This document shows, piece by piece, positions 1-64,000 of a stretch of 64,000 nt of DNA (its first letter is position 1; each line of letters opens with the position of its first letter). Below the pieces are notes generated by a model that was given only the letters and a program-made list of their open reading frames with translations, was not told the DNA's origin and ran no database searches. Source of the DNA: Sphingomonas sp. AP4-R1 (GTDB lineage Bacteria; Pseudomonadota; Alphaproteobacteria; Sphingomonadales; Sphingomonadaceae); the NCBI RefSeq assembly GCF_013113735.1, contig NZ_CP053346.1, forward strand, positions 1,316,001 to 1,380,000, given 5' to 3'. Both the position numbers and the translations under genes were made by a program.

Positions 1-35
1 CGCGGCCGTCACCCTCCCTTCCTTCGCCTCTTCCG

Positions 36-96
36 TTTGGTTCGAGCCTGTCGAGAACCTCTTCCGGAGAACGGTTCTCGACAGGCTCGAACCAAA
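36..96. repeat. REP-like perfect inverted repeat
   Basis: Two 24-bp perfectly complementary arms (36-59 and 73-96) separate a 13-base loop. The arm core, CTCGACAGGCTCGAACC, recurs in degenerate form at 60503-60525. The element lies just upstream of fmt and could act as a terminator of whatever precedes the window. Bases 1-35 show no supportable gene. Confidence 0.85.
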
Positions 97-158
97 TGGG
101 TGGGTATGGCCACCAACTTCAGCATGACGCTCGCGCCCGAACCCTCTAAGCGCCCCCC

Positions 159-1064
159 ATGCGCCTTGCCTTCATGGGAACGCCCGATTTCGCCGTGCCG
201 ACGCTCGATGCGCTGGTCGCCGCCGGGCATGAGATCGTCGCCGTCTACAGCCAGCCGCCCCGGCCCGCCGGGCGCGGCAAGGCGCCGCGTCCGGGCGCGG
301 TCCACCAGCGCGCCGAAGCGCTGGGGCTGCCCGTCCGCACCCCGCTCACCCTGCGCGACCCGCAGGCGCAGGCGGAGTTCGCCGCGCTCGATCTGGATGC
401 GGCGATCGTCGCGGCTTACGGCCTGATCCTGCCCCAGCCCGTGCTGGACGCGCCCCGGCTCGGCTGCCTCAACGTCCACGGCTCGCTCCTGCCGCGCTGG
501 CGCGGTGCCGCGCCCGTGCAGCGCGCGATCCTCGCCGGAGACGCGGATACGGGCGTCACGATCATGCAGATGGAGAAGGGCCTCGATACCGGCCCGATGC
601 GCCTGATCCGGCCCACCCCCGTCGCGGGCAAGAGCGCCGGCGCGCTCACGGACGAACTGGCGCGCATGGGCGCCGCGATGATGGTGGAGGTGCTGGCCGA
701 TTTCGCCGCCTTCCCGCCGATCGCGCAACCCGAAGAGGGCGTCACCTACGCCACCAAGATCGAGAAGGCCGAGGCGCGGATCGATTTCACGCAGACCGCC
801 GAGCAGGTCGCGCGCCAGATCCTCGCCTTCAATCCAGCCCCCGGCGCCTTCTTCGAGGTGCAGGGCGAACGCATCCGCGTGCTGGAGGCCGCGCCCGTTG
901 AAGGGGCAGGCGAACCCGGTACCGTCCTCGACGATCGTCTGACCGTCGCGTGCGGGGAGGGCGCGATCGCTCCCTCTCGCGTCCAGCGGGCCGGGCGCGG
1001 CGCCATGTCCGTGGCCGAATTGCTGCGCGGTTTCGCGATCCCGGCCGGCACCCGCCTCGCATGA
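159..1064 (+). CDS. fmt: methionyl-tRNA formyltransferase
   Basis: This 301-residue protein formylates the amino group of Met-tRNAi, using 10-formyltetrahydrofolate, to make the initiator tRNA for translation. The N-terminal Rossmann-type transferase domain begins [14 protein letters not shown]. It carries the family signature [20 protein letters not shown], with the Asn-His-Ser-Leu-Leu-Pro active-site loop. The C-terminal OB-like domain follows. The length is normal for the family. The stop overlaps the truA start by 4 bases (ATGA), so the two are probably translationally coupled. The usual partner def is not adjacent; it lies at 8906-9439. No strong ribosome-binding site is visible before the ATG, but the start agrees with the family N terminus. 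Confidence 0.97.
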
Positions 1065-1801
1065 CGCGCTTCCGCCTCACGGTGGAGTTTGACGGCGGCC
1101 CTTTCATGGGCTGGCAGCGGCAGGCGCACGGGCCCAGCGTCCAGCAGGCGATCGAGGAGGCCGTCTTCGCGGTGACCGGCGAGGGAAGCGCCGTCTATGC
1201 CGCCGGACGCACCGATGCGGGCGTCCACGCCACCGCCATGGCCGCGCATGTCGATGTCGCAAAGGACATCGCGCCCTTCCGCCTGATGGAGGCGCTGAAC
1301 GCGAAGCTGAAGCCCCATCCCATCGCGATCCTGGCGTGCGAGGCGGTGCCGGCGGACTGGCACGCCCGCTTCTCCTGTCTCGGCCGCGCTTATCTCTATC
1401 GCATCGTCAATCGCCGTGCGCCGCTCGCGCTGGAGGCCGGCCGCGCCTGGCGCATCGCCCGCCCGCTCGACGAGGCCGCAATGCACGACGCGGCGCAGAT
1501 CCTGGTCGGCCTCCACGATTTCACCACCTTCCGCTCGGCCCATTGCCAGTCGGACAGTCCGGTCAAGACGCTCGACCGCCTCTCCGTGCGGCGCGAGGGC
1601 GAGGCGGTGCTGGTGGAGGCCGCCGCGCGATCCTTCCTCCATCATCAGGTTCGCTCGATGGTGGGATGCCTCGCTTTGGTGGGGCAGGGGCAGTGGAGCC
1701 CGGCCGATCTGAAGGCCGCGCTGGACGCGCGCGATCGCGCCGCGCTCGGCCTCAACGCCCCGCCGGACGGCCTCTATTTTGTGAACGCGGTCTATCCGTA
1801 G
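1061..1801 (+). CDS. truA: tRNA pseudouridine(38-40) synthase
   Basis: This 246-residue cytosolic enzyme isomerises uridines 38-40 in the anticodon stem-loop of many tRNAs. It begins [19 protein letters not shown], the standard TruA start. The catalytic aspartate sits in the motif GRTDAGVHA. The C-terminal half has the expected [12 protein letters not shown] and [11 protein letters not shown] segments. The ATG overlaps the fmt stop codon, which fixes this start over a longer in-frame extension beginning at 950. The pairing fmt-truA is common in alphaproteobacteria. Confidence 0.97.
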
Positions 1802-1991
1802 ACCGACGTCCCGTAGTGGGAGAATGTCGCTTTCCCGGTGATAGTGCGTCGCATTGTTGCATCGCGGCCACGCTTCCTTACGAACCGGAAAGCGCAGCGA
1901 AACTGTCATAATCGCGTGCAATAGGCGCCCCCCACGAAGGCTGGTGCAGAAGACAAGATGTCGTCGCGGGCCTCGTCGATGGGGGCCTATC

Positions 1992-4337
1992 TTGAAGACA
2001 CTCGCTTTCGCGCTGACCAGCGCCATGTGCCTGACGCTTGCCGTGCAGGCCAATGCCGAGGTTGCGGCTGCCGCAGACGCTCCGGCCGATGCCTCCACCG
2101 CCGAAGCGGGTGACGATATCGTCGTGGTCGGCAGCGGCCAGACGCGCTCTGTCTCCACCCTGCTGCCGTCGAACCTCGACGTGCTGCCGCCGGGCACCAG
2201 CATCCAGAAATCGCTGAACTTCCTGCCGGGCGTCAGCGCGCAGTCGATCGACGCGCTGGGCGTGAACGAACAGTCGCTGACGCTGCAGGTGCGCGGCTTC
2301 AACACCACCCATCTCGGCTACACGCTGGACGGCATGCCGCTCGGCGACGGCGCCTATAACAATTATAACGGCCTCACGATCAGCCGCGCCTTGATCTCCG
2401 AAAATCTCGGCCGCGCCGATCTCGCCACCGGCATCGCCGGCCTCGGCATCGCCTCGACGAGCAACCTCGGCGGCGCGCTCATCTATCAGTCGAGCGATCC
2501 GAAGAAGGATCTGGGGATCGAGGGCAGCGCCACTTTCGGCAGCGCGGCGAGCAAGCGCGGATTCCTGCGCCTCGATACGGGCGATCATGCCGGCCTGTCG
2601 GCCTATATTTCGGGCCAATATACCGAACAGGATCTGTTCGTGAATCAGGGCGCTTACAAGAAGTCGACCGGCAAGCAGTTCAACGGCAAGCTCGTCTACG
2701 CGTTCGACGGCGGCAAGCTCACCGCCTTCGGTGATGTGTCGCGCACCAATCAGGCCGACGACGCCTATCTGTCGAAGGACATGCTGAACCGCCTCGGCTG
2801 GGATTGGGCCGGTTATGCGCCGGACTGGAATTCCTATATCGGCGTCGCCGCCTGCACCGTGACGACGACGCCCACCAAGTGCGCCGCCGCGCCCTCGCCG
2901 CAGAAGAATGCGGACGTCACCTTCACCAACGGCCAGATCCTGCGCAATGACGAGCTGTTCTACGTGGCGGGCGACTATTCGTTCACCAAGGGGCTGAGCG
3001 CGCACCTGCAGGCCTATCGCCACACCGACAAGGGCGCCGGCAACAACTTCATCACCGGCCTGTCGAACCAGGGCACGACGACCACGGCGGACGATCTGCC
3101 CGTCCAGATCCGCGACACGCGCTACACGATCGATCGCTCCGGCGTGCTCGGTCATGTGAGCTGGGCGCTCGGCTTCAACCGGATCGAGGCGGGCTTCTGG
3201 ATGGAGGACAATGTCAGCAGCGCCTCGCGCTACATCCGCACCAGCGTGAAGGGCCCGTCCAGCCTCGCCAGCTTCCTGTCGGGGCAGCCGGAGACGGCGC
3301 AGTGGATCCAGGAGACCAACTGGAAGACGCGCCAATTCTACGTGCAGGATACGGCGAGCTTCTTCGATGATGCGCTCAGCATCGATTTCGGCTTCAAGAG
3401 CACCTATTCCCGCTCGGCCGCGCAGGCGGAGCCCGGTTTCTCCAAGACGCCGCCGCCCGCCTCCACGCAGTTCGCCACCGGCACGCTCGTCGCCAAGGAT
3501 CATTTCCTGCCGGAGGTCGGCGCGCGCTGGAATATCGGCAACGGCCACGAGGTTTTCGCCAGCTATGCCGAGAATATGGCCATGTATCAGGGCGGCTTCA
3601 AACTCGGGCCGCAGTCCGTGTCGCAGGCCGTGTGGGATGCGCAGGGCGCGACGCTGAAGCCGGAAATCTCGAAGAGCGTCGAGGGTGGCTACCGCTATGT
3701 CAGCAGCCATCTGCAGGTGTCGCTGAGCGCGTACAACGTGAACTTCAACCACCGCCTGCTGCAGTATAATCCCTGCCCGACCAACCAGCAGCAGAATCCG
3801 GGCTGCGGCAACAGCTTCCACAATGCCGGCGGCGTCACCAGCCGGGGCGTCGAGCTGGGCGTGCTGTGGAAGCCGCTGCCCTGGATCAACTGGTACAATT
3901 CGGTCTCGTACAACAAGTCGACCTATGACGAAGATCTGAACTGGTGCACCACCACCTGCGTCATCAAGCAGACCAAGGGCAAGCAGCAGGTCGATACGCC
4001 GAAGGAGCTGGTCTCCAGCGTGCTGAGCCTGAAGAAGGACGGCTTCTTCGGATCGCTGCAGGGCAAATATACCGGCCGCCGTTATTACACCTACACGAAC
4101 GACCAGAGCTTCGGCGGCTATGTCACGATGGATCTGGGCGTCGGCTATGATTTCGGCAAGGTCGGCCCGCTCAAGGGCGCGAAGCTCTCGCTGAACGTCA
4201 CCAACCTGACGGACAAGCGCTATGCGTCGAACTTCGACAGCAGCGTGTTCGCGCCGGACGATGCCAGCGGCTCGATCGTCGTGTTCCACTCCTCGGCGCC
4301 CCGCCAGTTCTTCGGGACGTTCGCGTTCGAGTTCTGA
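1992..4337 (+). CDS. TonB-dependent outer-membrane receptor
   Basis: This predicted 782-residue protein would import a ligand (siderophore, metal chelate, vitamin or glycan) across the outer membrane with TonB energy. I place the start at TTG 1992, preceded by a GGGGG tract, because it yields a clean signal peptide (MKTLAFALTSAMCLTLAVQA). The in-frame extension back to 1854 encodes an arginine-rich stretch unlike a leader. The plug domain starts near GDDIVVVGSGQTRS and contains VRGFNTTHLGYTLDGMPLGD. A roughly 600-residue barrel follows and ends in Phe, as outer-membrane proteins do. No transport or regulatory partner is adjacent, so the substrate is unknown. The 190 bases upstream (1802-1991) show no riboswitch I can recognise. 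Confidence 0.9.
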   Translation: MKTLAFALTSAMCLTLAVQANAEVAAAADAPADASTAEAGDDIVVVGSGQTRSVSTLLPSNLDVLPPGTSIQKSLNFLPGVSAQSIDALGVNEQSLTLQVRGFNTTHLGYTLDGMPLGDGAYNNYNGLTISRALISENLGRADLATGIAGLGIASTSNLGGALIYQSSDPKKDLGIEGSATFGSAASKRGFLRLDTGDHAGLSAYISGQYTEQDLFVNQGAYKKSTGKQFNGKLVYAFDGGKLTAFGDVSRTNQADDAYLSKDMLNRLGWDWAGYAPDWNSYIGVAACTVTTTPTKCAAAPSPQKNADVTFTNGQILRNDELFYVAGDYSFTKGLSAHLQAYRHTDKGAGNNFITGLSNQGTTTTADDLPVQIRDTRYTIDRSGVLGHVSWALGFNRIEAGFWMEDNVSSASRYIRTSVKGPSSLASFLSGQPETAQWIQETNWKTRQFYVQDTASFFDDALSIDFGFKSTYSRSAAQAEPGFSKTPPPASTQFATGTLVAKDHFLPEVGARWNIGNGHEVFASYAENMAMYQGGFKLGPQSVSQAVWDAQGATLKPEISKSVEGGYRYVSSHLQVSLSAYNVNFNHRLLQYNPCPTNQQQNPGCGNSFHNAGGVTSRGVELGVLWKPLPWINWYNSVSYNKSTYDEDLNWCTTTCVIKQTKGKQQVDTPKELVSSVLSLKKDGFFGSLQGKYTGRRYYTYTNDQSFGGYVTMDLGVGYDFGKVGPLKGAKLSLNVTNLTDKRYASNFDSSVFAPDDASGSIVVFHSSAPRQFFGTFAFEF

Positions 4338-4347
4338 TGTCGGGCAC

Positions 4348-4386
4348 GGCGCCTCCTCTTCGCCTTCATGGCGGAGAGGAGGCGCC
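4348..4386. terminator. bidirectional hairpin terminator candidate
   Basis: A perfect 12-bp stem (4348-4359 with 4375-4386) encloses a 15-base loop. It lies between the convergent ends of the TonB receptor (4337) and the methyltransferase (4434). There is no T tract, so if it terminates transcription it may need help from Rho, or it may serve as an mRNA 3' end stabiliser. Confidence 0.6.
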
Positions 4387-4433
4387 AGACGGTTTCAGTC
4401 CTCCGGGCAAATGCTGAGGGCCGATATCCGGAA

Positions 4434-5093
4434 TCAATCGGATTTGCTGGCCAGCCAGATCGTGTGCCGCTGCGGATCTCTCGTATCGCCGGCATCCACC
4501 GCGATTTCCTGAACCGAGAAGCCGCACTTCCCCAGTCGCGGGCCGAAAGTCGCATCGGGATAGGCCGACCAGATGGCGAGGATGCCGCCCGGCCGCAGAG
4601 CGGCATAGGCCGCGCGCAGGCCCCAATTGGAATAGAGGCGCTCGTTCGCCACGATGATCAGCCCGTCGGGCCCGTTGTCCACGTCCAGCAGGATCGCGTC
4701 ATACGTATCGGAATGGCGATCGATCACGTCATGCACGTCGCCCACCGTCAGCGAGACGCGGGGGTCCGCCAGAGACTGGCCGACGACATGCGCCAGTTGC
4801 TTCCTCGCCCAGCCGACGACGCCGGGAACGAGCTCGACCACGTCGATCACGGCATGGGCCGGCGCCGCGGCGAGGGCCGCTGCCAGCGTGAAGCCCATGC
4901 CGAGCCCGCCGATCAGCAGGCGTCGCGCGTCATCGCCCAGCCGCTCGCAGACCAGAGTGGCCAAAGCGCGTTCGGATTGCGTCGCCCAATTGCCCATGAG
5001 CTGTTCGCGGCCATAGACGATCTCATAGTCCTGGCCGCTGCGGAACAAATGCAGCTGGCCGCCGCCCGGAATGTCGACAGAATCGATGAGCAC
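4434..5093 (-). CDS. spermidine synthase-like methyltransferase
   Basis: This 219-residue protein has the Rossmann methyltransferase/polyamine-synthase fold. The nucleotide-binding glycine motif is LLIGGLGMGFTLAAAL. The acidic strand end is VVELVPGVVGWAR, and an ILLDVDNGPDGL segment sits where polyamine synthases place the catalytic acid. LRPGGILAIWSA completes the core. It is shorter than true spermidine synthases (about 280 residues) because the N-terminal barrel is reduced. The substrate is therefore uncertain, and class assignment is safer than a reaction. It is convergent with the TonB receptor and has no obvious operon partner. Confidence 0.75.
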   Translation of the reverse strand: MLIDSVDIPGGGQLHLFRSGQDYEIVYGREQLMGNWATQSERALATLVCERLGDDARRLLIGGLGMGFTLAAALAAAPAHAVIDVVELVPGVVGWARKQLAHVVGQSLADPRVSLTVGDVHDVIDRHSDTYDAILLDVDNGPDGLIIVANERLYSNWGLRAAYAALRPGGILAIWSAYPDATFGPRLGKCGFSVQEIAVDAGDTRDPQRHTIWLASKSD

Positions 5094-5209
5094 GATGGCT
5101 TCCCGCCAAGGGGCGCCCGTCGGCGCCGGATGATAGGCCTGTTGGAACGTCTTCCCGTCGTGCGCGGGGATGTCGCGGCGGCCCGGCAGACCGGGCGCCG
5201 ACGCCGAAC

Positions 5210-5449
5210 CTAGCGTTGGGTAACGGGCACGCCGCGCGAGGCGAGCGCCAGCGGCGTGCGCGCCACCGGGCCGTTCACGATATTCTTGCCGTAGGCGCGG
5301 GCGACGATGGCGGCGGCGTCGGCATTCCGCAGCACCAGCCGGATGATGCCGCTGGGCAGGGTCTCGATCACGCTGATCGGCGCGCCCAGCTTGGTGCAGG
5401 TGGCGATGACGTGATCGTGGGTCGCATCGATGTTGAGGGCTCGCGACAT
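5210..5449 (-). CDS. small protein of unknown function
   Basis: This is a 79-residue protein beginning MSRALNIDATHDHVIATCTK. I chose ATG 5449 because GGGAG lies about 6 bases upstream; the 123-residue extension to 5581 adds a basic, unstructured leader without support. The sequence is mixed alpha/beta (SVIETLPSGIIRLVLRNADAAAIVARAYGKNI) with no signal peptide or membrane segment. I do not recognise a family. The stretch 5094-5209 before the methyltransferase and the 215 bases to trxB hold nothing I can name. Confidence 0.6.
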   Translation of the reverse strand: MSRALNIDATHDHVIATCTKLGAPISVIETLPSGIIRLVLRNADAAAIVARAYGKNIVNGPVARTPLALASRGVPVTQR

Positions 5450-5664
5450 GGAAACTCCCGGCAGGATAAGCGGGAGCACATCGTCTCTCAGCCGTCGGCG
5501 CTTATTGCAGATTGCCGACGATGCGCGGGCGTCTAGCATGTTCGGCCAGAGAGACCAAACCGCAGGCGCCCGGATCAGCACGGCGCCCGTCAGGCCCGCA
5601 CTGGGGACGCGCTAGCGCAGGTTGGAGGGTGGGGGACGGCACGGCGGCCGCCCCTCCGTTCCTG

Positions 5665-6675
5665 TTACTCGGCGTGTTCGATCGCCGGGTCCACCGGATG
5701 GCCGGCGGCCGCGTCTTCCGCCACCGGATAATCGGCCGCCTGCAGGAAGCGTTCGGCGTCCAGCGCGGCCATGCAGCCCGTGCCCGCCGCCGTGATCGCC
5801 TGGCGATAGATCTTGTCGCTCACGTCGCCCGCCGCGAACACGCCGGGAATGTTGGTCAGGCTCGTGCCGGGGCGGCCGACGATATAGCCCTCGGCGTCGA
5901 GGTCGAGGCCGGTGCCCTGGAACACGGCCGTCGCCGGCGAATGGCCGATCGCGACGAAGCCGCCCTCGGTCTCCAGCTGGCTGATTGCGCCCGTCACCGT
6001 GTCGCGCAGTTCGATCGCGACGAGGCCGGCGGCGCCTTCGCCCTCCACGAAGCGCACCACTTCCTTGTTCCACAAGGGGGAGATGGCGTGATGCTTGAAC
6101 AGACGCTCCTGCAGGATCTTTTCGGCGCGCAGCGTGTCGCGGCGGTGGATCAGCGTCACGTCATGGCTGTGGTTGGTAAGGTACAAAGCCTCTTCCACGG
6201 CGGTGTTGCCGCCGCCGATCACGGCCACCTTCTTGCCGCGATAGAAGAAGCCGTCGCAGGTGGCGCAGGCGGAGACGCCCTTGCCGCCCAGTTCGGCCTC
6301 GCCCGGCACGCCCAGCCACTTGGCCTGCGCTCCCGTCGCGATCACCAGCGTGTCGCATTTGTAGATGGCGCCGCCGTCGCCCTTCAGCGTGAAGGGGCGC
6401 TCGGAAAGATCGACCTCGACGATCGTGTCCCACATCATCGTGGCGCCGACATGCTCGGCCTGCGCCTGCATCTCCTCCATCAACCACGGGCCCTGGATCA
6501 CGTTGCGGAAGCCGGGATAATTCTCGACATCGGTGGTGATGGTCAGTTGCCCGCCCGGCTGCAGGCCCTGCACCACGATCGGGGCGAGGCCGGCGCGCGC
6601 GCCGTAGATGGCGGCGGAAAGCCCCGCCGGGCCCGATCCGAGGATCAGCATGCGGGTGGAATGGACGGCGGTCAT
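5665..6675 (-). CDS. trxB: thioredoxin reductase
   Basis: This 336-residue cytosolic flavoenzyme passes electrons from NADPH through FAD to the disulfide of thioredoxin. The FAD-binding motif LILGSGPAGLSAAIYGARAG is near the N terminus. The redox-active pair is CATC (Cys137 and Cys140). The NADPH-binding motif VIGGGNTAVEEALYL follows. FVAIGHSPATAVF and the C-terminal GVFAAGDV FAD motif are present. The start MTAVHSTRMLILG at 6675 is preferred over an upstream ATG at 6738, which would add 21 residues before the Rossmann strand. It appears monocistronic. Confidence 0.96.
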   Translation of the reverse strand: MTAVHSTRMLILGSGPAGLSAAIYGARAGLAPIVVQGLQPGGQLTITTDVENYPGFRNVIQGPWLMEEMQAQAEHVGATMMWDTIVEVDLSERPFTLKGDGGAIYKCDTLVIATGAQAKWLGVPGEAELGGKGVSACATCDGFFYRGKKVAVIGGGNTAVEEALYLTNHSHDVTLIHRRDTLRAEKILQERLFKHHAISPLWNKEVVRFVEGEGAAGLVAIELRDTVTGAISQLETEGGFVAIGHSPATAVFQGTGLDLDAEGYIVGRPGTSLTNIPGVFAAGDVSDKIYRQAITAAGTGCMAALDAERFLQAADYPVAEDAAAGHPVDPAIEHAE

Positions 6676-6824
6676 CGAAGGCCTCTTGAAGCGCGAAAAG
6701 TGGCCGCAGAGATAGGGAGCCACACCCCGGCAAGGCAAGTTTCGATGATCGGATGCTCGCAGGCGCCGGCAACAGCGGCGCCACGGGCGAGCGGTTACGC
6801 TACGCTACGGGCGGATTCGGGGAT

Positions 6825-7244
6825 TTACTGGACGCCGAGCTTCAGCAGCTCGATCTCGCGCTTCAGGCGCGCCACTTCCAGTTCGAACACCTGGCTGCAA
6901 TCGATCCGCTGCGGCTTGCGGCCGATCGGGATCGTGATGCGCGCATAGGCGGTCGCCTCGTTGGGCGCCTGATCCGCATAGAGGATCGACGACTGGTTGT
7001 TCCGGTCGCGCGTGCTGCTGGTCGTGCCGGCCACGCCCAGATCCACATAAGGTCCGCTCGAATTGATGCTCTGGCGGCAGCGCGTGCCCCCGGAGGTCTC
7101 GATCGAATCCTCGCCGCCGGATCCGGTAGGCGCGGGGGGCAGATAGACGCCGCTCGTGCCCGCCTGCGCGGGCGCCGCGAGGCCGCCTACGACAAGACCG
7201 CTAGCCGACGCGGCGAGCAGTAATTTTCGAACACACGCGGGCAT
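6825..7244 (-). CDS. exported protein with C-terminal coiled coil, third gene of fimbrial-like cassette
   Basis: This 139-residue protein has a clear Sec signal peptide (MPACVRKLLLAASASGLVVG, cleavage near AQA). A Gly/Ser-rich middle follows. The C terminus (CSQVFELEVARLKREIELLK) is a short heptad-like helix after a cysteine. A second cysteine (TRCRQS) could pair with it. The gene overlaps the upstream half-chaperone gene by 44 bases, so it is cotranscribed. I do not recognise a named domain. A structural or tethering role in the same secreted complex is inferred from position only. Confidence 0.65.
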   Translation of the reverse strand: MPACVRKLLLAASASGLVVGGLAAPAQAGTSGVYLPPAPTGSGGEDSIETSGGTRCRQSINSSGPYVDLGVAGTTSSTRDRNNQSSILYADQAPNEATAYARITIPIGRKPQRIDCSQVFELEVARLKREIELLKLGVQ

Positions 7245-7617
7245 TGATCATCACCCCTTCGGGAGGCGTCTTGCGCTGGGCGCAGACGCGGAATTTGTAG
7301 GTCTCGCCGGCCGCCAGCGCCGTCGCGACGACCAGGATGCGGCGGTTGCGCTGGCTGCCCAGCTGCACCTCGGCGGGCAGGATCGCCACCCGATCCTGCG
7401 CGGTCTCGTCGTCCAGCCCCACGGGATAGAGAACGAAGTCGGTCGCCTCCGGATAGGGATTGTAGAGTTCGAGCGAGAAGCCTTCCCGCGGGCCGTCGAT
7501 CACGCCCTGCAGGACGAGCGGACCGAGCCCGACGGCGGCGGCCGATGAGGCCGCCAGTATGGCTGCGGTGCCCAGTGCCACGCGGGCCAGGGCCTTGCGG
7601 GACAGCATCCCGCTCAC
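7201..7617 (-). CDS. single-domain PapD-like periplasmic chaperone
   Basis: A signal peptide (KALARVALGTAAILAASSAAA) precedes about 110 residues. These resemble only the N-terminal immunoglobulin-like domain of a pilus chaperone: SLELYNPYPEATDFVLYPVG, then AILPAEVQLGSQRNRRILVV and AGETYKFRVCAQR. In PapD-type chaperones this strand region donates the G1 strand to subunits; the second Ig domain is absent here. I give the GTG at 7617, which overlaps the stop of the upstream subunit gene as GTGA; an ATG at 7608 (MLSRKALARV) is equally possible. The 3' end overlaps the next gene by 44 bases. The family assignment rests on pattern recognition, not a search. Confidence 0.65.
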   Translation of the reverse strand: MSGMLSRKALARVALGTAAILAASSAAAVGLGPLVLQGVIDGPREGFSLELYNPYPEATDFVLYPVGLDDETAQDRVAILPAEVQLGSQRNRRILVVATALAAGETYKFRVCAQRKTPPEGVMINARVCSKITARRVG

Positions 7618-8078
7618 TGCTGGCAGGTCACGGTCGAGGTGACGGTGTAGGTGCCGCTGGCGAAGCCGTCCGTGTTGGTCGCCTTCGCCTTCACGGTGAC
7701 CGTGTCGAGCAGCCGGTTCATCGTGTAGTTCGACGCGCTCGGCGTATAGGCCTGCGCGGCGCCGCCGGGCGAGGTGTAGGCCATCTGCGTCGTCGCGGCG
7801 GCGATCGAGGCCGCCGGGCCGCCCAGCGTCGGCGCGGTGAACTGCAGCTGCGGCGCCGTGCCCGTGGCGATCACGGCGAGGATCGCGTTCGTGCCGAGCG
7901 TCTCTTCCGACGACAGCGTCGTGCCGGTGGTGGACATGGCCAGCACGCCCGGCGTGGAGATGTTGATCACGCACGTATTCGCCACCGCGCCCGTGAAGGT
8001 GATGGTCGCGGCATGAATTGGGCTGACAACAGCGAAACAACATCCGGCCAACAAGGTGGCAATACGCAGATGATACAT
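7614..8078 (-). CDS. secreted spore-coat-U/fimbrial subunit-like protein
   Basis: The start at 8078 has GGGAGAT about 7 bases upstream, giving 154 residues. A signal peptide (MYHLRIATLLAGCCFAVV, cut near IHA) precedes a beta-rich, Ser/Thr/Ala-rich domain. It starts ATITFTGAVANTCVINISTP and ends YTVTSTVTC. The two cysteines are placed as in spore-coat-protein-U-like and fimbrial subunits, where they link the first and last strands. It is the first gene of a three-gene minus-strand cassette with the half-chaperone and the coiled-coil protein. No usher gene is in the window. Confidence 0.65.
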   Translation of the reverse strand: MYHLRIATLLAGCCFAVVSPIHAATITFTGAVANTCVINISTPGVLAMSTTGTTLSSEETLGTNAILAVIATGTAPQLQFTAPTLGGPAASIAAATTQMAYTSPGGAAQAYTPSASNYTMNRLLDTVTVKAKATNTDGFASGTYTVTSTVTCQQ

Positions 8079-8264
8079 TTTCCGAATCTCCCGGAAAAAA
8101 GCCAAATAGAGTGCAAAGGTCACTCTTTGCTGGCTTCTCTCTAGGCCGGAATGGTTAATACGCGACTAAGTGATGGATCGGATCGGGATAAAAATCCAGC
8201 GATAGCGACAACTTATCGGAATGTACCAAATGGTTCGCGGAAAACCGCCACTTTTGCCATGCCG

Positions 8265-8687
8265 TCAACGACGTCGGAGAAGATTTTCGAGAAAGCGGTC
8301 ACTACTTGGTTTTTCTGGAGATTCGAGCTGTTCATCTTCGCATTCTTTTTCCAGATCTGCGCGGATTTTCTCGATTTCCCGCTCCGTTTTATGCTCGATG
8401 CCGATGAACTGGCCGCGCGCATCGGCCAGAGCGCGGATCAGCTCGTCCAGCTTGGCCTGCATCGCCGCCGCATCCCGATTCTGGCTATTCTGGATCAGGA
8501 ACACCATCAGGAAGGTCACGATCGTCGTCGCGGTGTTCACGACGAGCTGCCACGTATCCGAATAATGGAAGACGGGGCCGGTCAGCCCCCACAGGGCGAT
8601 CAGGCCCAGCGCGATGACGAAGGCGAGCGGCTGGCCGGTGGCGAAGGCGATCTTCGATGCGATCCATGTGAAAATCCGGTCCAACAT
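8265..8687 (-). CDS. low-affinity iron permease family membrane protein
   Basis: This 140-residue protein has two membrane segments (about residues 20-40 and 47-66: PLAFVIALGLIALWGLTGPV and TWQLVVNTATTIVTFLMVFL). The signature IQNSQNRDAAAMQAKLDEL follows, then a long charged helix. This arrangement fits the small bacterial Iron_permease family (PF04120). Despite the family name, iron transport by the bacterial members is not established. The start MLDRIF at 8687 is favoured over an extension to 8840, which would run through a palindromic repeat. The 186 bases between this gene and the subunit gene (8079-8264) hold no clear feature. Confidence 0.8.
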   Translation of the reverse strand: MLDRIFTWIASKIAFATGQPLAFVIALGLIALWGLTGPVFHYSDTWQLVVNTATTIVTFLMVFLIQNSQNRDAAAMQAKLDELIRALADARGQFIGIEHKTEREIEKIRADLEKECEDEQLESPEKPSSDRFLENLLRRR

Positions 8688-8710
8688 CGAAATCCTCTTC
8701 CCTGTGGAGA

Positions 8711-8842
8711 TGCGCCTATCGGCGCATGACGGCACCGGCTCGCTCCCCACCCGACCTCCCACAGAGTAAACTGGTTGGGAGGCCGGGTGGGGGAGCGGGC
8801 CGGTGCCGCCTCGAAATGCGCTCTTCCGCGCGTTTCGCAAAC
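8711..8842. repeat. MITE-like palindromic element, left copy flanking def
   Basis: A mini-hairpin (8711-8726, TGCGCC/GGCGCA) precedes a long inverted repeat (8731-8807) with arms of about 31 bases. A tail (8808-8842) contains a GCGC-spaced small hairpin. The whole unit, tail included, recurs in inverted orientation at 9566-9695, and the long palindrome alone recurs at 61105-61182. Confidence 0.8.
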
Positions 8843-8905
8843 AGCGATCATGCTGATCGAAAGCGGCCGCTTGAAGGCGTCAGGGACAGCGCATAAATGA
8901 GGCCG

Positions 8906-9439
8906 ATGTCCATTCGTCCCATCCTGGAGGCACCGGATCCCCGGCTGCGCGTGATTTCCACCCCCGTCGAAACGGTGGATGACGGGGTGCGCGCGCTGAT
9001 CGCCGACATGTTCGAGACGATGTATGACGCGCCGGGTATCGGCCTTGCCGCCGTGCAGGTCGGTGTGCCCAAGCGCATCCTCGTGATCGATCTTCAGGAA
9101 GACGAGGGCGAGGATGGCGAGCGCATCCGCAATCCGCGCGTGTTCATCAATCCGGAGCTGAGCGAGCCGGCCGAGGAATTCTCGGTCTACAACGAAGGCT
9201 GCCTGTCGGTGCCCGATCAATATGCGGACGTGGAGCGCCCGGTCGCGATCCAGGCGCGCTGGCTGGACGAGCAGGGCGTGGCGCATGACGAGCGGATCGA
9301 AGGCATGCTCGCCACGTGCCTGCAGCACGAGATGGACCATCTCGAGGGCATCCTCTTCATCGATCACCTGTCGAAGCTGAAGCGCGACATGGTGATGAAG
9401 AAGCTGGAAAAGGCCCGCCGGATGAAGCGCGCGGCGTAA
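8906..9439 (+). CDS. def: peptide deformylase
   Basis: This 177-residue metalloenzyme removes the formyl group from nascent proteins, the step that follows formylation by Fmt. All three family motifs are visible: [13 protein letters not shown] (the metal-binding cysteine) and HEMDH (the catalytic HExxH). I favour ATG 8906 ([15 protein letters not shown], with GAGG just upstream) over ATG 8897, which adds three residues. In many sphingomonads def lies beside fmt. Here it stands alone 7 kb away, between two inverted copies of a palindromic element. Confidence 0.96.
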
Positions 9440-9446
9440 TCTGAAT

Positions 9447-9546
9447 ACCGCCGTCATCCCGACGAAAGTCGGGATCCACGTTTCGACTCACTCCACGCTT
9501 GGCCTGAGCCGCCGATTTGGATCCCGACTTTCGTCAGGATGGCGGT
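9447..9546. repeat. REP-like inverted repeat downstream of def
   Basis: Arms of about 29 bases with a few mismatches (9447-9477 and 9518-9546) carry the core ATCCCGACGAAAGTCGGGAT, which is itself a smaller palindrome. It sits 8 bases after the def stop and may serve as its transcript 3' end. Confidence 0.75.
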
Positions 9547-9565
9547 GGTTTTGCTAGAGGTCGTT

Positions 9566-9695
9566 TGAAAATGCGCGGAAGAGCGCATTTCGAGGCGGCA
9601 CCGGCCCACTCCCCCATCCGGCCTCCCAATCAGTTTACTCTGTGGGAGGCCGGGTGGGGAGTGGGCCAGTGTCGCAACGCGCCGAATGGCGCGTT
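9566..9695. repeat. MITE-like palindromic element, right inverted copy flanking def
   Basis: This is the reverse-oriented copy of the 8711-8842 element: tail at 9566-9596, long palindrome at 9597-9673 and outer mini-hairpin at 9676-9695 (AACGCGCC/GGCGCGTT). The tails of both copies face def. The outer hairpin lies just beyond the end of the minus-strand csp gene and could terminate it. Confidence 0.8.
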
Positions 9696-9708
9696 CTCAA
9701 ACACTCTC

Positions 9709-10098
9709 TCAGTGCAGCGTCGCCAGCGCCTCGCGGCAATCGTCGGCGCATTCGCGGCACATCGTCGCGCAGAGCGTGCAATGCTCATGGTCATGCTTGT
9801 CGCATTCGGCGGCGCACAGCATGCACGCCTCGATGCAGGCGGTGAGCACCGCGCGCACCATCGCATCGTCGTCCCCCGTCATCCGTGTCGCCACCTTCGC
9901 GGCGGCGGTGCAGACGTCGGCGCAGTCCATGCAGGTGCGGATGCACTGGCTCATGTCCATCGGTTCGGCCGAGCAGGCGTCGGCGCAGGAGGTGCAGAAC
10001 AGCGCGCAATACATGGCGTGCTTGGCGGCGAGCGCCAGCGGCTCGTTGATATGGCCGGCGACCTTGGGGTGAAGGCCGATCATCTTGCGGACGGACAT
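9709..10098 (-). CDS. four-helix-bundle copper-storage protein (Csp family)
   Basis: This 129-residue protein carries 17 cysteines arranged along predicted helices in repeated CxxxCxxCxxxC patterns (for example CALFCTSCADAC, CIRTCMDCADVC and CIEACMLCAAEC). That is the hallmark of Csp/DUF326 proteins, which bind many Cu(I) ions inside a four-helix bundle. There is no signal peptide, so it resembles the cytosolic Csp3 type. A His-rich loop (CDKHDHEHC) sits near the bundle mouth. The start MSVRKMIGLHPK at 10098 has GAGAG upstream. It is divergent from rmuC across 122 bases. No copper regulator or ATPase is adjacent. Confidence 0.9.
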   Translation of the reverse strand: MSVRKMIGLHPKVAGHINEPLALAAKHAMYCALFCTSCADACSAEPMDMSQCIRTCMDCADVCTAAAKVATRMTGDDDAMVRAVLTACIEACMLCAAECDKHDHEHCTLCATMCRECADDCREALATLH

Positions 10099-10220
10099 AG
10101 AGCGCTCTCCTTCTGCGCGGCGTCTCCCGACCCAACCATGAGGCCGGCGCGCCGTTCCTGCCAGCTTGCAATTGATCCGCGCCCAAGGCAAGTTCGCGCT
10201 CTGTTCCGGATGAGGCGTGC

Positions 10221-11657
10221 ATGTCGGCGATGGTGGTGGTTCTGGTCGCGGTGGCGGCTCTGGCGCTGGGCGCGGCGATCGGCTGGCTGTTGCGTGCCGG
10301 TCCGCTGGCGGCGGCCGAGCGCAGCGCCGCCGAGTTGCCGCCGCTGCGCCTGATGGTCGACGGGCTCACCCGCGAGCGGGACGCCTTCCGGGGCGAGCGC
10401 GATGCCGCGCGGCTGGATCTGGCGACGGCGCGCGCGGTCGCCGGCCGGGTCGAGGCGCTGGAGGAGGCGCTGGGCGCGGAGCGGGCACGCTCCTCGGGGC
10501 TCGCCGCCGAAAAGGCCGCGTTCGAGCGCGGCGAGGCCGAGCGCGCGCAGGCCCATGCCGCGCAGATGGCCGATCTCGACAAGCGCTTCGGCGATCTGGC
10601 GGGCAAAGCGCTGGGCGACGCGCAGAAGCAGTTCCTCGAACGCGCCGACCAGCGTTTCGCGCAGGCGGGCGAGAAGAGCGAGGCGCAGCTGAAGGCTTTG
10701 CTCCAGCCGGTCGAAACGACGCTCAAGCAATATGACGAGAAGCTCGGCGCGATCGAGAAGGCGCGCGACGAGGCCTATGGCGGCCTGAAGGAAGCCGTCT
10801 CGCAGCTGTCGCAGGGCAATGAGGTGGTGCGGCGCGAGACGGCGCGGCTCACCAACGTGCTGCGCTCCAGCCCCAAGCATCGCGGCCGCTGGGGCGAGGA
10901 GCAGCTCCGCACGATCCTCGAATCGGCGGGCATGACCGAGAATGTCGATTTCTCGCTCCAGACCAGCATCACCGATGGCGAGCGCCAGCTGCGCCCCGAT
11001 TGCGTGATCAATCTGCCGGGCGGCCGCACGATCGTCGTCGACGTCAAATGCCCGCTCGTCCATTTCGAGCAGGCCTATGACGAGGAAGACGAAACGGTCC
11101 GCGCCGCGCTCCTCCTCAAGCATGCCGATGCGATGAAGGCCTATGCCGCCGATCTCGGCCGCAAGGGCTATTGGCGCCAGTTCGATCTCTCGCCCGATTT
11201 CGTGATCATGTTCGTGCCGGGCGAGCATTTCCTGTCCGCCGCCGCCGAGCGCGCGCCGGACCTGATCGAGCAGGCCTTCCGTTCGGGCGTGATCATCGCC
11301 TCCACCATCAACATGCTGGCGCTGGCCAAGGTGATGGCGGGCATGTGGCGGCAGGAAGGGCTGGCGCGGCAGGCCGAGGAGATCGGCAAGCTGGGCAAGG
11401 ATCTCTATGCGCGCCTTTCCAAGATGGGCGATCACGTCACCCGGCTGGGCAAGAACCTCAATCAGGCGACCGGCGCCTACAATGATTTCGTCGGCTCGCT
11501 GGAAAGCCAGGTGCTGACGCAGGCCAAGCGCTTCGAGGCGTTGAAGATCGATACGCAGGGCAAGGCGATCGATCCGCTGCCGATGGTCGATCAGGTGGTG
11601 CGGCCGCTGACCAAGCTGTCGGCGACGCCGGAGCAGGCGGCCGAAGCGGCCGAGTGA
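10221..11657 (+). CDS. rmuC: DNA recombination protein RmuC
   Basis: This 478-residue protein is thought to limit DNA inversions at short inverted repeats, probably as a nuclease. The N terminus is a membrane anchor (VVVLVAVAALALGAAIGWLL). An Ala/Arg/Glu-rich coiled coil spans about residues 30-170. The RmuC domain follows, with HRGRWGEEQLRTILE and the PD-(D/E)XK-like core RPDCVINLPGGRTIVVDVK. It is notable in a window crowded with inverted repeats. It stands as its own transcription unit with a hairpin just after the stop. Confidence 0.93.
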   Translation: MSAMVVVLVAVAALALGAAIGWLLRAGPLAAAERSAAELPPLRLMVDGLTRERDAFRGERDAARLDLATARAVAGRVEALEEALGAERARSSGLAAEKAAFERGEAERAQAHAAQMADLDKRFGDLAGKALGDAQKQFLERADQRFAQAGEKSEAQLKALLQPVETTLKQYDEKLGAIEKARDEAYGGLKEAVSQLSQGNEVVRRETARLTNVLRSSPKHRGRWGEEQLRTILESAGMTENVDFSLQTSITDGERQLRPDCVINLPGGRTIVVDVKCPLVHFEQAYDEEDETVRAALLLKHADAMKAYAADLGRKGYWRQFDLSPDFVIMFVPGEHFLSAAAERAPDLIEQAFRSGVIIASTINMLALAKVMAGMWRQEGLARQAEEIGKLGKDLYARLSKMGDHVTRLGKNLNQATGAYNDFVGSLESQVLTQAKRFEALKIDTQGKAIDPLPMVDQVVRPLTKLSATPEQAAEAAE

Positions 11658-11663
11658 TGCCGC

Positions 11664-11682
11664 CGCCCCGCCTTTCGGGGCG
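11664..11682 (+). terminator. hairpin terminator after rmuC
   Basis: A 7-bp GC stem (CGCCCCG with CGGGGCG) and a 5-base loop start 7 bases after the rmuC stop. There is no following T run, so the function is likely but not certain. Confidence 0.5.
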
Positions 11683-11802
11683 CACATGCCGGGCGATGCG
11701 ATCGGCACGGCCAAGGAACGATTTCGGCGGTTTTGCGTCTGAGGGGTTCGGCCTGAAGCGGGCGCGCCTGCCGATAGGGCGGCGGTGACAGGGAAGGATC
11801 AT

Positions 11803-12879
11803 GTGAAGGCGCCGCATCATTTCCCCCAGCATGATGGCGTGATGCGTGCCGCCATTCGCGCATTTGCGTGGGAAGATACCGCGCTGGGTCCGCCCGAGGC
11901 TTGGCCTGCCGGGCTGAAGACCCTCGTCGCGACGATCCTGGATTCCCGCTTTCCGCAATGCATCGTCTGGGGTGAGGGCCTCGTCACCATTCCGAACGAT
12001 GCCTTCCTGCCGATCCTCGGCCGCAAGCCGGATGCGCTGGGTCGGCCCTTTTCGGACGTGTGGGCGGAGGTCTGGACCGATCTCGCGCCGATGATCGCCG
12101 CCACGTTCCGGGGCGAATCGACCTATATCGAGAATTTCCCGCTGGAGGTTGAGCGCGGTGCCGGTCCGGAGCGGGCCTGGTTCACCTTCTGCTACAGCCC
12201 GATCCGCGACGAACAGGGCGTGGTCCAGGGCATGCTGGACACGGTGATCGAGACGACGGACGCGGTGGAATCGGGCGCGCGGGCGAAATTGCTGGCGGAC
12301 GAACTCGCGCACCGGATGAAGAACACGCTCGCCGTGTTCCAGTCCATCGCCCATCAGACCTTCCGTTCGCTCGACGGCGAGGAGGCGCATCGCCTGCTCG
12401 ATCAGCGCCTTGCGGCGCTCGGCGCGGCGCATGAAGCGCTCACGCAGAGCGAATGGTTCGGCGCGCCGCTGAGCGATGTCGTCCGGCGCGCGCTGGCGGC
12501 GCACGTTCCGTCCCCGGATCGCGTTGTCCTCGCCGGGCCGTCCGTCCCGCTTGGTGGGCGGCAGGCGCTGTCGCTCGCGCTCGCGGTCAACGAACTCGCG
12601 ACCAATTCCGCCAAATATGGCGCGATGTCGGCGCCCGGCGGCAGGATCGTGGTCGATTGGGATGCGGATCTGCGCGCGGCCGACGGTCCCTTCCGCTGGC
12701 GCTGGCGGGAGGAGGGTGGTCCGCTGGTGACGCCGCCCAAGCGTCGCGGCTTCGGATCGCGCCTGATCGAGCGGGTGCTGCCGGCCGATTTCGGCGGCGA
12801 GATCAGCGCCGACTATCGGCCGGAAGGTTTTGCGCTAGAGTTGCGCGCGCGCACCGGAGGATTGACCGACATCGGCTGA
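11803..12879 (+). CDS. PAS-domain sensor histidine kinase, HWE family
   Basis: This 358-residue soluble kinase has an N-terminal PAS-like sensor domain (about residues 30-155: PQCIVWGEGLVTIPNDAFLP through FCYSPIRDEQGVVQGMLDT). The phospho-acceptor box is DELAHRMKNTLAVFQSIA, with His near residue 170. The ATPase has N box ALAVNELATNSAKYGA, the family-defining RWREEGGP (WxE) and GFGSRLIERVL. No membrane segment is present, so it probably senses an internal cue such as light, redox or a ligand. I favour GTG 11803 because AAGGA lies 4 bases upstream; GTG 11785 and ATG 11842 are alternatives. No response regulator is adjacent. Confidence 0.88.
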   Translation: MKAPHHFPQHDGVMRAAIRAFAWEDTALGPPEAWPAGLKTLVATILDSRFPQCIVWGEGLVTIPNDAFLPILGRKPDALGRPFSDVWAEVWTDLAPMIAATFRGESTYIENFPLEVERGAGPERAWFTFCYSPIRDEQGVVQGMLDTVIETTDAVESGARAKLLADELAHRMKNTLAVFQSIAHQTFRSLDGEEAHRLLDQRLAALGAAHEALTQSEWFGAPLSDVVRRALAAHVPSPDRVVLAGPSVPLGGRQALSLALAVNELATNSAKYGAMSAPGGRIVVDWDADLRAADGPFRWRWREEGGPLVTPPKRRGFGSRLIERVLPADFGGEISADYRPEGFALELRARTGGLTDIG

Positions 12880-12939
12880 CGCGCAGGCGGAGCCGGGGAC
12901 GATGGGGCGAAGCGAAAGAGTGGGCAGACGCGTGGCGCA

Positions 12940-14361
12940 ATGGGCGGTGTACGCCCGCTGATGCAGGTCGAGCCGCACAAGCTTCCGCCCGTGCCGCATG
13001 GTCTGCCGGGCCTGCCGCGCTCGCTGGGCGTGGCGGGCGTGCTGTTCCTCACGCTCTCGGCGACGACACCCGCTTCTTCCGTCTTCGTGATCGTGCCGGG
13101 GATGCTGCGCGTGGCCGGATCCGGCGCGCTGATCGCATTGCTGATCGCCGCGATCGTCTGCGTCGCCACGGCCTATGTCTATGCCGAGCTGTCCTCCGCC
13201 TGGCCGATCGCGGGCGGGGAATATGTGATGGTCGCGCGCACGCTGGGGCCGATGGCGGGGTTCGTCGTGCTGGGCGTGAACGTGATCAACAATCTGATCT
13301 TCACGCCCGTCGTCGCGCTGGGGGTGAGCGATGTGCTGGCGCGCGTGATTCCCGGCCTGCCGCAGACGCCGGTGGCGCTCGCTCTGATAGCGCTGGCCAC
13401 GGGCTGCGGGCTGCTCAACATCCGGACGAACGCGCTCGTCACTGGCCTTTTCCTCGTGGTGGAGCTGCTGGCGCTGGCGGCGCTCTGCTGGGCGGGGCTG
13501 ATCGCGCCGGTGCAGGATCCCGTCGCCTTGCTTCTTCATCCGCGGATGCCCGGCGGAGCGGGGCTCGTCGCCGCCACGCCCGCCGCGATCGGCACGGCCA
13601 CGACGATCGCGATCTTCGCGCTCAACGGCTATGGCATGGCGGTCTATTTCGGCGAGGATATGCGCGATGCGCCGCGCCGCATCGGCCGCGTGGTTCTGGC
13701 GGCGCTCTGCCTGACGCTGGCCACCGAGATCCTGCCCGTCGCGGCGGCGATCGTCGGCACGCCCGATCTGGCGGCTTTCCTCACGGGAGAGGATCCGTTC
13801 GGCGCGCTCGTCGCGGCGCGCGGTGGGCGGGCGCTGGGCGATTGGGTGGCGGCGGGCGTCGCCATCGCGATCGTGAATGCGGCGATCGTCTCGATTCTCG
13901 CCTTCGCCCGATTCTTCTATTCCACCGCGCGGGATGGTGTGTGGGGTGGCCGGCTGGATATCCGGTTGCAGCTGATCCACCCCCGGCTCGGCAGCCCATG
14001 GATCGCCACGCTGGGGATCGGCGGCGTGAGCCTCGTCTGCTGCCTCGTCCCGCTCGATCTGCTGCTCGTGCTGAGCGGCGCGGGTCTCGTCCTCACCTAT
14101 GCCGCCATCGCTCTGGCGGCGTTGGTCGGGCGGCGGACGGGCGCCACGGCGCACGCCGCCTATCGGATGCCGCTCTTTCCCGTGGCGCCGGTGTTGACGC
14201 TGATCGCGCTCGCTTATGTCGTCTGGACGAGCTGGCTGGACCCGGAAGAGGGGCGGCCAGGGCTGATCGCCACCGGGATACAGATCGCCGTCTCGATCCT
14301 TTATTATGGGCTGGTCGTCCGCCGCAGGGGTGCGTGGGTAACGCGCGATCCCCTGGGCTGA
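12940..14361 (+). CDS. APC-superfamily amino acid permease
   Basis: This 473-residue inner-membrane protein has about 12 hydrophobic segments. It shows the typical first-helix break SATTPASSVFVIVPGM and the helix-3 region ELSSAWPIAGGEYVMVAR. This is the amino acid-polyamine-organocation transporter pattern (PF13520 type). It probably imports an amino acid or amine by proton symport; the substrate cannot be read from the sequence. An in-frame ATG at 12961 (MQVEPHKLPP) is an alternative start, and neither start has a strong ribosome-binding site. It follows the kinase by 60 bases in the same direction, so cotranscription is possible. Confidence 0.88.
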   Translation: MGGVRPLMQVEPHKLPPVPHGLPGLPRSLGVAGVLFLTLSATTPASSVFVIVPGMLRVAGSGALIALLIAAIVCVATAYVYAELSSAWPIAGGEYVMVARTLGPMAGFVVLGVNVINNLIFTPVVALGVSDVLARVIPGLPQTPVALALIALATGCGLLNIRTNALVTGLFLVVELLALAALCWAGLIAPVQDPVALLLHPRMPGGAGLVAATPAAIGTATTIAIFALNGYGMAVYFGEDMRDAPRRIGRVVLAALCLTLATEILPVAAAIVGTPDLAAFLTGEDPFGALVAARGGRALGDWVAAGVAIAIVNAAIVSILAFARFFYSTARDGVWGGRLDIRLQLIHPRLGSPWIATLGIGGVSLVCCLVPLDLLLVLSGAGLVLTYAAIALAALVGRRTGATAHAAYRMPLFPVAPVLTLIALAYVVWTSWLDPEEGRPGLIATGIQIAVSILYYGLVVRRRGAWVTRDPLG

Positions 14362-14541
14362 TATCGGTCGTTTCGGACCCGTCGGTCAGCGTCTGTTCAA
14401 AAAGGTTGGATTTTGTGCGCAGGTTGAAGCGGTTTTATTCGTACCTTGCGTCCACTCGCGTTACAGCGCTGCAATCTTTCGACGGTTCCGACAATCAAAG
14501 GGGGCAGCCTGCATCCGCAGTGCCCGGTACGAAGGTGATAG

Positions 14542-15936
14542 ATGGAAGATCAGTGGGAGGAGCCGGTGGCCCGATCGCCGCATTCGCGGCGCAACGCCTG
14601 GATCGTGGTCGTCGTCCTCGTCGTGATAGCGTTGCTCGCCTGGGCGTTCACGCGCAGCGGCGGTCAGCCGTCGCGTAGCGGCGCCGGCGCGGCCGGCGCG
14701 CGCGGTGGCGCTGGCGGTCCCGGTGGCCCCGGCGGTTTCGGCGGCGGGCGCCGTCAGGCCGCGACGGTCGGCACCGAGAAGGTGACGGCGGCGGACATGC
14801 CGGAGACGATCGCCGCGATCGGCACCGTCACACCGATCGTCACCGCCACGGTGCGTCCGCAGCTTTCGGGCAACATCTTCACGATCGATTTCACCGAGGG
14901 GCAGATGGTCCGGAAGGGCCAGCTCCTCGCCCAGATCGATCCGCGCCCCTATCGCCTCGCCCTCAGCCAGGCGCAGGCGAATCTGGAGCGCGATCTCGCC
15001 CAGCTGAATCTCGCGCAGGTGACGCTCAAGCGATACCAGACCCTGCTCTCGCAGGATTCGATCGCCCGGCAGGAGGTCGACACGCAGGCCGCCAGCCTCA
15101 AGCAATATGAGGGCACCGTCGCGGCCGATCGCGCCGCCATCGGCACGGCGAAGCTCAACCTGCAATATACGTCGATCACCGCGCCGGTGTCGGGCCGCAT
15201 CGGCCTGCGTCAGGCGGACATCGGCAATTATGTGACGCCGGGCGACACGGCCGGCATCGCCGTGATCACGCAGACCACTCCGATCGACGTGGCGTTCGCG
15301 CTGCCGCAGGACGATCTGCAGACGTTGCTCACGCGCCGCACGGGCGGCCGGGCCTTGCCCGTCACCGCCAAGGATCAGGGCGGCACGACGGTGCTGGCCG
15401 AAGGCAGCTTCCTGACCTTCGACAACCAGATCGATGCCACCACCGGCACGGTCCGCGCCAAGGCGCGCTTCGCCAACACCGATGGGAAGCTGTTCCCCAA
15501 TCAGTTCGTGAACGTCGTGCTGGTGTCCGATACGCTGAAGGGCGTCGCCACCGTGCCCGTTTCGGCCGTGCGCCACGGCGCGCAGGGCGACTTCGTCTTC
15601 ACGCTGCAGGAGGACAAGACCGCCAAGCTCGCGCTGGTGAAGACGGGCCCGTCCGCCGGCACGCGCATCGCCGTGCTTTCGGGCGTGAAGATCGGCGAGA
15701 CGGTGATCACCGAGGGCGCCGACAATCTGGACGACGGATCGCCCGTGATCCTGCCCGGCGATGCGCGCCCCGATTTCAGCCGCAACCGCAAGAGCGGCTG
15801 GTTCTCCTGGCTGTTCGGCGGTTCGTCGGCAAAGGGCGGCGCGGACGGCGCGCCGTCTGCCGCGGGCGCGCAGGGCAATGCCAGCGGCGAGGGCGGCGAG
15901 CGTCGTCACCGCCGCACGGAAAGCGCCGGCCAGTGA
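14542..15936 (+). CDS. RND efflux periplasmic adaptor (MdtA-like)
   Basis: This 464-residue membrane-fusion protein links an inner-membrane RND pump to an outer-membrane channel. One membrane anchor (about residues 19-37) is followed by a Gly-rich linker (about 40-70). The lipoyl/barrel-sandwich half-motif is [20 protein letters not shown]. Then come the alpha-hairpin ([20 protein letters not shown]), the second lipoyl half ([20 protein letters not shown]), the beta-barrel and the membrane-proximal domain. The C terminus is Ser/Gly/Arg-rich. The start has GAAGGTGA upstream. It heads an operon with two pumps and an outer-membrane factor. No local regulator is present; 14362-14541 should hold the promoter. 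Confidence 0.93.
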
Positions 15937-15982
15937 TCCTGCGCGTCGCCGTGATCGTGTGCCGGCGGGCGGGCTCGGGCGC

Positions 15983-18900
15983 ATGAACGCGCCCGTGCAC
16001 GCCCCGCAGGAGGAGTTGGTCGAGGTCGGCTCCGGCCGTGCCAATCCCTCGCGCGGCTTCATCCTGAGGCCGGTCGCGACGACGTTGTTCATGATCGCGA
16101 TCCTGCTCGCGGGTCTGGTCGCCTATAAGTTCCTGCCCGTCTCGGCGCTGCCGCAGGTGGATTATCCCACCATCCAGGTTCGCACGCTCTATCCGGGCGC
16201 GAGCCCCGACGTGATGGGCCTCACCGTCACCGCCCCGCTGGAGCGCCAGTTCGGCCAGATGGCGGGCCTGTCGCGCATGTCCTCCGTCTCCTCGGCGGGC
16301 GCGTCGGTCATCACGCTGCAGTTCAATCTCGATCTCACGCTGGATGTGGCCGAGCAGGAGGTTCAGGCGGCGATCAACGCGGCGAACACGCTGCTGCCCG
16401 CCGATCTGCCCGCGCCGCCCATCTACGCGAAGGTCAATCCTGCCGACGCGCCGGTGCTGAGTTTGGGCGTCACCAGCGCCACCCGTCCGCTCGCCGAAGT
16501 GCAGAATCTGGTCGATCAGCGCATCGCCAACAAGATCGCGCAGATCTCCGGCGTCGGCCTTGTTTCGCTGTCCGGCGGGCAGCGCCCCGCCGTCCGCATC
16601 CAGGCCAATGTGCAGGCACTCGCCACGCGCGGCCTCTCGCTCGATACGCTGCGTACCGCAATCGCTGCAGCCAACGTCAACGGCGCCAAGGGCAGCTTCG
16701 ACGGGCCGACGCGCAGCTGGTCGATCGATTCGAACGATCAGCTCGCCACCGCGAAGGACTATAAGGATCTCGTCATCGCCTACACGAACGGCGCGCCCGT
16801 TCGCCTCAGCGATGTCGCCAACGTGATCGACGGATCGGAAAATACCCGCATCGGCGCGTGGATGAACCGCCAGCCCGCGATCATCGTCGACGTCCAGCGC
16901 CAGCCGGGCGCGAACGTGATCGGCACGGTCGACATGATCAAGTCGGTGCTGCCCGATCTCGAAGCGACCATGCCGGCCAACGTGCATGTGACGTTGCTCA
17001 CCGATCGCACCACCGGCATCCGCTCTTCCGTGCACGATGTGCAGATGGAACTGGTGTTCGCGGTCGTGCTGGTCACGCTCGCCATCTTCCTGTTCCTGGG
17101 ATCGATGGAGGCGACGGTGATCGCGTCCATCGCCGTGCCGCTCTCCATCATCGGCACGTTCGCGGTGATGCACCAGCTGGGCTACAGCCTGAACAATCTC
17201 ACGCTGATGGCGCTCACGATCGCCTCGGGCTTCGTCGTCGACGATGCGATCGTCGTGACCGAGAATATCGCGCGCCATCTGGAAAACGGGATGAAGCCCC
17301 TCGCCGCCGCGCTGAAGGGCGCGGAGGAGATCGGCTTCACGATCATCAGCCTTACGGTCAGCCTCGTCGCGGTGCTGATCCCGCTCCTGTTCATGGGCGA
17401 CGTGGTCGGCCGTCTGTTCCGCGAATTCGCGGTGACGCTGGCGGTGACGATCCTGATCTCGGCGGTAGTGGCGTTGACGCTCGTGCCCATGCTCTCGGCC
17501 CGCTGGCTGAAGAGCGAGGCGGAGACGAAGCGACCCCATTTCGTCGAAAAGACGATCCAGTGGTTCGACATGATCGGCCACCATTATTCGCGCTGGCTGG
17601 ATTGGGTGCTGCTGCGTCAGGGCCTCACCCTGCTGGTGTTCGCGGGTTCGGTGGCGGTCACGGCCCTGCTGTTCGTGATGATCCCCAAGGGCCTGTTCCC
17701 GGTGCAGGATACCGGCCAGCTGCAGGCCGTGATCGCGACGCGACAGGGCATCTCCTTTACCGCCATGTCCGAACTGCAGGGCAAGGTGGCGGATGCGATC
17801 CTGCAGGATCCGGACGTCGACAGCCTGAGCTCCAATGTCGGTGTCGACGGGCAGAATGCCGCGCTCAATCAGGGCCGGATGCTCATCAACCTGAAGGACG
17901 AGCATCCCACCAATCAGACGCGGCTGATCCGTCGCCTGCAGCAGCGCGCGCACGATGTGGCGGGCGTCATGCTCTATATCCGCCCCGTGCAGGATCTGAC
18001 GATCGATGCCGAGGGCGGGCCGACCCAATATCGCTTCGCGCTGCAGGGCGCCGATCAGGACCAGATACAGGGTTGGGCGAAGAAGCTGATCGCCGAACTC
18101 CAGACTTTGCCCGAACTCGCCAACATCACGTCGGACATCCAGAATGACGGGCGCGCGGTGACCGTGAAGGTGGATCGCGACACGGCGGCGCGGCTGGGCA
18201 TCTCGGTCGCGACGATCGACAGCGCGCTCTACAATGCGTTCGGCCAGCGCATCATCTCGACCATCTTCACGCAGACCACCCAGTATCGCGTGATCCTGGA
18301 AAGCCAGCCGGGGATGCTGACCAATCCGCAGATGCTGGCCCAGCTGTATCTGCCCACGTCCAGCGGCACCTCCGTGCCCCTCTCCACGGTCGCCCGCTTC
18401 GTGGAGGGCACGGCCCCGTTGCAGGTGACGCGCGTGGCGCAGTTCCCGGCGGCGACGATCGGATTCGATCTCGCGCGCGGATCGAGCCTCGGCCACGCCG
18501 TGGATGCGATCACGGCGGCGGAGAAACGCATCGGCGTGCCCGAAGCCTCGATCACTACCACCTTCCTCGGCGCGGCCAATGCGTTCCGCGCCAGCCTGCA
18601 GAATGAGGTGTGGCTGATCCTGGCGGCGATCGTGGTCGTCTATATCGTGCTGGGCGTGCTCTATGAGAGCTTCGTCCATCCGCTGACGATCCTGTCCACC
18701 TTGCCGTCCGCGGGCGTCGGCGCACTGCTCGCGCTCTGGATCACGGGCAATGATCTCGGCGTGATCGGGATCATCGGCATCGTGCTGCTGATCGGCATCG
18801 TGAAGAAGAACGCGATCATGATGATCGATTTCGCGCTGGAGGCGCAGCGCGAGGAAGGGCGCGATCCCGATACGGCGATCCGTCAGGCGGCACGCCTGCG

Positions 18901-19171
18901 TTTCCGCCCGATCATGATGACGACCTTCGCGGCCTTGTTCGCGGCGCTGCCCCTGATCTTCGGATCGGGCATGGGCGCGGAGCTGCGCCAGCCGCTGGGC
19001 CTCGCCATCGCCGGCGGCCTGATCGTGAGCCAGGCGCTGACGTTGTTCACCACGCCCGTCATCTTCCTCCAGTTCGAGGCGCTGTCGCGTCGCTGGGGCG
19101 GCAAGGCGCAGCAGCGCGAGCTGCCGCTGGAAGCCCCGCCCGCCCCCTTGGCGCCGGGAGTGGCGGAGTGA
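15983..19171 (+). CDS. RND efflux pump, inner-membrane subunit (MdtB-like)
   Basis: This 1062-residue pump has 12 predicted membrane helices and two large periplasmic loops. [20 protein letters not shown] is the first helix, and [16 protein letters not shown] opens the first porter domain. The proton-relay helix carries the Asp-Asp pair in [19 protein letters not shown]. The second half has [18 protein letters not shown]. The ATG at 15983 gives the usual N terminus; a longer frame to 15761 overlaps the adaptor gene. MdtB-type pumps work with a second, different pump subunit, as here. The probable substrates are hydrophobic compounds, bile-salt-like molecules or antibiotics, inferred from the family. 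Confidence 0.94.
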
Positions 19172-19192
19172 TCCGCGCGCGCGCCGTCTTTT

Positions 19193-19264
19193 CGTCATTC
19201 CCGCGAACGCGGGAACCCAGCTCCACCGTTCGGCAGCTGGGTTCCCGCGTTCGCGGGAATGACG
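19193..19264. repeat. perfect inverted repeat inside efflux operon
   Basis: Two perfectly complementary 30-base arms (19193-19222 and 19235-19264) flank a 12-base loop between the two pump genes. The core CCCGCGAACGCGGG is itself palindromic. Such a strong hairpin could protect the upstream mRNA or reduce readthrough, which would alter the ratio of the two pump subunits. Confidence 0.85.
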
Positions 19265-19289
19265 GCGAGGGTACCGTGGTGGCAGCCGC

Positions 19290-22200
19290 ATGAATCTCTC
19301 CGCGCCCTTCATCCGGCGGCCGATCGGCACGTTGCTGCTCACGGTCGGGCTGATGATGGCCGGCATCGCGGCCTTCTTCGCCATGCCGGTGTCGCCGCTG
19401 CCGCAGGTGGATTTCCCGACCATCTCGGTGCAGGCGAGCCTCTCCGGTGCCAGCCCGCAGACGATGGCGACCAGCGTCGCCTCGCCGCTGGAAAAGCGGC
19501 TGGGCACGATCGCGGGCGTGACGGAGCTGACCTCGCAGTCCGGCATCGGCTCGGCGCGCGTGACGCTGCAATTCGATCTGTCGCGCAATATCGATGGCGC
19601 CGCGCGCGACGTGCAGGCCGCGATCAACGCCGCGCGGGCGGATATGCCCACCACGCTGCGGACCAATCCCAGCTATCGCAAGATGAACCCGGCCGACGCG
19701 CCGATCCTGATCCTCGCGCTCACGTCCGATACGCGCAGCCCCAGCGAGATCTACAATTCGGTCTCGAACGTCGTGCAGCAGAAACTGCTGCAGGTGCAGG
19801 GCGTGGGCGACGTGGAACTGGGTGGCGCCGCGCTGCCGGGCGTCCGTATCGATCTCAATCCGCTGGCGCTCGCGCGTTACGGTATCCCGCTGGAGGATGT
19901 CCGCACCGCCCTGTCCTCGGCCAGTGCGAACCGGCCGCGCGGCGTGCTGGAAGGCGGCGGCATCGCCTATCAGATCTATGGCGATCTGCCGGGCCTGAAG
20001 GCGAGCGACTATGCCCCGATCGTAATCGCCTGGCGCAACGGCATCGCCGTGCGGTTGAGTGACATCGCGCATGTCTATGACGGGCCGGAGGATATCCGCA
20101 CGATGGGCTTGTTCAACGGCAAGCGCGCCGTGAACGTGATCATCAGCCGCCAGCCCGGCGCCAACATCATCGCAACCGTCGATTCGGTGAAGGCGCAGCT
20201 GCCCAGCCTCGCCGCTGCGATCCCGCCGGACATCAAGCTCAGCGTCGCCTCCGACCGCACCACCACGATCCGCGCCTCGCTGCACGAGGTGGAGATCACG
20301 TTGGTGATCGCCACGTTGCTGGTGGTGTTCGTCGTCTCGATCTTCCTGCGCTCGCTGCGCGCGACGATCGTGCCCGCCGTCGCCGTGGTCGCCTCGCTGT
20401 GCGGGACGATGGGCGTGATCTATCTGCTCGGCTTCAGCCTCAACAATCTCTCGCTGATGGCGCTCACCGTCGCGACGGGCTTCGTCGTCGACGATGCGAT
20501 CGTGGTGCTGGAAAATATCAGCCGCCACATGGAAGAAGGCATGCCGCGCCGTCAGGCGGCCCTGATCGGCGCGCGGCAGGTGGGCTTCACCGTCCTCTCC
20601 ATCTCGATCAGCCTCGTCGCGGTGTTCATCCCGCTCCTGTTCATGAGCGGACTGATCGGGCGGCTGTTCCGCGAATTCGCGGTGACGATGACGGTGGCGG
20701 TGCTGATCAGCCTCGTCATCTCGCTCACGACCACGCCGATGCTCGCCTCGATCATCCTGCGCGACAATTCGGAGAAGAAGCCCGACGGCCGCCTCGCCGC
20801 CTTCGCCGAGCGGCGCTTCCAGCGGATGCAGGCCGGCTATGAGCGCGCGCTCGACTGGGCGCTCGCCAATCGCGGCGCGATGCTGATCCTGCTGGGCGGC
20901 GCGGTCGCGCTCAACATCTTCCTGCTGGTAATCGTCCAGAAGGGCTTCTTCCCTGAGCAGGATACGGGATCGCTGATGGGCGGCCTGCGTGCAGATCGCA
21001 GCATTTCCTTCCAGGACATGCAGAAGAAGCTCACCTCGATCGTCACCCTGATCCGCAAGGATAAGGATGTCGCCACGGTGGTGGCCTTCACCGGCGGCAG
21101 CCGCGCGGGCGGCGGCTTCATGTTCGTGACGCTGAAGCCCAAGAGCCAGCGCGGAAGCAGCCGCAGCGTGATCGATCGGCTGCGGCCGAAGCTCGCCAAG
21201 ATCACGGGCGTCGCGACCTTCCTGATGCCCGTTCAGGACATGCAGGTGGGCGGACGGGCCGGCAATTCCTCCTACCAATATTCGCTCAAGGCCGACGATA
21301 CGGACATGCTGCGCGATGCGGCGGACAAATTGATGGTGGCGATGAAGAAGGATCGCCGCCTCACCGATGTCGACACCAATCGTGCCGATGGCGGCGCCGA
21401 AGTCTATGTGAAGGTGGATCGCGACGCGGCGACGCGGCTGGGCGTCACCACGCAGGCGGTGGACAATGCGCTGTACGACGCGTTCGGCCAGCGGCAGGTC
21501 TCGACCATCTATTCCGGCCTCAACCAATATCATGTCGTGATGGGCGTGGCGCCCGAATATACCGGCACGCCGGAGGCGCTGCGGGATGTCTATGTCCCCG
21601 GCCGGCGCGGCACGACCGTGACCACCACGAGCAGCGCCACCAATGCCACCAGCAGCAGCGTCTCCAGCGGCACGAGCAGCACGGCGACGCAAACCGCGGC
21701 GTCGTCGGTGACGACCAGCACCGCCGTGACCGGCTCCACGCCCGTCTCGACGACGGGCCAGCGCGACACCACCACGGGCTCCGCCGTGAACACCAGCGGC
21801 GCCACGATGATGCCGCTCTCCACCATCGCCGAATGGGCGACGGGCTCCACCGATTCGCAGATCAATCACGAGGATGGCGCGCCCTCCACCACCGTCTCCT
21901 TCTCCACGGCGACGGGCGTGTCGCTGGGCGAGGCCTCGCAGGCGATCGCGCAGATCCAGCAGGATCTCCATCTGCCGACGGGCGTGGTCGGCGGCTTCGC
22001 CGGCACCGCCAAGGTCTTCCAGCAATCGACCGCCTCGATGCCGGTGCTGATCATCTCGGCGCTGGTGGTGATCTATATCGTGCTGGGCATCCTCTATGAG
22101 AGTGCGATCCATCCGCTGACCGTGCTTTCCACACTTCCTTCGGCCGGGATCGGCGCGGTGATCGCGCTGATGCTGTCCGGGTCCGCCTTCGATCTCATCG

Positions 22201-22580
22201 GCCTGATCGGGCTCATCCTGCTCATCGGCATCGTCAAGAAGAACGCCATCATGATCATCGATTTCGCGCTCGATGCGGAGCGCACGCGGGGCCTGTCACC
22301 GATGCACGCCATCCGCGAAGCCTCGCTCCTCCGCTTCCGCCCCATCCTGATGACCACGCTCGCCGCCGCCTTCGGCGCGCTGCCGCTGGCGATCGGCTTC
22401 GGCGAGGGCGCCGAACTGCGCCGTCCGCTGGGCATCGCCATCATGGGCGGCCTCGTCGCCAGCCAGTTCCTGACCCTGCTGACCACGCCCGTCGTCTATC
22501 TGGCGCTCGACAAGTTCCGCCGGCGCAGCCCGCGCGAACGGATGCTGGGCCGCCTCGGCGCGGAAGGCCTGCCCGCATGA
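19290..22580 (+). CDS. RND efflux pump, second inner-membrane subunit (MdtC-like) with Ser/Thr-rich insert
   Basis: This 1096-residue protein is homologous to the preceding pump: FIRRPIGTLLLTVGLMMAGI, the relay helix [20 protein letters not shown], and [18 protein letters not shown]. It differs by about 65 extra residues (about 775-839) made almost only of Ser, Thr, Ala, Val and Gly. These lie between YVPGRRG and MMPLSTIAEW, where the sister pump has the short, uninterrupted [18 protein letters not shown]. The insert falls in the second periplasmic domain. It overlaps the outer-membrane factor gene by 4 bases. The start ATG lies 25 bases after the inverted repeat. Confidence 0.94.
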   Translation: MNLSAPFIRRPIGTLLLTVGLMMAGIAAFFAMPVSPLPQVDFPTISVQASLSGASPQTMATSVASPLEKRLGTIAGVTELTSQSGIGSARVTLQFDLSRNIDGAARDVQAAINAARADMPTTLRTNPSYRKMNPADAPILILALTSDTRSPSEIYNSVSNVVQQKLLQVQGVGDVELGGAALPGVRIDLNPLALARYGIPLEDVRTALSSASANRPRGVLEGGGIAYQIYGDLPGLKASDYAPIVIAWRNGIAVRLSDIAHVYDGPEDIRTMGLFNGKRAVNVIISRQPGANIIATVDSVKAQLPSLAAAIPPDIKLSVASDRTTTIRASLHEVEITLVIATLLVVFVVSIFLRSLRATIVPAVAVVASLCGTMGVIYLLGFSLNNLSLMALTVATGFVVDDAIVVLENISRHMEEGMPRRQAALIGARQVGFTVLSISISLVAVFIPLLFMSGLIGRLFREFAVTMTVAVLISLVISLTTTPMLASIILRDNSEKKPDGRLAAFAERRFQRMQAGYERALDWALANRGAMLILLGGAVALNIFLLVIVQKGFFPEQDTGSLMGGLRADRSISFQDMQKKLTSIVTLIRKDKDVATVVAFTGGSRAGGGFMFVTLKPKSQRGSSRSVIDRLRPKLAKITGVATFLMPVQDMQVGGRAGNSSYQYSLKADDTDMLRDAADKLMVAMKKDRRLTDVDTNRADGGAEVYVKVDRDAATRLGVTTQAVDNALYDAFGQRQVSTIYSGLNQYHVVMGVAPEYTGTPEALRDVYVPGRRGTTVTTTSSATNATSSSVSSGTSSTATQTAASSVTTSTAVTGSTPVSTTGQRDTTTGSAVNTSGATMMPLSTIAEWATGSTDSQINHEDGAPSTTVSFSTATGVSLGEASQAIAQIQQDLHLPTGVVGGFAGTAKVFQQSTASMPVLIISALVVIYIVLGILYESAIHPLTVLSTLPSAGIGAVIALMLSGSAFDLIGLIGLILLIGIVKKNAIMIIDFALDAERTRGLSPMHAIREASLLRFRPILMTTLAAAFGALPLAIGFGEGAELRRPLGIAIMGGLVASQFLTLLTTPVVYLALDKFRRRSPRERMLGRLGAEGLPA

Positions 22581-24019
22581 GCCGTCTTCGCAGCGCGCTG
22601 TCCGCGATCGTGGTGCTGGCGCTCTCCGGCTGCAGCATGGCGCCCACCTATCATGTGCCCGCGACGGCGAGTGCTGCGAGTTTCAAGGAAGCGCCGGGCT
22701 GGCAGCCGGCCGCGCCCGCCGACGATGTCGCCAAGGGCCAGTGGTGGAAGCTGTTCGGCGATCCGGTGCTGGACGGGCTGGAGGCGCGGGTCGCCGCCAG
22801 CAACCAGAATGTGGCGTCGTTCACGGCAGCCTATGCGCAGGCGCGCGCGGCTGTGCGCGAGGCGAGGGCGTCGCTCTTCCCGTCGGTGAGCCTCAGCGGA
22901 CAGGGGACCAGCGCGGGTTCGTTCGGCAGCACGCAGACGACGATCATCGGCAGCAACGGCACCACCAATGGCGGCGGCAGCCGGCGCTATTCGGTGAGCC
23001 TCGGCGGAACGTGGGAGCCGGACGTGTTCGGCCGCATCTCCTCCGGCCTGCGCCAGCAGAAGGCGCTGGCCGAGGCCAGCCAGGCCGATCTCGCCAATGC
23101 GACGCTGGCGGCACAGGGCGAACTGGCGGCCGATTATGTCCAGCTGCGCGGGCTGGATCAGCAGAAGATCGTCTATGAGGAGACGATCGCCGCCTATGAT
23201 CGCGCGCTGAAGATCACCACCAACCGCTACGATCAGGGTCAGGTGGCGCGCGTCGACGTGCTGCAGGCGCAGACGCAGCTCGCCAATGCGCGCGCCACCT
23301 CGGCCGATATCGATCGCCAGCGTGCGGCGTTCGAACATGCGATCGCCGTGCTGGTGGGTGAAAATCCCTCGACCTTCAGTTTGCCCAAGGCGCCGTGGAG
23401 CCGGGCCGTGCCGCAGGTGCCGGGCATCTTGCCGGGCACGGTGATCGAGCGGCGGCCGGATATCGCGGCGGCCGAGCGGCGTGTGGCGGCGGCCAATCAG
23501 GGCATCGGCGTGGAGCGCGCGGCCTTCTTCCCGACCTTCACGCTGACGGGCGACGTCGGCACGCAGGCGAGCCGTCTGGCGACGCTCTTCACGGCCGCCA
23601 GCAGCATCTGGTCCTACGGTGCCTCGACCGCGCTGACCCTGCTGGATTTCGGCGGCCGATCGGCGCGGGTGGCGCAGGCGCGCGGCGCCTTCGACCAGGC
23701 CGCCGCCACCTATCGCCAGACGACGCTGACGGCCGTGCAGCAGGTGGAGGACGAACTCGCCGCCACGCGCGTGCTGCAGACCGTGTCCGAACAGCGCGGC
23801 GCGGCGGCCGTGGCCGCCAATCGGGTGGAGCAGCTGACCCAGAACCAGTATCTCTCCGGCCTGATCGTCTATACCGACGTGATCACCGCGCAGGCGACCG
23901 CGCTCAGCGCGCGGCAGCAGGAGATACAGGCGATCGTGGATCGGCAGGTTTCGGCCGTCACGCTCATTCAGGCGATCGGCGGATCGTGGCCGGCATCGGC
24001 TCCGGCGGCGGGCGCCTGA
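22577..24019 (+). CDS. outer-membrane efflux lipoprotein (NodT/OprM family)
   Basis: This 480-residue outer-membrane channel completes the tripartite pump. The signal peptide ends in the lipobox LSGC, giving a lipidated N-terminal Cys. Two repeated OEP domains follow. The first is marked by WWKLFGDPVLDGLEARV, and the second by PGTVIERRPDIAAAERRVAA, the canonical TolC-type NodT signature. The ATG overlaps the pump stop (ATGA), indicating translational coupling. The C-terminal Ala-rich tail overlaps the start of the PAP2 gene. Confidence 0.95.
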   Translation: MSRLRSALSAIVVLALSGCSMAPTYHVPATASAASFKEAPGWQPAAPADDVAKGQWWKLFGDPVLDGLEARVAASNQNVASFTAAYAQARAAVREARASLFPSVSLSGQGTSAGSFGSTQTTIIGSNGTTNGGGSRRYSVSLGGTWEPDVFGRISSGLRQQKALAEASQADLANATLAAQGELAADYVQLRGLDQQKIVYEETIAAYDRALKITTNRYDQGQVARVDVLQAQTQLANARATSADIDRQRAAFEHAIAVLVGENPSTFSLPKAPWSRAVPQVPGILPGTVIERRPDIAAAERRVAAANQGIGVERAAFFPTFTLTGDVGTQASRLATLFTAASSIWSYGASTALTLLDFGGRSARVAQARGAFDQAAATYRQTTLTAVQQVEDELAATRVLQTVSEQRGAAAVAANRVEQLTQNQYLSGLIVYTDVITAQATALSARQQEIQAIVDRQVSAVTLIQAIGGSWPASAPAAGA

Positions 24020-24642
24020 CCCGGCCGGCGCCGCTGGCGTGGACGGCGGCGCTGCTGCTGCTCGGCCTGTTCGCGCTGGATGCGTGGGCGGCGTTGAGCG
24101 GGGCGAGCGACCGGGTCGATCATTTCGCGCTGATGTGGCTGCGCGATCCGGGTGACGCGCGCAGCCTGATCGTGCCGCGCTGGACGCTGCAGGGGGCGAT
24201 CCTGTTCACCGATATCGGCGGCGCCGCGATCCGCGCGCCGCTGGCGGTGGCGGGCGCGATCGGGCTCTACGTCTCCGGACGGAGGCGCGAGGCGATCGCG
24301 TTCACGCTGGCGGTGGCGAGTGCGGCGATCGCGCTGCCGCTGCTCAAGGTGCTGTTCGGGCGGGCGCGGCCGGATGCCGTCTGGCAATTGGTGACGGAGA
24401 ACAAGGCGAGCTTCCCGAGCGGCCACGCGCTGGGCGCGGCGGTCACCTTTCCGTTGCTGGGCCTCTTTACTGGCCGGGGGTGGGCGTTGTGGGCGGGGGT
24501 CGCGCTGGCGCTAGCGATCGGACTCAGCCGCGTGTTTCTCGGCGTGCACTGGCTGAGTGACGTGGCGGGTGGCTGGCTGCTCGGCGCGGCGTGGATCTGC
24601 GCGACGCTGGCGGTGATGGGCGGTCGGGGGCGCGGGAATTAG
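23986..24642 (+). CDS. PAP2-family membrane phosphatase
   Basis: This predicted 218-residue membrane protein has about five hydrophobic segments. The three phosphatase signature motifs are complete: KVLFGRARP, SFPSGHALG and SRVFLGVHWLSDVAGG. The family dephosphorylates lipid phosphates such as undecaprenyl pyrophosphate or phosphatidate at the periplasmic face. I chose GTG 23986, inside the end of the outer-membrane factor gene. No better start exists before the first helix (LAWTAALLLLGLFALDAWAA). Overlap with the efflux operon suggests cotranscription. Confidence 0.85.
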   Translation: MAGIGSGGGRLTRPAPLAWTAALLLLGLFALDAWAALSGASDRVDHFALMWLRDPGDARSLIVPRWTLQGAILFTDIGGAAIRAPLAVAGAIGLYVSGRRREAIAFTLAVASAAIALPLLKVLFGRARPDAVWQLVTENKASFPSGHALGAAVTFPLLGLFTGRGWALWAGVALALAIGLSRVFLGVHWLSDVAGGWLLGAAWICATLAVMGGRGRGN

Positions 24643-24770
24643 GCCTGCGTCGTTGCGAGCGTAGCGAAGCAATCCAGTCCCGACGTTCCAGAACCGCATC
24701 GCGGCCCGTGCCGCGATGCTGCAGACGAGCAGGCGGTTCTGCGCGAAAACCCAACCCGCCGTGCGACCAT

Positions 24771-25736
24771 TCACCCCGGATCGAACGCGCACCGCAGGGT
24801 GAGGCTGCGCGGCGCTGCCGAATAAGCGATCTCGGCACAGCGCGAGAGGCGGTCGCGGCCGATCGTCACCCATGGCTGCGCGCCCTGCGGACGCTCGACC
24901 CGCGCCACGACGATATCGGCCTCCATGTCTTCGGCGGGGAGCGCGTTGTCGCCCCGGAAATCGGCGGTGCGGACGAGCAGATCGGGAAAGCGGAAACCCG
25001 CGATCACGGGCACGCGGCCGAAGGCGATCGGCCGGGCGGGGCGCGTCACGCCGAACAGTACGGGCAAAGGACGGGAGGCGCCCGCGAAATGGCCGTCGAA
25101 ACGCTGTGCGAGAATGGCGCCCGCCGCCGCCGTGCCGCTGGAGACATCGGCCTCGGGCGAGAAACGCAGCATCATGTCCGGGCCCAGCGCGGGGGCGGGG
25201 GCGGAGATGCCGGTGCGTTCGTCCAGTCGAAGCGGCAGCACGATCGTGCCGGTATCGGCGGGCGCGGCCACGTTACGCCAGAGGATCGTGGCGTGGGGCA
25301 GGAGATCCGGGCCGATCACGCCGTCCGCGCCCTCGGCGGCGATCCGGCCATGTTCCGCCACCAGAACCTGCCGTTTCACGTCTTCGATCACGAGCCGCGT
25401 CTCGGCATTGCGGCCCCAGAGCGTGACGCGGCCGACCGAGATGTGGCGCCCCGCGCTCCAGGCCAGCGGCAGGCGCGCGGCGGCGGCCGGGTTCAGCTCG
25501 ATCACGTCCCACTGGCCCAGCTCCACGCGCAGACGGAAGGGCTGGCCGCCCAGCTCCACCGCGATCACGGGATCGGCCGCGTCGAGAATGATCTGCTGGG
25601 GCGGCGCCTTGATCCGGGCGGTGGCGGGGGCGGCGGCCGCGACGATCAGCAGCGCCGCTGTGAGCGCGGCCCTGTACGGCGCCCCGCCGCTCGGGCTAGG
25701 AAAGGACTTCCGCGACCACCATCGAACGGCCCGCAT
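24771..25736 (-). CDS. exported protein, possibly retropepsin-like
   Basis: This predicted 321-residue protein has a late signal sequence ([18 protein letters not shown]) after a basic leader. The body is beta-rich with duplicated segments ([16 protein letters not shown] and [15 protein letters not shown]). These resemble bacterial retropepsin-like aspartyl proteases, but the catalytic Asp-Thr-Gly is not visible where expected ([11 protein letters not shown]), so activity is doubtful. Four cysteines or fewer remain after cleavage. The only good start, ATG 25736, overlaps the divergent adenine-deaminase start codon, so the two genes share no spacer. I am unsure of the family. Confidence 0.6.
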
Positions 25737-26745
25737 GACCGACAGCGATTTCATCACCGGCCTGCCCAAGGCCGAGCTGCACCTCCATATCGAAGGCAGC
25801 CTCGAGCCCGAGCAGATGTTCGCCTTTGCGCGACGCAACCGGATTTCCATTCCTTTCTCCGATGTGGAGGAGCTGCGCGCCGCGTACAGCTTCAACAACC
25901 TCCAGGACTTTCTCGATATCTACTATCAGGGAGCCGACGTGCTCCGCACAGAGGAAGATTTTCGCGATCTGGCACTGGCCTATTTCGAGCGGGCCCATGC
26001 CGACGGCGTGAAGCATGCGGAGATTTTCTTCGATCCGCAAACGCACACGGCGCGCGGCCTGCCCTTCGGCGTGGTGGCGGACGGGCTGCTGGCGGGCATG
26101 GCCGATGCCGAGGCGCGCTTCGGCCTGACCTCGCAGCTGATCCTCTGCTTCCTGCGCCATCTGGACGAGGATGATGCGTTCCGCACCTTCGCCGATGCCG
26201 AGCCCTGGTGGGGCAAGATCGCGGGCGTGGGGCTCGATTCGTCCGAGGTGGGCCATCCGCCGTCCAAGTTTGCGCGCGTGTTCGATGCGGCGGGACGCGA
26301 GGGGCTGAAGCGCGTGGCGCATGCCGGCGAGGAAGGTCCGCCGGATTATGTCTACGAGGCGCTGGATCTGCTCCACATCGATCGTCTGGATCATGGCAAT
26401 CGCTCGCTGGAGAATCCCGAGCTGGTCACGCGGCTGGCGCGCGAGGGGATGACGCTCACGGTGTGCCCGCTCTCGAACCACAAGCTCTGCGTGGTGGACG
26501 ATCTGGCGCAGCATCCGATCGCGGACATGCTGGCGCACGGCCTGCGCCCGACGATCAATTCGGACGATCCGGCCTATTTCGGAGGCTATGTGGCGGACAA
26601 TTATCGCGCGGTGGCGCCCTTGCTGACGCGCGAGCAGATCGCGACGCTGGCGCGCAACAGCTTCCTCGGTTCCTTCCTCGACGATGCGGCGGTGACGCGG
26701 CATATCGCGGCGATCGATGCCTTCGTCGCAGGAGACGTTCAGTGA
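25735..26745 (+). CDS. adenine deaminase (adenosine deaminase superfamily)
   Basis: This 336-residue cytosolic zinc hydrolase begins [20 protein letters not shown], with the metal-binding His-x-His at residues 16 and 18. [28 protein letters not shown] and [11 protein letters not shown] follow. The EEGPPDY and DDPAYFGG variants are, to my knowledge, those of the adenine-deaminase branch rather than true adenosine deaminase. If so, it converts adenine to hypoxanthine. The next gene, overlapping by GTGA, is a purine phosphoribosyltransferase that would turn hypoxanthine into IMP, which supports this reading. Adenosine deaminase remains the alternative. Confidence 0.88.
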
Positions 26746-27263
26746 GCGAGCCGGTTCTGGTCCCCGTCGCCTACGAGCAGTTCGTGGCCGACGTGCATGC
26801 CATCGCCGACGCGATCGCGGCGAGCGACTGGCGGCCTGATCATATCGTGGGCATCGGCCGCGGCGGCCTCGTCCCCGGCGCCTATCTCTCGCACCGCACG
26901 GGCATCTCGCTGCTGTCGGTGGATTATAGCGCGGGCGTGCCCGGCTTCTCGGACGAGCTGCTGCTGAAGCTGGCGCACGAGACGAAGGACGGCACCTGCA
27001 TCCTGCTGATCGACGACATCAACGACAGCGGCAAGACGATCGTGGCGCTGCGGCAGGCGATCCTGGGCGCGGGCGGCGATCCGGCGTGCCTGCGTGTGTC
27101 GGTGCTGATCGACAATGTCCGCTCGCCCGCCAAGATCGACTATCGCGCGCGCACGATCGATCGCGCCGAGGACAAGAGCTGGTTCGTGTTCCCGTGGGAG
27201 GCGATGGCTCCCAAGGAAACGCTGATCGAGGAAGCCGAGGAAGTGCCCGAGCGGCTGGCGTAA
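26742..27263 (+). CDS. hypoxanthine/xanthine phosphoribosyltransferase
   Basis: This 173-residue cytosolic enzyme transfers ribose phosphate from PRPP to a purine base. The PRPP-binding loop is [19 protein letters not shown]. An N-terminal [18 protein letters not shown] forms the pyrophosphate loop. The tail [11 protein letters not shown] is typical of Hpt/Xpt-like bacterial and archaeal enzymes. The GTG start overlaps the deaminase stop, so the two form a salvage pair. Base specificity (hypoxanthine, guanine or xanthine) cannot be set from the motif alone. Confidence 0.88.
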
Positions 27264-27288
27264 CACACCGCCAGCCTCCCATATTTCC

Positions 27289-27376
27289 CCGTTTGCACTG
27301 AGCTTGTCGAAGCCTGTCCTGAGCGCCCGCCTTGGCAGGCAGTCGAAGGGTGCTTCGACAAGCTCAGCACGAACGG
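27289..27376. repeat. REP-like inverted repeat bordering the hopanoid locus
   Basis: Imperfect arms at 27289-27313 and 27352-27376 carry the core CTGAGCTTGTCGAAG and its complement. The left arm is nearly identical, in the same orientation, to the one at 40607. It lies between the convergent ends of the phosphoribosyltransferase gene and hpnL. Confidence 0.85.
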
Positions 27377-27410
27377 TTTTTAGGCCAGAAGCCCGGCTTG
27401 CAATCGAGTG

Positions 27411-28460
27411 CTAAGCGCTCGGCGCCAGCGTCTTGCGGCGCCGGAGAGTCGAGATTTCGACCAGCTGCCAGCTGATGAGGCCGACCAGAGCCAGCGCGCC
27501 GTCGCGGGCGCGCTTCACCAGTGAGAGGGCGAGGGCCGGGCCGGGCGGCAGGCCGAACAGCGGGCCCACCACCGCATAGGCGGCCTCCTGCAGGCCGAGC
27601 CCGCCGGGCACGAGGAAGGCGGCGCTGCGGACCACCGCGATCGCCGATTCGATCGCCACCATCCGCCAGAAGGGCAGAGGATGGCCGATCAGCTGCAGGA
27701 TCAGCCACGCCACCGCCGCCATCGCCAGCCAGGCGAGCAGATTCCACAGGAAGCTCAAAGCGATGCGGTGCGGCGCGCGATAGAGGCGCGTCAGCTCGGC
27801 GCTCGTCTCGCTCACGATGGCGGAGAGGCCGGGCAGCACCCGGCCGGCGAGGCCGGACACGAAAGTCAGGAAACGGCCCTGCCCGAACAGCAGCGCCATG
27901 AGCAGAATCCCCAGCATCACCACGCCACCGATGATCGAGCGCCGCAGCGCCGCATGCGCCGGATCGGCGGTGAGAAGCGCCGTCGCCGCCGCGACGCCGG
28001 CCAGCGAGAACAGGATCTGGCTGGCCATCTCCGTCGCCTGATCGGCCATCATCGAGGCATAGATGCGCGGCGCGGGAATGCCGCCCGTGCGGATCACGCG
28101 CGCGCCGGCGGCCATGCCGCCGATCTGCGAGAAAGGCAGGAAATCGGACGCGGCCTCCCGCACCAGCCGGGCGAGGCTGAACAGCGGGACGCGGCGGAGC
28201 GGTTCACCCGCCGCCGATTGCCATGCCGCGCCGAGCAGCGCGAACAGGCCGATCGAAGCGATGCAGACGAGCAGGAAGCCACCGATGCCCATCTGTCGCG
28301 CCGATTCCGCGATGTCGCCCAGGCCGATCGAACGGACGAGCCAGACGGTGACGCCGAGTCCGAGCAGCAGGGCGGCCGCCCAGGCGATGCGTCCGACCGG
28401 CCCCGCGACACGCCGTTTGGCGGGCGCGGTCTGCGCGACGTCGTCGAAAGGATCGGTCAG
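27411..28460 (-). CDS. hpnL: hopanoid-associated membrane protein HpnL
   Basis: This is an integral membrane protein of the HpnL/UPF0104-type (flippase-like) family. VREAASDFLPFSQIGGMAAG and VPGGLGLQEAAYAVVGPLFG are the conserved loops, and there are about eight membrane segments. The first ATG (28292) would cut off an N-terminal helix that is plainly encoded upstream in the same frame (WAAALLLGLGVTVWLVRSIG). No ATG, GTG or TTG exists before the frame closes near 28527. A CTG at 28460 (MTDPFDDVAQTAPAK if initiated there) has AAAGG eight bases upstream, so I propose that start (349 residues). It overlaps nothing and follows the ferritin-like gene by 17 bases. Confidence 0.82.
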   Translation of the reverse strand: MTDPFDDVAQTAPAKRRVAGPVGRIAWAAALLLGLGVTVWLVRSIGLGDIAESARQMGIGGFLLVCIASIGLFALLGAAWQSAAGEPLRRVPLFSLARLVREAASDFLPFSQIGGMAAGARVIRTGGIPAPRIYASMMADQATEMASQILFSLAGVAAATALLTADPAHAALRRSIIGGVVMLGILLMALLFGQGRFLTFVSGLAGRVLPGLSAIVSETSAELTRLYRAPHRIALSFLWNLLAWLAMAAVAWLILQLIGHPLPFWRMVAIESAIAVVRSAAFLVPGGLGLQEAAYAVVGPLFGLPPGPALALSLVKRARDGALALVGLISWQLVEISTLRRRKTLAPSA

Positions 28461-28477
28461 CGGCGTGGCCTTTATTT

Positions 28478-29401
28478 CTATTTCGGTGCGAACTTGAGCG
28501 CGAGCCGCATCATCGCGGGCACGAACTTAGGCCGCTTCAGGCGCTTGTCATAGGGGGCCAGCCGCCGATCATTTTCGGCCAGGCAGATGCGGGCGAGTTC
28601 GGGGAAGGAAACCTCCACGCCCAGCTCCTTCGAGCCGTTCAGCGTGAAATTGTTTTCCTGCGCCCTCGTATTGTCCTTGCCCATGCCCTTGGCGATCGAG
28701 ATGCGCTCGAGGATCAGCGCCATCCAGACGAGGATCACCTTCGCCTCGAAGATCGGGCGGCGCCACCAGGGCATGGTCCGCCGCCACCACGCCACCCAGT
28801 TCACGAAGAACAGGATGTGGCGGCCCTCCTCGCGCATCACCGGCTCGAACGTGTCGACCAGTTCGTCCGGAAAGAAGCCCGTATCCTTGGCGATCCTGAA
28901 CAGGCCGAAGCCGAAGAAACTGTCGATGCACTCGGAATAGCCGGTCCGCATGAAGGCGAATTCGGGATCGCGTGGCACCTTATATTCCGGCTCGGGCTCG
29001 AGCTCGATGCCATAGGCCTGCACCATATCGGCCAGCACCACCTTGTGGCGGCGCTCCTCATAGGCGTTCATCACCACGGCTTCGCGCAGCAGCGGATCGC
29101 CGATCCTGTCGGCATAGGTCTTCACGTTCATCGACGCGCGGCCCTCGGTCGCGACGGCGATATCCCAGATGGGCAGGCTGACGATGCGGTTGCGCGTCTC
29201 GGGCGTCAGCTCCGGCCATTCGATCAGCGCCGGACGGTAGGGATCGTGCGTGTCGAGCAGCATGCGCGACAGCAGCCGCCGATGCTCGGGCGAGCCCATG
29301 CGGATCTGTGCGTGCGGAGGCGGTGGCGCCTCGAACGTGGCGGGTGAAATGGTGAGCGGCGCGAGTTCTGGATGCTTACGCGAAGGTACTGAAGTTGCCA
29401 T
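28478..29401 (-). CDS. ferritin-like diiron protein in hopanoid operon
   Basis: This 307-residue protein shows a complete four-helix diiron ligand set in ferritin order: Glu86 (VATEGRAS), Glu116-x-x-His119 (NAYEERRHKV), Glu157 (GYSECIDS) and Glu192-x-x-His195 (MREEGRHILFF). Near residues 200-235 come hydrophobic, Trp-rich helices (FVNWVAWWRRTMPWW and AKVILVWMALILE) that could hold it at the membrane. The family oxidises, hydroxylates or desaturates substrates with O2. It lies between hpnK (26-base overlap) and hpnL, so it is very likely part of hopanoid tailoring. The exact reaction is unknown; side-chain hydroxylation or ring desaturation are guesses from the fold. Confidence 0.85.
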   Translation of the reverse strand: MATSVPSRKHPELAPLTISPATFEAPPPPHAQIRMGSPEHRRLLSRMLLDTHDPYRPALIEWPELTPETRNRIVSLPIWDIAVATEGRASMNVKTYADRIGDPLLREAVVMNAYEERRHKVVLADMVQAYGIELEPEPEYKVPRDPEFAFMRTGYSECIDSFFGFGLFRIAKDTGFFPDELVDTFEPVMREEGRHILFFVNWVAWWRRTMPWWRRPIFEAKVILVWMALILERISIAKGMGKDNTRAQENNFTLNGSKELGVEVSFPELARICLAENDRRLAPYDKRLKRPKFVPAMMRLALKFAPK

Positions 29402-30185
29402 GCCTCACTCCCTTGCCGACCAAAATCGACTTGGCAACCGGATCGACCAGGGCCGCCAGTTCGTCGCGATAGCGATAGCCGGGCGCGGAGCCCGGATAGA
29501 CATCGGCGGTGGCGGGATGCGTGTAAATTTCGGTGAGGCCGGGGTGCAGATCGGCCAATGCCGTCTGCATGCGTGCCGCGTCGAAGGCCCCGCTCCAGGC
29601 GAGGCCCACCACCTGATCCGGCACGGAGAGGCCCGCCCGCCGCAGTCTCTTCTGCAGTTTCCCGGCCCACCAACTCTCGATGCCGCGTGCGCCATGCTCG
29701 ACCGGCGCGCGGACGGATTTCATGCCGAAGCGGCGGCCGACCTTCAGGATCGTGGACGCGATCATCGGGTGCAGGTGGAAATGCTTGTGCGCGTTCACAT
29801 GATCGAGCGGCAGCCCGGTGGCGGCGAAGGCCGCGAACTGCGCCTCGATCTCCGCCTCCAGCTGGCGCCGCGCGGCGGCCGAGAGCGCGATGGCGAAGGC
29901 CATACCGACCATGTCGGTGCGGAACAGTCCGTCCGCGCCGACCAGCGAGGGCACGCGCTCGGGCGGAAGGGCCGGGCGGCCTTCCACCAGTACGAGATGG
30001 AGGCCCACACCGAGCAAGGGCAAAGCGCGCGCCCGCGCGACGGCGTCGTCCACCGCATCGCCGGTCACCATCAGGCTCGCCGCCGTCAGGATTCCGTCGC
30101 GATGCGCCTGCTCGACCGCGTCATTGACGGGCAGGGAGACGCCGAAGTCGTCAGCCGTGACGACCAGTCGGCGCTCGTTCGTCAT
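29376..30185 (-). CDS. hpnK: hopanoid deacetylase HpnK
   Basis: This 269-residue YdjC/ChbG-type deacetylase begins RRLVVTADDFGVSLPVNDAV, with the metal-binding Asp-Asp pair. It has VGLHLVLVEGRP and HVNAHKHFHLHPMI, with the conserved histidines. In Burkholderia-type pathways HpnK removes acetate from N-acetylglucosaminyl bacteriohopanetetrol made by HpnI, giving glucosaminyl-BHT, the precursor of the cyclitol ether. It overlaps the ferritin-like gene by 26 bases and starts 4 bases after the hpnJ stop. Confidence 0.93.
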   Translation of the reverse strand: MTNERRLVVTADDFGVSLPVNDAVEQAHRDGILTAASLMVTGDAVDDAVARARALPLLGVGLHLVLVEGRPALPPERVPSLVGADGLFRTDMVGMAFAIALSAAARRQLEAEIEAQFAAFAATGLPLDHVNAHKHFHLHPMIASTILKVGRRFGMKSVRAPVEHGARGIESWWAGKLQKRLRRAGLSVPDQVVGLAWSGAFDAARMQTALADLHPGLTEIYTHPATADVYPGSAPGYRYRDELAALVDPVAKSILVGKGVRHGNFSTFA

Positions 30186-30189
30186 ATCC

Positions 30190-31638
30190 TCAGGCCGCGG
30201 CTTTGCGCTTGCGGAGGAAGTCGAAGAATTCCACGCCCTCGCGCAGGCGGCGCTTCATCATGTCCCAGTCGCGCACCATTTCGCCCACGATCGCGCCGAT
30301 CTTGCGGGGGCGGAAATAGAAGCGCTTGTAGAATTCCTCGACCTTGTCGAAGATCACCGCCGCCGGCAGGTGCGGATAGGAAAGCTGCGCGATCTGCGTG
30401 CCGCCGTCCGTCAGCAGATGATCGGTTCCGTCGAACCAGTCATTCTCCACCGCCTGCTTGTACAGGAAGGTGCCGGGATAGGGCGCCGCCAGCGACACCT
30501 GGATGGTGTGCGGGTTGATCTCCTTGGCATATTCGATCGTTTCCTCGATCGTCTCCAGCGTCTCGCCGGGCAGGCCGAGGATGAAGGTGCCGTGGATCAC
30601 GATGCCGAGTTCGTGGCAGTCCTTGGTGAACTGCCGCGCGACATCGACGCGCAGGCCCTTCTTGATGTTGTGCAGGATCTTCTGGTTGCCGCTCTCATAG
30701 CCGACCAGCAGCAGGCGCAGGCCGTTTTCCTTGAGCACCTTCAGCGTTTCGTAGGGCACGTTCGCCTTGGCGTTGCAGCTCCACGAAATCGGGAAGCCGG
30801 GCTTGCCGAAGCCGAGCTTGCCCAGTTCGATCGCCAGTTCCTCGGTGCGCTTGCCGTTGTCGGTCAGCGTATCGTCGTCGAAGAAGATCTCCTTGATCTC
30901 GGGCATCTCCTTCAGGACGTATTTCACCTCCTCGATCACATGGCCGATCGAGCGGGTGCGATAATTGTGACCGCCCACCGTCTGCGGCCACAGGCAGAAG
31001 GTGCAGCGGCTCTTGCAGCCGCGGCCGGTGTAGAAGCTGACATAGGGGTGGCGCAGATAGCCGCCGAAATATTTCTCGATCTGCAGGTCACGCTTGTAGA
31101 TGGGCGACACGAACGGCAGCGAGTCCATGTCCTCGATGACGGCACGATCCTTGTTGTGGATGATGCTGCCGTCCTCGGCGCGATAGGAAATGCCCTCCAC
31201 GTCGGCCAGCTTCATGCCGTTGGCGATGTCGAGGATCGTGAAATCGAATTCGTTGCGCGCGACGAAATCGATCGCGGGCGTCGCTTCCAGCACCTTGGCG
31301 CTTTCCACCGCAGCCTTGGCGCCGATGAAGCCGATCATCGCCTTGGGGTTGCGCGCCTTGATCAGGTTGGCGGTCCGCACGTCCTGCCCGAAGCTGGGCG
31401 TGGAGGTGTGGAGGACGACCAGTTCCTTGTCGTCCATCTCATGCGCGATGTCTTCCCACGTCTGGTCGTGCGCGGGCGCGTCGATCAGGCGCGAGCCCTC
31501 GACGAGCGCGGCGGGCTGGGCGAGCCAGGTGGGATACCAGAAGGAGCGCACCTCGCGCTTCATCTGATAGCGGGCGCCGGCGCCCCCGTCATAGCCATCG
31601 AAAGAGGGCGCCTGAAGGAACAGCGTGCGTAACGTCAT
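30190..31638 (-). CDS. hpnJ: hopanoid biosynthesis radical SAM protein HpnJ
   Basis: This 482-residue enzyme has an N-terminal cobalamin-binding-like domain (about residues 1-180) and a radical SAM core. The cluster motif is GRGCKSRCTFCLWPQT (CxxxCxxC). TLFLQAPSFDGYDGGAGARY is the usual HpnJ start. The family contracts glucosaminyl-BHT to the BHT cyclitol ether. The stop of hpnI overlaps its ATG (4 bases). A basic tail (DFLRKRKAAA) ends the protein. Confidence 0.95.
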   Translation of the reverse strand: MTLRTLFLQAPSFDGYDGGAGARYQMKREVRSFWYPTWLAQPAALVEGSRLIDAPAHDQTWEDIAHEMDDKELVVLHTSTPSFGQDVRTANLIKARNPKAMIGFIGAKAAVESAKVLEATPAIDFVARNEFDFTILDIANGMKLADVEGISYRAEDGSIIHNKDRAVIEDMDSLPFVSPIYKRDLQIEKYFGGYLRHPYVSFYTGRGCKSRCTFCLWPQTVGGHNYRTRSIGHVIEEVKYVLKEMPEIKEIFFDDDTLTDNGKRTEELAIELGKLGFGKPGFPISWSCNAKANVPYETLKVLKENGLRLLLVGYESGNQKILHNIKKGLRVDVARQFTKDCHELGIVIHGTFILGLPGETLETIEETIEYAKEINPHTIQVSLAAPYPGTFLYKQAVENDWFDGTDHLLTDGGTQIAQLSYPHLPAAVIFDKVEEFYKRFYFRPRKIGAIVGEMVRDWDMMKRRLREGVEFFDFLRKRKAAA

Positions 31639-32768
31639 GGGACCGGAAACTCCTCGGGCGATGCGATGCGCCCTTTGCTGGTCATTTTAAGCATCGTTCC
31701 CCGCCAATCAACACGCCGGACCAAGAAGCTGGCCACGTACACGACGAATGACAGGAGATCGCGTGCCGGAAGCCACACCAAAGGGAGAGGTACGGAGCCG
31801 ACGATGCGGGCGGTGCGGCGGGCGACGGCCAGCCGGATTGCGATGGCCGCGAGCGCTATGGCGAGTCCCACCAGCGGATAGGCCGGCAGGCCCAGCAGCG
31901 CGAGCGGGAGCGGATTGGTGAACAGCAGGCCGAGATAGCGCACGCCGGTTACGACGCGGACGGTGCCCGCCCACCGCAGTTCGTGGCGCCAGAGCGCGGC
32001 GAAGCTCGACTCGGTGCAGGCATGGGTGAGCAACAGGCCGGGCACCATCTCGACCCGCAGGCCGAGCGCTTGCACGGCCGTGCCGATCGCATGATCGTCC
32101 GCCAGGTGATCGGCCAGAGCGGGAAAGCCGCCGATCGTCTCAAGCGTTGCGCGGCGGAGCGCGATGGTGGAGCCCATGCAGGGCTGGTCCACCTTGAGCG
32201 CGAGGCTCATCATCACGGCGGGGGTGAAGCTCCAGTCGATCGCGGCGGCGAGCAGGCGCGACCACAGGCCGGCGTCGCCGCGCCCATGATAGAGGCAGGA
32301 GACGGCGCCCACGCCCGGCTGGGCGAGCGCGGCGGCGATGCGCGCGACATAATCGCGCGGCACGGCCATGTCGCTGTCGCTCAGGATCAGCAGATCGTGC
32401 GCGGCGGCGGGCATCATGTTGGCGAGGTTCGAGACCTTGGCGTTCGCGCCGAGCTTTGGCGCGTCGGTCGTGACCGCGGCGGGCAGGGCGCGCGCGATCG
32501 GCAGCGCGGGATCGTCGCGCCGGTTGGTGCCGAACACGATCTGCACCGGCGCGGGCCAGTCCTGATCGAGGAAGGTGGCGAGATTGTCGGCGAGCCGGGG
32601 CTCGGGGCCGTGCAGCGGCTTCAGCAGGGTGACCGGCTCGATCGGGGCGGCCGCCGCGCGCGGCGCGCGGGCGAACGCCTTCATCGCGACGAGGACGTGG
32701 ACCTGATAGCCGATGCCGGCCACGGCCAACAGCAGGCACAGGCCTCCGAGGATTGCCGCGAGGGACAT
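31635..32768 (-). CDS. hpnI: hopanoid glycosyltransferase HpnI
   Basis: This 377-residue GT2-type membrane glycosyltransferase is expected to transfer N-acetylglucosamine to bacteriohopanetetrol. An N-terminal anchor (LAAILGGLCLLLAVAGIGYQ) precedes the GT-A domain: VTLLKPLHGPEPRLADNL, LLILSDSDMAVPRDYVARI with the DxD, then the Q/RxxRW-like HELRWAGTVRVV. Two or three C-terminal helices follow. It is the first gene of the leftward hpnI-J-K-(diiron)-L operon and diverges from hpnA across 136 bases. Confidence 0.94.
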   Translation of the reverse strand: MSLAAILGGLCLLLAVAGIGYQVHVLVAMKAFARAPRAAAAPIEPVTLLKPLHGPEPRLADNLATFLDQDWPAPVQIVFGTNRRDDPALPIARALPAAVTTDAPKLGANAKVSNLANMMPAAAHDLLILSDSDMAVPRDYVARIAAALAQPGVGAVSCLYHGRGDAGLWSRLLAAAIDWSFTPAVMMSLALKVDQPCMGSTIALRRATLETIGGFPALADHLADDHAIGTAVQALGLRVEMVPGLLLTHACTESSFAALWRHELRWAGTVRVVTGVRYLGLLFTNPLPLALLGLPAYPLVGLAIALAAIAIRLAVARRTARIVGSVPLPLVWLPARDLLSFVVYVASFLVRRVDWRGTMLKMTSKGRIASPEEFPVP

Positions 32769-32796
32769 GGGGCTTCGCCTAGAACCGGATGGGCCG

Positions 32797-32818
32797 GGGG
32801 GAAAGTGTTATGAACACT
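32797..32818. promoter_or_regulatory. candidate operator between hpnI and hpnA
   Basis: GGGGAAAGTGTTAT (32797-32810) runs into a perfect short palindrome, AGTGTT-ATG-AACACT (32804-32818). It is midway between the two divergent hopanoid operons. The first part recurs at 42921-42934 in the other divergent hpn spacer. Regulation is inferred from position only. Confidence 0.35.
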
Positions 32819-32904
32819 CTGTTGCTTGTTCGCGGCGCAAAGGTGTCGCTCGATCCGGCGCGGAGGGGAGTGACGCAGGCGTTCCGGCCCGCTAGGCGAC
32901 GCGC

Positions 32905-33897
32905 ATGAACGGGATCGTGCTGGTGACCGGCGTCTCGGGCTTTCTCGGCTCGGCAGTGGCGCGCGCCCTTGCGGGCGAGGGGCAGAGGATACGCGGGCTC
33001 GTCCGCGCCTCCAGCCCACAGGGCAATCTCGCGGACTTTCCGGGCGAACTGGTCGAGGGCGATCTGCGCGATGCCGCCGCCGTCGGCCGGGCGATGGCGG
33101 GCGTGGAGCGCCTCTATCATGTCGCGGCCGATTATCGGCTGTGGGCGCGCGATCCCGAGGACATCGTCCGCAACAATCGCGCGACCACCCGTATCGTGAT
33201 GGAGGCGGCGCTGGCGGCGGGCGTGGCGCGGATCGTCTATACGAGCAGCGTCGCCACGCTGCTGCCCGATCCGGACGGCCCTTCGGATGAAACGCGCGCC
33301 GGATCGCCCGAGACGGTGATCGGCGCCTACAAGCGCAGCAAGGTGGAGGCGGAGCGGCTGGTGGAGGCGATGGTGCGCGAGCGCCACCTGCCCGCCGTGA
33401 TCGTGAACCCGTCCACGCCGATCGGCCCGCGCGACGTGAAGCCCACGCCGACCGGCCGGATCATCGTGGAGGCGGCCAACGGCAAGATGCCGGCCTATGT
33501 CGATTCGGGGCTGAACCTCGTCCATGTCGATGACGTGGCGAAGGGGCATCTGCTGGCGATGGAGAAGGGCCGGATCGGCGAGCGCTACATATTGGGCGGC
33601 GATGACGTGTCGCTCGGCGCGATGCTGGGCGCCATCGCCCGGCTGGTCGGGCGCCGCCCGCCGACGGTGCGCCTGCCGCGCGGGCCGCTCTATCCGCTGG
33701 CCTGGGCCAACGAGAAAGTGGCGCAGGTGACGGGCAAAGAGCCTTTCCTGACATTGGATGCGCTGCGGATGTCGGGCTATTCGATGTTCTACAGTTCGGC
33801 CAAGGCCAGGGCCGAGCTGGGCTATGCCGCGCGGCCGCATGGCGAGGCGCTGGCCGATGCGGTGGCGTGGTTCCGCACGACGGGGGCGATCCGGTGA
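32905..33897 (+). CDS. hpnA: hopanoid-associated sugar epimerase HpnA
   Basis: This 330-residue short-chain dehydrogenase/epimerase has the NAD(P)-binding motif VTGVSGFLGSAVARALAGEG. The active-site elements are YTSSVATLLPD and YKRSKVEAERL (YxxxK). HpnA proteins are placed in hopanoid loci as nucleoside-diphosphate-sugar epimerases; the precise substrate is not established. It opens the rightward hpnA-B-C-D-E-shc-hpnG operon, in which almost every gene overlaps the next by a GTGA or ATGA. Confidence 0.95.
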   Translation: MNGIVLVTGVSGFLGSAVARALAGEGQRIRGLVRASSPQGNLADFPGELVEGDLRDAAAVGRAMAGVERLYHVAADYRLWARDPEDIVRNNRATTRIVMEAALAAGVARIVYTSSVATLLPDPDGPSDETRAGSPETVIGAYKRSKVEAERLVEAMVRERHLPAVIVNPSTPIGPRDVKPTPTGRIIVEAANGKMPAYVDSGLNLVHVDDVAKGHLLAMEKGRIGERYILGGDDVSLGAMLGAIARLVGRRPPTVRLPRGPLYPLAWANEKVAQVTGKEPFLTLDALRMSGYSMFYSSAKARAELGYAARPHGEALADAVAWFRTTGAIR

Positions 33898-35015
33898 TCG
33901 CGGGCGTTATCGCATTGATTGTGCTGGCAATCTGGATCGGGTTGGCCGCCACCGGCTTCTGGCGGACCGATCAATATGATGCGCGGCTGTCGCTGGCGTC
34001 GCCGGAGCAGTGGCCGGACGTGGTGGCGGTGGTGCCCGCGCGCGACGAGGCGGACGTGATCGCGCGATCGATCGGGAGCCTCGCCGCGCAGGATTATCCG
34101 GGTAATTTCCGGATTCTGCTGGTGGATGACGACAGCAGCGACGGCACCGGCGATGTGGCGCGTTCGATCGCGAGCGACCGGGTGACGGTGTTGCGGGGCA
34201 AGACGCTCGCGGCGGGCTGGACCGGCAAGCTCTGGGCGCTGAGCCAGGGCATCGCGGCGGCAGGCACGCCCGATTATCTGTGGCTGACCGACGCCGACAT
34301 CGCCCATGCGCCGGATACGCTGCGGACGCTCGTGTCGATCGCCAAGGCGGGCGACCGGCAGCTGGTGAGCTTCATGGCGCGGCTGCATTGCGACCGGCGG
34401 GCCGAGCGCGCGCTGATCCCGGCCTTCGTCTGGTTCTTCCAGTTGCTCTACCCGTTCGCCAAGGTGAACCGGCCGGGGCGGATGGCGGGCGCGGCGGGCG
34501 GCTGCGTGCTGGTGCGCCGCGACGGGCTGGAGCAAGCAGGCGGGATCGGCGCGATCCGGGGCGCCCTGATCGACGATTGTACCTTGGGAGCCTTGATGAA
34601 GACGCAGGGGCCGATCTGGCTGGGGCTCACGGATCGCTCGCGGAGCATCCGGCCCTATGAGGATGCGGGGGCGATCGCGCGGATGATTGCGCGATCGGCC
34701 TATGCCCAGCTGCATTATTCGCCGTGGCGGCTGGCGGGCACGCTGGTCGGGCTGGCGCTCGTCTATCTCTCGCCGCCTGTCTTCGCTGTATTCGGGACGG
34801 GCCTGGCGCAATGGGCCGGCCTTGCCGCGTGGCTGGTGATGGCGGCTCTGTTCCAGCCGATGCTGGCCTTCTACCGGCGCTCGCCGCTGTGGGGGCTTGC
34901 ATTGCCCGGCATCGCCGCTTTCTACAGCGGCTGCACCTTCCTCTCCGCCTGGCAGCATGCGCGCGGACGCGGCGGCATGTGGAAGGGCCGCGCACAGGCG
35001 GCGCTCGGCCAATGA
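33894..35015 (+). CDS. hpnB: hopanoid glycosyltransferase-like protein HpnB
   Basis: This 373-residue GT2-family membrane protein starts at a GTG overlapping the hpnA stop. It has an N-terminal helix (GVIALIVLAIWIGLAATGF), the GT-A core VVAVVPARDEADVIARSIGS, DDDSSDGTGDVA, and WLTDADIAHAPDTL with a DxD. Three C-terminal helices follow. HpnB is conserved in hopanoid clusters as a glycosyltransferase, but its product is not firmly known. Confidence 0.94.
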   Translation: MIAGVIALIVLAIWIGLAATGFWRTDQYDARLSLASPEQWPDVVAVVPARDEADVIARSIGSLAAQDYPGNFRILLVDDDSSDGTGDVARSIASDRVTVLRGKTLAAGWTGKLWALSQGIAAAGTPDYLWLTDADIAHAPDTLRTLVSIAKAGDRQLVSFMARLHCDRRAERALIPAFVWFFQLLYPFAKVNRPGRMAGAAGGCVLVRRDGLEQAGGIGAIRGALIDDCTLGALMKTQGPIWLGLTDRSRSIRPYEDAGAIARMIARSAYAQLHYSPWRLAGTLVGLALVYLSPPVFAVFGTGLAQWAGLAAWLVMAALFQPMLAFYRRSPLWGLALPGIAAFYSGCTFLSAWQHARGRGGMWKGRAQAALGQ

Positions 35016-35848
35016 GCGATCTTTCCTCCGGCAAGAACCACAAGGGCGAGAATTTTCCGGTCGCCTCGATCCTGATCGCGAAGGAACATCGGCCACCGAT
35101 CATGGCCTTCTACCGCTTCGCGCGCGCGGCCGACGACATCGCCGATCACCCGACCGCCCCGGCGGACGAGAAGCTGGAGCGACTGGCGGCGATGCGCGCA
35201 GGGCTGGACGGCAAGGGCGCGCCCGAGGCCGAGGCGCTGGGCCGCGTGATGAGCGCCTACGATCTGGATCCCGCCCACGCGCACGATCTGCTCGATGCGT
35301 TCGTGCAGGACGTGACGGTCAATCGCTACGAAACGTGGAGCGAACTGATCGGCTATTGCCGCCTTTCGGCGATGCCGGTCGGCCGCTTCGTGCTGGACGT
35401 GCATGGCGAGCATCGCGCGACCTGGGCCTTTTCCGATGCGCTGTGCGCCGCGCTGCAGGTGATCAACCATCTGCAGGATTGCGCGAAGGATCATCGTGCG
35501 ATCAACCGCGTCTATATTCCGACCGAATTGCTGGCCCACCATGGCGGCAAGGTGGAGGATCTGACGCTGCCGAGGGCCACGCCGGGCCTGCGCGGGGCGA
35601 TCGTGGAGGCGGCGGAGCGGACGCGCGAACTGCTCCATACGAGCAGCGCCTTCGCGCCGGCGATCCGATCGCGGCGGCTGGCGATGGAGGTGGCCGTGAT
35701 CCAGCGGCTCGCGGAGGATCTGACCGAAAAGCTGATCACCTGCGATCCCTTGAGCCAGCGCGTTCACCATAGTAGCGGAGCCGCCGCCCTGATCGGCCTT
35801 CGGGCGGCCTTAGGCGAGCTTGTTTCAAGAGGATTTCGTGGGTCCTGA
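35012..35848 (+). CDS. hpnC: hydroxysqualene synthase HpnC
   Basis: This 278-residue isoprenoid synthase fold protein has the first Asp-rich motif in FYRFARAADDIADHP and the second region in INHLQDCAKDHRAINRVYIP. In the bacterial three-enzyme route HpnC converts presqualene diphosphate to hydroxysqualene. The ATG overlaps the hpnB stop. Its 3' end overlaps hpnD by 11 bases with the start I chose for hpnD. Confidence 0.95.
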   Translation: MSDLSSGKNHKGENFPVASILIAKEHRPPIMAFYRFARAADDIADHPTAPADEKLERLAAMRAGLDGKGAPEAEALGRVMSAYDLDPAHAHDLLDAFVQDVTVNRYETWSELIGYCRLSAMPVGRFVLDVHGEHRATWAFSDALCAALQVINHLQDCAKDHRAINRVYIPTELLAHHGGKVEDLTLPRATPGLRGAIVEAAERTRELLHTSSAFAPAIRSRRLAMEVAVIQRLAEDLTEKLITCDPLSQRVHHSSGAAALIGLRAALGELVSRGFRGS

Positions 35849-36680
35849 CACCACACCCGCCGGGCTGCGCGCCCAGATTGCGGGCAGTTCCTTCTATGCC
35901 GGAATGCGCGTGCTGCCGAAGCGGCGGCGCGAGGCGATGTATGCCATCTACGCCTTCTGCCGGATCGTGGACGATATCGCCGACGACCAGCAGGGCGATC
36001 GCACCGGCCGGGCGAAGGCGCTGGACCAGTGGCGCGCCGATCTCGACGCGCTCTATGCCGGGCGGCATGCGGGGCAGGGGGCGTTCCTGAAGGAGGCGGT
36101 CGCGGAGTTCGATCTCGACAAGGCCGATTTCATCGCGGTGATCGACGGCATGGCGACCGATGTGGAGCGGGACGTGCGCTGGCCGACGGAGGCGGAGCTG
36201 GACCTGTATTGCGACCGCGTCGCCTCCGCCGTGGGGCGGCTGTCCGTGCGCGTGTTCGGGATGGATCGGCAGCCGGGGGTGGAGCTTTCCCATCATCTCG
36301 GCCGCGCGCTGCAGCTGACCAACATCCTGCGCGATATCGACGAGGACGCCTCGATCGGGCGGGTCTATCTGCCGCTGGAGCCGATGGTGACGGCGGGGAT
36401 CGCACTGACGACACCGGCCGAGGTGACGGCCGATCCGCGCATCGACGCGGTCGCGCGGACGCTGGCCGTGCAGGCGCGGCGGCATTTCGACGCGGCGCGC
36501 GTGCTGCTGCGTTCGCGGCCCAAGGGCTATCTGCTCGCGCCCCGGCTGATGGAGGCCGCCTATGCGCGCATCCTCGGGCAGATGGAGCAGGTGGGCTGGC
36601 AGGCGCCGCGCACGCGCATTTCCGTCTCGAAGCCGGCGCTGATCATCATGGCGGTGCGCCTCGCGCTGATCGGCCGGTGA
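35838..36680 (+). CDS. hpnD: presqualene diphosphate synthase HpnD
   Basis: This 280-residue enzyme condenses two farnesyl diphosphates to presqualene diphosphate. Motifs are AIYAFCRIVDDIADDQQGD and LTNILRDIDEDASIGRVYLP. I prefer GTG 35838 (AGAGGA sits 5 bases upstream) over an in-frame TTG at 35820, which would add six residues. The C-terminal hydrophobic stretch ALIIMAVRLALIG may touch the membrane. It supplies HpnC and is followed by hpnE through a GTGA overlap. Confidence 0.95.
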   Translation: MGPDTTPAGLRAQIAGSSFYAGMRVLPKRRREAMYAIYAFCRIVDDIADDQQGDRTGRAKALDQWRADLDALYAGRHAGQGAFLKEAVAEFDLDKADFIAVIDGMATDVERDVRWPTEAELDLYCDRVASAVGRLSVRVFGMDRQPGVELSHHLGRALQLTNILRDIDEDASIGRVYLPLEPMVTAGIALTTPAEVTADPRIDAVARTLAVQARRHFDAARVLLRSRPKGYLLAPRLMEAAYARILGQMEQVGWQAPRTRISVSKPALIIMAVRLALIGR

Positions 36681-37945
36681 GCGCACGCGCGACCGTTATC
36701 GGCGCGGGGCTGGCCGGGCTTTCGGCGGCGGTGCGCCTGCGCCGGGCGGGCGTGGCGGTGGCGATTTCGGACAGCGCGGCGCAGGCGGGCGGGCGGTGTC
36801 GATCCTATCATGATCCGCAGCTTGGCCTGACGATCGACAATGGCAATCATCTCGTCCTGTCCGGCAACCGCGCGGTGGCTGAGTTTCGCGCGGCGGTGGG
36901 CGCGGCGCCCGAGACGCTCACGGGGCCGGACGAGGCGGCGTTCGCCTTCGCTGATTTGAGCGCGGATCTGGAGGATGGCGCGCGCTGGACGGTGCGGATC
37001 AATCGCGGGCGGCTGGGCTGGTGGGTCGCGGTGCCGGGGCGGCGCGTGCCGGGCAGCCGGATGATCGAGTATCTGGCGCTGGCCAGGCTGGCGGGAGCAG
37101 GGCCGGACGAGACGATCGCGGACCGGATCGCGACGACGGGCCCGGTGTGGGAGCGGCTGCTGCGCCCGGTGCTGCTGGCGGCGCTCAACACCGATCCGGG
37201 GCCGTCGAGCGCACGGCTCGCCTGGGCGGTGCTGCGCGAGACGATCGGGCGCGGCGGGGCGGCGATGCGGCCGCTGGTGGCGCATCCCACGCTGGCGGCG
37301 GCGTTCGTCGATCCGGCTTCGGCGTGGCTGGAGGCGCAGGGGAGCGCGGTGCGGCTCAATCGGCGGCTGCGCGCGATCCGCTTCGAGGGCGAGCATGTCG
37401 CCGCGCTGGAGTGGAGCGATGGCGTGCAGGTGGTCGATCCGGACGAGGCTGTGGTCCTTGCGCTGCCGCCGTGGGTGGCGGCCGATCTGGTGCCGGGGCT
37501 GCCCGCGCCCAAAGAGATGCGCGCGATCGTGAACGCGCATTTCGCCTTTCCCGCCAGGCCCGACATGCCGCCGATGCTGGGGCTGCTGGGAACCAAGGCG
37601 GAATGGCTGTTCGCCTTTCCCGACCGGATTTCGGTGACGGTGAGCGCGGCCGAGCATCTGGTGGATCAGGATCGCGAGACGCTGGCGCGCACCTTCTGGG
37701 GCGAGATTGGCCGCGCTTACGGGATCGAGGCGCCGCTGCCGGCGTGGCAGATCGTGAAGGAGAAGCGCGCGACCTTCGCGGCGACGCCGGAGCAGGATCG
37801 GCTGCGGCCGGGGGCTGCGACGCGCTGGCGCAATCTGTTCCTGGCGGGCGACTGGACGCAGACGGGCCTTCCCTCGACGATCGAGGGCGCGCTGCGATCG
37901 GGCGAGGTTGCCGCGCGGCTGGCGGCGGGCGCCGCGCGCCGCTAA
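36677..37945 (+). CDS. hpnE: hydroxysqualene reductase HpnE
   Basis: This 422-residue FAD-dependent amine-oxidase-fold protein reduces hydroxysqualene to squalene, the last step of the HpnCDE route. The dinucleotide-binding motif is ATVIGAGLAGLSAAVRLRRA, with GGRCRSYHDP and DNGNHLVLSG next. The C-terminal FAD motif is NLFLAGDWTQTGLPSTIEGA. It starts at a GTG overlapping the hpnD stop. A 9-base gap leads to the cyclase. Confidence 0.95.
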   Translation: MSARATVIGAGLAGLSAAVRLRRAGVAVAISDSAAQAGGRCRSYHDPQLGLTIDNGNHLVLSGNRAVAEFRAAVGAAPETLTGPDEAAFAFADLSADLEDGARWTVRINRGRLGWWVAVPGRRVPGSRMIEYLALARLAGAGPDETIADRIATTGPVWERLLRPVLLAALNTDPGPSSARLAWAVLRETIGRGGAAMRPLVAHPTLAAAFVDPASAWLEAQGSAVRLNRRLRAIRFEGEHVAALEWSDGVQVVDPDEAVVLALPPWVAADLVPGLPAPKEMRAIVNAHFAFPARPDMPPMLGLLGTKAEWLFAFPDRISVTVSAAEHLVDQDRETLARTFWGEIGRAYGIEAPLPAWQIVKEKRATFAATPEQDRLRPGAATRWRNLFLAGDWTQTGLPSTIEGALRSGEVAARLAAGAARR

Positions 37946-37954
37946 CGGCATCCG

Positions 37955-39922
37955 ATGCACGGATCGCTTCTTTCCTCTTCCGCCGATCGGCTCGCCGCCT
38001 CCGACGAGGCCGTTTCCGAAGCGGTGGCGGCGCTGGCCGCCGCCCAGCGCGACGATGGCCACTGGGTGTTCGAGCTGGAGGCGGACGCCACCATTCCCGC
38101 CGAATATGTGCTGTTGCGCCATTATCTGGCCGAGCCCGAGGATCTGGAGCTGGAGGCGCGGATCGGCCGCTATCTGCGCCGGATCCAGTCGGCCGAGCAT
38201 GACGGCTGGCCGCTCTATCATGGCGGCGCCTTCGATATCAGCGCGACGATCAAGGCCTATTTCGCGCTGAAGATGATCGGCGACGATCCGGCCGCGCCGC
38301 ATATGGAGCGGGCGCGCAAGGCGGTGCTGGCCGCCGGGGGCGCGGAGGCATGCAATGTCTTCACGCGCATCCAGCTGGCCTTGTTCGGCTGCGGATCGTG
38401 GGATGCGGTGCCGACGATGCCGCCCGAGCTGATCTTCGCGCCGCGCTGGCTGCCGGTGCATCTCTACAAGATGAGCTATTGGGCGCGGACCGTGGTGGTG
38501 CCCCTGCTCGTGCTGGCGGCGCTGAAGCCTTTGGCGCGCAATCCGCGCGGCGTGCGCGTGGACGAGCTTTTCTCGGGCAGTCCGGCGGCGCTGAAGAGCC
38601 AGGCGGCGCAGAAGAGCTGGATCTGGACGGCGGGCTATACCGGGCTCGACAGGCTGCTGAAGGCGGGCGACGGGCTGTGGCCCAAGGGGCTGCGGACGCG
38701 CGCGATCAACGCCTGCCGCGACTGGGTGGTGGAGCGGCTCAACGGCGAGGATGGGCTGGGCGCCATCTATCCGGCGATGGCGAACAGCGTGATGATGTTC
38801 GATGCGCTGGGCGTGCCCGCCGACGATCCGAAGCGGGCGATCGCGCGCAAATCGGTGGAGCTGCTGCTCGTCCACCGCGAGGGCGAGACCTATTGCCAGC
38901 CCTGCGTGTCGCCCGTGTGGGACACGGCGCTGGCCGCGCACGCGATGCTGGAAGTGGGCGAGCCCGAGGCGGAGGCGATGGCCGATCGCGCGCTCGCCTG
39001 GCTGAAGCCGCTGCAGGTGCTGGATGTGGAAGGCGACTGGGCGGACGAGCGGCCGGGCGTGCGGCCGGGCGGCTGGGCCTTCCAGTATCGCAACGATCAT
39101 TATCCCGATCTCGACGATACCGCCGTGGTGGTGATGGCGATGGACCGCGCGGCCGGGCGGGCCGCCGGCGGTGCGGCGGGCGATTACGGGCAGGCGATAT
39201 CGCGCGGCATCGAGTGGACTGTCGGGCTGCAGTCGAAGAATGGCGGCTGGGGCGCGTTCGATGCGGACAACAGCCACGATCATCTGAACAACCTGCCCTT
39301 CGCCGATCATGGCGCGCTGCTCGATCCGCCGACGGCGGACGTGTCGGCGCGCGTCGTCTCGATGCTGGCGCAGAAGGGCGAGCCGCTGGAGAGCCCGCGC
39401 ATGCAGGCGGCGCTGGGCTATCTGCGCGCCGAGCAGGAGCCGGAAGGCAGCTGGTTCGGCCGCTGGGGCGTGAACTTCATCTATGGCACCTGGTCGGTGC
39501 TGTGCGCGCTCAACGCGGCGGGCGTGGACCGCGCCGATCCGATGATCGCGAAGGCGGTCGACTGGCTGAACGCGATCCAGAATGCGGATGGTGGCTGGGG
39601 CGAGAGCTGCGACAGCTATGATCTGGCGCGCGTGGCGCATGTGGCGGCGCCGTCCACGGCCTCGCAGACGGCGTGGGCTCTGCTGGGGCTGATGGCGGTG
39701 GGCGAGGTCGGCTCGCCGGCTGTCGCGCGCGGGATCGAATGGCTCGTCCGTCATCAGGAGGATGACGGGCTGTGGGGGCAGGAATATTATACGGGCGGCG
39801 GTTTCCCGCGCGTCTTCTACCTGCGCTACCACGGCTATCCGAAATATTTCCCGCTGTGGGCGCTGGCGCGCTACCGCAACCTCGTTCGCTCGAACGATGG
39901 AGCCGTGAAGTGGGGCATGTGA
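37955..39922 (+). CDS. shc: squalene-hopene cyclase
   Basis: This 655-residue monotopic membrane enzyme cyclises squalene to hopene and diplopterol. The catalytic acid motif DLDDTA is at residues 385-390. Several QW repeats are visible, including QSKNGGWGAFD, QEPEGSWFGRWG and QNADGGWGES. The C terminus YLRYHGYPKYFPLWALARY is typical. The length matches the family. It is also called hpnF. The 3' end overlaps hpnG by GTGA. It is the committed step of the locus. Confidence 0.97.
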   Translation: MHGSLLSSSADRLAASDEAVSEAVAALAAAQRDDGHWVFELEADATIPAEYVLLRHYLAEPEDLELEARIGRYLRRIQSAEHDGWPLYHGGAFDISATIKAYFALKMIGDDPAAPHMERARKAVLAAGGAEACNVFTRIQLALFGCGSWDAVPTMPPELIFAPRWLPVHLYKMSYWARTVVVPLLVLAALKPLARNPRGVRVDELFSGSPAALKSQAAQKSWIWTAGYTGLDRLLKAGDGLWPKGLRTRAINACRDWVVERLNGEDGLGAIYPAMANSVMMFDALGVPADDPKRAIARKSVELLLVHREGETYCQPCVSPVWDTALAAHAMLEVGEPEAEAMADRALAWLKPLQVLDVEGDWADERPGVRPGGWAFQYRNDHYPDLDDTAVVVMAMDRAAGRAAGGAAGDYGQAISRGIEWTVGLQSKNGGWGAFDADNSHDHLNNLPFADHGALLDPPTADVSARVVSMLAQKGEPLESPRMQAALGYLRAEQEPEGSWFGRWGVNFIYGTWSVLCALNAAGVDRADPMIAKAVDWLNAIQNADGGWGESCDSYDLARVAHVAAPSTASQTAWALLGLMAVGEVGSPAVARGIEWLVRHQEDDGLWGQEYYTGGGFPRVFYLRYHGYPKYFPLWALARYRNLVRSNDGAVKWGM

Positions 39923-40587
39923 GCGGCGGGCATGTCGTCCTCGCCACCGGCTTCAACCGCGAGGTGGCGTGCGTCGCGGGGCTGGCGGGCGTGGTGCCCG
40001 TGGCGGGCGGCGGCGATCCGGTGGCGTTGCGCGCGCGGATCGAGGCGGCGGCCAGGGGCGCGGCCGGGATCGTCAGCTTCGGCATGACGGGCGCGTTGGT
40101 CGACGGGCTTGTGATCGGTGACTGGGTGGTGGCCGATCGGCTGGCGGGCGCACTCGACCGGGCGTGCGATCCGGCGTGGGTGAAGGCGCTCGCGGCGAAG
40201 CTGCCCGGCGCGCATGTCGGCGGCTTTTTCGCGGACGGGCGCATGATCGACACGGTCGCCGAGAAGCTGGCGCTGGGCGAGCGGCATCGCGCGCTGGCGG
40301 TGGATATGGAGAGCCATGTCGCGGGGATGGTGGCGGCCGAGCGGGGACTGCCCTTCGCGATCGTGCGCTGCGTTTCGGATGGGGCGCGGCATCTGCTGCC
40401 GCATGCGATCACGGTGTCGATGCGGCCCGATGGCGGCGTCGACGGCAAGGCGATGATGCGCTCGCTGGCGGCGCGGCCCGCTCAGGTGGCGGATGTGGCG
40501 CGCACGGCGGCGGGCTTCGCCAAGGCGATGCGGGAGCTGAAGCGCGGCGCGATCCGGATCGGCCCGCGCATGGCCTTTGCGGGGTGA
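39919..40587 (+). CDS. hpnG: hopanoid nucleoside phosphorylase HpnG
   Basis: This 222-residue purine-nucleoside-phosphorylase-fold protein has SFGMTGALVDGLVIGDWVVA, the substrate-binding AVDMESHVAGMVAAERGLPF and IVRCVSDGA. HpnG cleaves adenine from adenosylhopane, giving phosphoribosylhopane. The GTG overlaps the cyclase stop. The adenine released here could feed the adenine deaminase at 25735, an inferred link. It is the last gene of the rightward hpn operon, followed by a palindromic repeat. Confidence 0.94.
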   Translation: MSGGHVVLATGFNREVACVAGLAGVVPVAGGGDPVALRARIEAAARGAAGIVSFGMTGALVDGLVIGDWVVADRLAGALDRACDPAWVKALAAKLPGAHVGGFFADGRMIDTVAEKLALGERHRALAVDMESHVAGMVAAERGLPFAIVRCVSDGARHLLPHAITVSMRPDGGVDGKAMMRSLAARPAQVADVARTAAGFAKAMRELKRGAIRIGPRMAFAG

Positions 40588-40606
40588 GTGGTTCCCGGCT
40601 TTTTCT

Positions 40607-40693
40607 CCGTTTGCACTGAGCTTGTCGAAGTGCCGTTCATCTTTCTGCGTTAAGAGAAGAAGGACGGTGCTTCGACAGGCTCAGCACGAACGG
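40607..40693. repeat. REP-like inverted repeat after hpnG
   Basis: Arms at 40607-40630 and 40668-40693 match the 27289 element in sequence and orientation (CTGAGCTTGTCGAAG core). It lies between the convergent ends of hpnG and hpnH and may terminate both transcripts. Confidence 0.85.
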
Positions 40694-40720
40694 GTTTGAT
40701 GGAAGCGGAGGAGGTCGGCC

Positions 40721-41866
40721 TCAGCCGACCGCCTGGACCTTCTTGCCCGCATTGGGCGACTCGGTCTTGATCTTGGCCAGCTCCTTGTCGAGCTGGCTCG
40801 CATAGACGTCCTCGGCCTTGCGGGCCTTGGTCATGTCCAGCTCCGGCGCCATCGGACCTTCGGTCTTCACGCCCTTGCGGCCGATCGCAAACATCTTGAG
40901 CGGATGGCGGATCGCGTCGGTGGCGGCGGTGCCCTCGAAGCCGCAATGCGTCATGCAGTTGGCGCACTTCTCATATTTGCCGACGCCATACTGATCCCAG
41001 TCGGTGCCCTCCATCAGCTCGGCGAAGGTCTGCACATAGCCCTCGCCTATCAGGTAGCAGGGCTTCTGCCAGCCGAAGACGGTGCGCAGCGGCATCGACC
41101 AGGGGGTGCACTGATAGGTCTGGTTGCCCGCGAGGAAATCCAGGAAGAGCGGCGAATTGGTGAAGGTCCACGCCTTGCCGCCATTGCCGCGCGCGAACAC
41201 GTTGCGGAAGAAATTCTTGGTCCGCTCGCGCGTCAGGAAATTCTCCTGATCGGCGGCGCGCTCATAGGCATAACCGGGCGAAAGCGTGATCTCGACGCCC
41301 AGCTTCTCCATCTCGTCGAAGAAGGATGCGAGGCGGGCGGGATCGGCGCCGTCGAACACGGTGCAGTTCACCTGGACGCGGAAGCCCTTGGCCTTGGCCA
41401 GCTCGATCGCCTCGACCGCAACGTCATAGGTGCCCTTCTGGTCCACCGCATGATCGTGCATCTCCTTGTCGCCATCGAGATGGATCGACCAGGTGAAGAA
41501 GGGCGACGGCTTGTAATCGTCGATCTTCTTTTTCATCAGAAGCGCGTTGGTGCAGAGGATCACCATCTTCTTCCTGGCGATATAACCCTCGACGATGCGG
41601 GGCATGTCGCGATGAAGCAGAGGCTCGCCACCCGCGATCGAGACGGCGGGGGCGCCGCACTCGTCGATCGCCTCCATGCACTGCTCGAACGACAGGCGGC
41701 GGTTCAGGATCGCGTCCGGATAATCGATCTTGCCGCAGCCCGGACACGCCAGATTGCAGCGCAGCAGCGGCTCCAGCATGAGCACGAGCGGATATTTGCC
41801 GCCCTTGATGTGCTGACGGAGCGTGTAGGCGCCGATCCGCGCGATCTGGGAGAGAGGCAGGCTCAT
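40721..41866 (-). CDS. hpnH: adenosylhopane synthase HpnH (radical SAM)
   Basis: This 381-residue radical SAM enzyme adds the 5'-deoxyadenosyl radical to diploptene, forming adenosylhopane and so creating the C5 side chain. The cluster motif is RCNLACPGCGKIDYP (CxxxCxxC). AGGEPLLHRDMP and a C-terminal Cys set (CANCMTHCGFEG) are the usual HpnH features. It runs leftward with ispH 10 bases upstream, so the pair form one operon. Confidence 0.96.
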   Translation of the reverse strand: MSLPLSQIARIGAYTLRQHIKGGKYPLVLMLEPLLRCNLACPGCGKIDYPDAILNRRLSFEQCMEAIDECGAPAVSIAGGEPLLHRDMPRIVEGYIARKKMVILCTNALLMKKKIDDYKPSPFFTWSIHLDGDKEMHDHAVDQKGTYDVAVEAIELAKAKGFRVQVNCTVFDGADPARLASFFDEMEKLGVEITLSPGYAYERAADQENFLTRERTKNFFRNVFARGNGGKAWTFTNSPLFLDFLAGNQTYQCTPWSMPLRTVFGWQKPCYLIGEGYVQTFAELMEGTDWDQYGVGKYEKCANCMTHCGFEGTAATDAIRHPLKMFAIGRKGVKTEGPMAPELDMTKARKAEDVYASQLDKELAKIKTESPNAGKKVQAVG

Positions 41867-41876
41867 CGATACTTCC

Positions 41877-42848
41877 TTACTTCGCCATGCTCATCGCGGG
41901 GCGGCGCAGCTCGGCCGGGAGGCTGAAGCTGACATTTTCCACCACGCCATCCAGCTGGCTCACTTCGATCGTGCGGAGCTTGCCGAGCGCCGCGATCACA
42001 TGATCGACCAGCTCGTCCGGTGCCGAAGCACCGGCCGTAAGCCCCACCGAGCCGACATGTTCGACCCACGCCGGATCGATATCGTCGCCGTCATCGACCA
42101 GATAGCTCGGTACGTCCAGTTCTTCCCCGATTTCGCGCAGGCGGCTGGAGTTCGAGCTGTTCTTCGCGCCGACGACGATCAGCACGTCGCAGAAGCGCGC
42201 CAGTTCGCGTACCGCCGTCTGGCGATTCTGCGTGGCATAGCAGATTTCGTTCACATCCGGCCCGACGAGATCGGTGAAACGCTCCTCGAGCGCGGCGATG
42301 ACGACGCGGGTGTCGTCCACGCTGAGCGTGGTCTGCGTGATGTAGGCGATCGGCGTATCGACCGCGAGCGGCAGCTCAGCCACCTCGTCGGCATTCTGGA
42401 CGAGATGGATGGGCGCATCCACCTGCCCCATCGTGCCTTCCACCTCGGCATGGCCGCGATGGCCGATCAGCACGAGCGTGCGCCCGGCCTGGGCATAGCG
42501 ACGGCCCTGACGATGGACCTTGGTGACGAGCGGGCAGGTGGCATCCAGCACCGGCAGGCTGCGCTCGCGCGCCTGCGCCTCCACCGATTGCGCGACGCCA
42601 TGCGCGCTGAAGACCGTGCGGGCGCCCTCGGGCACCTCGTCCAGTTCCTCGACGAAGACGGCACCCTTGCTGCGAAGCTTCTCCACCACATGCCGGTTAT
42701 GCACGATCTCGTGCCGGACATAGATGGGCGCGCCGTAGCGTTCGAGCGCGCCTTCGACGATGTCGATCGCGCGGACGACACCCGCGCAGAAACCGCGGGG
42801 CGATGCCATGATGATACGGAGCGGGGCCTGATTGTGTGGTTCGGCCAA
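41877..42848 (-). CDS. ispH: 4-hydroxy-3-methylbut-2-enyl diphosphate reductase
   Basis: This iron-sulfur enzyme of the MEP pathway makes IPP and DMAPP. Its three cluster cysteines are in [23 protein letters not shown] and near [15 protein letters not shown] propose TTG 42848 ([18 protein letters not shown] eight bases upstream), giving 323 residues, the family's usual length; another TTG at 42908 would add 20 residues. Its place next to hpnH puts precursor supply under the same promoter as hopanoid side-chain synthesis. Confidence 0.95.
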
Positions 42849-42920
42849 TGAAAAGGTCCTTGGTTCACCGATCGGTCGCCGAAACGACCTCAGTCTCGCA
42901 GATAACAATGGGAAACAGTC

Positions 42921-42934
42921 GGGGAAAGTGTGAT
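42921..42934. promoter_or_regulatory. conserved motif in ispH/hpnM divergent spacer
   Basis: GGGGAAAGTGTGAT matches 13 of 14 bases with 32797-32810 in the hpnI/hpnA spacer, on the same strand. It is about 107 bases upstream of hpnM and 73 bases from the ispH start. It is a candidate shared element; no known consensus is claimed. Confidence 0.35.
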
Positions 42935-43040
42935 TTGGTGCATGACGGTTAGCTGAACGGCATACATCAGCATGATGGCTGGACGGCTTGCACCTTGATG
43001 GGTATTCGGCGGCCCGCCCTCAAGGAGCTATCGCAGACCC

Positions 43041-43646
43041 GTGCGAAACCCTGTTTCATGTGGCGTGATTGCCACGCTTTTCCTCGCTCCCGCGCCCATT
43101 TTCGCGCAGGTATCCGACCCGGCCCAGGCGACCATAGCGGCACTGGATGACGGTCTTCTCTCCATCATGAAGGCCGGGAAGGCGGCGGGTGCGGCCAGGC
43201 GCGGCGCGATGATCGGACCGGTGGTGGATCGCGCCTACGATCTGCCGCTGATGACCCGCCTGTCCGTCGGCCCCGCCTGGAACGGGATGGCGGCTGCGGA
43301 CCAGACGGCCTTGGTCGCGGCGTTCCGCCGGCTGACCGTCGCGCAATATGCGGCCAATTTCGACGGCTTTTCGGGCGAGACTTTCACGATCGCGCCGAAG
43401 GTGGAGGAGCGCGCGGGCGACAAATTGGTCCGCACGACGCTGACGCCGAAGACGGGCGATCCGGTCGCGATCAGCTACCGGATGCGCCAGAGCGGCGGCC
43501 AGTGGAAGATCATCGACGTCTTCTACAAGAATTCGATCAGCCAGCTGGCGACTCGCCGATCCGATTTCGCCGCGGCGCTCGCCGCGGGCGGGGCCAAGGG
43601 GCTGATCGCGCATCTCGATCGCCTCGCCGCCAAGCCCGCCTCTTGA
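43041..43646 (+). CDS. hpnM: HpnM, MlaC-like periplasmic lipid carrier
   Basis: This 201-residue protein has a signal peptide (GVIATLFLAPAPIFAQ) and a Tgt2/MlaC fold. ISYRMRQSGGQWKIIDVFYK is the conserved strand pair and ISQLATRRSDFAAAL the final helix. MlaC proteins ferry lipids between membranes, and HpnM is the hopanoid-locus version. The GTG start follows a promoter region shared with ispH. The stop overlaps the MlaA-like gene start as TTGA. Confidence 0.92.
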   Translation: MRNPVSCGVIATLFLAPAPIFAQVSDPAQATIAALDDGLLSIMKAGKAAGAARRGAMIGPVVDRAYDLPLMTRLSVGPAWNGMAAADQTALVAAFRRLTVAQYAANFDGFSGETFTIAPKVEERAGDKLVRTTLTPKTGDPVAISYRMRQSGGQWKIIDVFYKNSISQLATRRSDFAAALAAGGAKGLIAHLDRLAAKPAS

Positions 43647-44551
43647 TCGCGCTGCTGCTCGCGGCGGCGCAGGCGCCGGCCGCGCCCTCGATCGACGTGG
43701 TGGGCGCCCGCTCGCCCGCGCATGTCCGCCACGCGCCCGGCGATCCGCTGGAGGGCTTCAACCGGCGGATGTACAAGGTCTATGACGGGCTGGATCACGG
43801 TGTCGTCCGCCCGGCGGCGATGGGCTACAAGAAGATCGTCCCCCGCTTCCTGCGGACCGCGCTGCGCAACGTCTTCAGCAATCTGAACGAGCCCGTGGTG
43901 TTCGTGAACTACGTGCTGCAGCTGAAGATCGGCAAGGCGGCCGAGACGACGGCGCGCTTCGTGGTCAATTCCACGATCGGTCTGGCCGGCACGGTGGACG
44001 TGGCGCGCGACCGGAAGATCAACCTGCCACATCGGCCCAACGGCTTCGGCGACACGCTGGGCTTCTATGGCGTGAAGCCTGGACCCTATATTTTCCTGCC
44101 GATCCTGGGCCCCACCACGCTGCGCGATCTGCTGGGCGCGGGGGCCGACGGCCTTGTGCTGCCCACCGCCGTGGGGAAGCCGTTCAACCGGATCTATTAC
44201 CAGATTCCGAGAGCGGTGATCGGCGGGCTCGACATGCGCGCCGAATATGATTCGGATCTGAAGGCGCTGCTGAACAGCGCGCTGGATCCCTATGCGACGA
44301 TGCGCTCGGTCTATCTGCAGGACCGCGCGGGCGAGATTGCCGGGCTGAAGGGCAAGTCGATCGACGGGGACGGGATGGGCCTGGCCTCGGGCGGAGCGGG
44401 ATCGGGCGATCCCCTCGCCGATCCGCTGGCGGACCCCATGGCCGATCCGGCCGCCGCGCCAGGGGCCACACCCGCGATGCCGGGCACCACGCCGATGCTG
44501 GAGGCGCCGATGCCGTTGCTGCCGGCGCCGCCCGCACCCAAGGCGGATTGA
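43643..44551 (+). CDS. mlaA: MlaA/VacJ-family outer-membrane lipid protein
   Basis: This is a 302-residue protein. The core DPLEGFNRRMYKVYDGLDHG, VNYVLQLK and GDTLGFYGVKPGPYIFLPIL is the MlaA pattern; MlaA is an outer-membrane ring that moves phospholipids to the periplasmic carrier. The predicted signal (IALLLAAAQAPAAP) lacks a lipobox cysteine, unlike enterobacterial MlaA. The tail, residues about 244-302, is a Pro/Ala/Asp-rich repeat region. TTG 43643, overlapping the hpnM stop, is the chosen start. The pairing with the MlaC-like HpnM suggests a dedicated hopanoid or phospholipid shuttle. Confidence 0.88.
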   Translation: MIALLLAAAQAPAAPSIDVVGARSPAHVRHAPGDPLEGFNRRMYKVYDGLDHGVVRPAAMGYKKIVPRFLRTALRNVFSNLNEPVVFVNYVLQLKIGKAAETTARFVVNSTIGLAGTVDVARDRKINLPHRPNGFGDTLGFYGVKPGPYIFLPILGPTTLRDLLGAGADGLVLPTAVGKPFNRIYYQIPRAVIGGLDMRAEYDSDLKALLNSALDPYATMRSVYLQDRAGEIAGLKGKSIDGDGMGLASGGAGSGDPLADPLADPMADPAAAPGATPAMPGTTPMLEAPMPLLPAPPAPKAD

Positions 44552-44611
44552 CGTCGTTCTCCCGCTTATCCTGAGAGGCTGGCCGGAAAATCCGGTCGGT
44601 CTGTAAAATCC

Positions 44612-44693
44612 CCGTTCGTTCCGAGCGAAGTCGAAGAACGGGCTGCAGGCGCAGCGCCCGGAGCCCGTGCTTCGACAGGCTCAGCACGAACGG
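44612..44693. repeat. REP-like inverted repeat after mlaA
   Basis: Imperfect arms at 44612-44638 and 44667-44693 carry CCGTTCGT and CTTCGACAGGCTCAGCACG-type ends. It is the first of two repeats filling the 408-base convergent spacer between mlaA and hpnN. Confidence 0.75.
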
Positions 44694-44762
44694 ATCCGGG
44701 GTCGCCCGGCTGAGCGCCTGCTCGGGATGAGCGGGCGAGGGACGATGTTCCGCCGGTTGACC

Positions 44763-44957
44763 CGGTCCAGGACGGATCGACATTCGGATAGGTTGAAAGA
44801 ACGAACCGGGCATCATTCCAGACTGTCATGCTGAACGTGTTTCAGCATCCATGCCCTGACGGGTCGGCCCGGCTCAACGGTCGGGTCATGGACCCTGAAA
44901 CGAGTTCAGGGTGACGATCTCTCGAAGCCGCCGACATCCCGACCCTGATGGTCGATC
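44763..44957. repeat. 195-bp dispersed repeat, copy A
   Basis: This stretch matches 59842-60036 along its whole length with only scattered differences, in the same orientation. It contains two sub-palindromes (ATGCTGAA..TTTCAGCAT and ACCCTGAA..TTCAGGGT). Both copies sit in convergent spacers and end a few bases from the stop of a minus-strand gene. Confidence 0.85.
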
Positions 44958-44959
44958 GC

Positions 44960-47530
44960 CTAAGCCCGGCGTTGCCGGGGCGGACCCAGCAGCGCCGGTT
45001 CGAAGATCAGCGCGCAGATCAGGGTCCAGATCAGCGAGATCATCAGAATCTTGCCCATGCTCGCGGTGCCGGGATGGCGCGACAGCCACAGGCTGCCGAA
45101 CGCGACGCCGGTGGTGAGCGCCGAGAAGAGGACCGCGCGGGCCAGGCTGGAGCCGAGCAGTCGCGTCTCGCCGCCGCGCCACGCCATCACGAAATAGATG
45201 TGGAAGGCGACGCCTACCCCGAACAGGAGAGGGAAGGCGATGATGTTGGCGAAGTTCACCGGCTGGCCGATCAGCACGCAGGTGCCGAGCGTGAGGAAGA
45301 TCGAGAGGATTACCGGCGCGAGCGTGAACGCCACTTCGCGTACGTCGCGCAGCACCGCGAAGAGTAGCAGGCTGACGAGCAGGAAGGCGATCACGCCGGC
45401 CTGAACGAACGCGCCCGCGACGGTTTCGGCTGCCGCCTGCGTGGCGACCGGAAGCCCGGAGATGGCGGGCGTGACCGTCTCCACCGCATCGCGGAAGCGG
45501 TGGATCACGCGATTGTCCGAGGCATTGCCGGCGGGGAAGAGCTGGATCCGTTCGCGTCCGTCCGGGGCGATCCAGTCGCGCACCAGATCGGCGGGCAGGG
45601 TGGCGCGGGTGACGGCGTCGGGGTGGAGCGCCTGGCGGGTCTGCTCCAGCATGATGCCAAGCGGGCGGGTGATGACCGCCTGCAGGTCGGCGCGGGAGGC
45701 GGGGGTCGCTGCGGCGAGTCGATCGAAGGCATTGGCGAGGCGGACGGCGTCGGCCGGGCCGGAGCGGAGTTTGGCGGCGGCGTCACGCAGGGCGGTGACG
45801 ATCTCGTCATCGCCGGGCGCCGGGGCGACCGAGAAGGGATCGAGCGAGAGATCGAGCAGCATCGCAGCGTCGTTGATCGTGGCGAGCTTGGCGGGCTGAT
45901 CCTCGGGCACGAAGCTGTCGAGGGTGACGACCTGACGCACTTCGGGGAGGGCGTCGAGCTTTTTGGCGAGAGCCTGTGCGGTCTGGTGGTTCGGCGCCAG
46001 CGCGTCGATCACGTTGGGGGTGCGATCGGGATCGCGGGCGAGATCGGCCAGCGTCGCCATGGACGGCGCCTTGGGATCGCGCAGGTGGAGCGGGTTGAAA
46101 TCGAAGCTCACCCAGCGGAGCAGGACGATGCTGAGCGCCAGCGAGACGCCGAAGGCGATCAGGATCGCGCGGCGGTGGCGGGCGAGCCAGTCGTCCGCGC
46201 CCTCCATCCGGTGGAGCGTCGTCGCGGCGCTGGGCGCGGGGCCGCCGAAGAGGAGGATCAGAGCGGGCAGCAGGGTGACGCTGAGCAGCAGCGCCACGAT
46301 CATGCCGAGGCCGGCGATCACGCCCAGTTCGGCCACGCCGACATAAGCGGTGGGCAGGAAGGCGCCGAAGCCGAGGAAGGTGGCGGCGGCGGCCAGCGAG
46401 AGCGAGGGGCCGAGCGCCCTGGCGGCGGCGGCGATCGCGGCGGGGGCGTCGAGGCCGTCCGCCCGCTCGGCGCGGAAGCGAACGGAGAGCTGGATGCCGA
46501 AATCGACGCCAAGGCCCACGAAGAGCGGGATGAAGGCGATCGAGATCAGGTTGAAGCGGCCGACCGCGAGCAGGCCGATCGCGGCGGTGATCAGCAGGCC
46601 GAGCGTGGTGGTCAGCAGGATCGCGGCGACGAGACGGGGCGAGCGGGTCGCGGCCCAGAGCGCGGCGAGGGTCGCCAGCGCCATGACGAGGCCGACGAAG
46701 CCGATATTCTCCTGCAGCGTGGCGAATTCCTCGTCCGCCAGCGGGACTTCGCCCGTCAGGCGCAGCGTGACGCCGTGCGCGGGATCGAGACCGAGCGAAC
46801 CGGCGGTGCTGCGGACGGCGTCGGCGGCAGCGGAGCCCGCTTCGAGATCGCCATGGTTGAGGACGGGCTGGAGCAGGAGCAGGCGGCGCGTGGGCGGACG
46901 GAGCGCATCGTTGCCGCCCGCGAACAGGGCCTGCCACGAGAAATAAGCGGGCTTGCCGGCGAGGCGCGCCTCGATCGTGTCGCTCAGCGAACGCAGCGCC
47001 GGGCCGGCCTGCGTGTAGGCGCGCGGATCGCGCGACGCGCCCTCCGCCACCGTGCCGATCGCACTCGCCACGCCGCGCAGCGACGGATCGGCAGCAAGGG
47101 GCCCGAGCAAGGGCTGGGCGTCGACGAGCGCGGCGGTGGTGCGGGACACGTCTTCCCGGCTGCCGAACAGCAGCCCTTCCTTCTGGAAGAAGGCGCCGCC
47201 GTCGGGCCGGGCGACGCGGCGGAAATGGGCGCGGTCGGCCGTGAGGCGATCGGCGAGGCGGGCGGCCGCCTCCTCGGCCAGTTCGGGCGTCTTGCCGTCG
47301 ATCACGACCAGCATCGTATCGCTGAGCTGGGGGAAGGCGGCCTCGGTCGCGCGCTCCTGCTGGCGCCAGGCGACGGTGGGGGAGATCAGATCGGCCGTAT
47401 CCGTGCTCATCGCGAAACGGGACAGGGCGACGGTCAGCGCCAGCGCGCTCAGCACGAGCGCGAGGATCAGGGTGCGCCACGGACGGGCGATGCTCCAGCC
47501 GACGATGCGGCTGACGAATGCGCCCATCAT
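44960..47530 (-). CDS. hpnN: hopanoid RND transporter HpnN
   Basis: This 856-residue RND/MMPL-type inner-membrane transporter has 12 predicted helices and two large periplasmic loops. The first helix is PWRTLILALVLSALALTVAL. The proton-path helices carry FIPLFVGLGVDFGIQLSVRF and the second-half counterpart FPLLFGVGVAFHIYFVMAWR. HpnN moves hopanoids to the outer membrane. The ATG overlaps the stop of the upstream DUF2141 gene. It converges with hpnM-mlaA, so the three lipid-transport genes sit together. Confidence 0.94.
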   Translation of the reverse strand: MMGAFVSRIVGWSIARPWRTLILALVLSALALTVALSRFAMSTDTADLISPTVAWRQQERATEAAFPQLSDTMLVVIDGKTPELAEEAAARLADRLTADRAHFRRVARPDGGAFFQKEGLLFGSREDVSRTTAALVDAQPLLGPLAADPSLRGVASAIGTVAEGASRDPRAYTQAGPALRSLSDTIEARLAGKPAYFSWQALFAGGNDALRPPTRRLLLLQPVLNHGDLEAGSAAADAVRSTAGSLGLDPAHGVTLRLTGEVPLADEEFATLQENIGFVGLVMALATLAALWAATRSPRLVAAILLTTTLGLLITAAIGLLAVGRFNLISIAFIPLFVGLGVDFGIQLSVRFRAERADGLDAPAAIAAAARALGPSLSLAAAATFLGFGAFLPTAYVGVAELGVIAGLGMIVALLLSVTLLPALILLFGGPAPSAATTLHRMEGADDWLARHRRAILIAFGVSLALSIVLLRWVSFDFNPLHLRDPKAPSMATLADLARDPDRTPNVIDALAPNHQTAQALAKKLDALPEVRQVVTLDSFVPEDQPAKLATINDAAMLLDLSLDPFSVAPAPGDDEIVTALRDAAAKLRSGPADAVRLANAFDRLAAATPASRADLQAVITRPLGIMLEQTRQALHPDAVTRATLPADLVRDWIAPDGRERIQLFPAGNASDNRVIHRFRDAVETVTPAISGLPVATQAAAETVAGAFVQAGVIAFLLVSLLLFAVLRDVREVAFTLAPVILSIFLTLGTCVLIGQPVNFANIIAFPLLFGVGVAFHIYFVMAWRGGETRLLGSSLARAVLFSALTTGVAFGSLWLSRHPGTASMGKILMISLIWTLICALIFEPALLGPPRQRRA

Positions 47531-47958
47531 CGCGCGGGCGGGCCCTTGCGGCCGGTGAAGTAGCGCATCTTCAGCGCCGTCTGGGTGGCCTTGCCGTCGA
47601 AATCGAACACCGCATCATCCCATTTGGGCGGGCTCAGCACGATGCGCGCGTCACGCGAGAAGCCGACGCCCTCGGTGGGAATGCCGAACAGGCCGCGATC
47701 GACATGGCGATTGTCATTCTCGTCATGGAAGGCCTGGATCGCATAATGGCCCGGCGGAAGATTCTCGATGGTGAGCGTGACCTGGCCTTCATGCGCCGGG
47801 GTTTCGGTCGAATAGGGGCAGCCGTCCTTCAGGAACAGGCTTTGCGGGCAGACGTCGAGATGCACCTTGCCCTTGTTGCTGCGGACATTGCCGACATCGA
47901 TGGTGAGCGTTCCCGTGCCCGCGGCGGCGGCGAGCATCAGCGCGACGGCGATCGCCAT
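47527..47958 (-). CDS. DUF2141 periplasmic protein
   Basis: This 143-residue protein has a signal-like N terminus (MAIAVALMLAAAAG) and one beta-sandwich domain. LTIENLPPGHYAIQAFHDEN followed by DNRHVDRGLFGIPTEGVGFS is the DUF2141 signature. Two cysteines (VCPQSLFLKDGC) could pair. It overlaps hpnN by 4 bases and precedes it on the same transcript. A role as a periplasmic partner of hopanoid export is inferred from position; the domain's function is unknown to me. Confidence 0.85.
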   Translation of the reverse strand: MAIAVALMLAAAAGTGTLTIDVGNVRSNKGKVHLDVCPQSLFLKDGCPYSTETPAHEGQVTLTIENLPPGHYAIQAFHDENDNRHVDRGLFGIPTEGVGFSRDARIVLSPPKWDDAVFDFDGKATQTALKMRYFTGRKGPPAR

Positions 47959-48130
47959 CAGGCGGCGCCATGCGTGAAATGCCGCGCGTGAGGCGTCGCG
48001 ATCGGTTCGGGCGAAGGCATGAGGCGATTCAAGAGGCGTTCCGTTCGTGCGTTGCGGGCGGGATGAGCGCTAAACGAACGGCGATCAATCCGCTTTGATC
48101 CGGGGGCGGTGGCTGGCGTAAGGGAACCGC

Positions 48131-49228
48131 ATGGCTGCCCCGGACGCGCCCCCACCCGCCCCCGCGCCAACGGACGATCCGCCGCGCAAGATCATCCATG
48201 TCGATATGGATGCTTTCTACGCCTCGGTCGAGCAGCGCGACAATCCGGAGCTGCGCGGCAAGCCTGTGGCGGTGGGCGGCATCCGCGAGCGCGGCGTGGT
48301 GGCGGCGGCCAGCTATGAGGCGCGCGTGTTCGGCGTGCGATCGGCGATGGCCTCCGCCACGGCGCGGCGGAAATGCCCGGAGCTGATCTTCGTGAAGCCG
48401 CGCTTCGAAGTGTATGGCGAGATATCGCGGCAGATCCGCGCGATCTTCGCGGAGTATACCGAGGCGATCGAGCCGCTCTCGCTGGACGAGGCCTATCTCG
48501 ACGTGAGCGGGGTGGACTCGGCGCGCGACGTGGCGGAGGCGATCCGCCAGCGGATCAAGGCCGAGACGGGGCTGACCGCCTCGGCGGGGGTGTCGTACAA
48601 CAAGTTCATCGCCAAGCTGGCGTCCGACCAGAACAAGCCGGACGGCATCTGCGTGATCCCGCCGCATCGGGGGGCGGCGTTCGTGCAGACCCTGCCGGTG
48701 AAGCGCTTCCACGGCGTGGGGCCGCGCACGGCCGAGAAGATGGCGCGGCTGGGGATCGAGACGGGCGCCGATCTCGCCGCGCAGAGCCTGCCCTTCATGG
48801 AGGCGCATTTCGGCAGCTTCGCCGCCTATCTCTACTGGGCGGCGCGGGGGCGGGACGACCGGCCGGTGCGCGCGAACCGGATCCGCAAGTCGATCGGGGC
48901 GGAGCGCACCTTCTTCGAGGACAAACATGGCGAGGCCGAGCTGATCGAGGCGCTGGAGACGGTGCTGGAGGCGCTGATGGAGCGGATCGACCGATCGGGT
49001 GCGGCGGGGCGCACGGTGACGCTGAAGGTGAAATTCGCCGACTTCCGCCAGATCACGCGGGCGAAGAGCTTCACGATGCCGGTGGCGGCGCGCGAGGCGA
49101 TCGGCGAGGCGGGGCGCGGACTGTTGCGCGCGCTGCTGCCGATGCCGCTGGGCGTGCGGCTGCTGGGGCTGACCCTGTCCGCGCTGGAGGGGGACGAAGA
49201 GGCGGAGCAATTGGGGCTGGGGATTTAA
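48131..49228 (+). CDS. dinB: DNA polymerase IV
   Basis: This 365-residue Y-family translesion polymerase begins its palm with IIHVDMDAFYASVEQRDNPE, providing the first metal-binding Asp. The second acidic pair is in EPLSLDEAYLDVS. The thumb has GVSYNKFIAKLASDQNKPDG, and the little finger follows. It lacks an obvious C-terminal beta-clamp peptide, though the final EAEQLGLGI may serve. It diverges from the DUF2141-hpnN operon; no LexA-type operator was evident to me in 47959-48130. Confidence 0.95.
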   Translation: MAAPDAPPPAPAPTDDPPRKIIHVDMDAFYASVEQRDNPELRGKPVAVGGIRERGVVAAASYEARVFGVRSAMASATARRKCPELIFVKPRFEVYGEISRQIRAIFAEYTEAIEPLSLDEAYLDVSGVDSARDVAEAIRQRIKAETGLTASAGVSYNKFIAKLASDQNKPDGICVIPPHRGAAFVQTLPVKRFHGVGPRTAEKMARLGIETGADLAAQSLPFMEAHFGSFAAYLYWAARGRDDRPVRANRIRKSIGAERTFFEDKHGEAELIEALETVLEALMERIDRSGAAGRTVTLKVKFADFRQITRAKSFTMPVAAREAIGEAGRGLLRALLPMPLGVRLLGLTLSALEGDEEAEQLGLGI

Positions 49229-49256
49229 GGCAATGCCCCGGTCACCTCATATCTCT

Positions 49257-49361
49257 CGTCATCCTGAACTTGTTTCAGGATCCATGGCGCGGGAGCTGTC
49301 CGTGAGCGATCGTCCAGCGGAGAGCGCAGGCGATGGATCCTGAAACAAGTTCAGGATGACG
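49257..49361. repeat. long REP-like inverted repeat after dinB
   Basis: Nearly perfect 29-31-base outer arms (start CGTCATCCTGAACTTG) each contain their own smaller palindrome, TCCTGAACTTGTTTCAGGA. The sequence is related to the sub-palindromes of the 195-bp repeat. It separates dinB from the convergent DoxX-like gene. Confidence 0.85.
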
Positions 49362-49390
49362 GCGGGAGTTGGGATCCCGGCCGGGAAGGA

Positions 49391-49864
49391 TCAGAGGCGT
49401 CGCCCGAACGGCCAGTCCGTGACCTTGCCCGCATAGAGCGCCCACCAGATGATCAGCGGCTGCGCGAGCAGGCGGGGGGCGTGATACAAGAGGGGCAGGC
49501 CGGTGCCGGAGCCGAGATCGTTGATCGCGTGCTGCATGTTCGCGGGCCACACGCAGAGCGCGTAGAGCGCGAGCATCAGGCCGGCCCACCAGCGCGTGCG
49601 CGGGATGAGCAGGCCGATCGCGCCGAACAGCTCGCACAGGCCGGTCGCGATCACCGTTTCGCGCGGGAAGGGCACCCACGGCGGCATGATCCGCAGGAAC
49701 GGCGCGGAATGCGCGATATGGAGATAGCCGGCCGCGAGATAGGCCGCCGCCAGCACCCAGCGGGCGACGATGCGCCCCCACCGCTCGCCGGGCTGGAAAG
49801 GCGGGGCCGGGGGGGAATGGCCCTCCGCCGCACCGGTCGCGTGCCGATCAGCACCCACCCTCAA
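49391..49864 (-). CDS. DoxX-like membrane protein
   Basis: This predicted protein of about 157 residues has four hydrophobic segments (WVLAAAYLAAGYLHIAHS, VIATGLCELFGAIGLLI, LMLALYALCVWPANMQHAI and PLIIWWALYAG). This fits DoxX-like small membrane proteins. The start TTG 49864 overlaps the stop of the flavoprotein gene; a GTG at 49858 is equally plausible. Function is unknown. Pairing with an oxidase could mean a redox or quinone role, but that is a guess. Confidence 0.7.
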   Translation of the reverse strand: MRVGADRHATGAAEGHSPPAPPFQPGERWGRIVARWVLAAAYLAAGYLHIAHSAPFLRIMPPWVPFPRETVIATGLCELFGAIGLLIPRTRWWAGLMLALYALCVWPANMQHAINDLGSGTGLPLLYHAPRLLAQPLIIWWALYAGKVTDWPFGRRL

Positions 49865-51099
49865 TCCTCTCCTTGCCAGGGAGGGGAGGCGATCAGCCGA
49901 TCGGCGGCGGCGACGCCGGTTTCATAGGCGCCGTGGGCGGTAGTGAAATCCCTGGCCGAGCAGGCCTCGCCCGCGAGCAGGATGCGATCGTCGACCGGCG
50001 CGGCCAGCGCGGCGCGGGCATCGGCGAAGCCCGGCAGAGCGTGGCTGTACGAACCCCGGATCGACTCGCACTTGGCCCAGGCGGAACCCGCGACATAATC
50101 CAGCCGGCGCACGAAATCGGCGCCGAGCAGGCCGCTCAGCTCCTCGCGCACGAAGGCTTCGGCCGCGCCGTCGCCCTCGGTTTCCAGCGCGCGGGCGGCG
50201 GCGCCTCCGAGAAAGGCCTCGATCACGGGATAGCCGAATGGGCGGAGATAATAGCTGCCGGTGGCACCGCGCCGGGGCGATCCGATGAGATGGCCGTTTT
50301 CGGGCAGATCATGCGTTTCCGGCAGGCGGAAGAAGAGCTTGTCGGCCAGGCCGAGCGGCAGCTTGCTCGCCGCGTGGCAGGGCGTTTCGAACGCGGCGGG
50401 CAGGCCGATCGTGCCGGCGGCGAGCATCTCGGTGGAGACGGTGACGATCGCGGCGGCGGCGTCGATATCGCCCTTGTCGGTGGCGAGGCGGACGCCCCGA
50501 TCGTGATGGGAGACGCTGGCGACCCTGGTGCCGAGCACACGCGGGACGCCGGCGGCCGCAATCTCGACCAGCGCGCCATAGCCGGCGGGAAGGCGCCAGT
50601 TCCGGTCGCTCGCGGCATCGTCATAGGCGAGATAGTCGGCGACCGAGAGTTCGGCCAGCTGCGCGCCGTTGATGTAGCTGGACAGCGCCTCGACATAGCC
50701 GATCCAGGGATTGGCCGGATCGATCGCGTCGCTGGCGCGGTCGCTCGGTACGCCCGCGCGGATCGCCTCGTTCCAGGCATCGAAGGCTTCCCAGGCCGCA
50801 TGCTGATCGGCCGCGTCGAAACCGAGATTGCGCCATTGATCGCCCCAGGCCGACCGGGAGCGATCGATCGTGCGCCCCTCAACCTCGGCGATCGAGACCC
50901 ACGGATTGCGCTCGGCCGAATGGAGCCAGCCGCAGCCCATATCCAGCGCCATGCTGCCGGCATGGATCGTATGCGCGCGGCCGCCGATGCGGGGGAGCGC
51001 ATCGATCAGCAGCACGCTGCGGCCGTGGCTGGCGAGACGGCGCGCGGCGCCGACTCCGGCCGCCCCGGCTCCCACGATCGCGACATCGATCCCCCTCAT
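49861..51099 (-). CDS. flavin-containing amine oxidase family protein
   Basis: This is a 412-residue FAD oxidoreductase. The dinucleotide-binding motif is VAIVGAGAAGVGAARRLASH, followed by RIGGRAHTIH and DMGCGWLHSAERNPW, the flavin monoamine-oxidase pattern. The C-terminal FAD motif is ILLAGEACSARDFTTAHGAY. ATG 51099 is chosen; an in-frame ATG at 51135 would add 12 residues. The substrate amine is unknown. It diverges from the pccB operon and may share regulatory DNA with it. Confidence 0.87.
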   Translation of the reverse strand: MRGIDVAIVGAGAAGVGAARRLASHGRSVLLIDALPRIGGRAHTIHAGSMALDMGCGWLHSAERNPWVSIAEVEGRTIDRSRSAWGDQWRNLGFDAADQHAAWEAFDAWNEAIRAGVPSDRASDAIDPANPWIGYVEALSSYINGAQLAELSVADYLAYDDAASDRNWRLPAGYGALVEIAAAGVPRVLGTRVASVSHHDRGVRLATDKGDIDAAAAIVTVSTEMLAAGTIGLPAAFETPCHAASKLPLGLADKLFFRLPETHDLPENGHLIGSPRRGATGSYYLRPFGYPVIEAFLGGAAARALETEGDGAAEAFVREELSGLLGADFVRRLDYVAGSAWAKCESIRGSYSHALPGFADARAALAAPVDDRILLAGEACSARDFTTAHGAYETGVAAADRLIASPPWQGED

Positions 51100-51128
51100 C
51101 GCACCGACATGCACCAAAGATGCGTCGT

Positions 51129-51203
51129 GATCCATTCTGCAGATCGCGATCCATTCCGCAGATAGGGATTTCGCAATTCCGCAAATTCGCATTTGAATGC
51201 GGA
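51129..51203. promoter_or_regulatory. repeat-rich divergent regulatory region upstream of pccB
   Basis: A 19-bp tandem duplication (51129-51147 and 51148-51166, GATCCATTCYGCAGAT core) is followed by three spaced copies of a TTCGCAA/TTCCGCAAA/TTCGCATT motif (about 51169-51192). Such repeated sites look like a regulator's binding array, probably for the propionyl-CoA operon. I cannot name the regulator. Confidence 0.4.
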
Positions 51204-51250
51204 GCCTACAGGGGACAAACCGCAGACAGAGCATTTCGAGAGGGTTGAGG

Positions 51251-52783
51251 ATGCTGGCGACGTTACGGAAGCTGGAAGAGAAGCGCGCGCAGGCGGCGCT
51301 CGGCGGCGGACAGGCGCGGATCGACAGCCAGCACAGGAAAGGGCGGCTTTCCGCGCGGGAGCGGATCGCGGTGCTGCTGGATCCCGGCAGCTTCGAGGAG
51401 CTCGACATGTATGTCGAGCATAATTGCGTCGACTTCGGGATGCAGGATCAGGTGGTGCCGGGCGACGGCGTGGTCACCGGATCGGGCACGATCAACGGCC
51501 GGCTGGTGTTCGTGTTCAGCCAGGATTTCACCGTCTTCGGCGGATCTCTTTCGGAGCGGCACGCGCAGAAGATCTGCAAGATCATGGACATGGCGCTGAA
51601 GGTGGGCGCCCCCGTGATCGGCATGAACGATTCGGGCGGCGCGCGCATCCAGGAGGGCGTGGCGAGCCTCGGCGGCTATGCCGAGGTGTTTCAGCGCAAC
51701 GTGCTGGCATCGGGCGTGGTGCCGCAGATCAGCCTGATCATGGGGCCATGCGCGGGCGGCGCGGTCTATTCGCCGGCGATGACCGACTTCATCTTCATGG
51801 TGAAGGATTCGAGCTTCATGTTCGTGACCGGGCCGGAGGTGGTGAAGACCGTCACCAACGAGGTGGTGACGCAGGAGGAACTGGGCGGCGCGATCACGCA
51901 CGCGACCAAATCCTCGGTCGCGGACCTCGCCTTTGAAAATGACATCGAGGCGCTGCTGGCGACGCGCGACTTCGTGGATTTCCTGCCGCTCTCGAACCGG
52001 GAAACGGTGCCCGCGCGGCCCACGACGGATCCCGGCGACCGGATCGACATGAGCCTCGATACGCTGATCCCGGACAGCGCCAACAAGCCCTACGACATGA
52101 AGGAACTGATCCGGAAGATCGTGGACGAGGGCGATTTCTTCGAGGTGCAGCCAACCCACGCCGGCAATATCGTGATCGGGTTCGGCCGGATCGAGGGGCG
52201 CACGATCGGCATCGTCGCCAACCAGCCGATGGTGCTGGCGGGCGTGCTGGACATCAACAGCGCCAAGAAGGCGGCGCGCTTCGTGCGCTTCTGCGATGCG
52301 TTCGAGATCCCGATCGTCACCTTCGTCGACGTGCCGGGCTTCCTGCCGGGCGTGGCGCAGGAACATAACGGCATCATCAAGCATGGCGCCAAGCTGCTGT
52401 TCGCTTATGGCGAGGCGACCGTGCCCAAGATCACGGTGATCACGCGCAAGGCCTATGGCGGGGCCTATGACGTGATGGCCTCCAAGCATCTGCGCGGCGA
52501 CCTGAATTATGCGTGGCCCACCGCCGAGATCGCGGTGATGGGCGCGAAGGGGGCCGTCGAGATCATCTTCCGCAAGGACGTGGGGGATCCCGAAAAGATC
52601 GCCGCGCGCACGCGGGAATATGAGGAGCGCTTCGCCAACCCCTTCGTGGCGGCGAGCAAGGGCTTCATCGACGAGGTGATCATGCCGCATTCGACCCGGC
52701 GACGGATCGCGCTGGGCCTCCGCAAGCTGCGGGGAAAACAGCTTGAGAACCCTTGGAAGAAGCATGACAATATTCCCCTCTAA
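51251..52783 (+). CDS. pccB: propionyl-CoA carboxylase beta subunit
   Basis: This 510-residue carboxyltransferase subunit transfers CO2 from biotin to propionyl-CoA. Conserved segments include [36 protein letters not shown] and [20 protein letters not shown], with the paired oxyanion-hole glycines. [20 protein letters not shown] supports the PCC rather than the ACC type. ATG 51251 with TGAGG upstream is the start; the frame is open to 51197. It begins the methylmalonyl pathway operon whose alpha subunit lies 4 kb downstream. Confidence 0.95.
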
Positions 52784-52797
52784 TCGGGGGAAGCGAG

Positions 52798-53205
52798 ATG
52801 AGCAGATTGCATGGAGATGACGCAGAACTGACCGAACGCGACGCGGCACTTATAAAAGCAATGATCGACAGAGGCGATAAAAACGAGACGATCGCTGCGT
52901 ATTTTGGGGTTAATCAACGCGCGATATCTCATGTGCGAACTGGGAAAAAATTTGAGGGTATCAATGCGGCGTCGATAGCGATCCTGCCTCCGCCGGGACC
53001 ATATGGTGTCGATCCAATATATGTTCGGTTCTATCAAACCATGACGAAAGTTAATTCCCTTTGGGAGAAGCGGAAGCTGTCTGCCGCAAAGGAGTTGCTT
53101 GAACGAGCCTTGAAGAACCCGGTCTTCACAGAAGATATTTCAGAAATAGATACTGAATTTAGCGATATTTGCCGCGATGAGTACGGGATCAATGTTGCGA
53201 TATGA
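52798..53205 (+). CDS. low-GC HTH-like protein inserted in propionate operon
   Basis: This is a 135-residue soluble protein. Residues about 14-51 (ALIKAMIDRGDKNETIAAYF then GVNQRAISHVRTGKKF) look like a helix-turn-helix of a small regulator. The middle is Pro-rich (PPPGPYGVDP) and the C terminus is helical and acidic. By my count the gene is about 48% G+C and dips below 40% near 53101-53160, while its neighbours are far richer, so recent acquisition is likely. A GGGGAAGCGAG site precedes the ATG. Its stop overlaps the mce start (ATGA). I do not recognise a named family. Confidence 0.7.
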   Translation: MSRLHGDDAELTERDAALIKAMIDRGDKNETIAAYFGVNQRAISHVRTGKKFEGINAASIAILPPPGPYGVDPIYVRFYQTMTKVNSLWEKRKLSAAKELLERALKNPVFTEDISEIDTEFSDICRDEYGINVAI

Positions 53206-53642
53206 AACTTGGCCGCTTGAACCATGTCGGTATCGCGACGCCCTCGATCGCGGCGAGCCTCGCTTATTATCGCGACGTGATGGGGGCGACTCTGGCGCAT
53301 GCGCCGTTCGATCTGCCGGCGCAGGGCGTGACGGTGTGCTTCGTCGATACGCCGGGAGAAGAGGGCACGGCAGGGACGCAGATCGAGCTGATCGAGCCGC
53401 TGGGAGAGGCCAGCCCGATCCATGCGTTTCTGGCCAAGAACCCGGCCGGAGGGCAGCATCATATGTGTTACGAGGTGGCGGACATCCACGCGGCCAAGGC
53501 GTGGTTCGAGGGGCTGGGCAAGACGGTGCTCGGCGAGCCGCGCATCGGGGCGCACGGGACGCCGATCTTCTTCGTCCACCCGAAGGATATGAACGGGGTG
53601 CTGACCGAGATCATGGAGACGCCGAAGGACGGCGCGCACTGA
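53202..53642 (+). CDS. mce: methylmalonyl-CoA epimerase
   Basis: This 146-residue VOC-fold metalloenzyme interconverts the (S) and (R) forms of methylmalonyl-CoA. It starts MKLGRLNHVGIATPSIAAS, with the first metal His. HHMCYEVADIHAAKAWFEGL and the C-terminal FVHPKDMNGVLTEIME carry further ligands. It bridges PccBA and the mutase. The ATG overlaps the stop of the low-GC gene. Confidence 0.95.
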   Translation: MKLGRLNHVGIATPSIAASLAYYRDVMGATLAHAPFDLPAQGVTVCFVDTPGEEGTAGTQIELIEPLGEASPIHAFLAKNPAGGQHHMCYEVADIHAAKAWFEGLGKTVLGEPRIGAHGTPIFFVHPKDMNGVLTEIMETPKDGAH

Positions 53643-53664
53643 TGTCGGGCGTCTTCTTTCCTGC

Positions 53665-53747
53665 CGTTCGTGCTGAGCCTGTCGAAGCACGGGCTTCACA
53701 TAGCGTCGCTTGCAGCCCGTCCTTCGACTTCGCTCAGGACGAACGGG
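53665..53747. repeat. REP-like inverted repeat between mce and scpA
   Basis: Arms 53665-53692 and 53719-53747 (CCGTTCGTGCTGAG and CTCAGGACGAACGG ends) flank a loop of about 26 bases. It belongs to the same family as the copy embedded in pccA. It sits inside an apparent operon, so it is not a full barrier to transcription. Confidence 0.85.
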
Positions 53748-53781
53748 GATGGGGCGTGTGTGATGAACGGAGTTCGGTGGC

Positions 53782-55929
53782 ATGACCGACAAGCCCACTC
53801 TCGATCAATGGTCCGCCGCCGCCGCCAAGGAGGTGAAGGGCAAGGACCTGACGTGGCAGACGCCCGAGGGCATTGCCGTGAAGCCGCTCTACACCGAGGC
53901 GGACACGGAGGGCTGGGATCCGGGCCTGCCGGGGTTCGCGCCGTTCGCGCGCGGGGTGCGCGCGTCCATGTATGCGGGGCGGCCGTGGACGATCCGGCAA
54001 TATGCGGGCTTTTCCACCGCCGAGGCCTCCAACGCTTTCTACCATCGCAACCTGAAGGCGGGGCAGAAGGGGCTATCGGTCGCGTTCGATCTGGCCACGC
54101 ATCGCGGCTATGACAGCGATCACCCGCGCGTGACGGGCGATGTGGGCAAGGCGGGCGTCGCGATCGACACGATCGACGACATGAAGATCCTGTTCGACGG
54201 CATTCCGCTCGACAAGATGTCCGTCTCGATGACGATGAACGGGGCGGTGATCCCGATCCTGGCCTTCTTCATCGTCGCGGGCGAGGAGCAGGGCGTGCCG
54301 ATGGCGCAGCTGGATGGGACCATCCAGAACGACATCCTCAAGGAGTTCATGGTCCGCAACACCTATATCTACCCGCCCGAGCCGAGCATGCGGATCATCT
54401 CGGACATCTTCGCCTTCACATCGGCCAACATGCCGAAATTCAACAGCATTTCGATCTCCGGCTATCATATGCAGGAGGCCGGAGCGACGCAGGTGCAGGA
54501 GCTGGCCTTCACGATCGCGGACGGCGCCGAATATGTGAAATACGGCGTGGCCTCGGGCCTCGACATCGACGCGTTCGCGGGGCGCCTGAGCTTCTTCTTC
54601 GCGATCGGCATGAACTTCTTCATGGAGATCGCCAAGCTGCGCGCGGCGCGCGTGCTGTGGCACCGGGTGATGACCAAGCTCGGCGCGCAGGACGAGCGAT
54701 CGAAGATGCTGCGGACGCACTGCCAGACGAGCGGCGTGTCGCTGACCGAGCAGGATCCGTACAACAATGTGATGCGCACCACGATCGAGGCGATGGCCGC
54801 GATGCTGGGCGGCACGCAGTCGCTCCACACCAATGCGCTGGACGAGGCGATCGCGCTGCCGACCGATTTCTCCGCGCGCATCGCCCGCAACACGCAGCTC
54901 GTGATCCAGGAGGAGACGGGCATGTGCCATGTCGTCGATCCGCTGGGGGGCAGCTATTATATCGAGAGCCTGACGAAGGATCTGGTCGATCGCGCGTGGG
55001 AGATTATCGAGCGCGTGGAGGCGGACGGCGGGATGGCCAAGGCGGTCGCCGCAGGCTGGCCCAAGGCGATGATCGAGGAGGCCGCCGCCGCCACCGCCGC
55101 GCGGATCGACCGGGGCGAGCAGGTGATCGTCGGCGTCAACAAATATCGCAAGGATCAGGAGGATCCGATCGAGATCCTCGATGTCGACAATCATGCCGTG
55201 CGCGAGGCGCAGATCCGGCGGATCGAGACGGTGAAGGCCGGCCGCGACGAGGCGGCGTGCCGGGCGGCGCTGGATGCGCTGCGCGAGGGGGCGAAGGGCA
55301 AGGCGAACCTGTTGGGGCTCGCCGTGGAATGCGCGCGGGCCCGTGCGACACTGGGCGAGATCAGCCTGGCGATGGAGGATGTGTTCGGCCGCTACGGGAC
55401 GACGCCGACGCCGGTGAAGGGCATTTACGGCGGCGCTTACGGCGAGGATGCGCGCTGGGCCGGCCTGAAGAACGGTGTCGTTTCGATCGGGCGCACCAAG
55501 GGCCGCGCGCCGAGGATGTTCGTCGCCAAGATGGGGCAGGACGGCCATGACCGGGGCGCGAACCTCGTCTCCTCCGCGTTCGGCGATCTGGGCTTCGACG
55601 TGCTGGCGGGGCCGCTGTTCCAGACACCGGCCGAGGCCGCGAAGATGGCGATCGCGGCGGACGTGGACGTGGTCGGCGCCTCCAGCCTCGCGGCGGGGCA
55701 CAAGACGCTGATCCCCGAGCTGATCGGCCATCTGCGTGAGGCGGGCCGGGGCGATATCAGGGTGGTCGCAGGCGGCGTGATCCCCGCGCAGGACTATCAG
55801 GCGCTGCGGGATGCGGGCGTTCAGGCGATCTTCGGACCTGGCACCAATCTGGTGCTGGCGGCCGAAGAGGTGTTGAAGCTGCTCGGTCACAACATGCCGC
55901 CCGAGGGCATCAACGAGGCTGCCGAATGA
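53782..55929 (+). CDS. scpA: methylmalonyl-CoA mutase
   Basis: This 715-residue adenosylcobalamin enzyme rearranges (R)-methylmalonyl-CoA to succinyl-CoA. The N-terminal barrel includes [20 protein letters not shown] and [20 protein letters not shown]. The C-terminal B12 domain has [14 protein letters not shown], with the cobalt-ligating His589, then [16 protein letters not shown]. It is a full-length single-chain catalytic subunit; no separate beta subunit is encoded nearby. It overlaps bioB by 4 bases. Confidence 0.96.
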
Positions 55930-56927
55930 ATTCTCCCCTGTTTTTCCCCGCCAAGGTCACGCGCGACGCGATTGCGGCTCTGTTCGATCTTCCCTTCACC
56001 GAACTGCTGTTCCGCGCGGCGGAGGTGCACCGTGCGCATCATGATCCGGCGCGCGTGCAGCGCTCCACCCTGCTCTCGATCAAGACCGGCGGCTGCGCCG
56101 AGGATTGCGGCTATTGCAGCCAGTCGGTCGCGGCCGAATCCGGGCTGAAGGCGGGCAAGCTGATGGAGGTGGAGGCCGTGCTGGCCGCCGCCGCCGAGGC
56201 GAAGGCGGCGGGATCCGAGCGCTTCTGCATGGGGGCCGCCTGGCGCGAGCCCAAGGACCGCGACATGGACGCGATCGAGGCGATGATCGAAGGCGTGAGG
56301 GCGCTGGGCCTCGAAACCTGCATGACGCTGGGCATGCTGAGCGACGATCAGGCGGATCGGCTGGGGGCGGCGGGCCTCGATTATTACAACCACAATCTGG
56401 ATACTTCGCCTGAATATTATGGCGAGGTGATCACCACCCGGACCTATCAGGACCGGCTGGACACGCTGGATCGCGTGCGGCGCGCGGGGATCAACACCTG
56501 CTGCGGCGGCATCGTCGGCATGGGCGAGACGCGCGCGGATCGCGTCGGCTTCCTCCATGCGCTGGCGACCTTGCCCGAGCATCCCGAGAGCGTGCCGATC
56601 AACGCGCTGGTGCCGGTGGCGGGCACGGTGCTGGGCGACATGCTGGCGGATACGCCGCTGGCGAAGATCGACGAGATCGAGTTCGTCCGCACGGTGGCGG
56701 TGGCGCGCATCCTGATGCCGAAGGCGGTCGTCCGGCTGTCGGCGGGGCGCGAGAGCATGTCGGATTCGACGCAGGCGCTGTGCTTCCTGGCGGGCGCCAA
56801 TTCGATCTTCACGGGCGACCGCCTGCTGACGACGGGCAATGCCGGGAGCGACGCCGACGCGGCCTTGTTCGCGCGGCTGGGGCTTAACAGCGACGAGATG
56901 GCAACGGCCCTCGAGACGGCCGGATAA
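55926..56927 (+). CDS. bioB: biotin synthase
   Basis: This 333-residue radical SAM enzyme inserts sulfur into dethiobiotin. The SAM cluster motif is [11 protein letters not shown] (Cys57, Cys61 and Cys64). The auxiliary 2Fe-2S ligands are expected in [13 protein letters not shown] and [10 protein letters not shown], and Arg in [10 protein letters not shown]. The ATG overlaps the mutase stop, and pccA follows after 8 bases. No other bio genes are in the window; its place here matches the biotin need of PccA. Confidence 0.96.
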
Positions 56928-56935
56928 GGAGAGGC

Positions 56936-59011
56936 ATGTTCAAGAAGATCCTGATCGCCAATCGCGGCGAGATTGCCTGCCGCGTCATCCGCACCGCCCA
57001 GCGGATGGGGATCGCGACGGTGGCGGTCTATTCGGATGCGGATGCGCGCGCGCCGCATGTGGAGATGGCGGACGAGGCGGTGCGGCTCGGCCCGCCGCCC
57101 GCCGCCGAAAGCTATCTGCTGGCGGACAGGATCATCGCGGCGTGCAAGGAAACCGGTGCGGAGGCGGTGCATCCGGGCTATGGCTTCCTTTCCGAGCGGG
57201 CGAGCTTCGTCGAGGCGCTGACAGCGGCGGGCATCGCCTTCATCGGCCCGCCGGCCAATGCCATCGCCGCGATGGGCGACAAGATCGAATCCAAGAAATT
57301 GGCGAAGGCGGCGGGCGTGAACGTCGTGCCCGGCTTCCTGGGCGAGATCGCGGATACCGACGAGGCCGTGCGGATCGCGTCCGACATCGGCTATCCCGTG
57401 ATGATGAAGGCCTCGGCCGGCGGCGGCGGCAAGGGGATGCGGCTCGCCTGGTCCGAACAGGACGTGCGGGAAGGGTTCGAGGCGACCAAGCGCGAAGGGC
57501 TCGCCTCGTTCGGCGACGATCGCGTGTTCATCGAGAAGTTCATCGAGAGCCCGCGCCACATCGAGATCCAGCTGCTGGGCGACCGGCACGGCAATATCGT
57601 CTATCTGAACGAGCGTGAATGCTCGATCCAGCGGCGCCACCAGAAGGTGGTGGAGGAGGCGCCCTCGCCCTTCGTGAGCCCGGAGATGCGCAAGGCGATG
57701 GGCGAGCAGGCGGTCGCGCTGGCACGGGCCGTCGGGTATCATTCGGCGGGGACGGTGGAACTGATCGTGTCGGGCGCCGATACCACGGGGCAGGGCTTCT
57801 ACTTCCTCGAGATGAACACCCGCCTGCAGGTGGAGCATCCCGTCACCGAATATATCACCGGGCTGGATCTGGTGGAGCAGATGATCCGCGTGGCGGCGGG
57901 CGAACCGCTGGGCTTCACGCAGGATCAGGTGCGGCTGGACGGCTGGGCGATCGAGAATCGCGTCTATGCCGAGGATCCCTATCGCGGCTTCCTGCCCTCG
58001 ACCGGGCGGCTGGTGCGCTATCGGCCGCCGGCCGCCATGAAGGGCCCGCTTGTCCTGAGCGAAGTCGAAGGACGGGCTGCGGGCGATACGCTCTCAGCAG
58101 GTGCTTCGACTTCGCTCAGCACCAACGGATTGGGCAATGTTCGCGTCGACGACGGCGTGACCGAAGGCTCCGAAATCTCGATGTTCTACGATCCGATGAT
58201 CGCCAAGCTGGTGACATGGGGCGCGACGCGCGAGAAGGCGATCGATGCGCAGATCGACGCGCTCGACCGGTTCGAGATCGAGGGGATCGGCCACAACGTG
58301 GATTTCCTCTCGGCGCTGATGCAGCATCCGCGCTTCCGATCGGGCGCGATCACGACGGGCTTCATCGCGGAGGAATATCCCGAAGGCTTCCAGGGCGCGC
58401 CGACGCCCGAGAAGCTGACCGAGCGGCTAGCGGCGATCGCGGCCATGGCGGGATCGGCCGAGGCCGCGCGCGCGGCCGAGATCGACCAGCGGCTGAACGG
58501 CCCGATCGTCCCCAACGGCGAATGGGTGGTGACGATGGACGGGGCCGAGCATCATGTGCTGATCGAGGGCGATACCGTGACCGTCGACGGGCATCCGATG
58601 ACGATCGCGGCGCCCTATGTGCCCGGCCAGAAGCTGGTGGAGGCGCGGATCGGCGACGAGGCCCTGTCCGTGAAGATCGATCGGCTGCGCAGCGGCTTCG
58701 TCTTCACGACGCGGGGGCGGAGCCACAAGCTGCGCGTGCTGCCGCCGCATGTGGCGGAGTTGGCCCGGCACATGATCGAGAAGATTCCGCCGGACATGTC
58801 GCGCTTCCTGCTCTGCCCGATGCCGGGGCTCGTCACCCGGATCGACGTTCAGGCGGGCGACAAGGTGGAGGCGGGCCAGCCGCTCGCCGTCGTCGAGGCG
58901 ATGAAGATGGAGAATATCCTGCGCGCCGAGAAAGCCGGAACGGTGAAGACGGTGGAGGCGAAGGCGGGCGAGAGCCTGGCGGTCGACGCGGTTATTCTCG
59001 AGTTCGAGTGA
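56936..59011 (+). CDS. pccA: propionyl-CoA carboxylase alpha subunit (biotin carboxylase + BCCP)
   Basis: This 691-residue protein has an ATP-grasp biotin carboxylase domain (KILIANRGEIACRVIRTAQR, KASAGGGGKGMRLAW and EMNTRLQVEHPVTE), a linker and a C-terminal biotinyl domain with VVEAMKMEN (biotinyl Lys657). About 28 residues near 370-397 (GPLVLSEVEG and DTLSAGASTSLSTNG) are encoded by a REP-like palindrome at 58045-58128. It is inserted in frame before NVRVDDGVTEGSEISMFYDP in the biotin carboxylase C-terminal subdomain. AGGAGAGGC precedes the ATG. Confidence 0.95.
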   Translation: MFKKILIANRGEIACRVIRTAQRMGIATVAVYSDADARAPHVEMADEAVRLGPPPAAESYLLADRIIAACKETGAEAVHPGYGFLSERASFVEALTAAGIAFIGPPANAIAAMGDKIESKKLAKAAGVNVVPGFLGEIADTDEAVRIASDIGYPVMMKASAGGGGKGMRLAWSEQDVREGFEATKREGLASFGDDRVFIEKFIESPRHIEIQLLGDRHGNIVYLNERECSIQRRHQKVVEEAPSPFVSPEMRKAMGEQAVALARAVGYHSAGTVELIVSGADTTGQGFYFLEMNTRLQVEHPVTEYITGLDLVEQMIRVAAGEPLGFTQDQVRLDGWAIENRVYAEDPYRGFLPSTGRLVRYRPPAAMKGPLVLSEVEGRAAGDTLSAGASTSLSTNGLGNVRVDDGVTEGSEISMFYDPMIAKLVTWGATREKAIDAQIDALDRFEIEGIGHNVDFLSALMQHPRFRSGAITTGFIAEEYPEGFQGAPTPEKLTERLAAIAAMAGSAEAARAAEIDQRLNGPIVPNGEWVVTMDGAEHHVLIEGDTVTVDGHPMTIAAPYVPGQKLVEARIGDEALSVKIDRLRSGFVFTTRGRSHKLRVLPPHVAELARHMIEKIPPDMSRFLLCPMPGLVTRIDVQAGDKVEAGQPLAVVEAMKMENILRAEKAGTVKTVEAKAGESLAVDAVILEFE
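58045..58128. repeat. REP-like palindrome inside the pccA coding region
   Basis: Inverted arms (about 58052-58071 and 58102-58122, CTGAGCGAAGTCGAAG core) belong to the same family as 53665-53747 and 44612-44693. The element is 84 bases, a multiple of three, and is translated without a stop codon. Confidence 0.85.
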
Positions 59012-59035
59012 GGGGGCGAGGCTTGCTGCGCACCT

Positions 59036-59097
59036 GAGGCCCGATCGCCTTTGAAGGAAACGGCCTCTCACTTACTCACGATCGGGCAACGCTAAAT
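59036..59097 (+). terminator. possible terminator of the propionate operon
   Basis: GAGGCC/GGCCTC (59036-59041 with 59062-59067) and GCCCGATCG/CGATCGGGC (59039-59047 with 59089-59097) offer two competing stems shortly after the pccA stop. The loops are long and there is no T tract. Confidence 0.3.
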
Positions 59098-59160
59098 CGC
59101 TAGGACGGATCGATTTCCTCGGCCATGCTTTGGTTCACCGAGGATGACAGAGGCGTGCCT

Positions 59161-59832
59161 GTGAAGTGGATGATGGCCGGTATGGCCGCGATCGTGGCGG
59201 CGGGACCGGCAATGGCGGCGACGCCGCGTGAATTGCTGGTGCAGTCCGCTTTCCAGACGACGGACAAGGATCAGGCGCTTGCTCTGGTGAACCAGGCGAT
59301 CGGGCAGGCGGAGGCGATGCTCGCCACCAATCCGCGCGATCGGGAGGCTTTCCTGCAGCGCGCCATGGGCATCGGCTATCGCGCCAAGCTCACTCGCAAG
59401 CCGGGCGACGCCAAGACGTCGCGCCGGATGATGGAGCAGTTCGCGGCGCAATATCCGCGCGATCCGGAGGCGCAGCTGGCGCTCGGCGGCTGGCATCTGG
59501 ACGCGATCGCGGATGGCTTCCTCGTGGCGACGGTGCTGGGTGCCAAGAAGGAAGTCGGGCTTTCCGGGATCGAGAAGGCCGCGCAGCTGGGCGGCGACCG
59601 CGCTTTCTTCAAGAGCTTCGCGGCGATGATGCTGATCCGGCAGGATGTGAAGGATGTGGCGGCCGCCCGCGCGCTGGCCGAGCAGGCGGCGCGGGGGGCG
59701 ACCCCGACGGCATTGGATCGGATCGGCAAGCGCGATGCGGAGTCGATGCTGATCCCGCTGCGGGCGGGCGATGGCAAGGCGGCGGCGCAGCTCGCGCGGA
59801 AACTGCTGCCCTACGGCCGACTGGACGGGTGA
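59161..59832 (+). CDS. exported helical-repeat (TPR-like) protein
   Basis: GTG 59161 with AGAGG seven bases upstream gives 223 residues. An in-frame ATG at 59125 would place 12 charged residues before the leader. A signal peptide (MAGMAAIVAAGPAMAA) precedes helix pairs resembling degenerate TPRs (AMLATNPRDREAFLQRAMGI and MMEQFAAQYPRDPEAQLALG). I do not recognise a named family. It may lie outside the pcc operon because a hairpin region precedes it. Confidence 0.65.
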   Translation: MKWMMAGMAAIVAAGPAMAATPRELLVQSAFQTTDKDQALALVNQAIGQAEAMLATNPRDREAFLQRAMGIGYRAKLTRKPGDAKTSRRMMEQFAAQYPRDPEAQLALGGWHLDAIADGFLVATVLGAKKEVGLSGIEKAAQLGGDRAFFKSFAAMMLIRQDVKDVAAARALAEQAARGATPTALDRIGKRDAESMLIPLRAGDGKAAAQLARKLLPYGRLDG

Positions 59833-59841
59833 TCGGCCCAT

Positions 59842-60036
59842 CCGGTCAGGACGGATCGATATTCGGATAGCTTGAAAGCACGAGCTGGGCATCATTCCAG
59901 ACTGTCATGCTGAACTCGTTTCAGCATCCATGACCTGACGGGTCGGCCAGGCTCAACGGTCGGGTCATGGACCCTGAAACGAGTTCAGGGTGACGATCTC
60001 TCGAAGCTGCCGACATCCCGAGGCTGATCGTCGATC
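59842..60036. repeat. 195-bp dispersed repeat, copy B
   Basis: This is the second copy of the 44763-44957 repeat, in the same orientation. It fills the spacer between two convergent genes. The first 13 bases (AGGACGGATCGAT) also occur at 59102-59114, just upstream of the exported helical protein. Confidence 0.85.
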
Positions 60037-60040
60037 GGAC

Positions 60041-60454
60041 CTAGCCCTTCTTCGGGGCGGGTGCCGCCGGCAGCGGGCGGCAGGCGGGCCACTTCACCTT
60101 CGTGATTTCCGCGCATTGGCCGGCCTGCACGGTGCCGTCCGGGCCGATGAAGATACCGTAGGTTTCGCTGCTCTTGGGCATCGTGCCGGCGAGAGTCTTC
60201 TGCGGCGGGGTGATCGCGCCGCAGCGGGCGACCCACATGGCGAGATTCTTGATCGGCTGCTGGAAGGCGGCGGCCGTGACGCGCGGGCACCACAGGCCGT
60301 TATCCTGAATCGCGCGGCGGATCGCGGCGAAGCGCTGGATCTCCGTGAGCGATGCCATCTGGCGGCTGTAGCCCATCGCGGCGTCGGGGGTCTGGGCGGC
60401 GAGCGGAGCCGAGACGAGGGCTGCGGCCAGGAGGGAAGTGGCAAGGCGCTTCAT
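60041..60454 (-). CDS. small exported protein of unknown function
   Basis: This 137-residue protein starts MKRLATSLLAAALVSAPLAA, a standard signal peptide. The mature part has three cysteines (GLWCPRV, VARCGAI and AGQCAEI, plus KWPACRP near the end, giving four in total). They could form two disulfides. It contains TYGIFIGPDGTVQAGQCAEI, a compact beta motif. No family is recognised. It stands alone, with a palindromic half-element upstream. Confidence 0.65.
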   Translation of the reverse strand: MKRLATSLLAAALVSAPLAAQTPDAAMGYSRQMASLTEIQRFAAIRRAIQDNGLWCPRVTAAAFQQPIKNLAMWVARCGAITPPQKTLAGTMPKSSETYGIFIGPDGTVQAGQCAEITKVKWPACRPLPAAPAPKKG

Positions 60455-60502
60455 GGGGCGGTTCCTGTGGCGTCGCATCTCGGCTTCGCTCGATGCTGGG
60501 GA

Positions 60503-60525
60503 GTTCTCGACAAGCTCGAACCAAA
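60503..60525. repeat. half of a REP-like palindrome
   Basis: This stretch matches one arm of the 36-96 inverted repeat (TTCTCGACAAGCTCGAACC, one mismatch in the core) with no partner arm nearby. It is probably a decayed copy. The surrounding 60455-60586 holds nothing else. Confidence 0.6.
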
Positions 60526-60586
60526 CGGATGGAGGGGCCAGATGATTGGAAGGGGAACTTCCAAACGAATGGGGTTGGGCGTTGGT

Positions 60587-61033
60587 TCAGCCGCGGCCGC
60601 GATAGGGGGGGACGCCCTGATCGGGCAGCCACAGGCCTTCGGGAACCGGGCCGGACTGCCAGAAGACATCGATCGGGATGCCGCCGCGTGGATACCAATA
60701 GCCGCCGATGCGCAGCCAGATCGGCGCCATCTCGGCGAACAGGCGCTCGCCGATGCCGACCGTGCAATCCTCGTGGAAGGCGGCGTGATTGCGGAAGGCG
60801 CCGAGGAACAGCTTCAGCGACTTCGATTCGACGATCGTGGCGGCGGGCGCATAGTCGATCACGAGATGCGCGAAATCGGGCTGGCCGGTGACCGGGCAGA
60901 GCGACGTGAATTCGGGCGCGGTGAAGCGGACCAGATAGGGCCGGCCGGTGCGCGGATTGGGAACATAATCGAGGACCGCCGCTTCGGGCGAGGAGGGCAG
61001 CGTGGAGGGCTGGCCGAGATGGGTGATGCTCAT
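60587..61033 (-). CDS. queF: NADPH-dependent 7-cyano-7-deazaguanine reductase
   Basis: This 148-residue unimodular QueF reduces preQ0 to preQ1 in queuosine synthesis. The active-site Cys is in [20 protein letters not shown]. The QueF signature [20 protein letters not shown] follows, and HEDC supplies the conserved acid. An ATG at 61042 would add three residues. No other queuosine genes are nearby. Confidence 0.95.
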
Positions 61034-61104
61034 GGCGCCCATGTAGGCAATCCCGACGCGCGCGTCATCCGGTCGCAGGCGTTTGATCCCCTGACGGGGA
61101 TGGC

Positions 61105-61182
61105 GGCACCGGCCCTCACCCCCACCCGGCCTCCCACAGAATATCCTGGATGGGAGGCCGGGTGGGGGAGCGGGCCGGTGCC
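61105..61182. repeat. long palindrome, third copy of the def-flanking element
   Basis: Arms of about 31 bases (GGCACCGGCC...CCTCCCA and its complement) match 8731-8807 and 9597-9673. A small hairpin (ATCCCC/GGGGAT) precedes it, but the GCGC-containing tail of the other two copies is missing. Confidence 0.8.
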
Positions 61183-61225
61183 GTTCCGGGTTCAGCTTTG
61201 CCGAACCATGCTCTAGCAGGGGCGC

Positions 61226-62062
61226 ATGGAAATGCTCGTCACCCCCGCATGGCTGGCCGCGCAGAGCGAGGCCAAGATCGTCGACGCCACCTATTATGCG
61301 CTGGAGCCGGAGCGCGACGCGCGCGCCGATTTCGAGGCGGGGCATGTGCCGGGGGCGCTGTTCCTCGATCTGGAGCATCTGGCCGATGCGTCGAGCCCGT
61401 GGCCGAGCATGGCGCCACCGGCCGACCAGTTCGAGGAGCGGTTGCGCGCGCTGGGGATCGACGAGGGCGACGTCGTGATCCTCTACGATCAGGCGCCGCA
61501 CAAGACGGCGGCGCGGGCGTGGTGGCTGTTCCGCCTGTTCGGCTTCGAGCGGGTGGCCTTGCTGGACGGTGGCTTCGCGCGGTGGAAGGCCGAGGGGCTG
61601 CCGGTCGAGGCGGGGGCTGTGGCGGAGCCGGGCGGCGGGACCGCGACGGTGACATTCCATCCCGAGCTGGCGCGCAACGTGGCGCAGGTGACGGCGATGC
61701 TGGATGCAGGCGCGGCGGGGCAGATCGTCGACGCGCGATCGGAATCGCGCTTCACCGGCGCCGAGAAGGATCCGCGCCCGGGCGTGGCATCGGGGCATAT
61801 GCCGGGGGCTGCGAACCTGCGCTACGGCCGCCTGTTCGAGGCGGACGGGACATGGAAGTCGCCGGGGGCGATCGCGGAGGCGTTTCGTGCCGAGGGCGTG
61901 GATCTGGAGAAGCCGATCGTCACTACCTGCGGATCGGGCATCACTGCGTCCATCCTGCTGTTTGGACTGGCGCTGACCGGCAAGGCCGACTGGGCGCTGT
62001 ATGACGGATCGTGGAGCGAATGGGGCGCGCTGCCCGAGACGCCTAAGGAGAGCGTCGCGTGA
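61226..62062 (+). CDS. sseA: 3-mercaptopyruvate sulfurtransferase
   Basis: This 278-residue protein has two rhodanese domains. The active-site cysteine is Cys235 in [12 protein letters not shown]; the CGSG loop favours mercaptopyruvate over thiosulfate. The N-terminal domain has [16 protein letters not shown] and [25 protein letters not shown] precedes the ATG. The stop overlaps metC by GTGA, linking sulfur transfer to cysteine/methionine metabolism. Confidence 0.94.
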
Positions 62063-63240
62063 GCGGAGAAGGCGACCGGCCGGCGACGAAGCTGGCCAAT
62101 GCCGGGCGGCGCAAGGAATGGACGCGGGGCATCGTCAATCCGCCGGTGTGGCGCGCCTCGACCATCCTGTTCGACGATGTCGCGCATCTGCGGGCGTCCG
62201 CGCGCAATCCCGATGCCGGGCTCTATTATGGGCGGCGGGGCACGCCGACCCAGTGGGCGCTGGCCGAGGCGCTGACCGAACTGGAGCCGGGGGCGGCGGG
62301 CACGGTGCTGCACTCGTCCGGCGCGCAGGCGGTGGCGACCTGCCTGCTGGCCTTGCTGGGGCCGGGCGACGACCTGCTGATGGTCGATTCGGCCTATGAG
62401 CCGACCCGCGCCGTCTGTGGCGGCATCCTGAAGAAGATCGGCGTGACGACGCGCTTCTACGATCCGCAACTGGGCGCGGACGAGGTGGCGGCCTTGTTCA
62501 CCGACAGGACCAAGGCGGTGTTCCTCGAAAGCCCCGGCAGCCTGACCTTCGAGGTGCAGGACGTGCCCGGCATCGCGGCGAAGGCGCGGGAGGCGGGGAT
62601 CGCCTCGCTGATCGACAATACCTGGGCGACCTCGCTCTTCCTGCCCGCGATCGCGCGCGGCGTGGATATCGCGATCACCGCCTGCACCAAATATGTCGGC
62701 GGCCATTCGGACCTGATGCTGGGCGCCACCACGGCGCGCGCGGGCTTTTTCGAGAAGATCCGCAAGATGAGCCAGAGCCTGGGCCAGATCGTGGGGCCGG
62801 ACGACGCCTCGCTCGCGCTGCGCGGGCTGCGCACGATGGAGCTTCGCCTGCGGGCGCATGAGGCGGGCGCGCTGAAGGTGGCGCGCTGGCTGGAGGCGCA
62901 GCCGCAGGTGGGCGTCGTGCTGCACCCCGCGCTGGACTCCTGCCCCGGCCATGATCTGTGGCGGCGGGATTTTCTCGGCTCGTCCGGGCTGTTCAGCTTC
63001 TCGCTGCTGGATACGGACGAGACGGGACGGGCGCGCTTCATCGACGGGCTGCGCCACTTCGGCATCGGCTATTCGTGGGGCGGCTATGAGAGCCTCGCGC
63101 TCCCGATCGATCCCGCGCCGATCCGCACCGCCCGGCCCTGGGCGGGCAAAGGCGCGTTCGTGCGCCTGCACATCGGGCTCGAAGATGCGGACGACCTGAT
63201 CGAGGATCTGGCGGCGGGGTTCGCGCGGCTGGAAAATTGA
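62059..63240 (+). CDS. metC: cystathionine beta-lyase
   Basis: This 393-residue PLP enzyme of the Cys/Met metabolism family cleaves cystathionine to homocysteine. The PLP-binding lysine is Lys211 in [36 protein letters not shown] and the C-terminal [11 protein letters not shown] support MetC rather than cystathionine gamma-synthase. The GTG overlaps the sseA stop, so the two are cotranscribed. Confidence 0.94.
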
Positions 63241-63274
63241 CGGTTTCCGGCGCCGATCCCACATTTCCAGACTG

Positions 63275-63302
63275 TTGCTGAATCGCAACGGATTGCTAAA
63301 CT
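63275..63302 (+). promoter_or_regulatory. possible sigma70-type promoter before porin gene
   Basis: TTGCTG (63275-63280) and TAAACT (63297-63302) are separated by 16 bases, about 155 bases before the porin start. The region is locally AT-richer than its surroundings. This is a weak match by eye. Confidence 0.25.
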
Positions 63303-63457
63303 AATGAGGCGCAGGATCCCTGCTCTTATTGTGCTTAGCAACATATTACGCCAAGCCTTTCCCCGCCGGACATAGGTCCCCCGCTCCTTCAGGGAGGCAG
63401 AGGCGAGAGCATGGCGGCGCGCAGCGGAACATCACGCTTTCAGCGAAGGGGATATCC

Positions 63458-64000
63458 ATGCGCTCGATTCTCGTCGGTTCCACCATTTTGGCCGCTGCGC
63501 TCCTTGCTGCGCCGGTCCTTGCCCAAGACGCACCGGCCAGCGCTTTCACCGTGACTGGCGGCGCCACGCTGACCAGCGACTATCGCTTCCGTGGCCTTTC
63601 CCAGACCAACACGCATTTCGCGGTGCAGGGCACGATCGGCGTGAGCCACGAGAGCGGCTTCTATGTGGGCACCTGGGGCTCTTCGGTCGATGATTATGTC
63701 GCGGCTGGCAGCGACCAGGAAATCGACCTCTACGCCGGATACAAGAAGACGTTCGACGGGACGACCGTGGACGGCGGCCTGCTCTATTATTTCTATCCCG
63801 GCAACGCGAAGGGCACGAACACCGACTTCTTCGAGCCCTATCTGAACGTGTCGCACACGTTCGGCCCGATCAGCGCCAAGGCCGGCATGAATTACGCCTG
63901 GAAGCAGAAGGGCCTGTCCTATGGCCCGAACGCCAAGGAGGACAATCTCTACACCTATGGCGAGCTTTCGGGCGCGATCCCCGGCGTGCCGCTGACCTTC
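63458..64000 (+). CDS. TorF-family putative porin (partial, 3' end beyond window)
   Basis: The first 181 residues are visible. A signal peptide (MRSILVGSTILAAALLAAPV, cut after LAQ) is followed by FTVTGGATLTSDYRFRGLSQ. That is the usual first strand of the TorF/TIGR02001 outer-membrane family. Alternating beta-strands continue (GFYVGTWGSSVDD and EIDLYAGYKKTFDG). AAGGGGAT lies five bases before the ATG. The family is predicted to form an outer-membrane channel; the cargo is unknown. The gene is cut by the window edge, not broken. Confidence 0.88.
   Translation, partial: MRSILVGSTILAAALLAAPVLAQDAPASAFTVTGGATLTSDYRFRGLSQTNTHFAVQGTIGVSHESGFYVGTWGSSVDDYVAAGSDQEIDLYAGYKKTFDGTTVDGGLLYYFYPGNAKGTNTDFFEPYLNVSHTFGPISAKAGMNYAWKQKGLSYGPNAKEDNLYTYGELSGAIPGVPLTF

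Follow-up and report, generated by a model that had tools for sequence, protein, structure and literature searches.

Hopanoids are sterol-like bacterial lipids, and their fossils serve as a record of ancient environments. Diiron enzymes of the R2/R2lox-like fold class commonly carry out direct C–H oxidation, and diiron chemistry is also able to desaturate. R2lox itself has a Mn/Fe cofactor and a Tyr-Val ether crosslink. Here, we describe a ferritin-like diiron protein (hereafter, FLD) encoded in a hopanoid gene cluster of Sphingomonas sp. AP4-R1, the predicted model of which shares its overall fold with R2lox (PDB 6qrz, 7qbk, 3ee4, and 4ac8; 13% identity) and with RNR R2 (NrdB/NrdF; many R2 chains among the 50 structure matches listed, 6–13% identity). 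FLD differs from R2lox in its gene surroundings and, in contrast to RNR R2, occurs with hpnH and has no large RNR subunit among 29 neighbor proteins scanned. In its co-occurrence with hpnH and its place in hpn clusters it resembles the hpnA–hpnR genes, and we know of no hpn name for it.

In the accessible sections of a 2025 study of 54 alphaproteobacterial strains (PMC12583986), the genes for bacteriohopanepentol (BHpentol) and bacteriohopanehexol (BHhexol) are called unknown, and none is reported from a search for candidates near the hpn cluster. That study discusses either hydroxylation of the CH2 group beside the tetrol or an oxidation followed by hydration; it reports pentols and hexols from Rhodospirillales and Sphingomonadales but hardly from Hyphomicrobiales, and hexol from Rhodospirillales only. 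The word ‘ferritin’ is absent from its main text as far as this was accessible, and no paper joining hopanoid, hpnK, and a ferritin-like protein was found among open-licence PMC papers, a scope that mostly excludes subscription journals.

The FLD gene and its predicted fold

The window (the whole 64,000-nucleotide stretch that was analyzed) holds a large hpn (hopanoid) cluster, in which hpnI, hpnJ, hpnK, FLD, and hpnL lie on the minus strand, and hpnA, hpnB, and the squalene-hopene cyclase gene on the plus strand, where hpnC and hpnD are labeled by position alone. Its features are as follows:

27411..28460, minus strand, hpnL (membrane protein), start uncertain; TIGR03476, 223 bits for 27411-28292
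28478..29401, minus strand, FLD (307 aa), ferritin-like with a diiron site, proposed to hydroxylate the side chain of bacteriohopanepolyols (BHPs) at C-31; ORF, invariant ligands, predicted model, and fold
28817..28828, minus strand, E192-x-x-H195 ligand motif; ORF translation, invariant in alignments
28931..28933, minus strand, codon of ligand E157; ORF translation, invariant in alignments
29045..29056, minus strand, E116-x-x-H119 ligand motif; ORF translation, invariant in alignments
29144..29146, minus strand, codon of ligand E86; numbering from ORF translation, invariant in alignments
29376..30185, minus strand, hpnK (BHT-GlcNAc deacetylase), 26-bp overlap with FLD; TIGR03473, 336.5 bits
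30190..31638, minus strand, hpnJ (radical SAM, BHT cyclitol ether); TIGR03471, 775 bits
31635..32768, minus strand, hpnI (glycosyltransferase); TIGR03472, 394 bits
32905..33897, plus strand, hpnA; TIGR03466, 471 bits
33867..35015, plus strand, hpnB; TIGR03469, 502 bits
37955..39922, plus strand, squalene-hopene cyclase (hpnF); TIGR01507, 751 bits
40916..41866, minus strand, hpnH, matched portion only (adenosylhopane synthase, marker of BHPs); TIGR03470, 507 bits, G000:C1:1356916-1357866

The FLD ORF spans exactly the interval listed, starts with ATG, and is the single FLD gene found in a search of the window’s own genome. A sequence-only reading of this DNA had assigned six diiron ligands (E86, E116, H119, E157, E192, and H195) and a Trp-rich hydrophobic stretch to the 307-residue protein. 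All six residues sit at these positions, and the hydrophobic stretch was borne out by a peak Kyte-Doolittle mean (19-residue) of 1.64 at residues 222-240 and by a modeled helix at 215-238. None of the ligands varies in alignments of 17 and of 55 sequences (the window’s own included), and the ligand loss in relatives that the earlier reading had named as evidence against itself was not seen among the 55. Given this invariance and the 7164 of 8000 scored candidates that match FLD at E ≤0.001, FLD is not a chance ORF.

The overlap with hpnK described earlier is present (26 bases), whereas the 17-base gap to hpnL holds only with a CTG start at 28460. The earliest ATG/GTG/TTG of the hpnL frame is at 28292, and the TIGR03476 match begins at profile position 36, so the true start is probably upstream of 28292, and the CTG is plausible in that role. 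In seven related loci, the hpnL frame has Arg-Leu-Asn/Lys near the expected start, which makes a CTG start possible in those loci; window positions 28292-28526 (minus strand) do not share this context.

According to a confident predicted model, which the sequence-only reading had proposed as a check, the six ligands are placed on an R2/R2lox-like four-helix bundle, with E86 on helix 79-97, E116/H119 on 103-129, E157 on 146-174, and E192/H195 on 179-209. The predicted order E, ExxH, E, ExxH is that of ferritin-like/R2-type proteins, and the model supports a diiron oxidase fold. No curated family names the protein: no NCBIfam family matched at E ≤1, the only match of the window FLD at E ≤1 was Rubrerythrin PF02915 below its gathering score (15.3 bits versus a cut-off of 22.8), and AurF PF11583 gave no match over its cut-off. 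Among the 55 FLD members, AurF, rubrerythrin, and Ferritin_2 (PF13668), which like FLD are of the diiron ferritin superfamily, were matched by 15, 13, and 4, respectively (E ≤0.1), the best PF11583 match having an E-value of 0.005. PF11583 is also the precomputed domain of one FLD relative (P0257), and another (P0315) is named AurF by a source. Searching the PDB by sequence revealed no convincing relative: neither the FLD protein (P0001) nor profile A2 matched an R2lox chain at E ≤10, and the RNR R2 structures 7aik/7ail were weak profile matches (E 0.2–0.25). We place FLD in a diiron family that is associated with hpn genes and carries no name.

Gene neighborhood and genomic distribution

We scanned named genomes with patterns and obtained 300 stretches encoding an FLD relative, the best 80 of which were kept as loci. 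Of 120 sphingomonad-type FLD proteins, 114 would be caught in this way, and records near the window’s genome may be left out. Among these best 80 of 300, at least one hpn gene was present in 78 loci, hpnK lay ≤400 bp upstream of FLD in 72, and hpnK ≤400 bp upstream was combined with hpnL ≤1500 bp downstream in 65. In three loci (L054, L055, and L063), FLD is flanked by hpnJ and hpnA, and hpnK was not found. The two loci without any hpn gene are L048, on a 4.6-kb contig, and L077, which is flanked by 8 kb to the left and right. The latter (L077:8001-8882) is the single well-flanked FLD without hpn neighbors among the best 80 of 300, and its three upstream ORFs (303–316 codons) matched no NCBIfam family. 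Conversely, two ~7-Mb Novosphingobium-group genomes (G274 and G351; L119 and L120) contain hpnIJK and lack FLD, their hpnL-like match being distant and inverted (29–30%).

Elsewhere, FLD occupies other positions: ~4 kb from hpnH (G332), beside hpnA (G055), or, in Cupriavidus metallidurans CH34 (L154), next to an hpnB-like gene, with 28 bp between the two matched stretches. The Cupriavidus copy and that of Burkholderia cenocepacia (L153) are on secondary replicons. The ~20 kb fetched around FLD contained no hpn gene in genomes of the Acetobacteraceae type and in several others; the neighbors there were unrelated, for example recA or a gene for a cobalt transporter. No conserved partner gene was seen among 20 neighbor proteins of such unlinked FLD genes, nor among nine proteins around L048, L055, L074, and L077, except for hpnA of L055. 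The sequence-only reading had held that homologs scattered without hpn neighbors would speak against it; this is partly the case, with many copies elsewhere in the hpn cluster or genome, yet the link to the pathway is retained at the genome level.

We examined two sets of evenly drawn genomes. The class sample (241 genomes, completeness 90 or more) contained FLD in 17, HpnH in 64, and HpnJ in 19 genomes; all 17 FLD genomes encode HpnH, whereas HpnJ is present in nine of them and absent in eight. The phylum sample (348 genomes, completeness 85 or more) contained FLD in 14 and HpnH in 45 genomes, and again all FLD genomes encode HpnH. The hypergeometric p-values (2.8e-11 for the class and 5.0e-14 for the phylum) are too small because related genomes are treated as independent. 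The samples overlap by seven FLD and nine HpnH genomes, giving FLD in 24 of 100 distinct HpnH genomes and HpnH in 24/24 distinct FLD genomes, a count that leaves out the genomes behind L048, L077, and G748 and two plasmid hosts. HpnH-negative genomes were scored at E ≤1e-10 with the best 10 or 7 candidates per genome, so that an FLD could be hidden there. A second search with a wider profile (E ≤0.001) returned no match in the remaining 76 HpnH genomes; with four added Novosphingobium-group genomes (80 in all), its single match was a 20-bit, 45-residue fragment in an added genome. Because hpnH accompanies FLD in all 24 genomes whereas hpnJ is missing from eight of 17, the tie of FLD is to BHP synthesis overall and not to hpnK/hpnL. 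Its association with hopanoid biosynthesis is well supported.

The distribution is patchy at finer scales. Of 119 genomes in the N. nitrogenifigens genus group, 32 have HpnH (31 over the family cut-off) and nine of these 32 have FLD, which points to gain or loss of FLD inside a single genus. In the order of G450, FLD was present in two of 100 genomes: G599, which has HpnH, and G748, in which an hpnL-like gene follows FLD. A plasmid collection contained FLD in 13 records (Burkholderia, Cupriavidus, Caballeronia, and Paraburkholderia), 11 of which also carry HpnH; the exceptions are Paraburkholderia phymatum and Caballeronia zhejiangensis, for which only these replicons were searched. Twenty of the 31 plasmid records with HpnH are without FLD (Mycetohabitans 9, Azospirillum 7, Streptomyces 2, Roseomonas 1, and Methylobacterium 1).

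Pentol production and competing explanations

Lipid data are available for five named FLD-carrying sphingomonads in the accessible part of PMC12583986 (Table 3), in which pentol plus hexol amount to 15% (N. nitrogenifigens), 90% (S. mali), 20% (Stakelama sediminis), 23% (S. formosensis), and 41% (Sphingobium estronivorans), and unsaturated BHPs to 0, 0, 0, 1, and 0%, respectively. All five make bacteriohopanepentol; six of the eight BHP-producing Sphingomonadales are positive anyway, so that the chance of this outcome is 6/56 = 0.11. N. rosa and S. changbaiensis, both pentol-negative, are absent from the best 80 of 300 FLD loci, as is the pentol-positive S. haloaromaticamans, and Rhizomicrobium palustre is listed in the same table with 1% pentol plus hexol. 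Outside the sphingomonads, matches are between relatives: Acetobacter and Gluconacetobacter species carry FLD and other species of both genera make pentols (PMC12583986, accessible text), and FLD is present in one Burkholderia cenocepacia strain, with a feature annotated as BHpentol cyclitol ether reported for another (PMC8560942, accessible text). The accessible text of PMC8560942 also cites pentols from Nostoc and Azotobacter.

A role of FLD in BHP modification is likely. The sequence-only reading had proposed that the protein modifies hopanoids by extra hydroxyls or by unsaturation; the former fits best, here at the side chain, whereas the latter is at odds with the 0–1% of unsaturated BHPs in the five sphingomonads (accessible data). 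Specifically, we consider it somewhat probable that FLD is a membrane-associated, R2-type carboxylate-bridged diiron oxygenase that hydroxylates the BHP side chain at C-31, converting BHT-type to BHpentol-type lipids.

FLD could instead oxidize the side chain otherwise, either to a 32-oxo (or enol) intermediate to which a second enzyme adds water or at another carbon, and would then still be a diiron oxidase that acts on hopanoids in pentol formation, but not the direct C-31 hydroxylase. The same genome and phenotype correlations apply to this alternative, but direct C–H oxidation is common in the fold class of FLD, and no recurring hydratase-like gene was present among the 29 FLD neighbor proteins scanned. 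We regard it as possible but rather doubtful. An oxidation-hydration route is proposed in the accessible text of PMC12583986, which cites a 32-oxo-BHT glycoside from Zymomonas. It is unlikely that FLD has no hopanoid substrate and shields the radical-SAM proteins HpnH and HpnJ in aerobes by scavenging O2 or peroxide, or by repair. The restriction of FLD to genomes with radical-SAM HpnH in both samples and its weak Rubrerythrin match agree with such a function; however, 76 of the 100 distinct HpnH genomes show no FLD match, and the conserved Trp-rich hydrophobic helix and the predicted R2/R2lox-like fold would suit a lipid substrate better.

The frequent placement between hpnK and hpnL (65 of the best 80 of 300 loci) would also agree with a function in the cyclitol-ether branch as a partner of HpnJ or HpnK, as would a mild FLD-HpnJ association in the 64 class-sample genomes with HpnH (both 9, FLD only 8, HpnJ only 10, neither 37; Fisher p-value 0.028). 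The eight of 17 FLD genomes without HpnJ largely refute this role, and FLD is absent from ten of 19 HpnJ genomes and from the two ~7-Mb Novosphingobium-group genomes with hpnIJK, making it very improbable. The desaturating ability of diiron chemistry would allow FLD to be the missing enzyme that desaturates the hopanoid rings (delta-6 or delta-11). Acetobacteraceae have FLD, and most Acetobacteraceae strains in the accessible Table 3 of PMC12583986 have unsaturated BHPs, but the near absence of such lipids in the five sphingomonads largely refutes this role, the least credible of those weighed here. A ribosylhopane-to-BHT reductase was set aside because BHT-type lipids are widespread, Hyphomicrobiales included (accessible literature), while no FLD was found in the 76 HpnH genomes. 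With regard to a possible role in methanotroph aminopentol, a PmoA/AmoA (PF02461) search of 13 HpnH genomes outside the class gave one match, in G450, which shares its order with Burkholderiaceae-like genomes and so is probably an ammonia oxidizer.

The proposed reaction and the FLD2 paralog

For the C-31 hydroxylation favored here, a general cellular donor would supply the electrons that reduce Fe(III)2 to Fe(II)2 (the 29 FLD neighbor proteins scanned included no shared redox partner, which counts against this reading), after which O2 binding would generate a high-valent oxidant between E86, E116/H119, E157, and E192/H195. The hopanoid would leave the membrane and pass the Trp-rich helix 215-238 to enter the site, and the oxidant would take hydrogen from C-31, next to the tetrol, with rebound yielding the alcohol. 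Since an O2 enzyme is inoperative in strict anoxia, pentol in Rhodopila LVNP may count against strict O2 dependence of FLD: BHpentol cyclitol ether is listed for this strain in a paper on anoxic growth, in which it was also grown aerobically (PMC8590665). This is the strongest objection to an O2-dependent FLD, although the accessible sections do not state the growth condition of the LC-MS run.

A second FLD-type match (FLD2) is present in 23 of the best 80 of 300 loci. FLD2 sequences group in a clade of their own with full support (8 rows, 100/100; tree of 63 of 65 rows), and the six ligands are also present in the three FLD2 rows of the 17-sequence alignment. FLD and FLD2 are fused as one ORF in L074:3462-5255 (597 residues) and L080:4212-5957 (581 residues), and the same fusion is found in nine compared database proteins (548–578 residues); in a model of the fused protein (pLDDT 80, pTM 0.53), the relative placement of the halves is unusable. 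In G748:C56 (L140, L142, and L149; order of G450), the gene order is FLD-FLD2-hpnL, and the FLD match crosses one in-frame stop. FLD2, in tandem with or fused to FLD in some lineages, might hydroxylate C-30 to give hexol or act as a partner subunit, and we would guess that a hydroxylase pair or an FLD/FLD2 hetero-pair suits pentol plus hexol. Hexol from Rhodospirillales only (PMC12583986, accessible text), set against FLD2 in other lineages, counts against the hexol role. Tentatively, the two could form a two-step module, with FLD acting at C-31 (pentol) and FLD2, in tandem or fused as a ~577-residue protein, at C-30 (hexol), which would account for most of the BHpentol and BHhexol of proteobacteria and mark both as O2-dependent.

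We regard FLD as a good candidate for the activity by which hopanoids gain an extra hydroxyl. A gene of this kind brings the pentol step within reach of knocking out or expressing a single gene, and the diiron R2/R2lox-like enzymes would gain a branch linked to lipids. BHpentol and BHhexol serve as biomarkers; with a predictive gene, pentol producers could be read from genomes and metagenomes, and a pentol gene would offer a handle on whether these lipids need O2. If the two-step module were true, BHpentol and BHhexol would be oxygen-dependent products in the sediment record.
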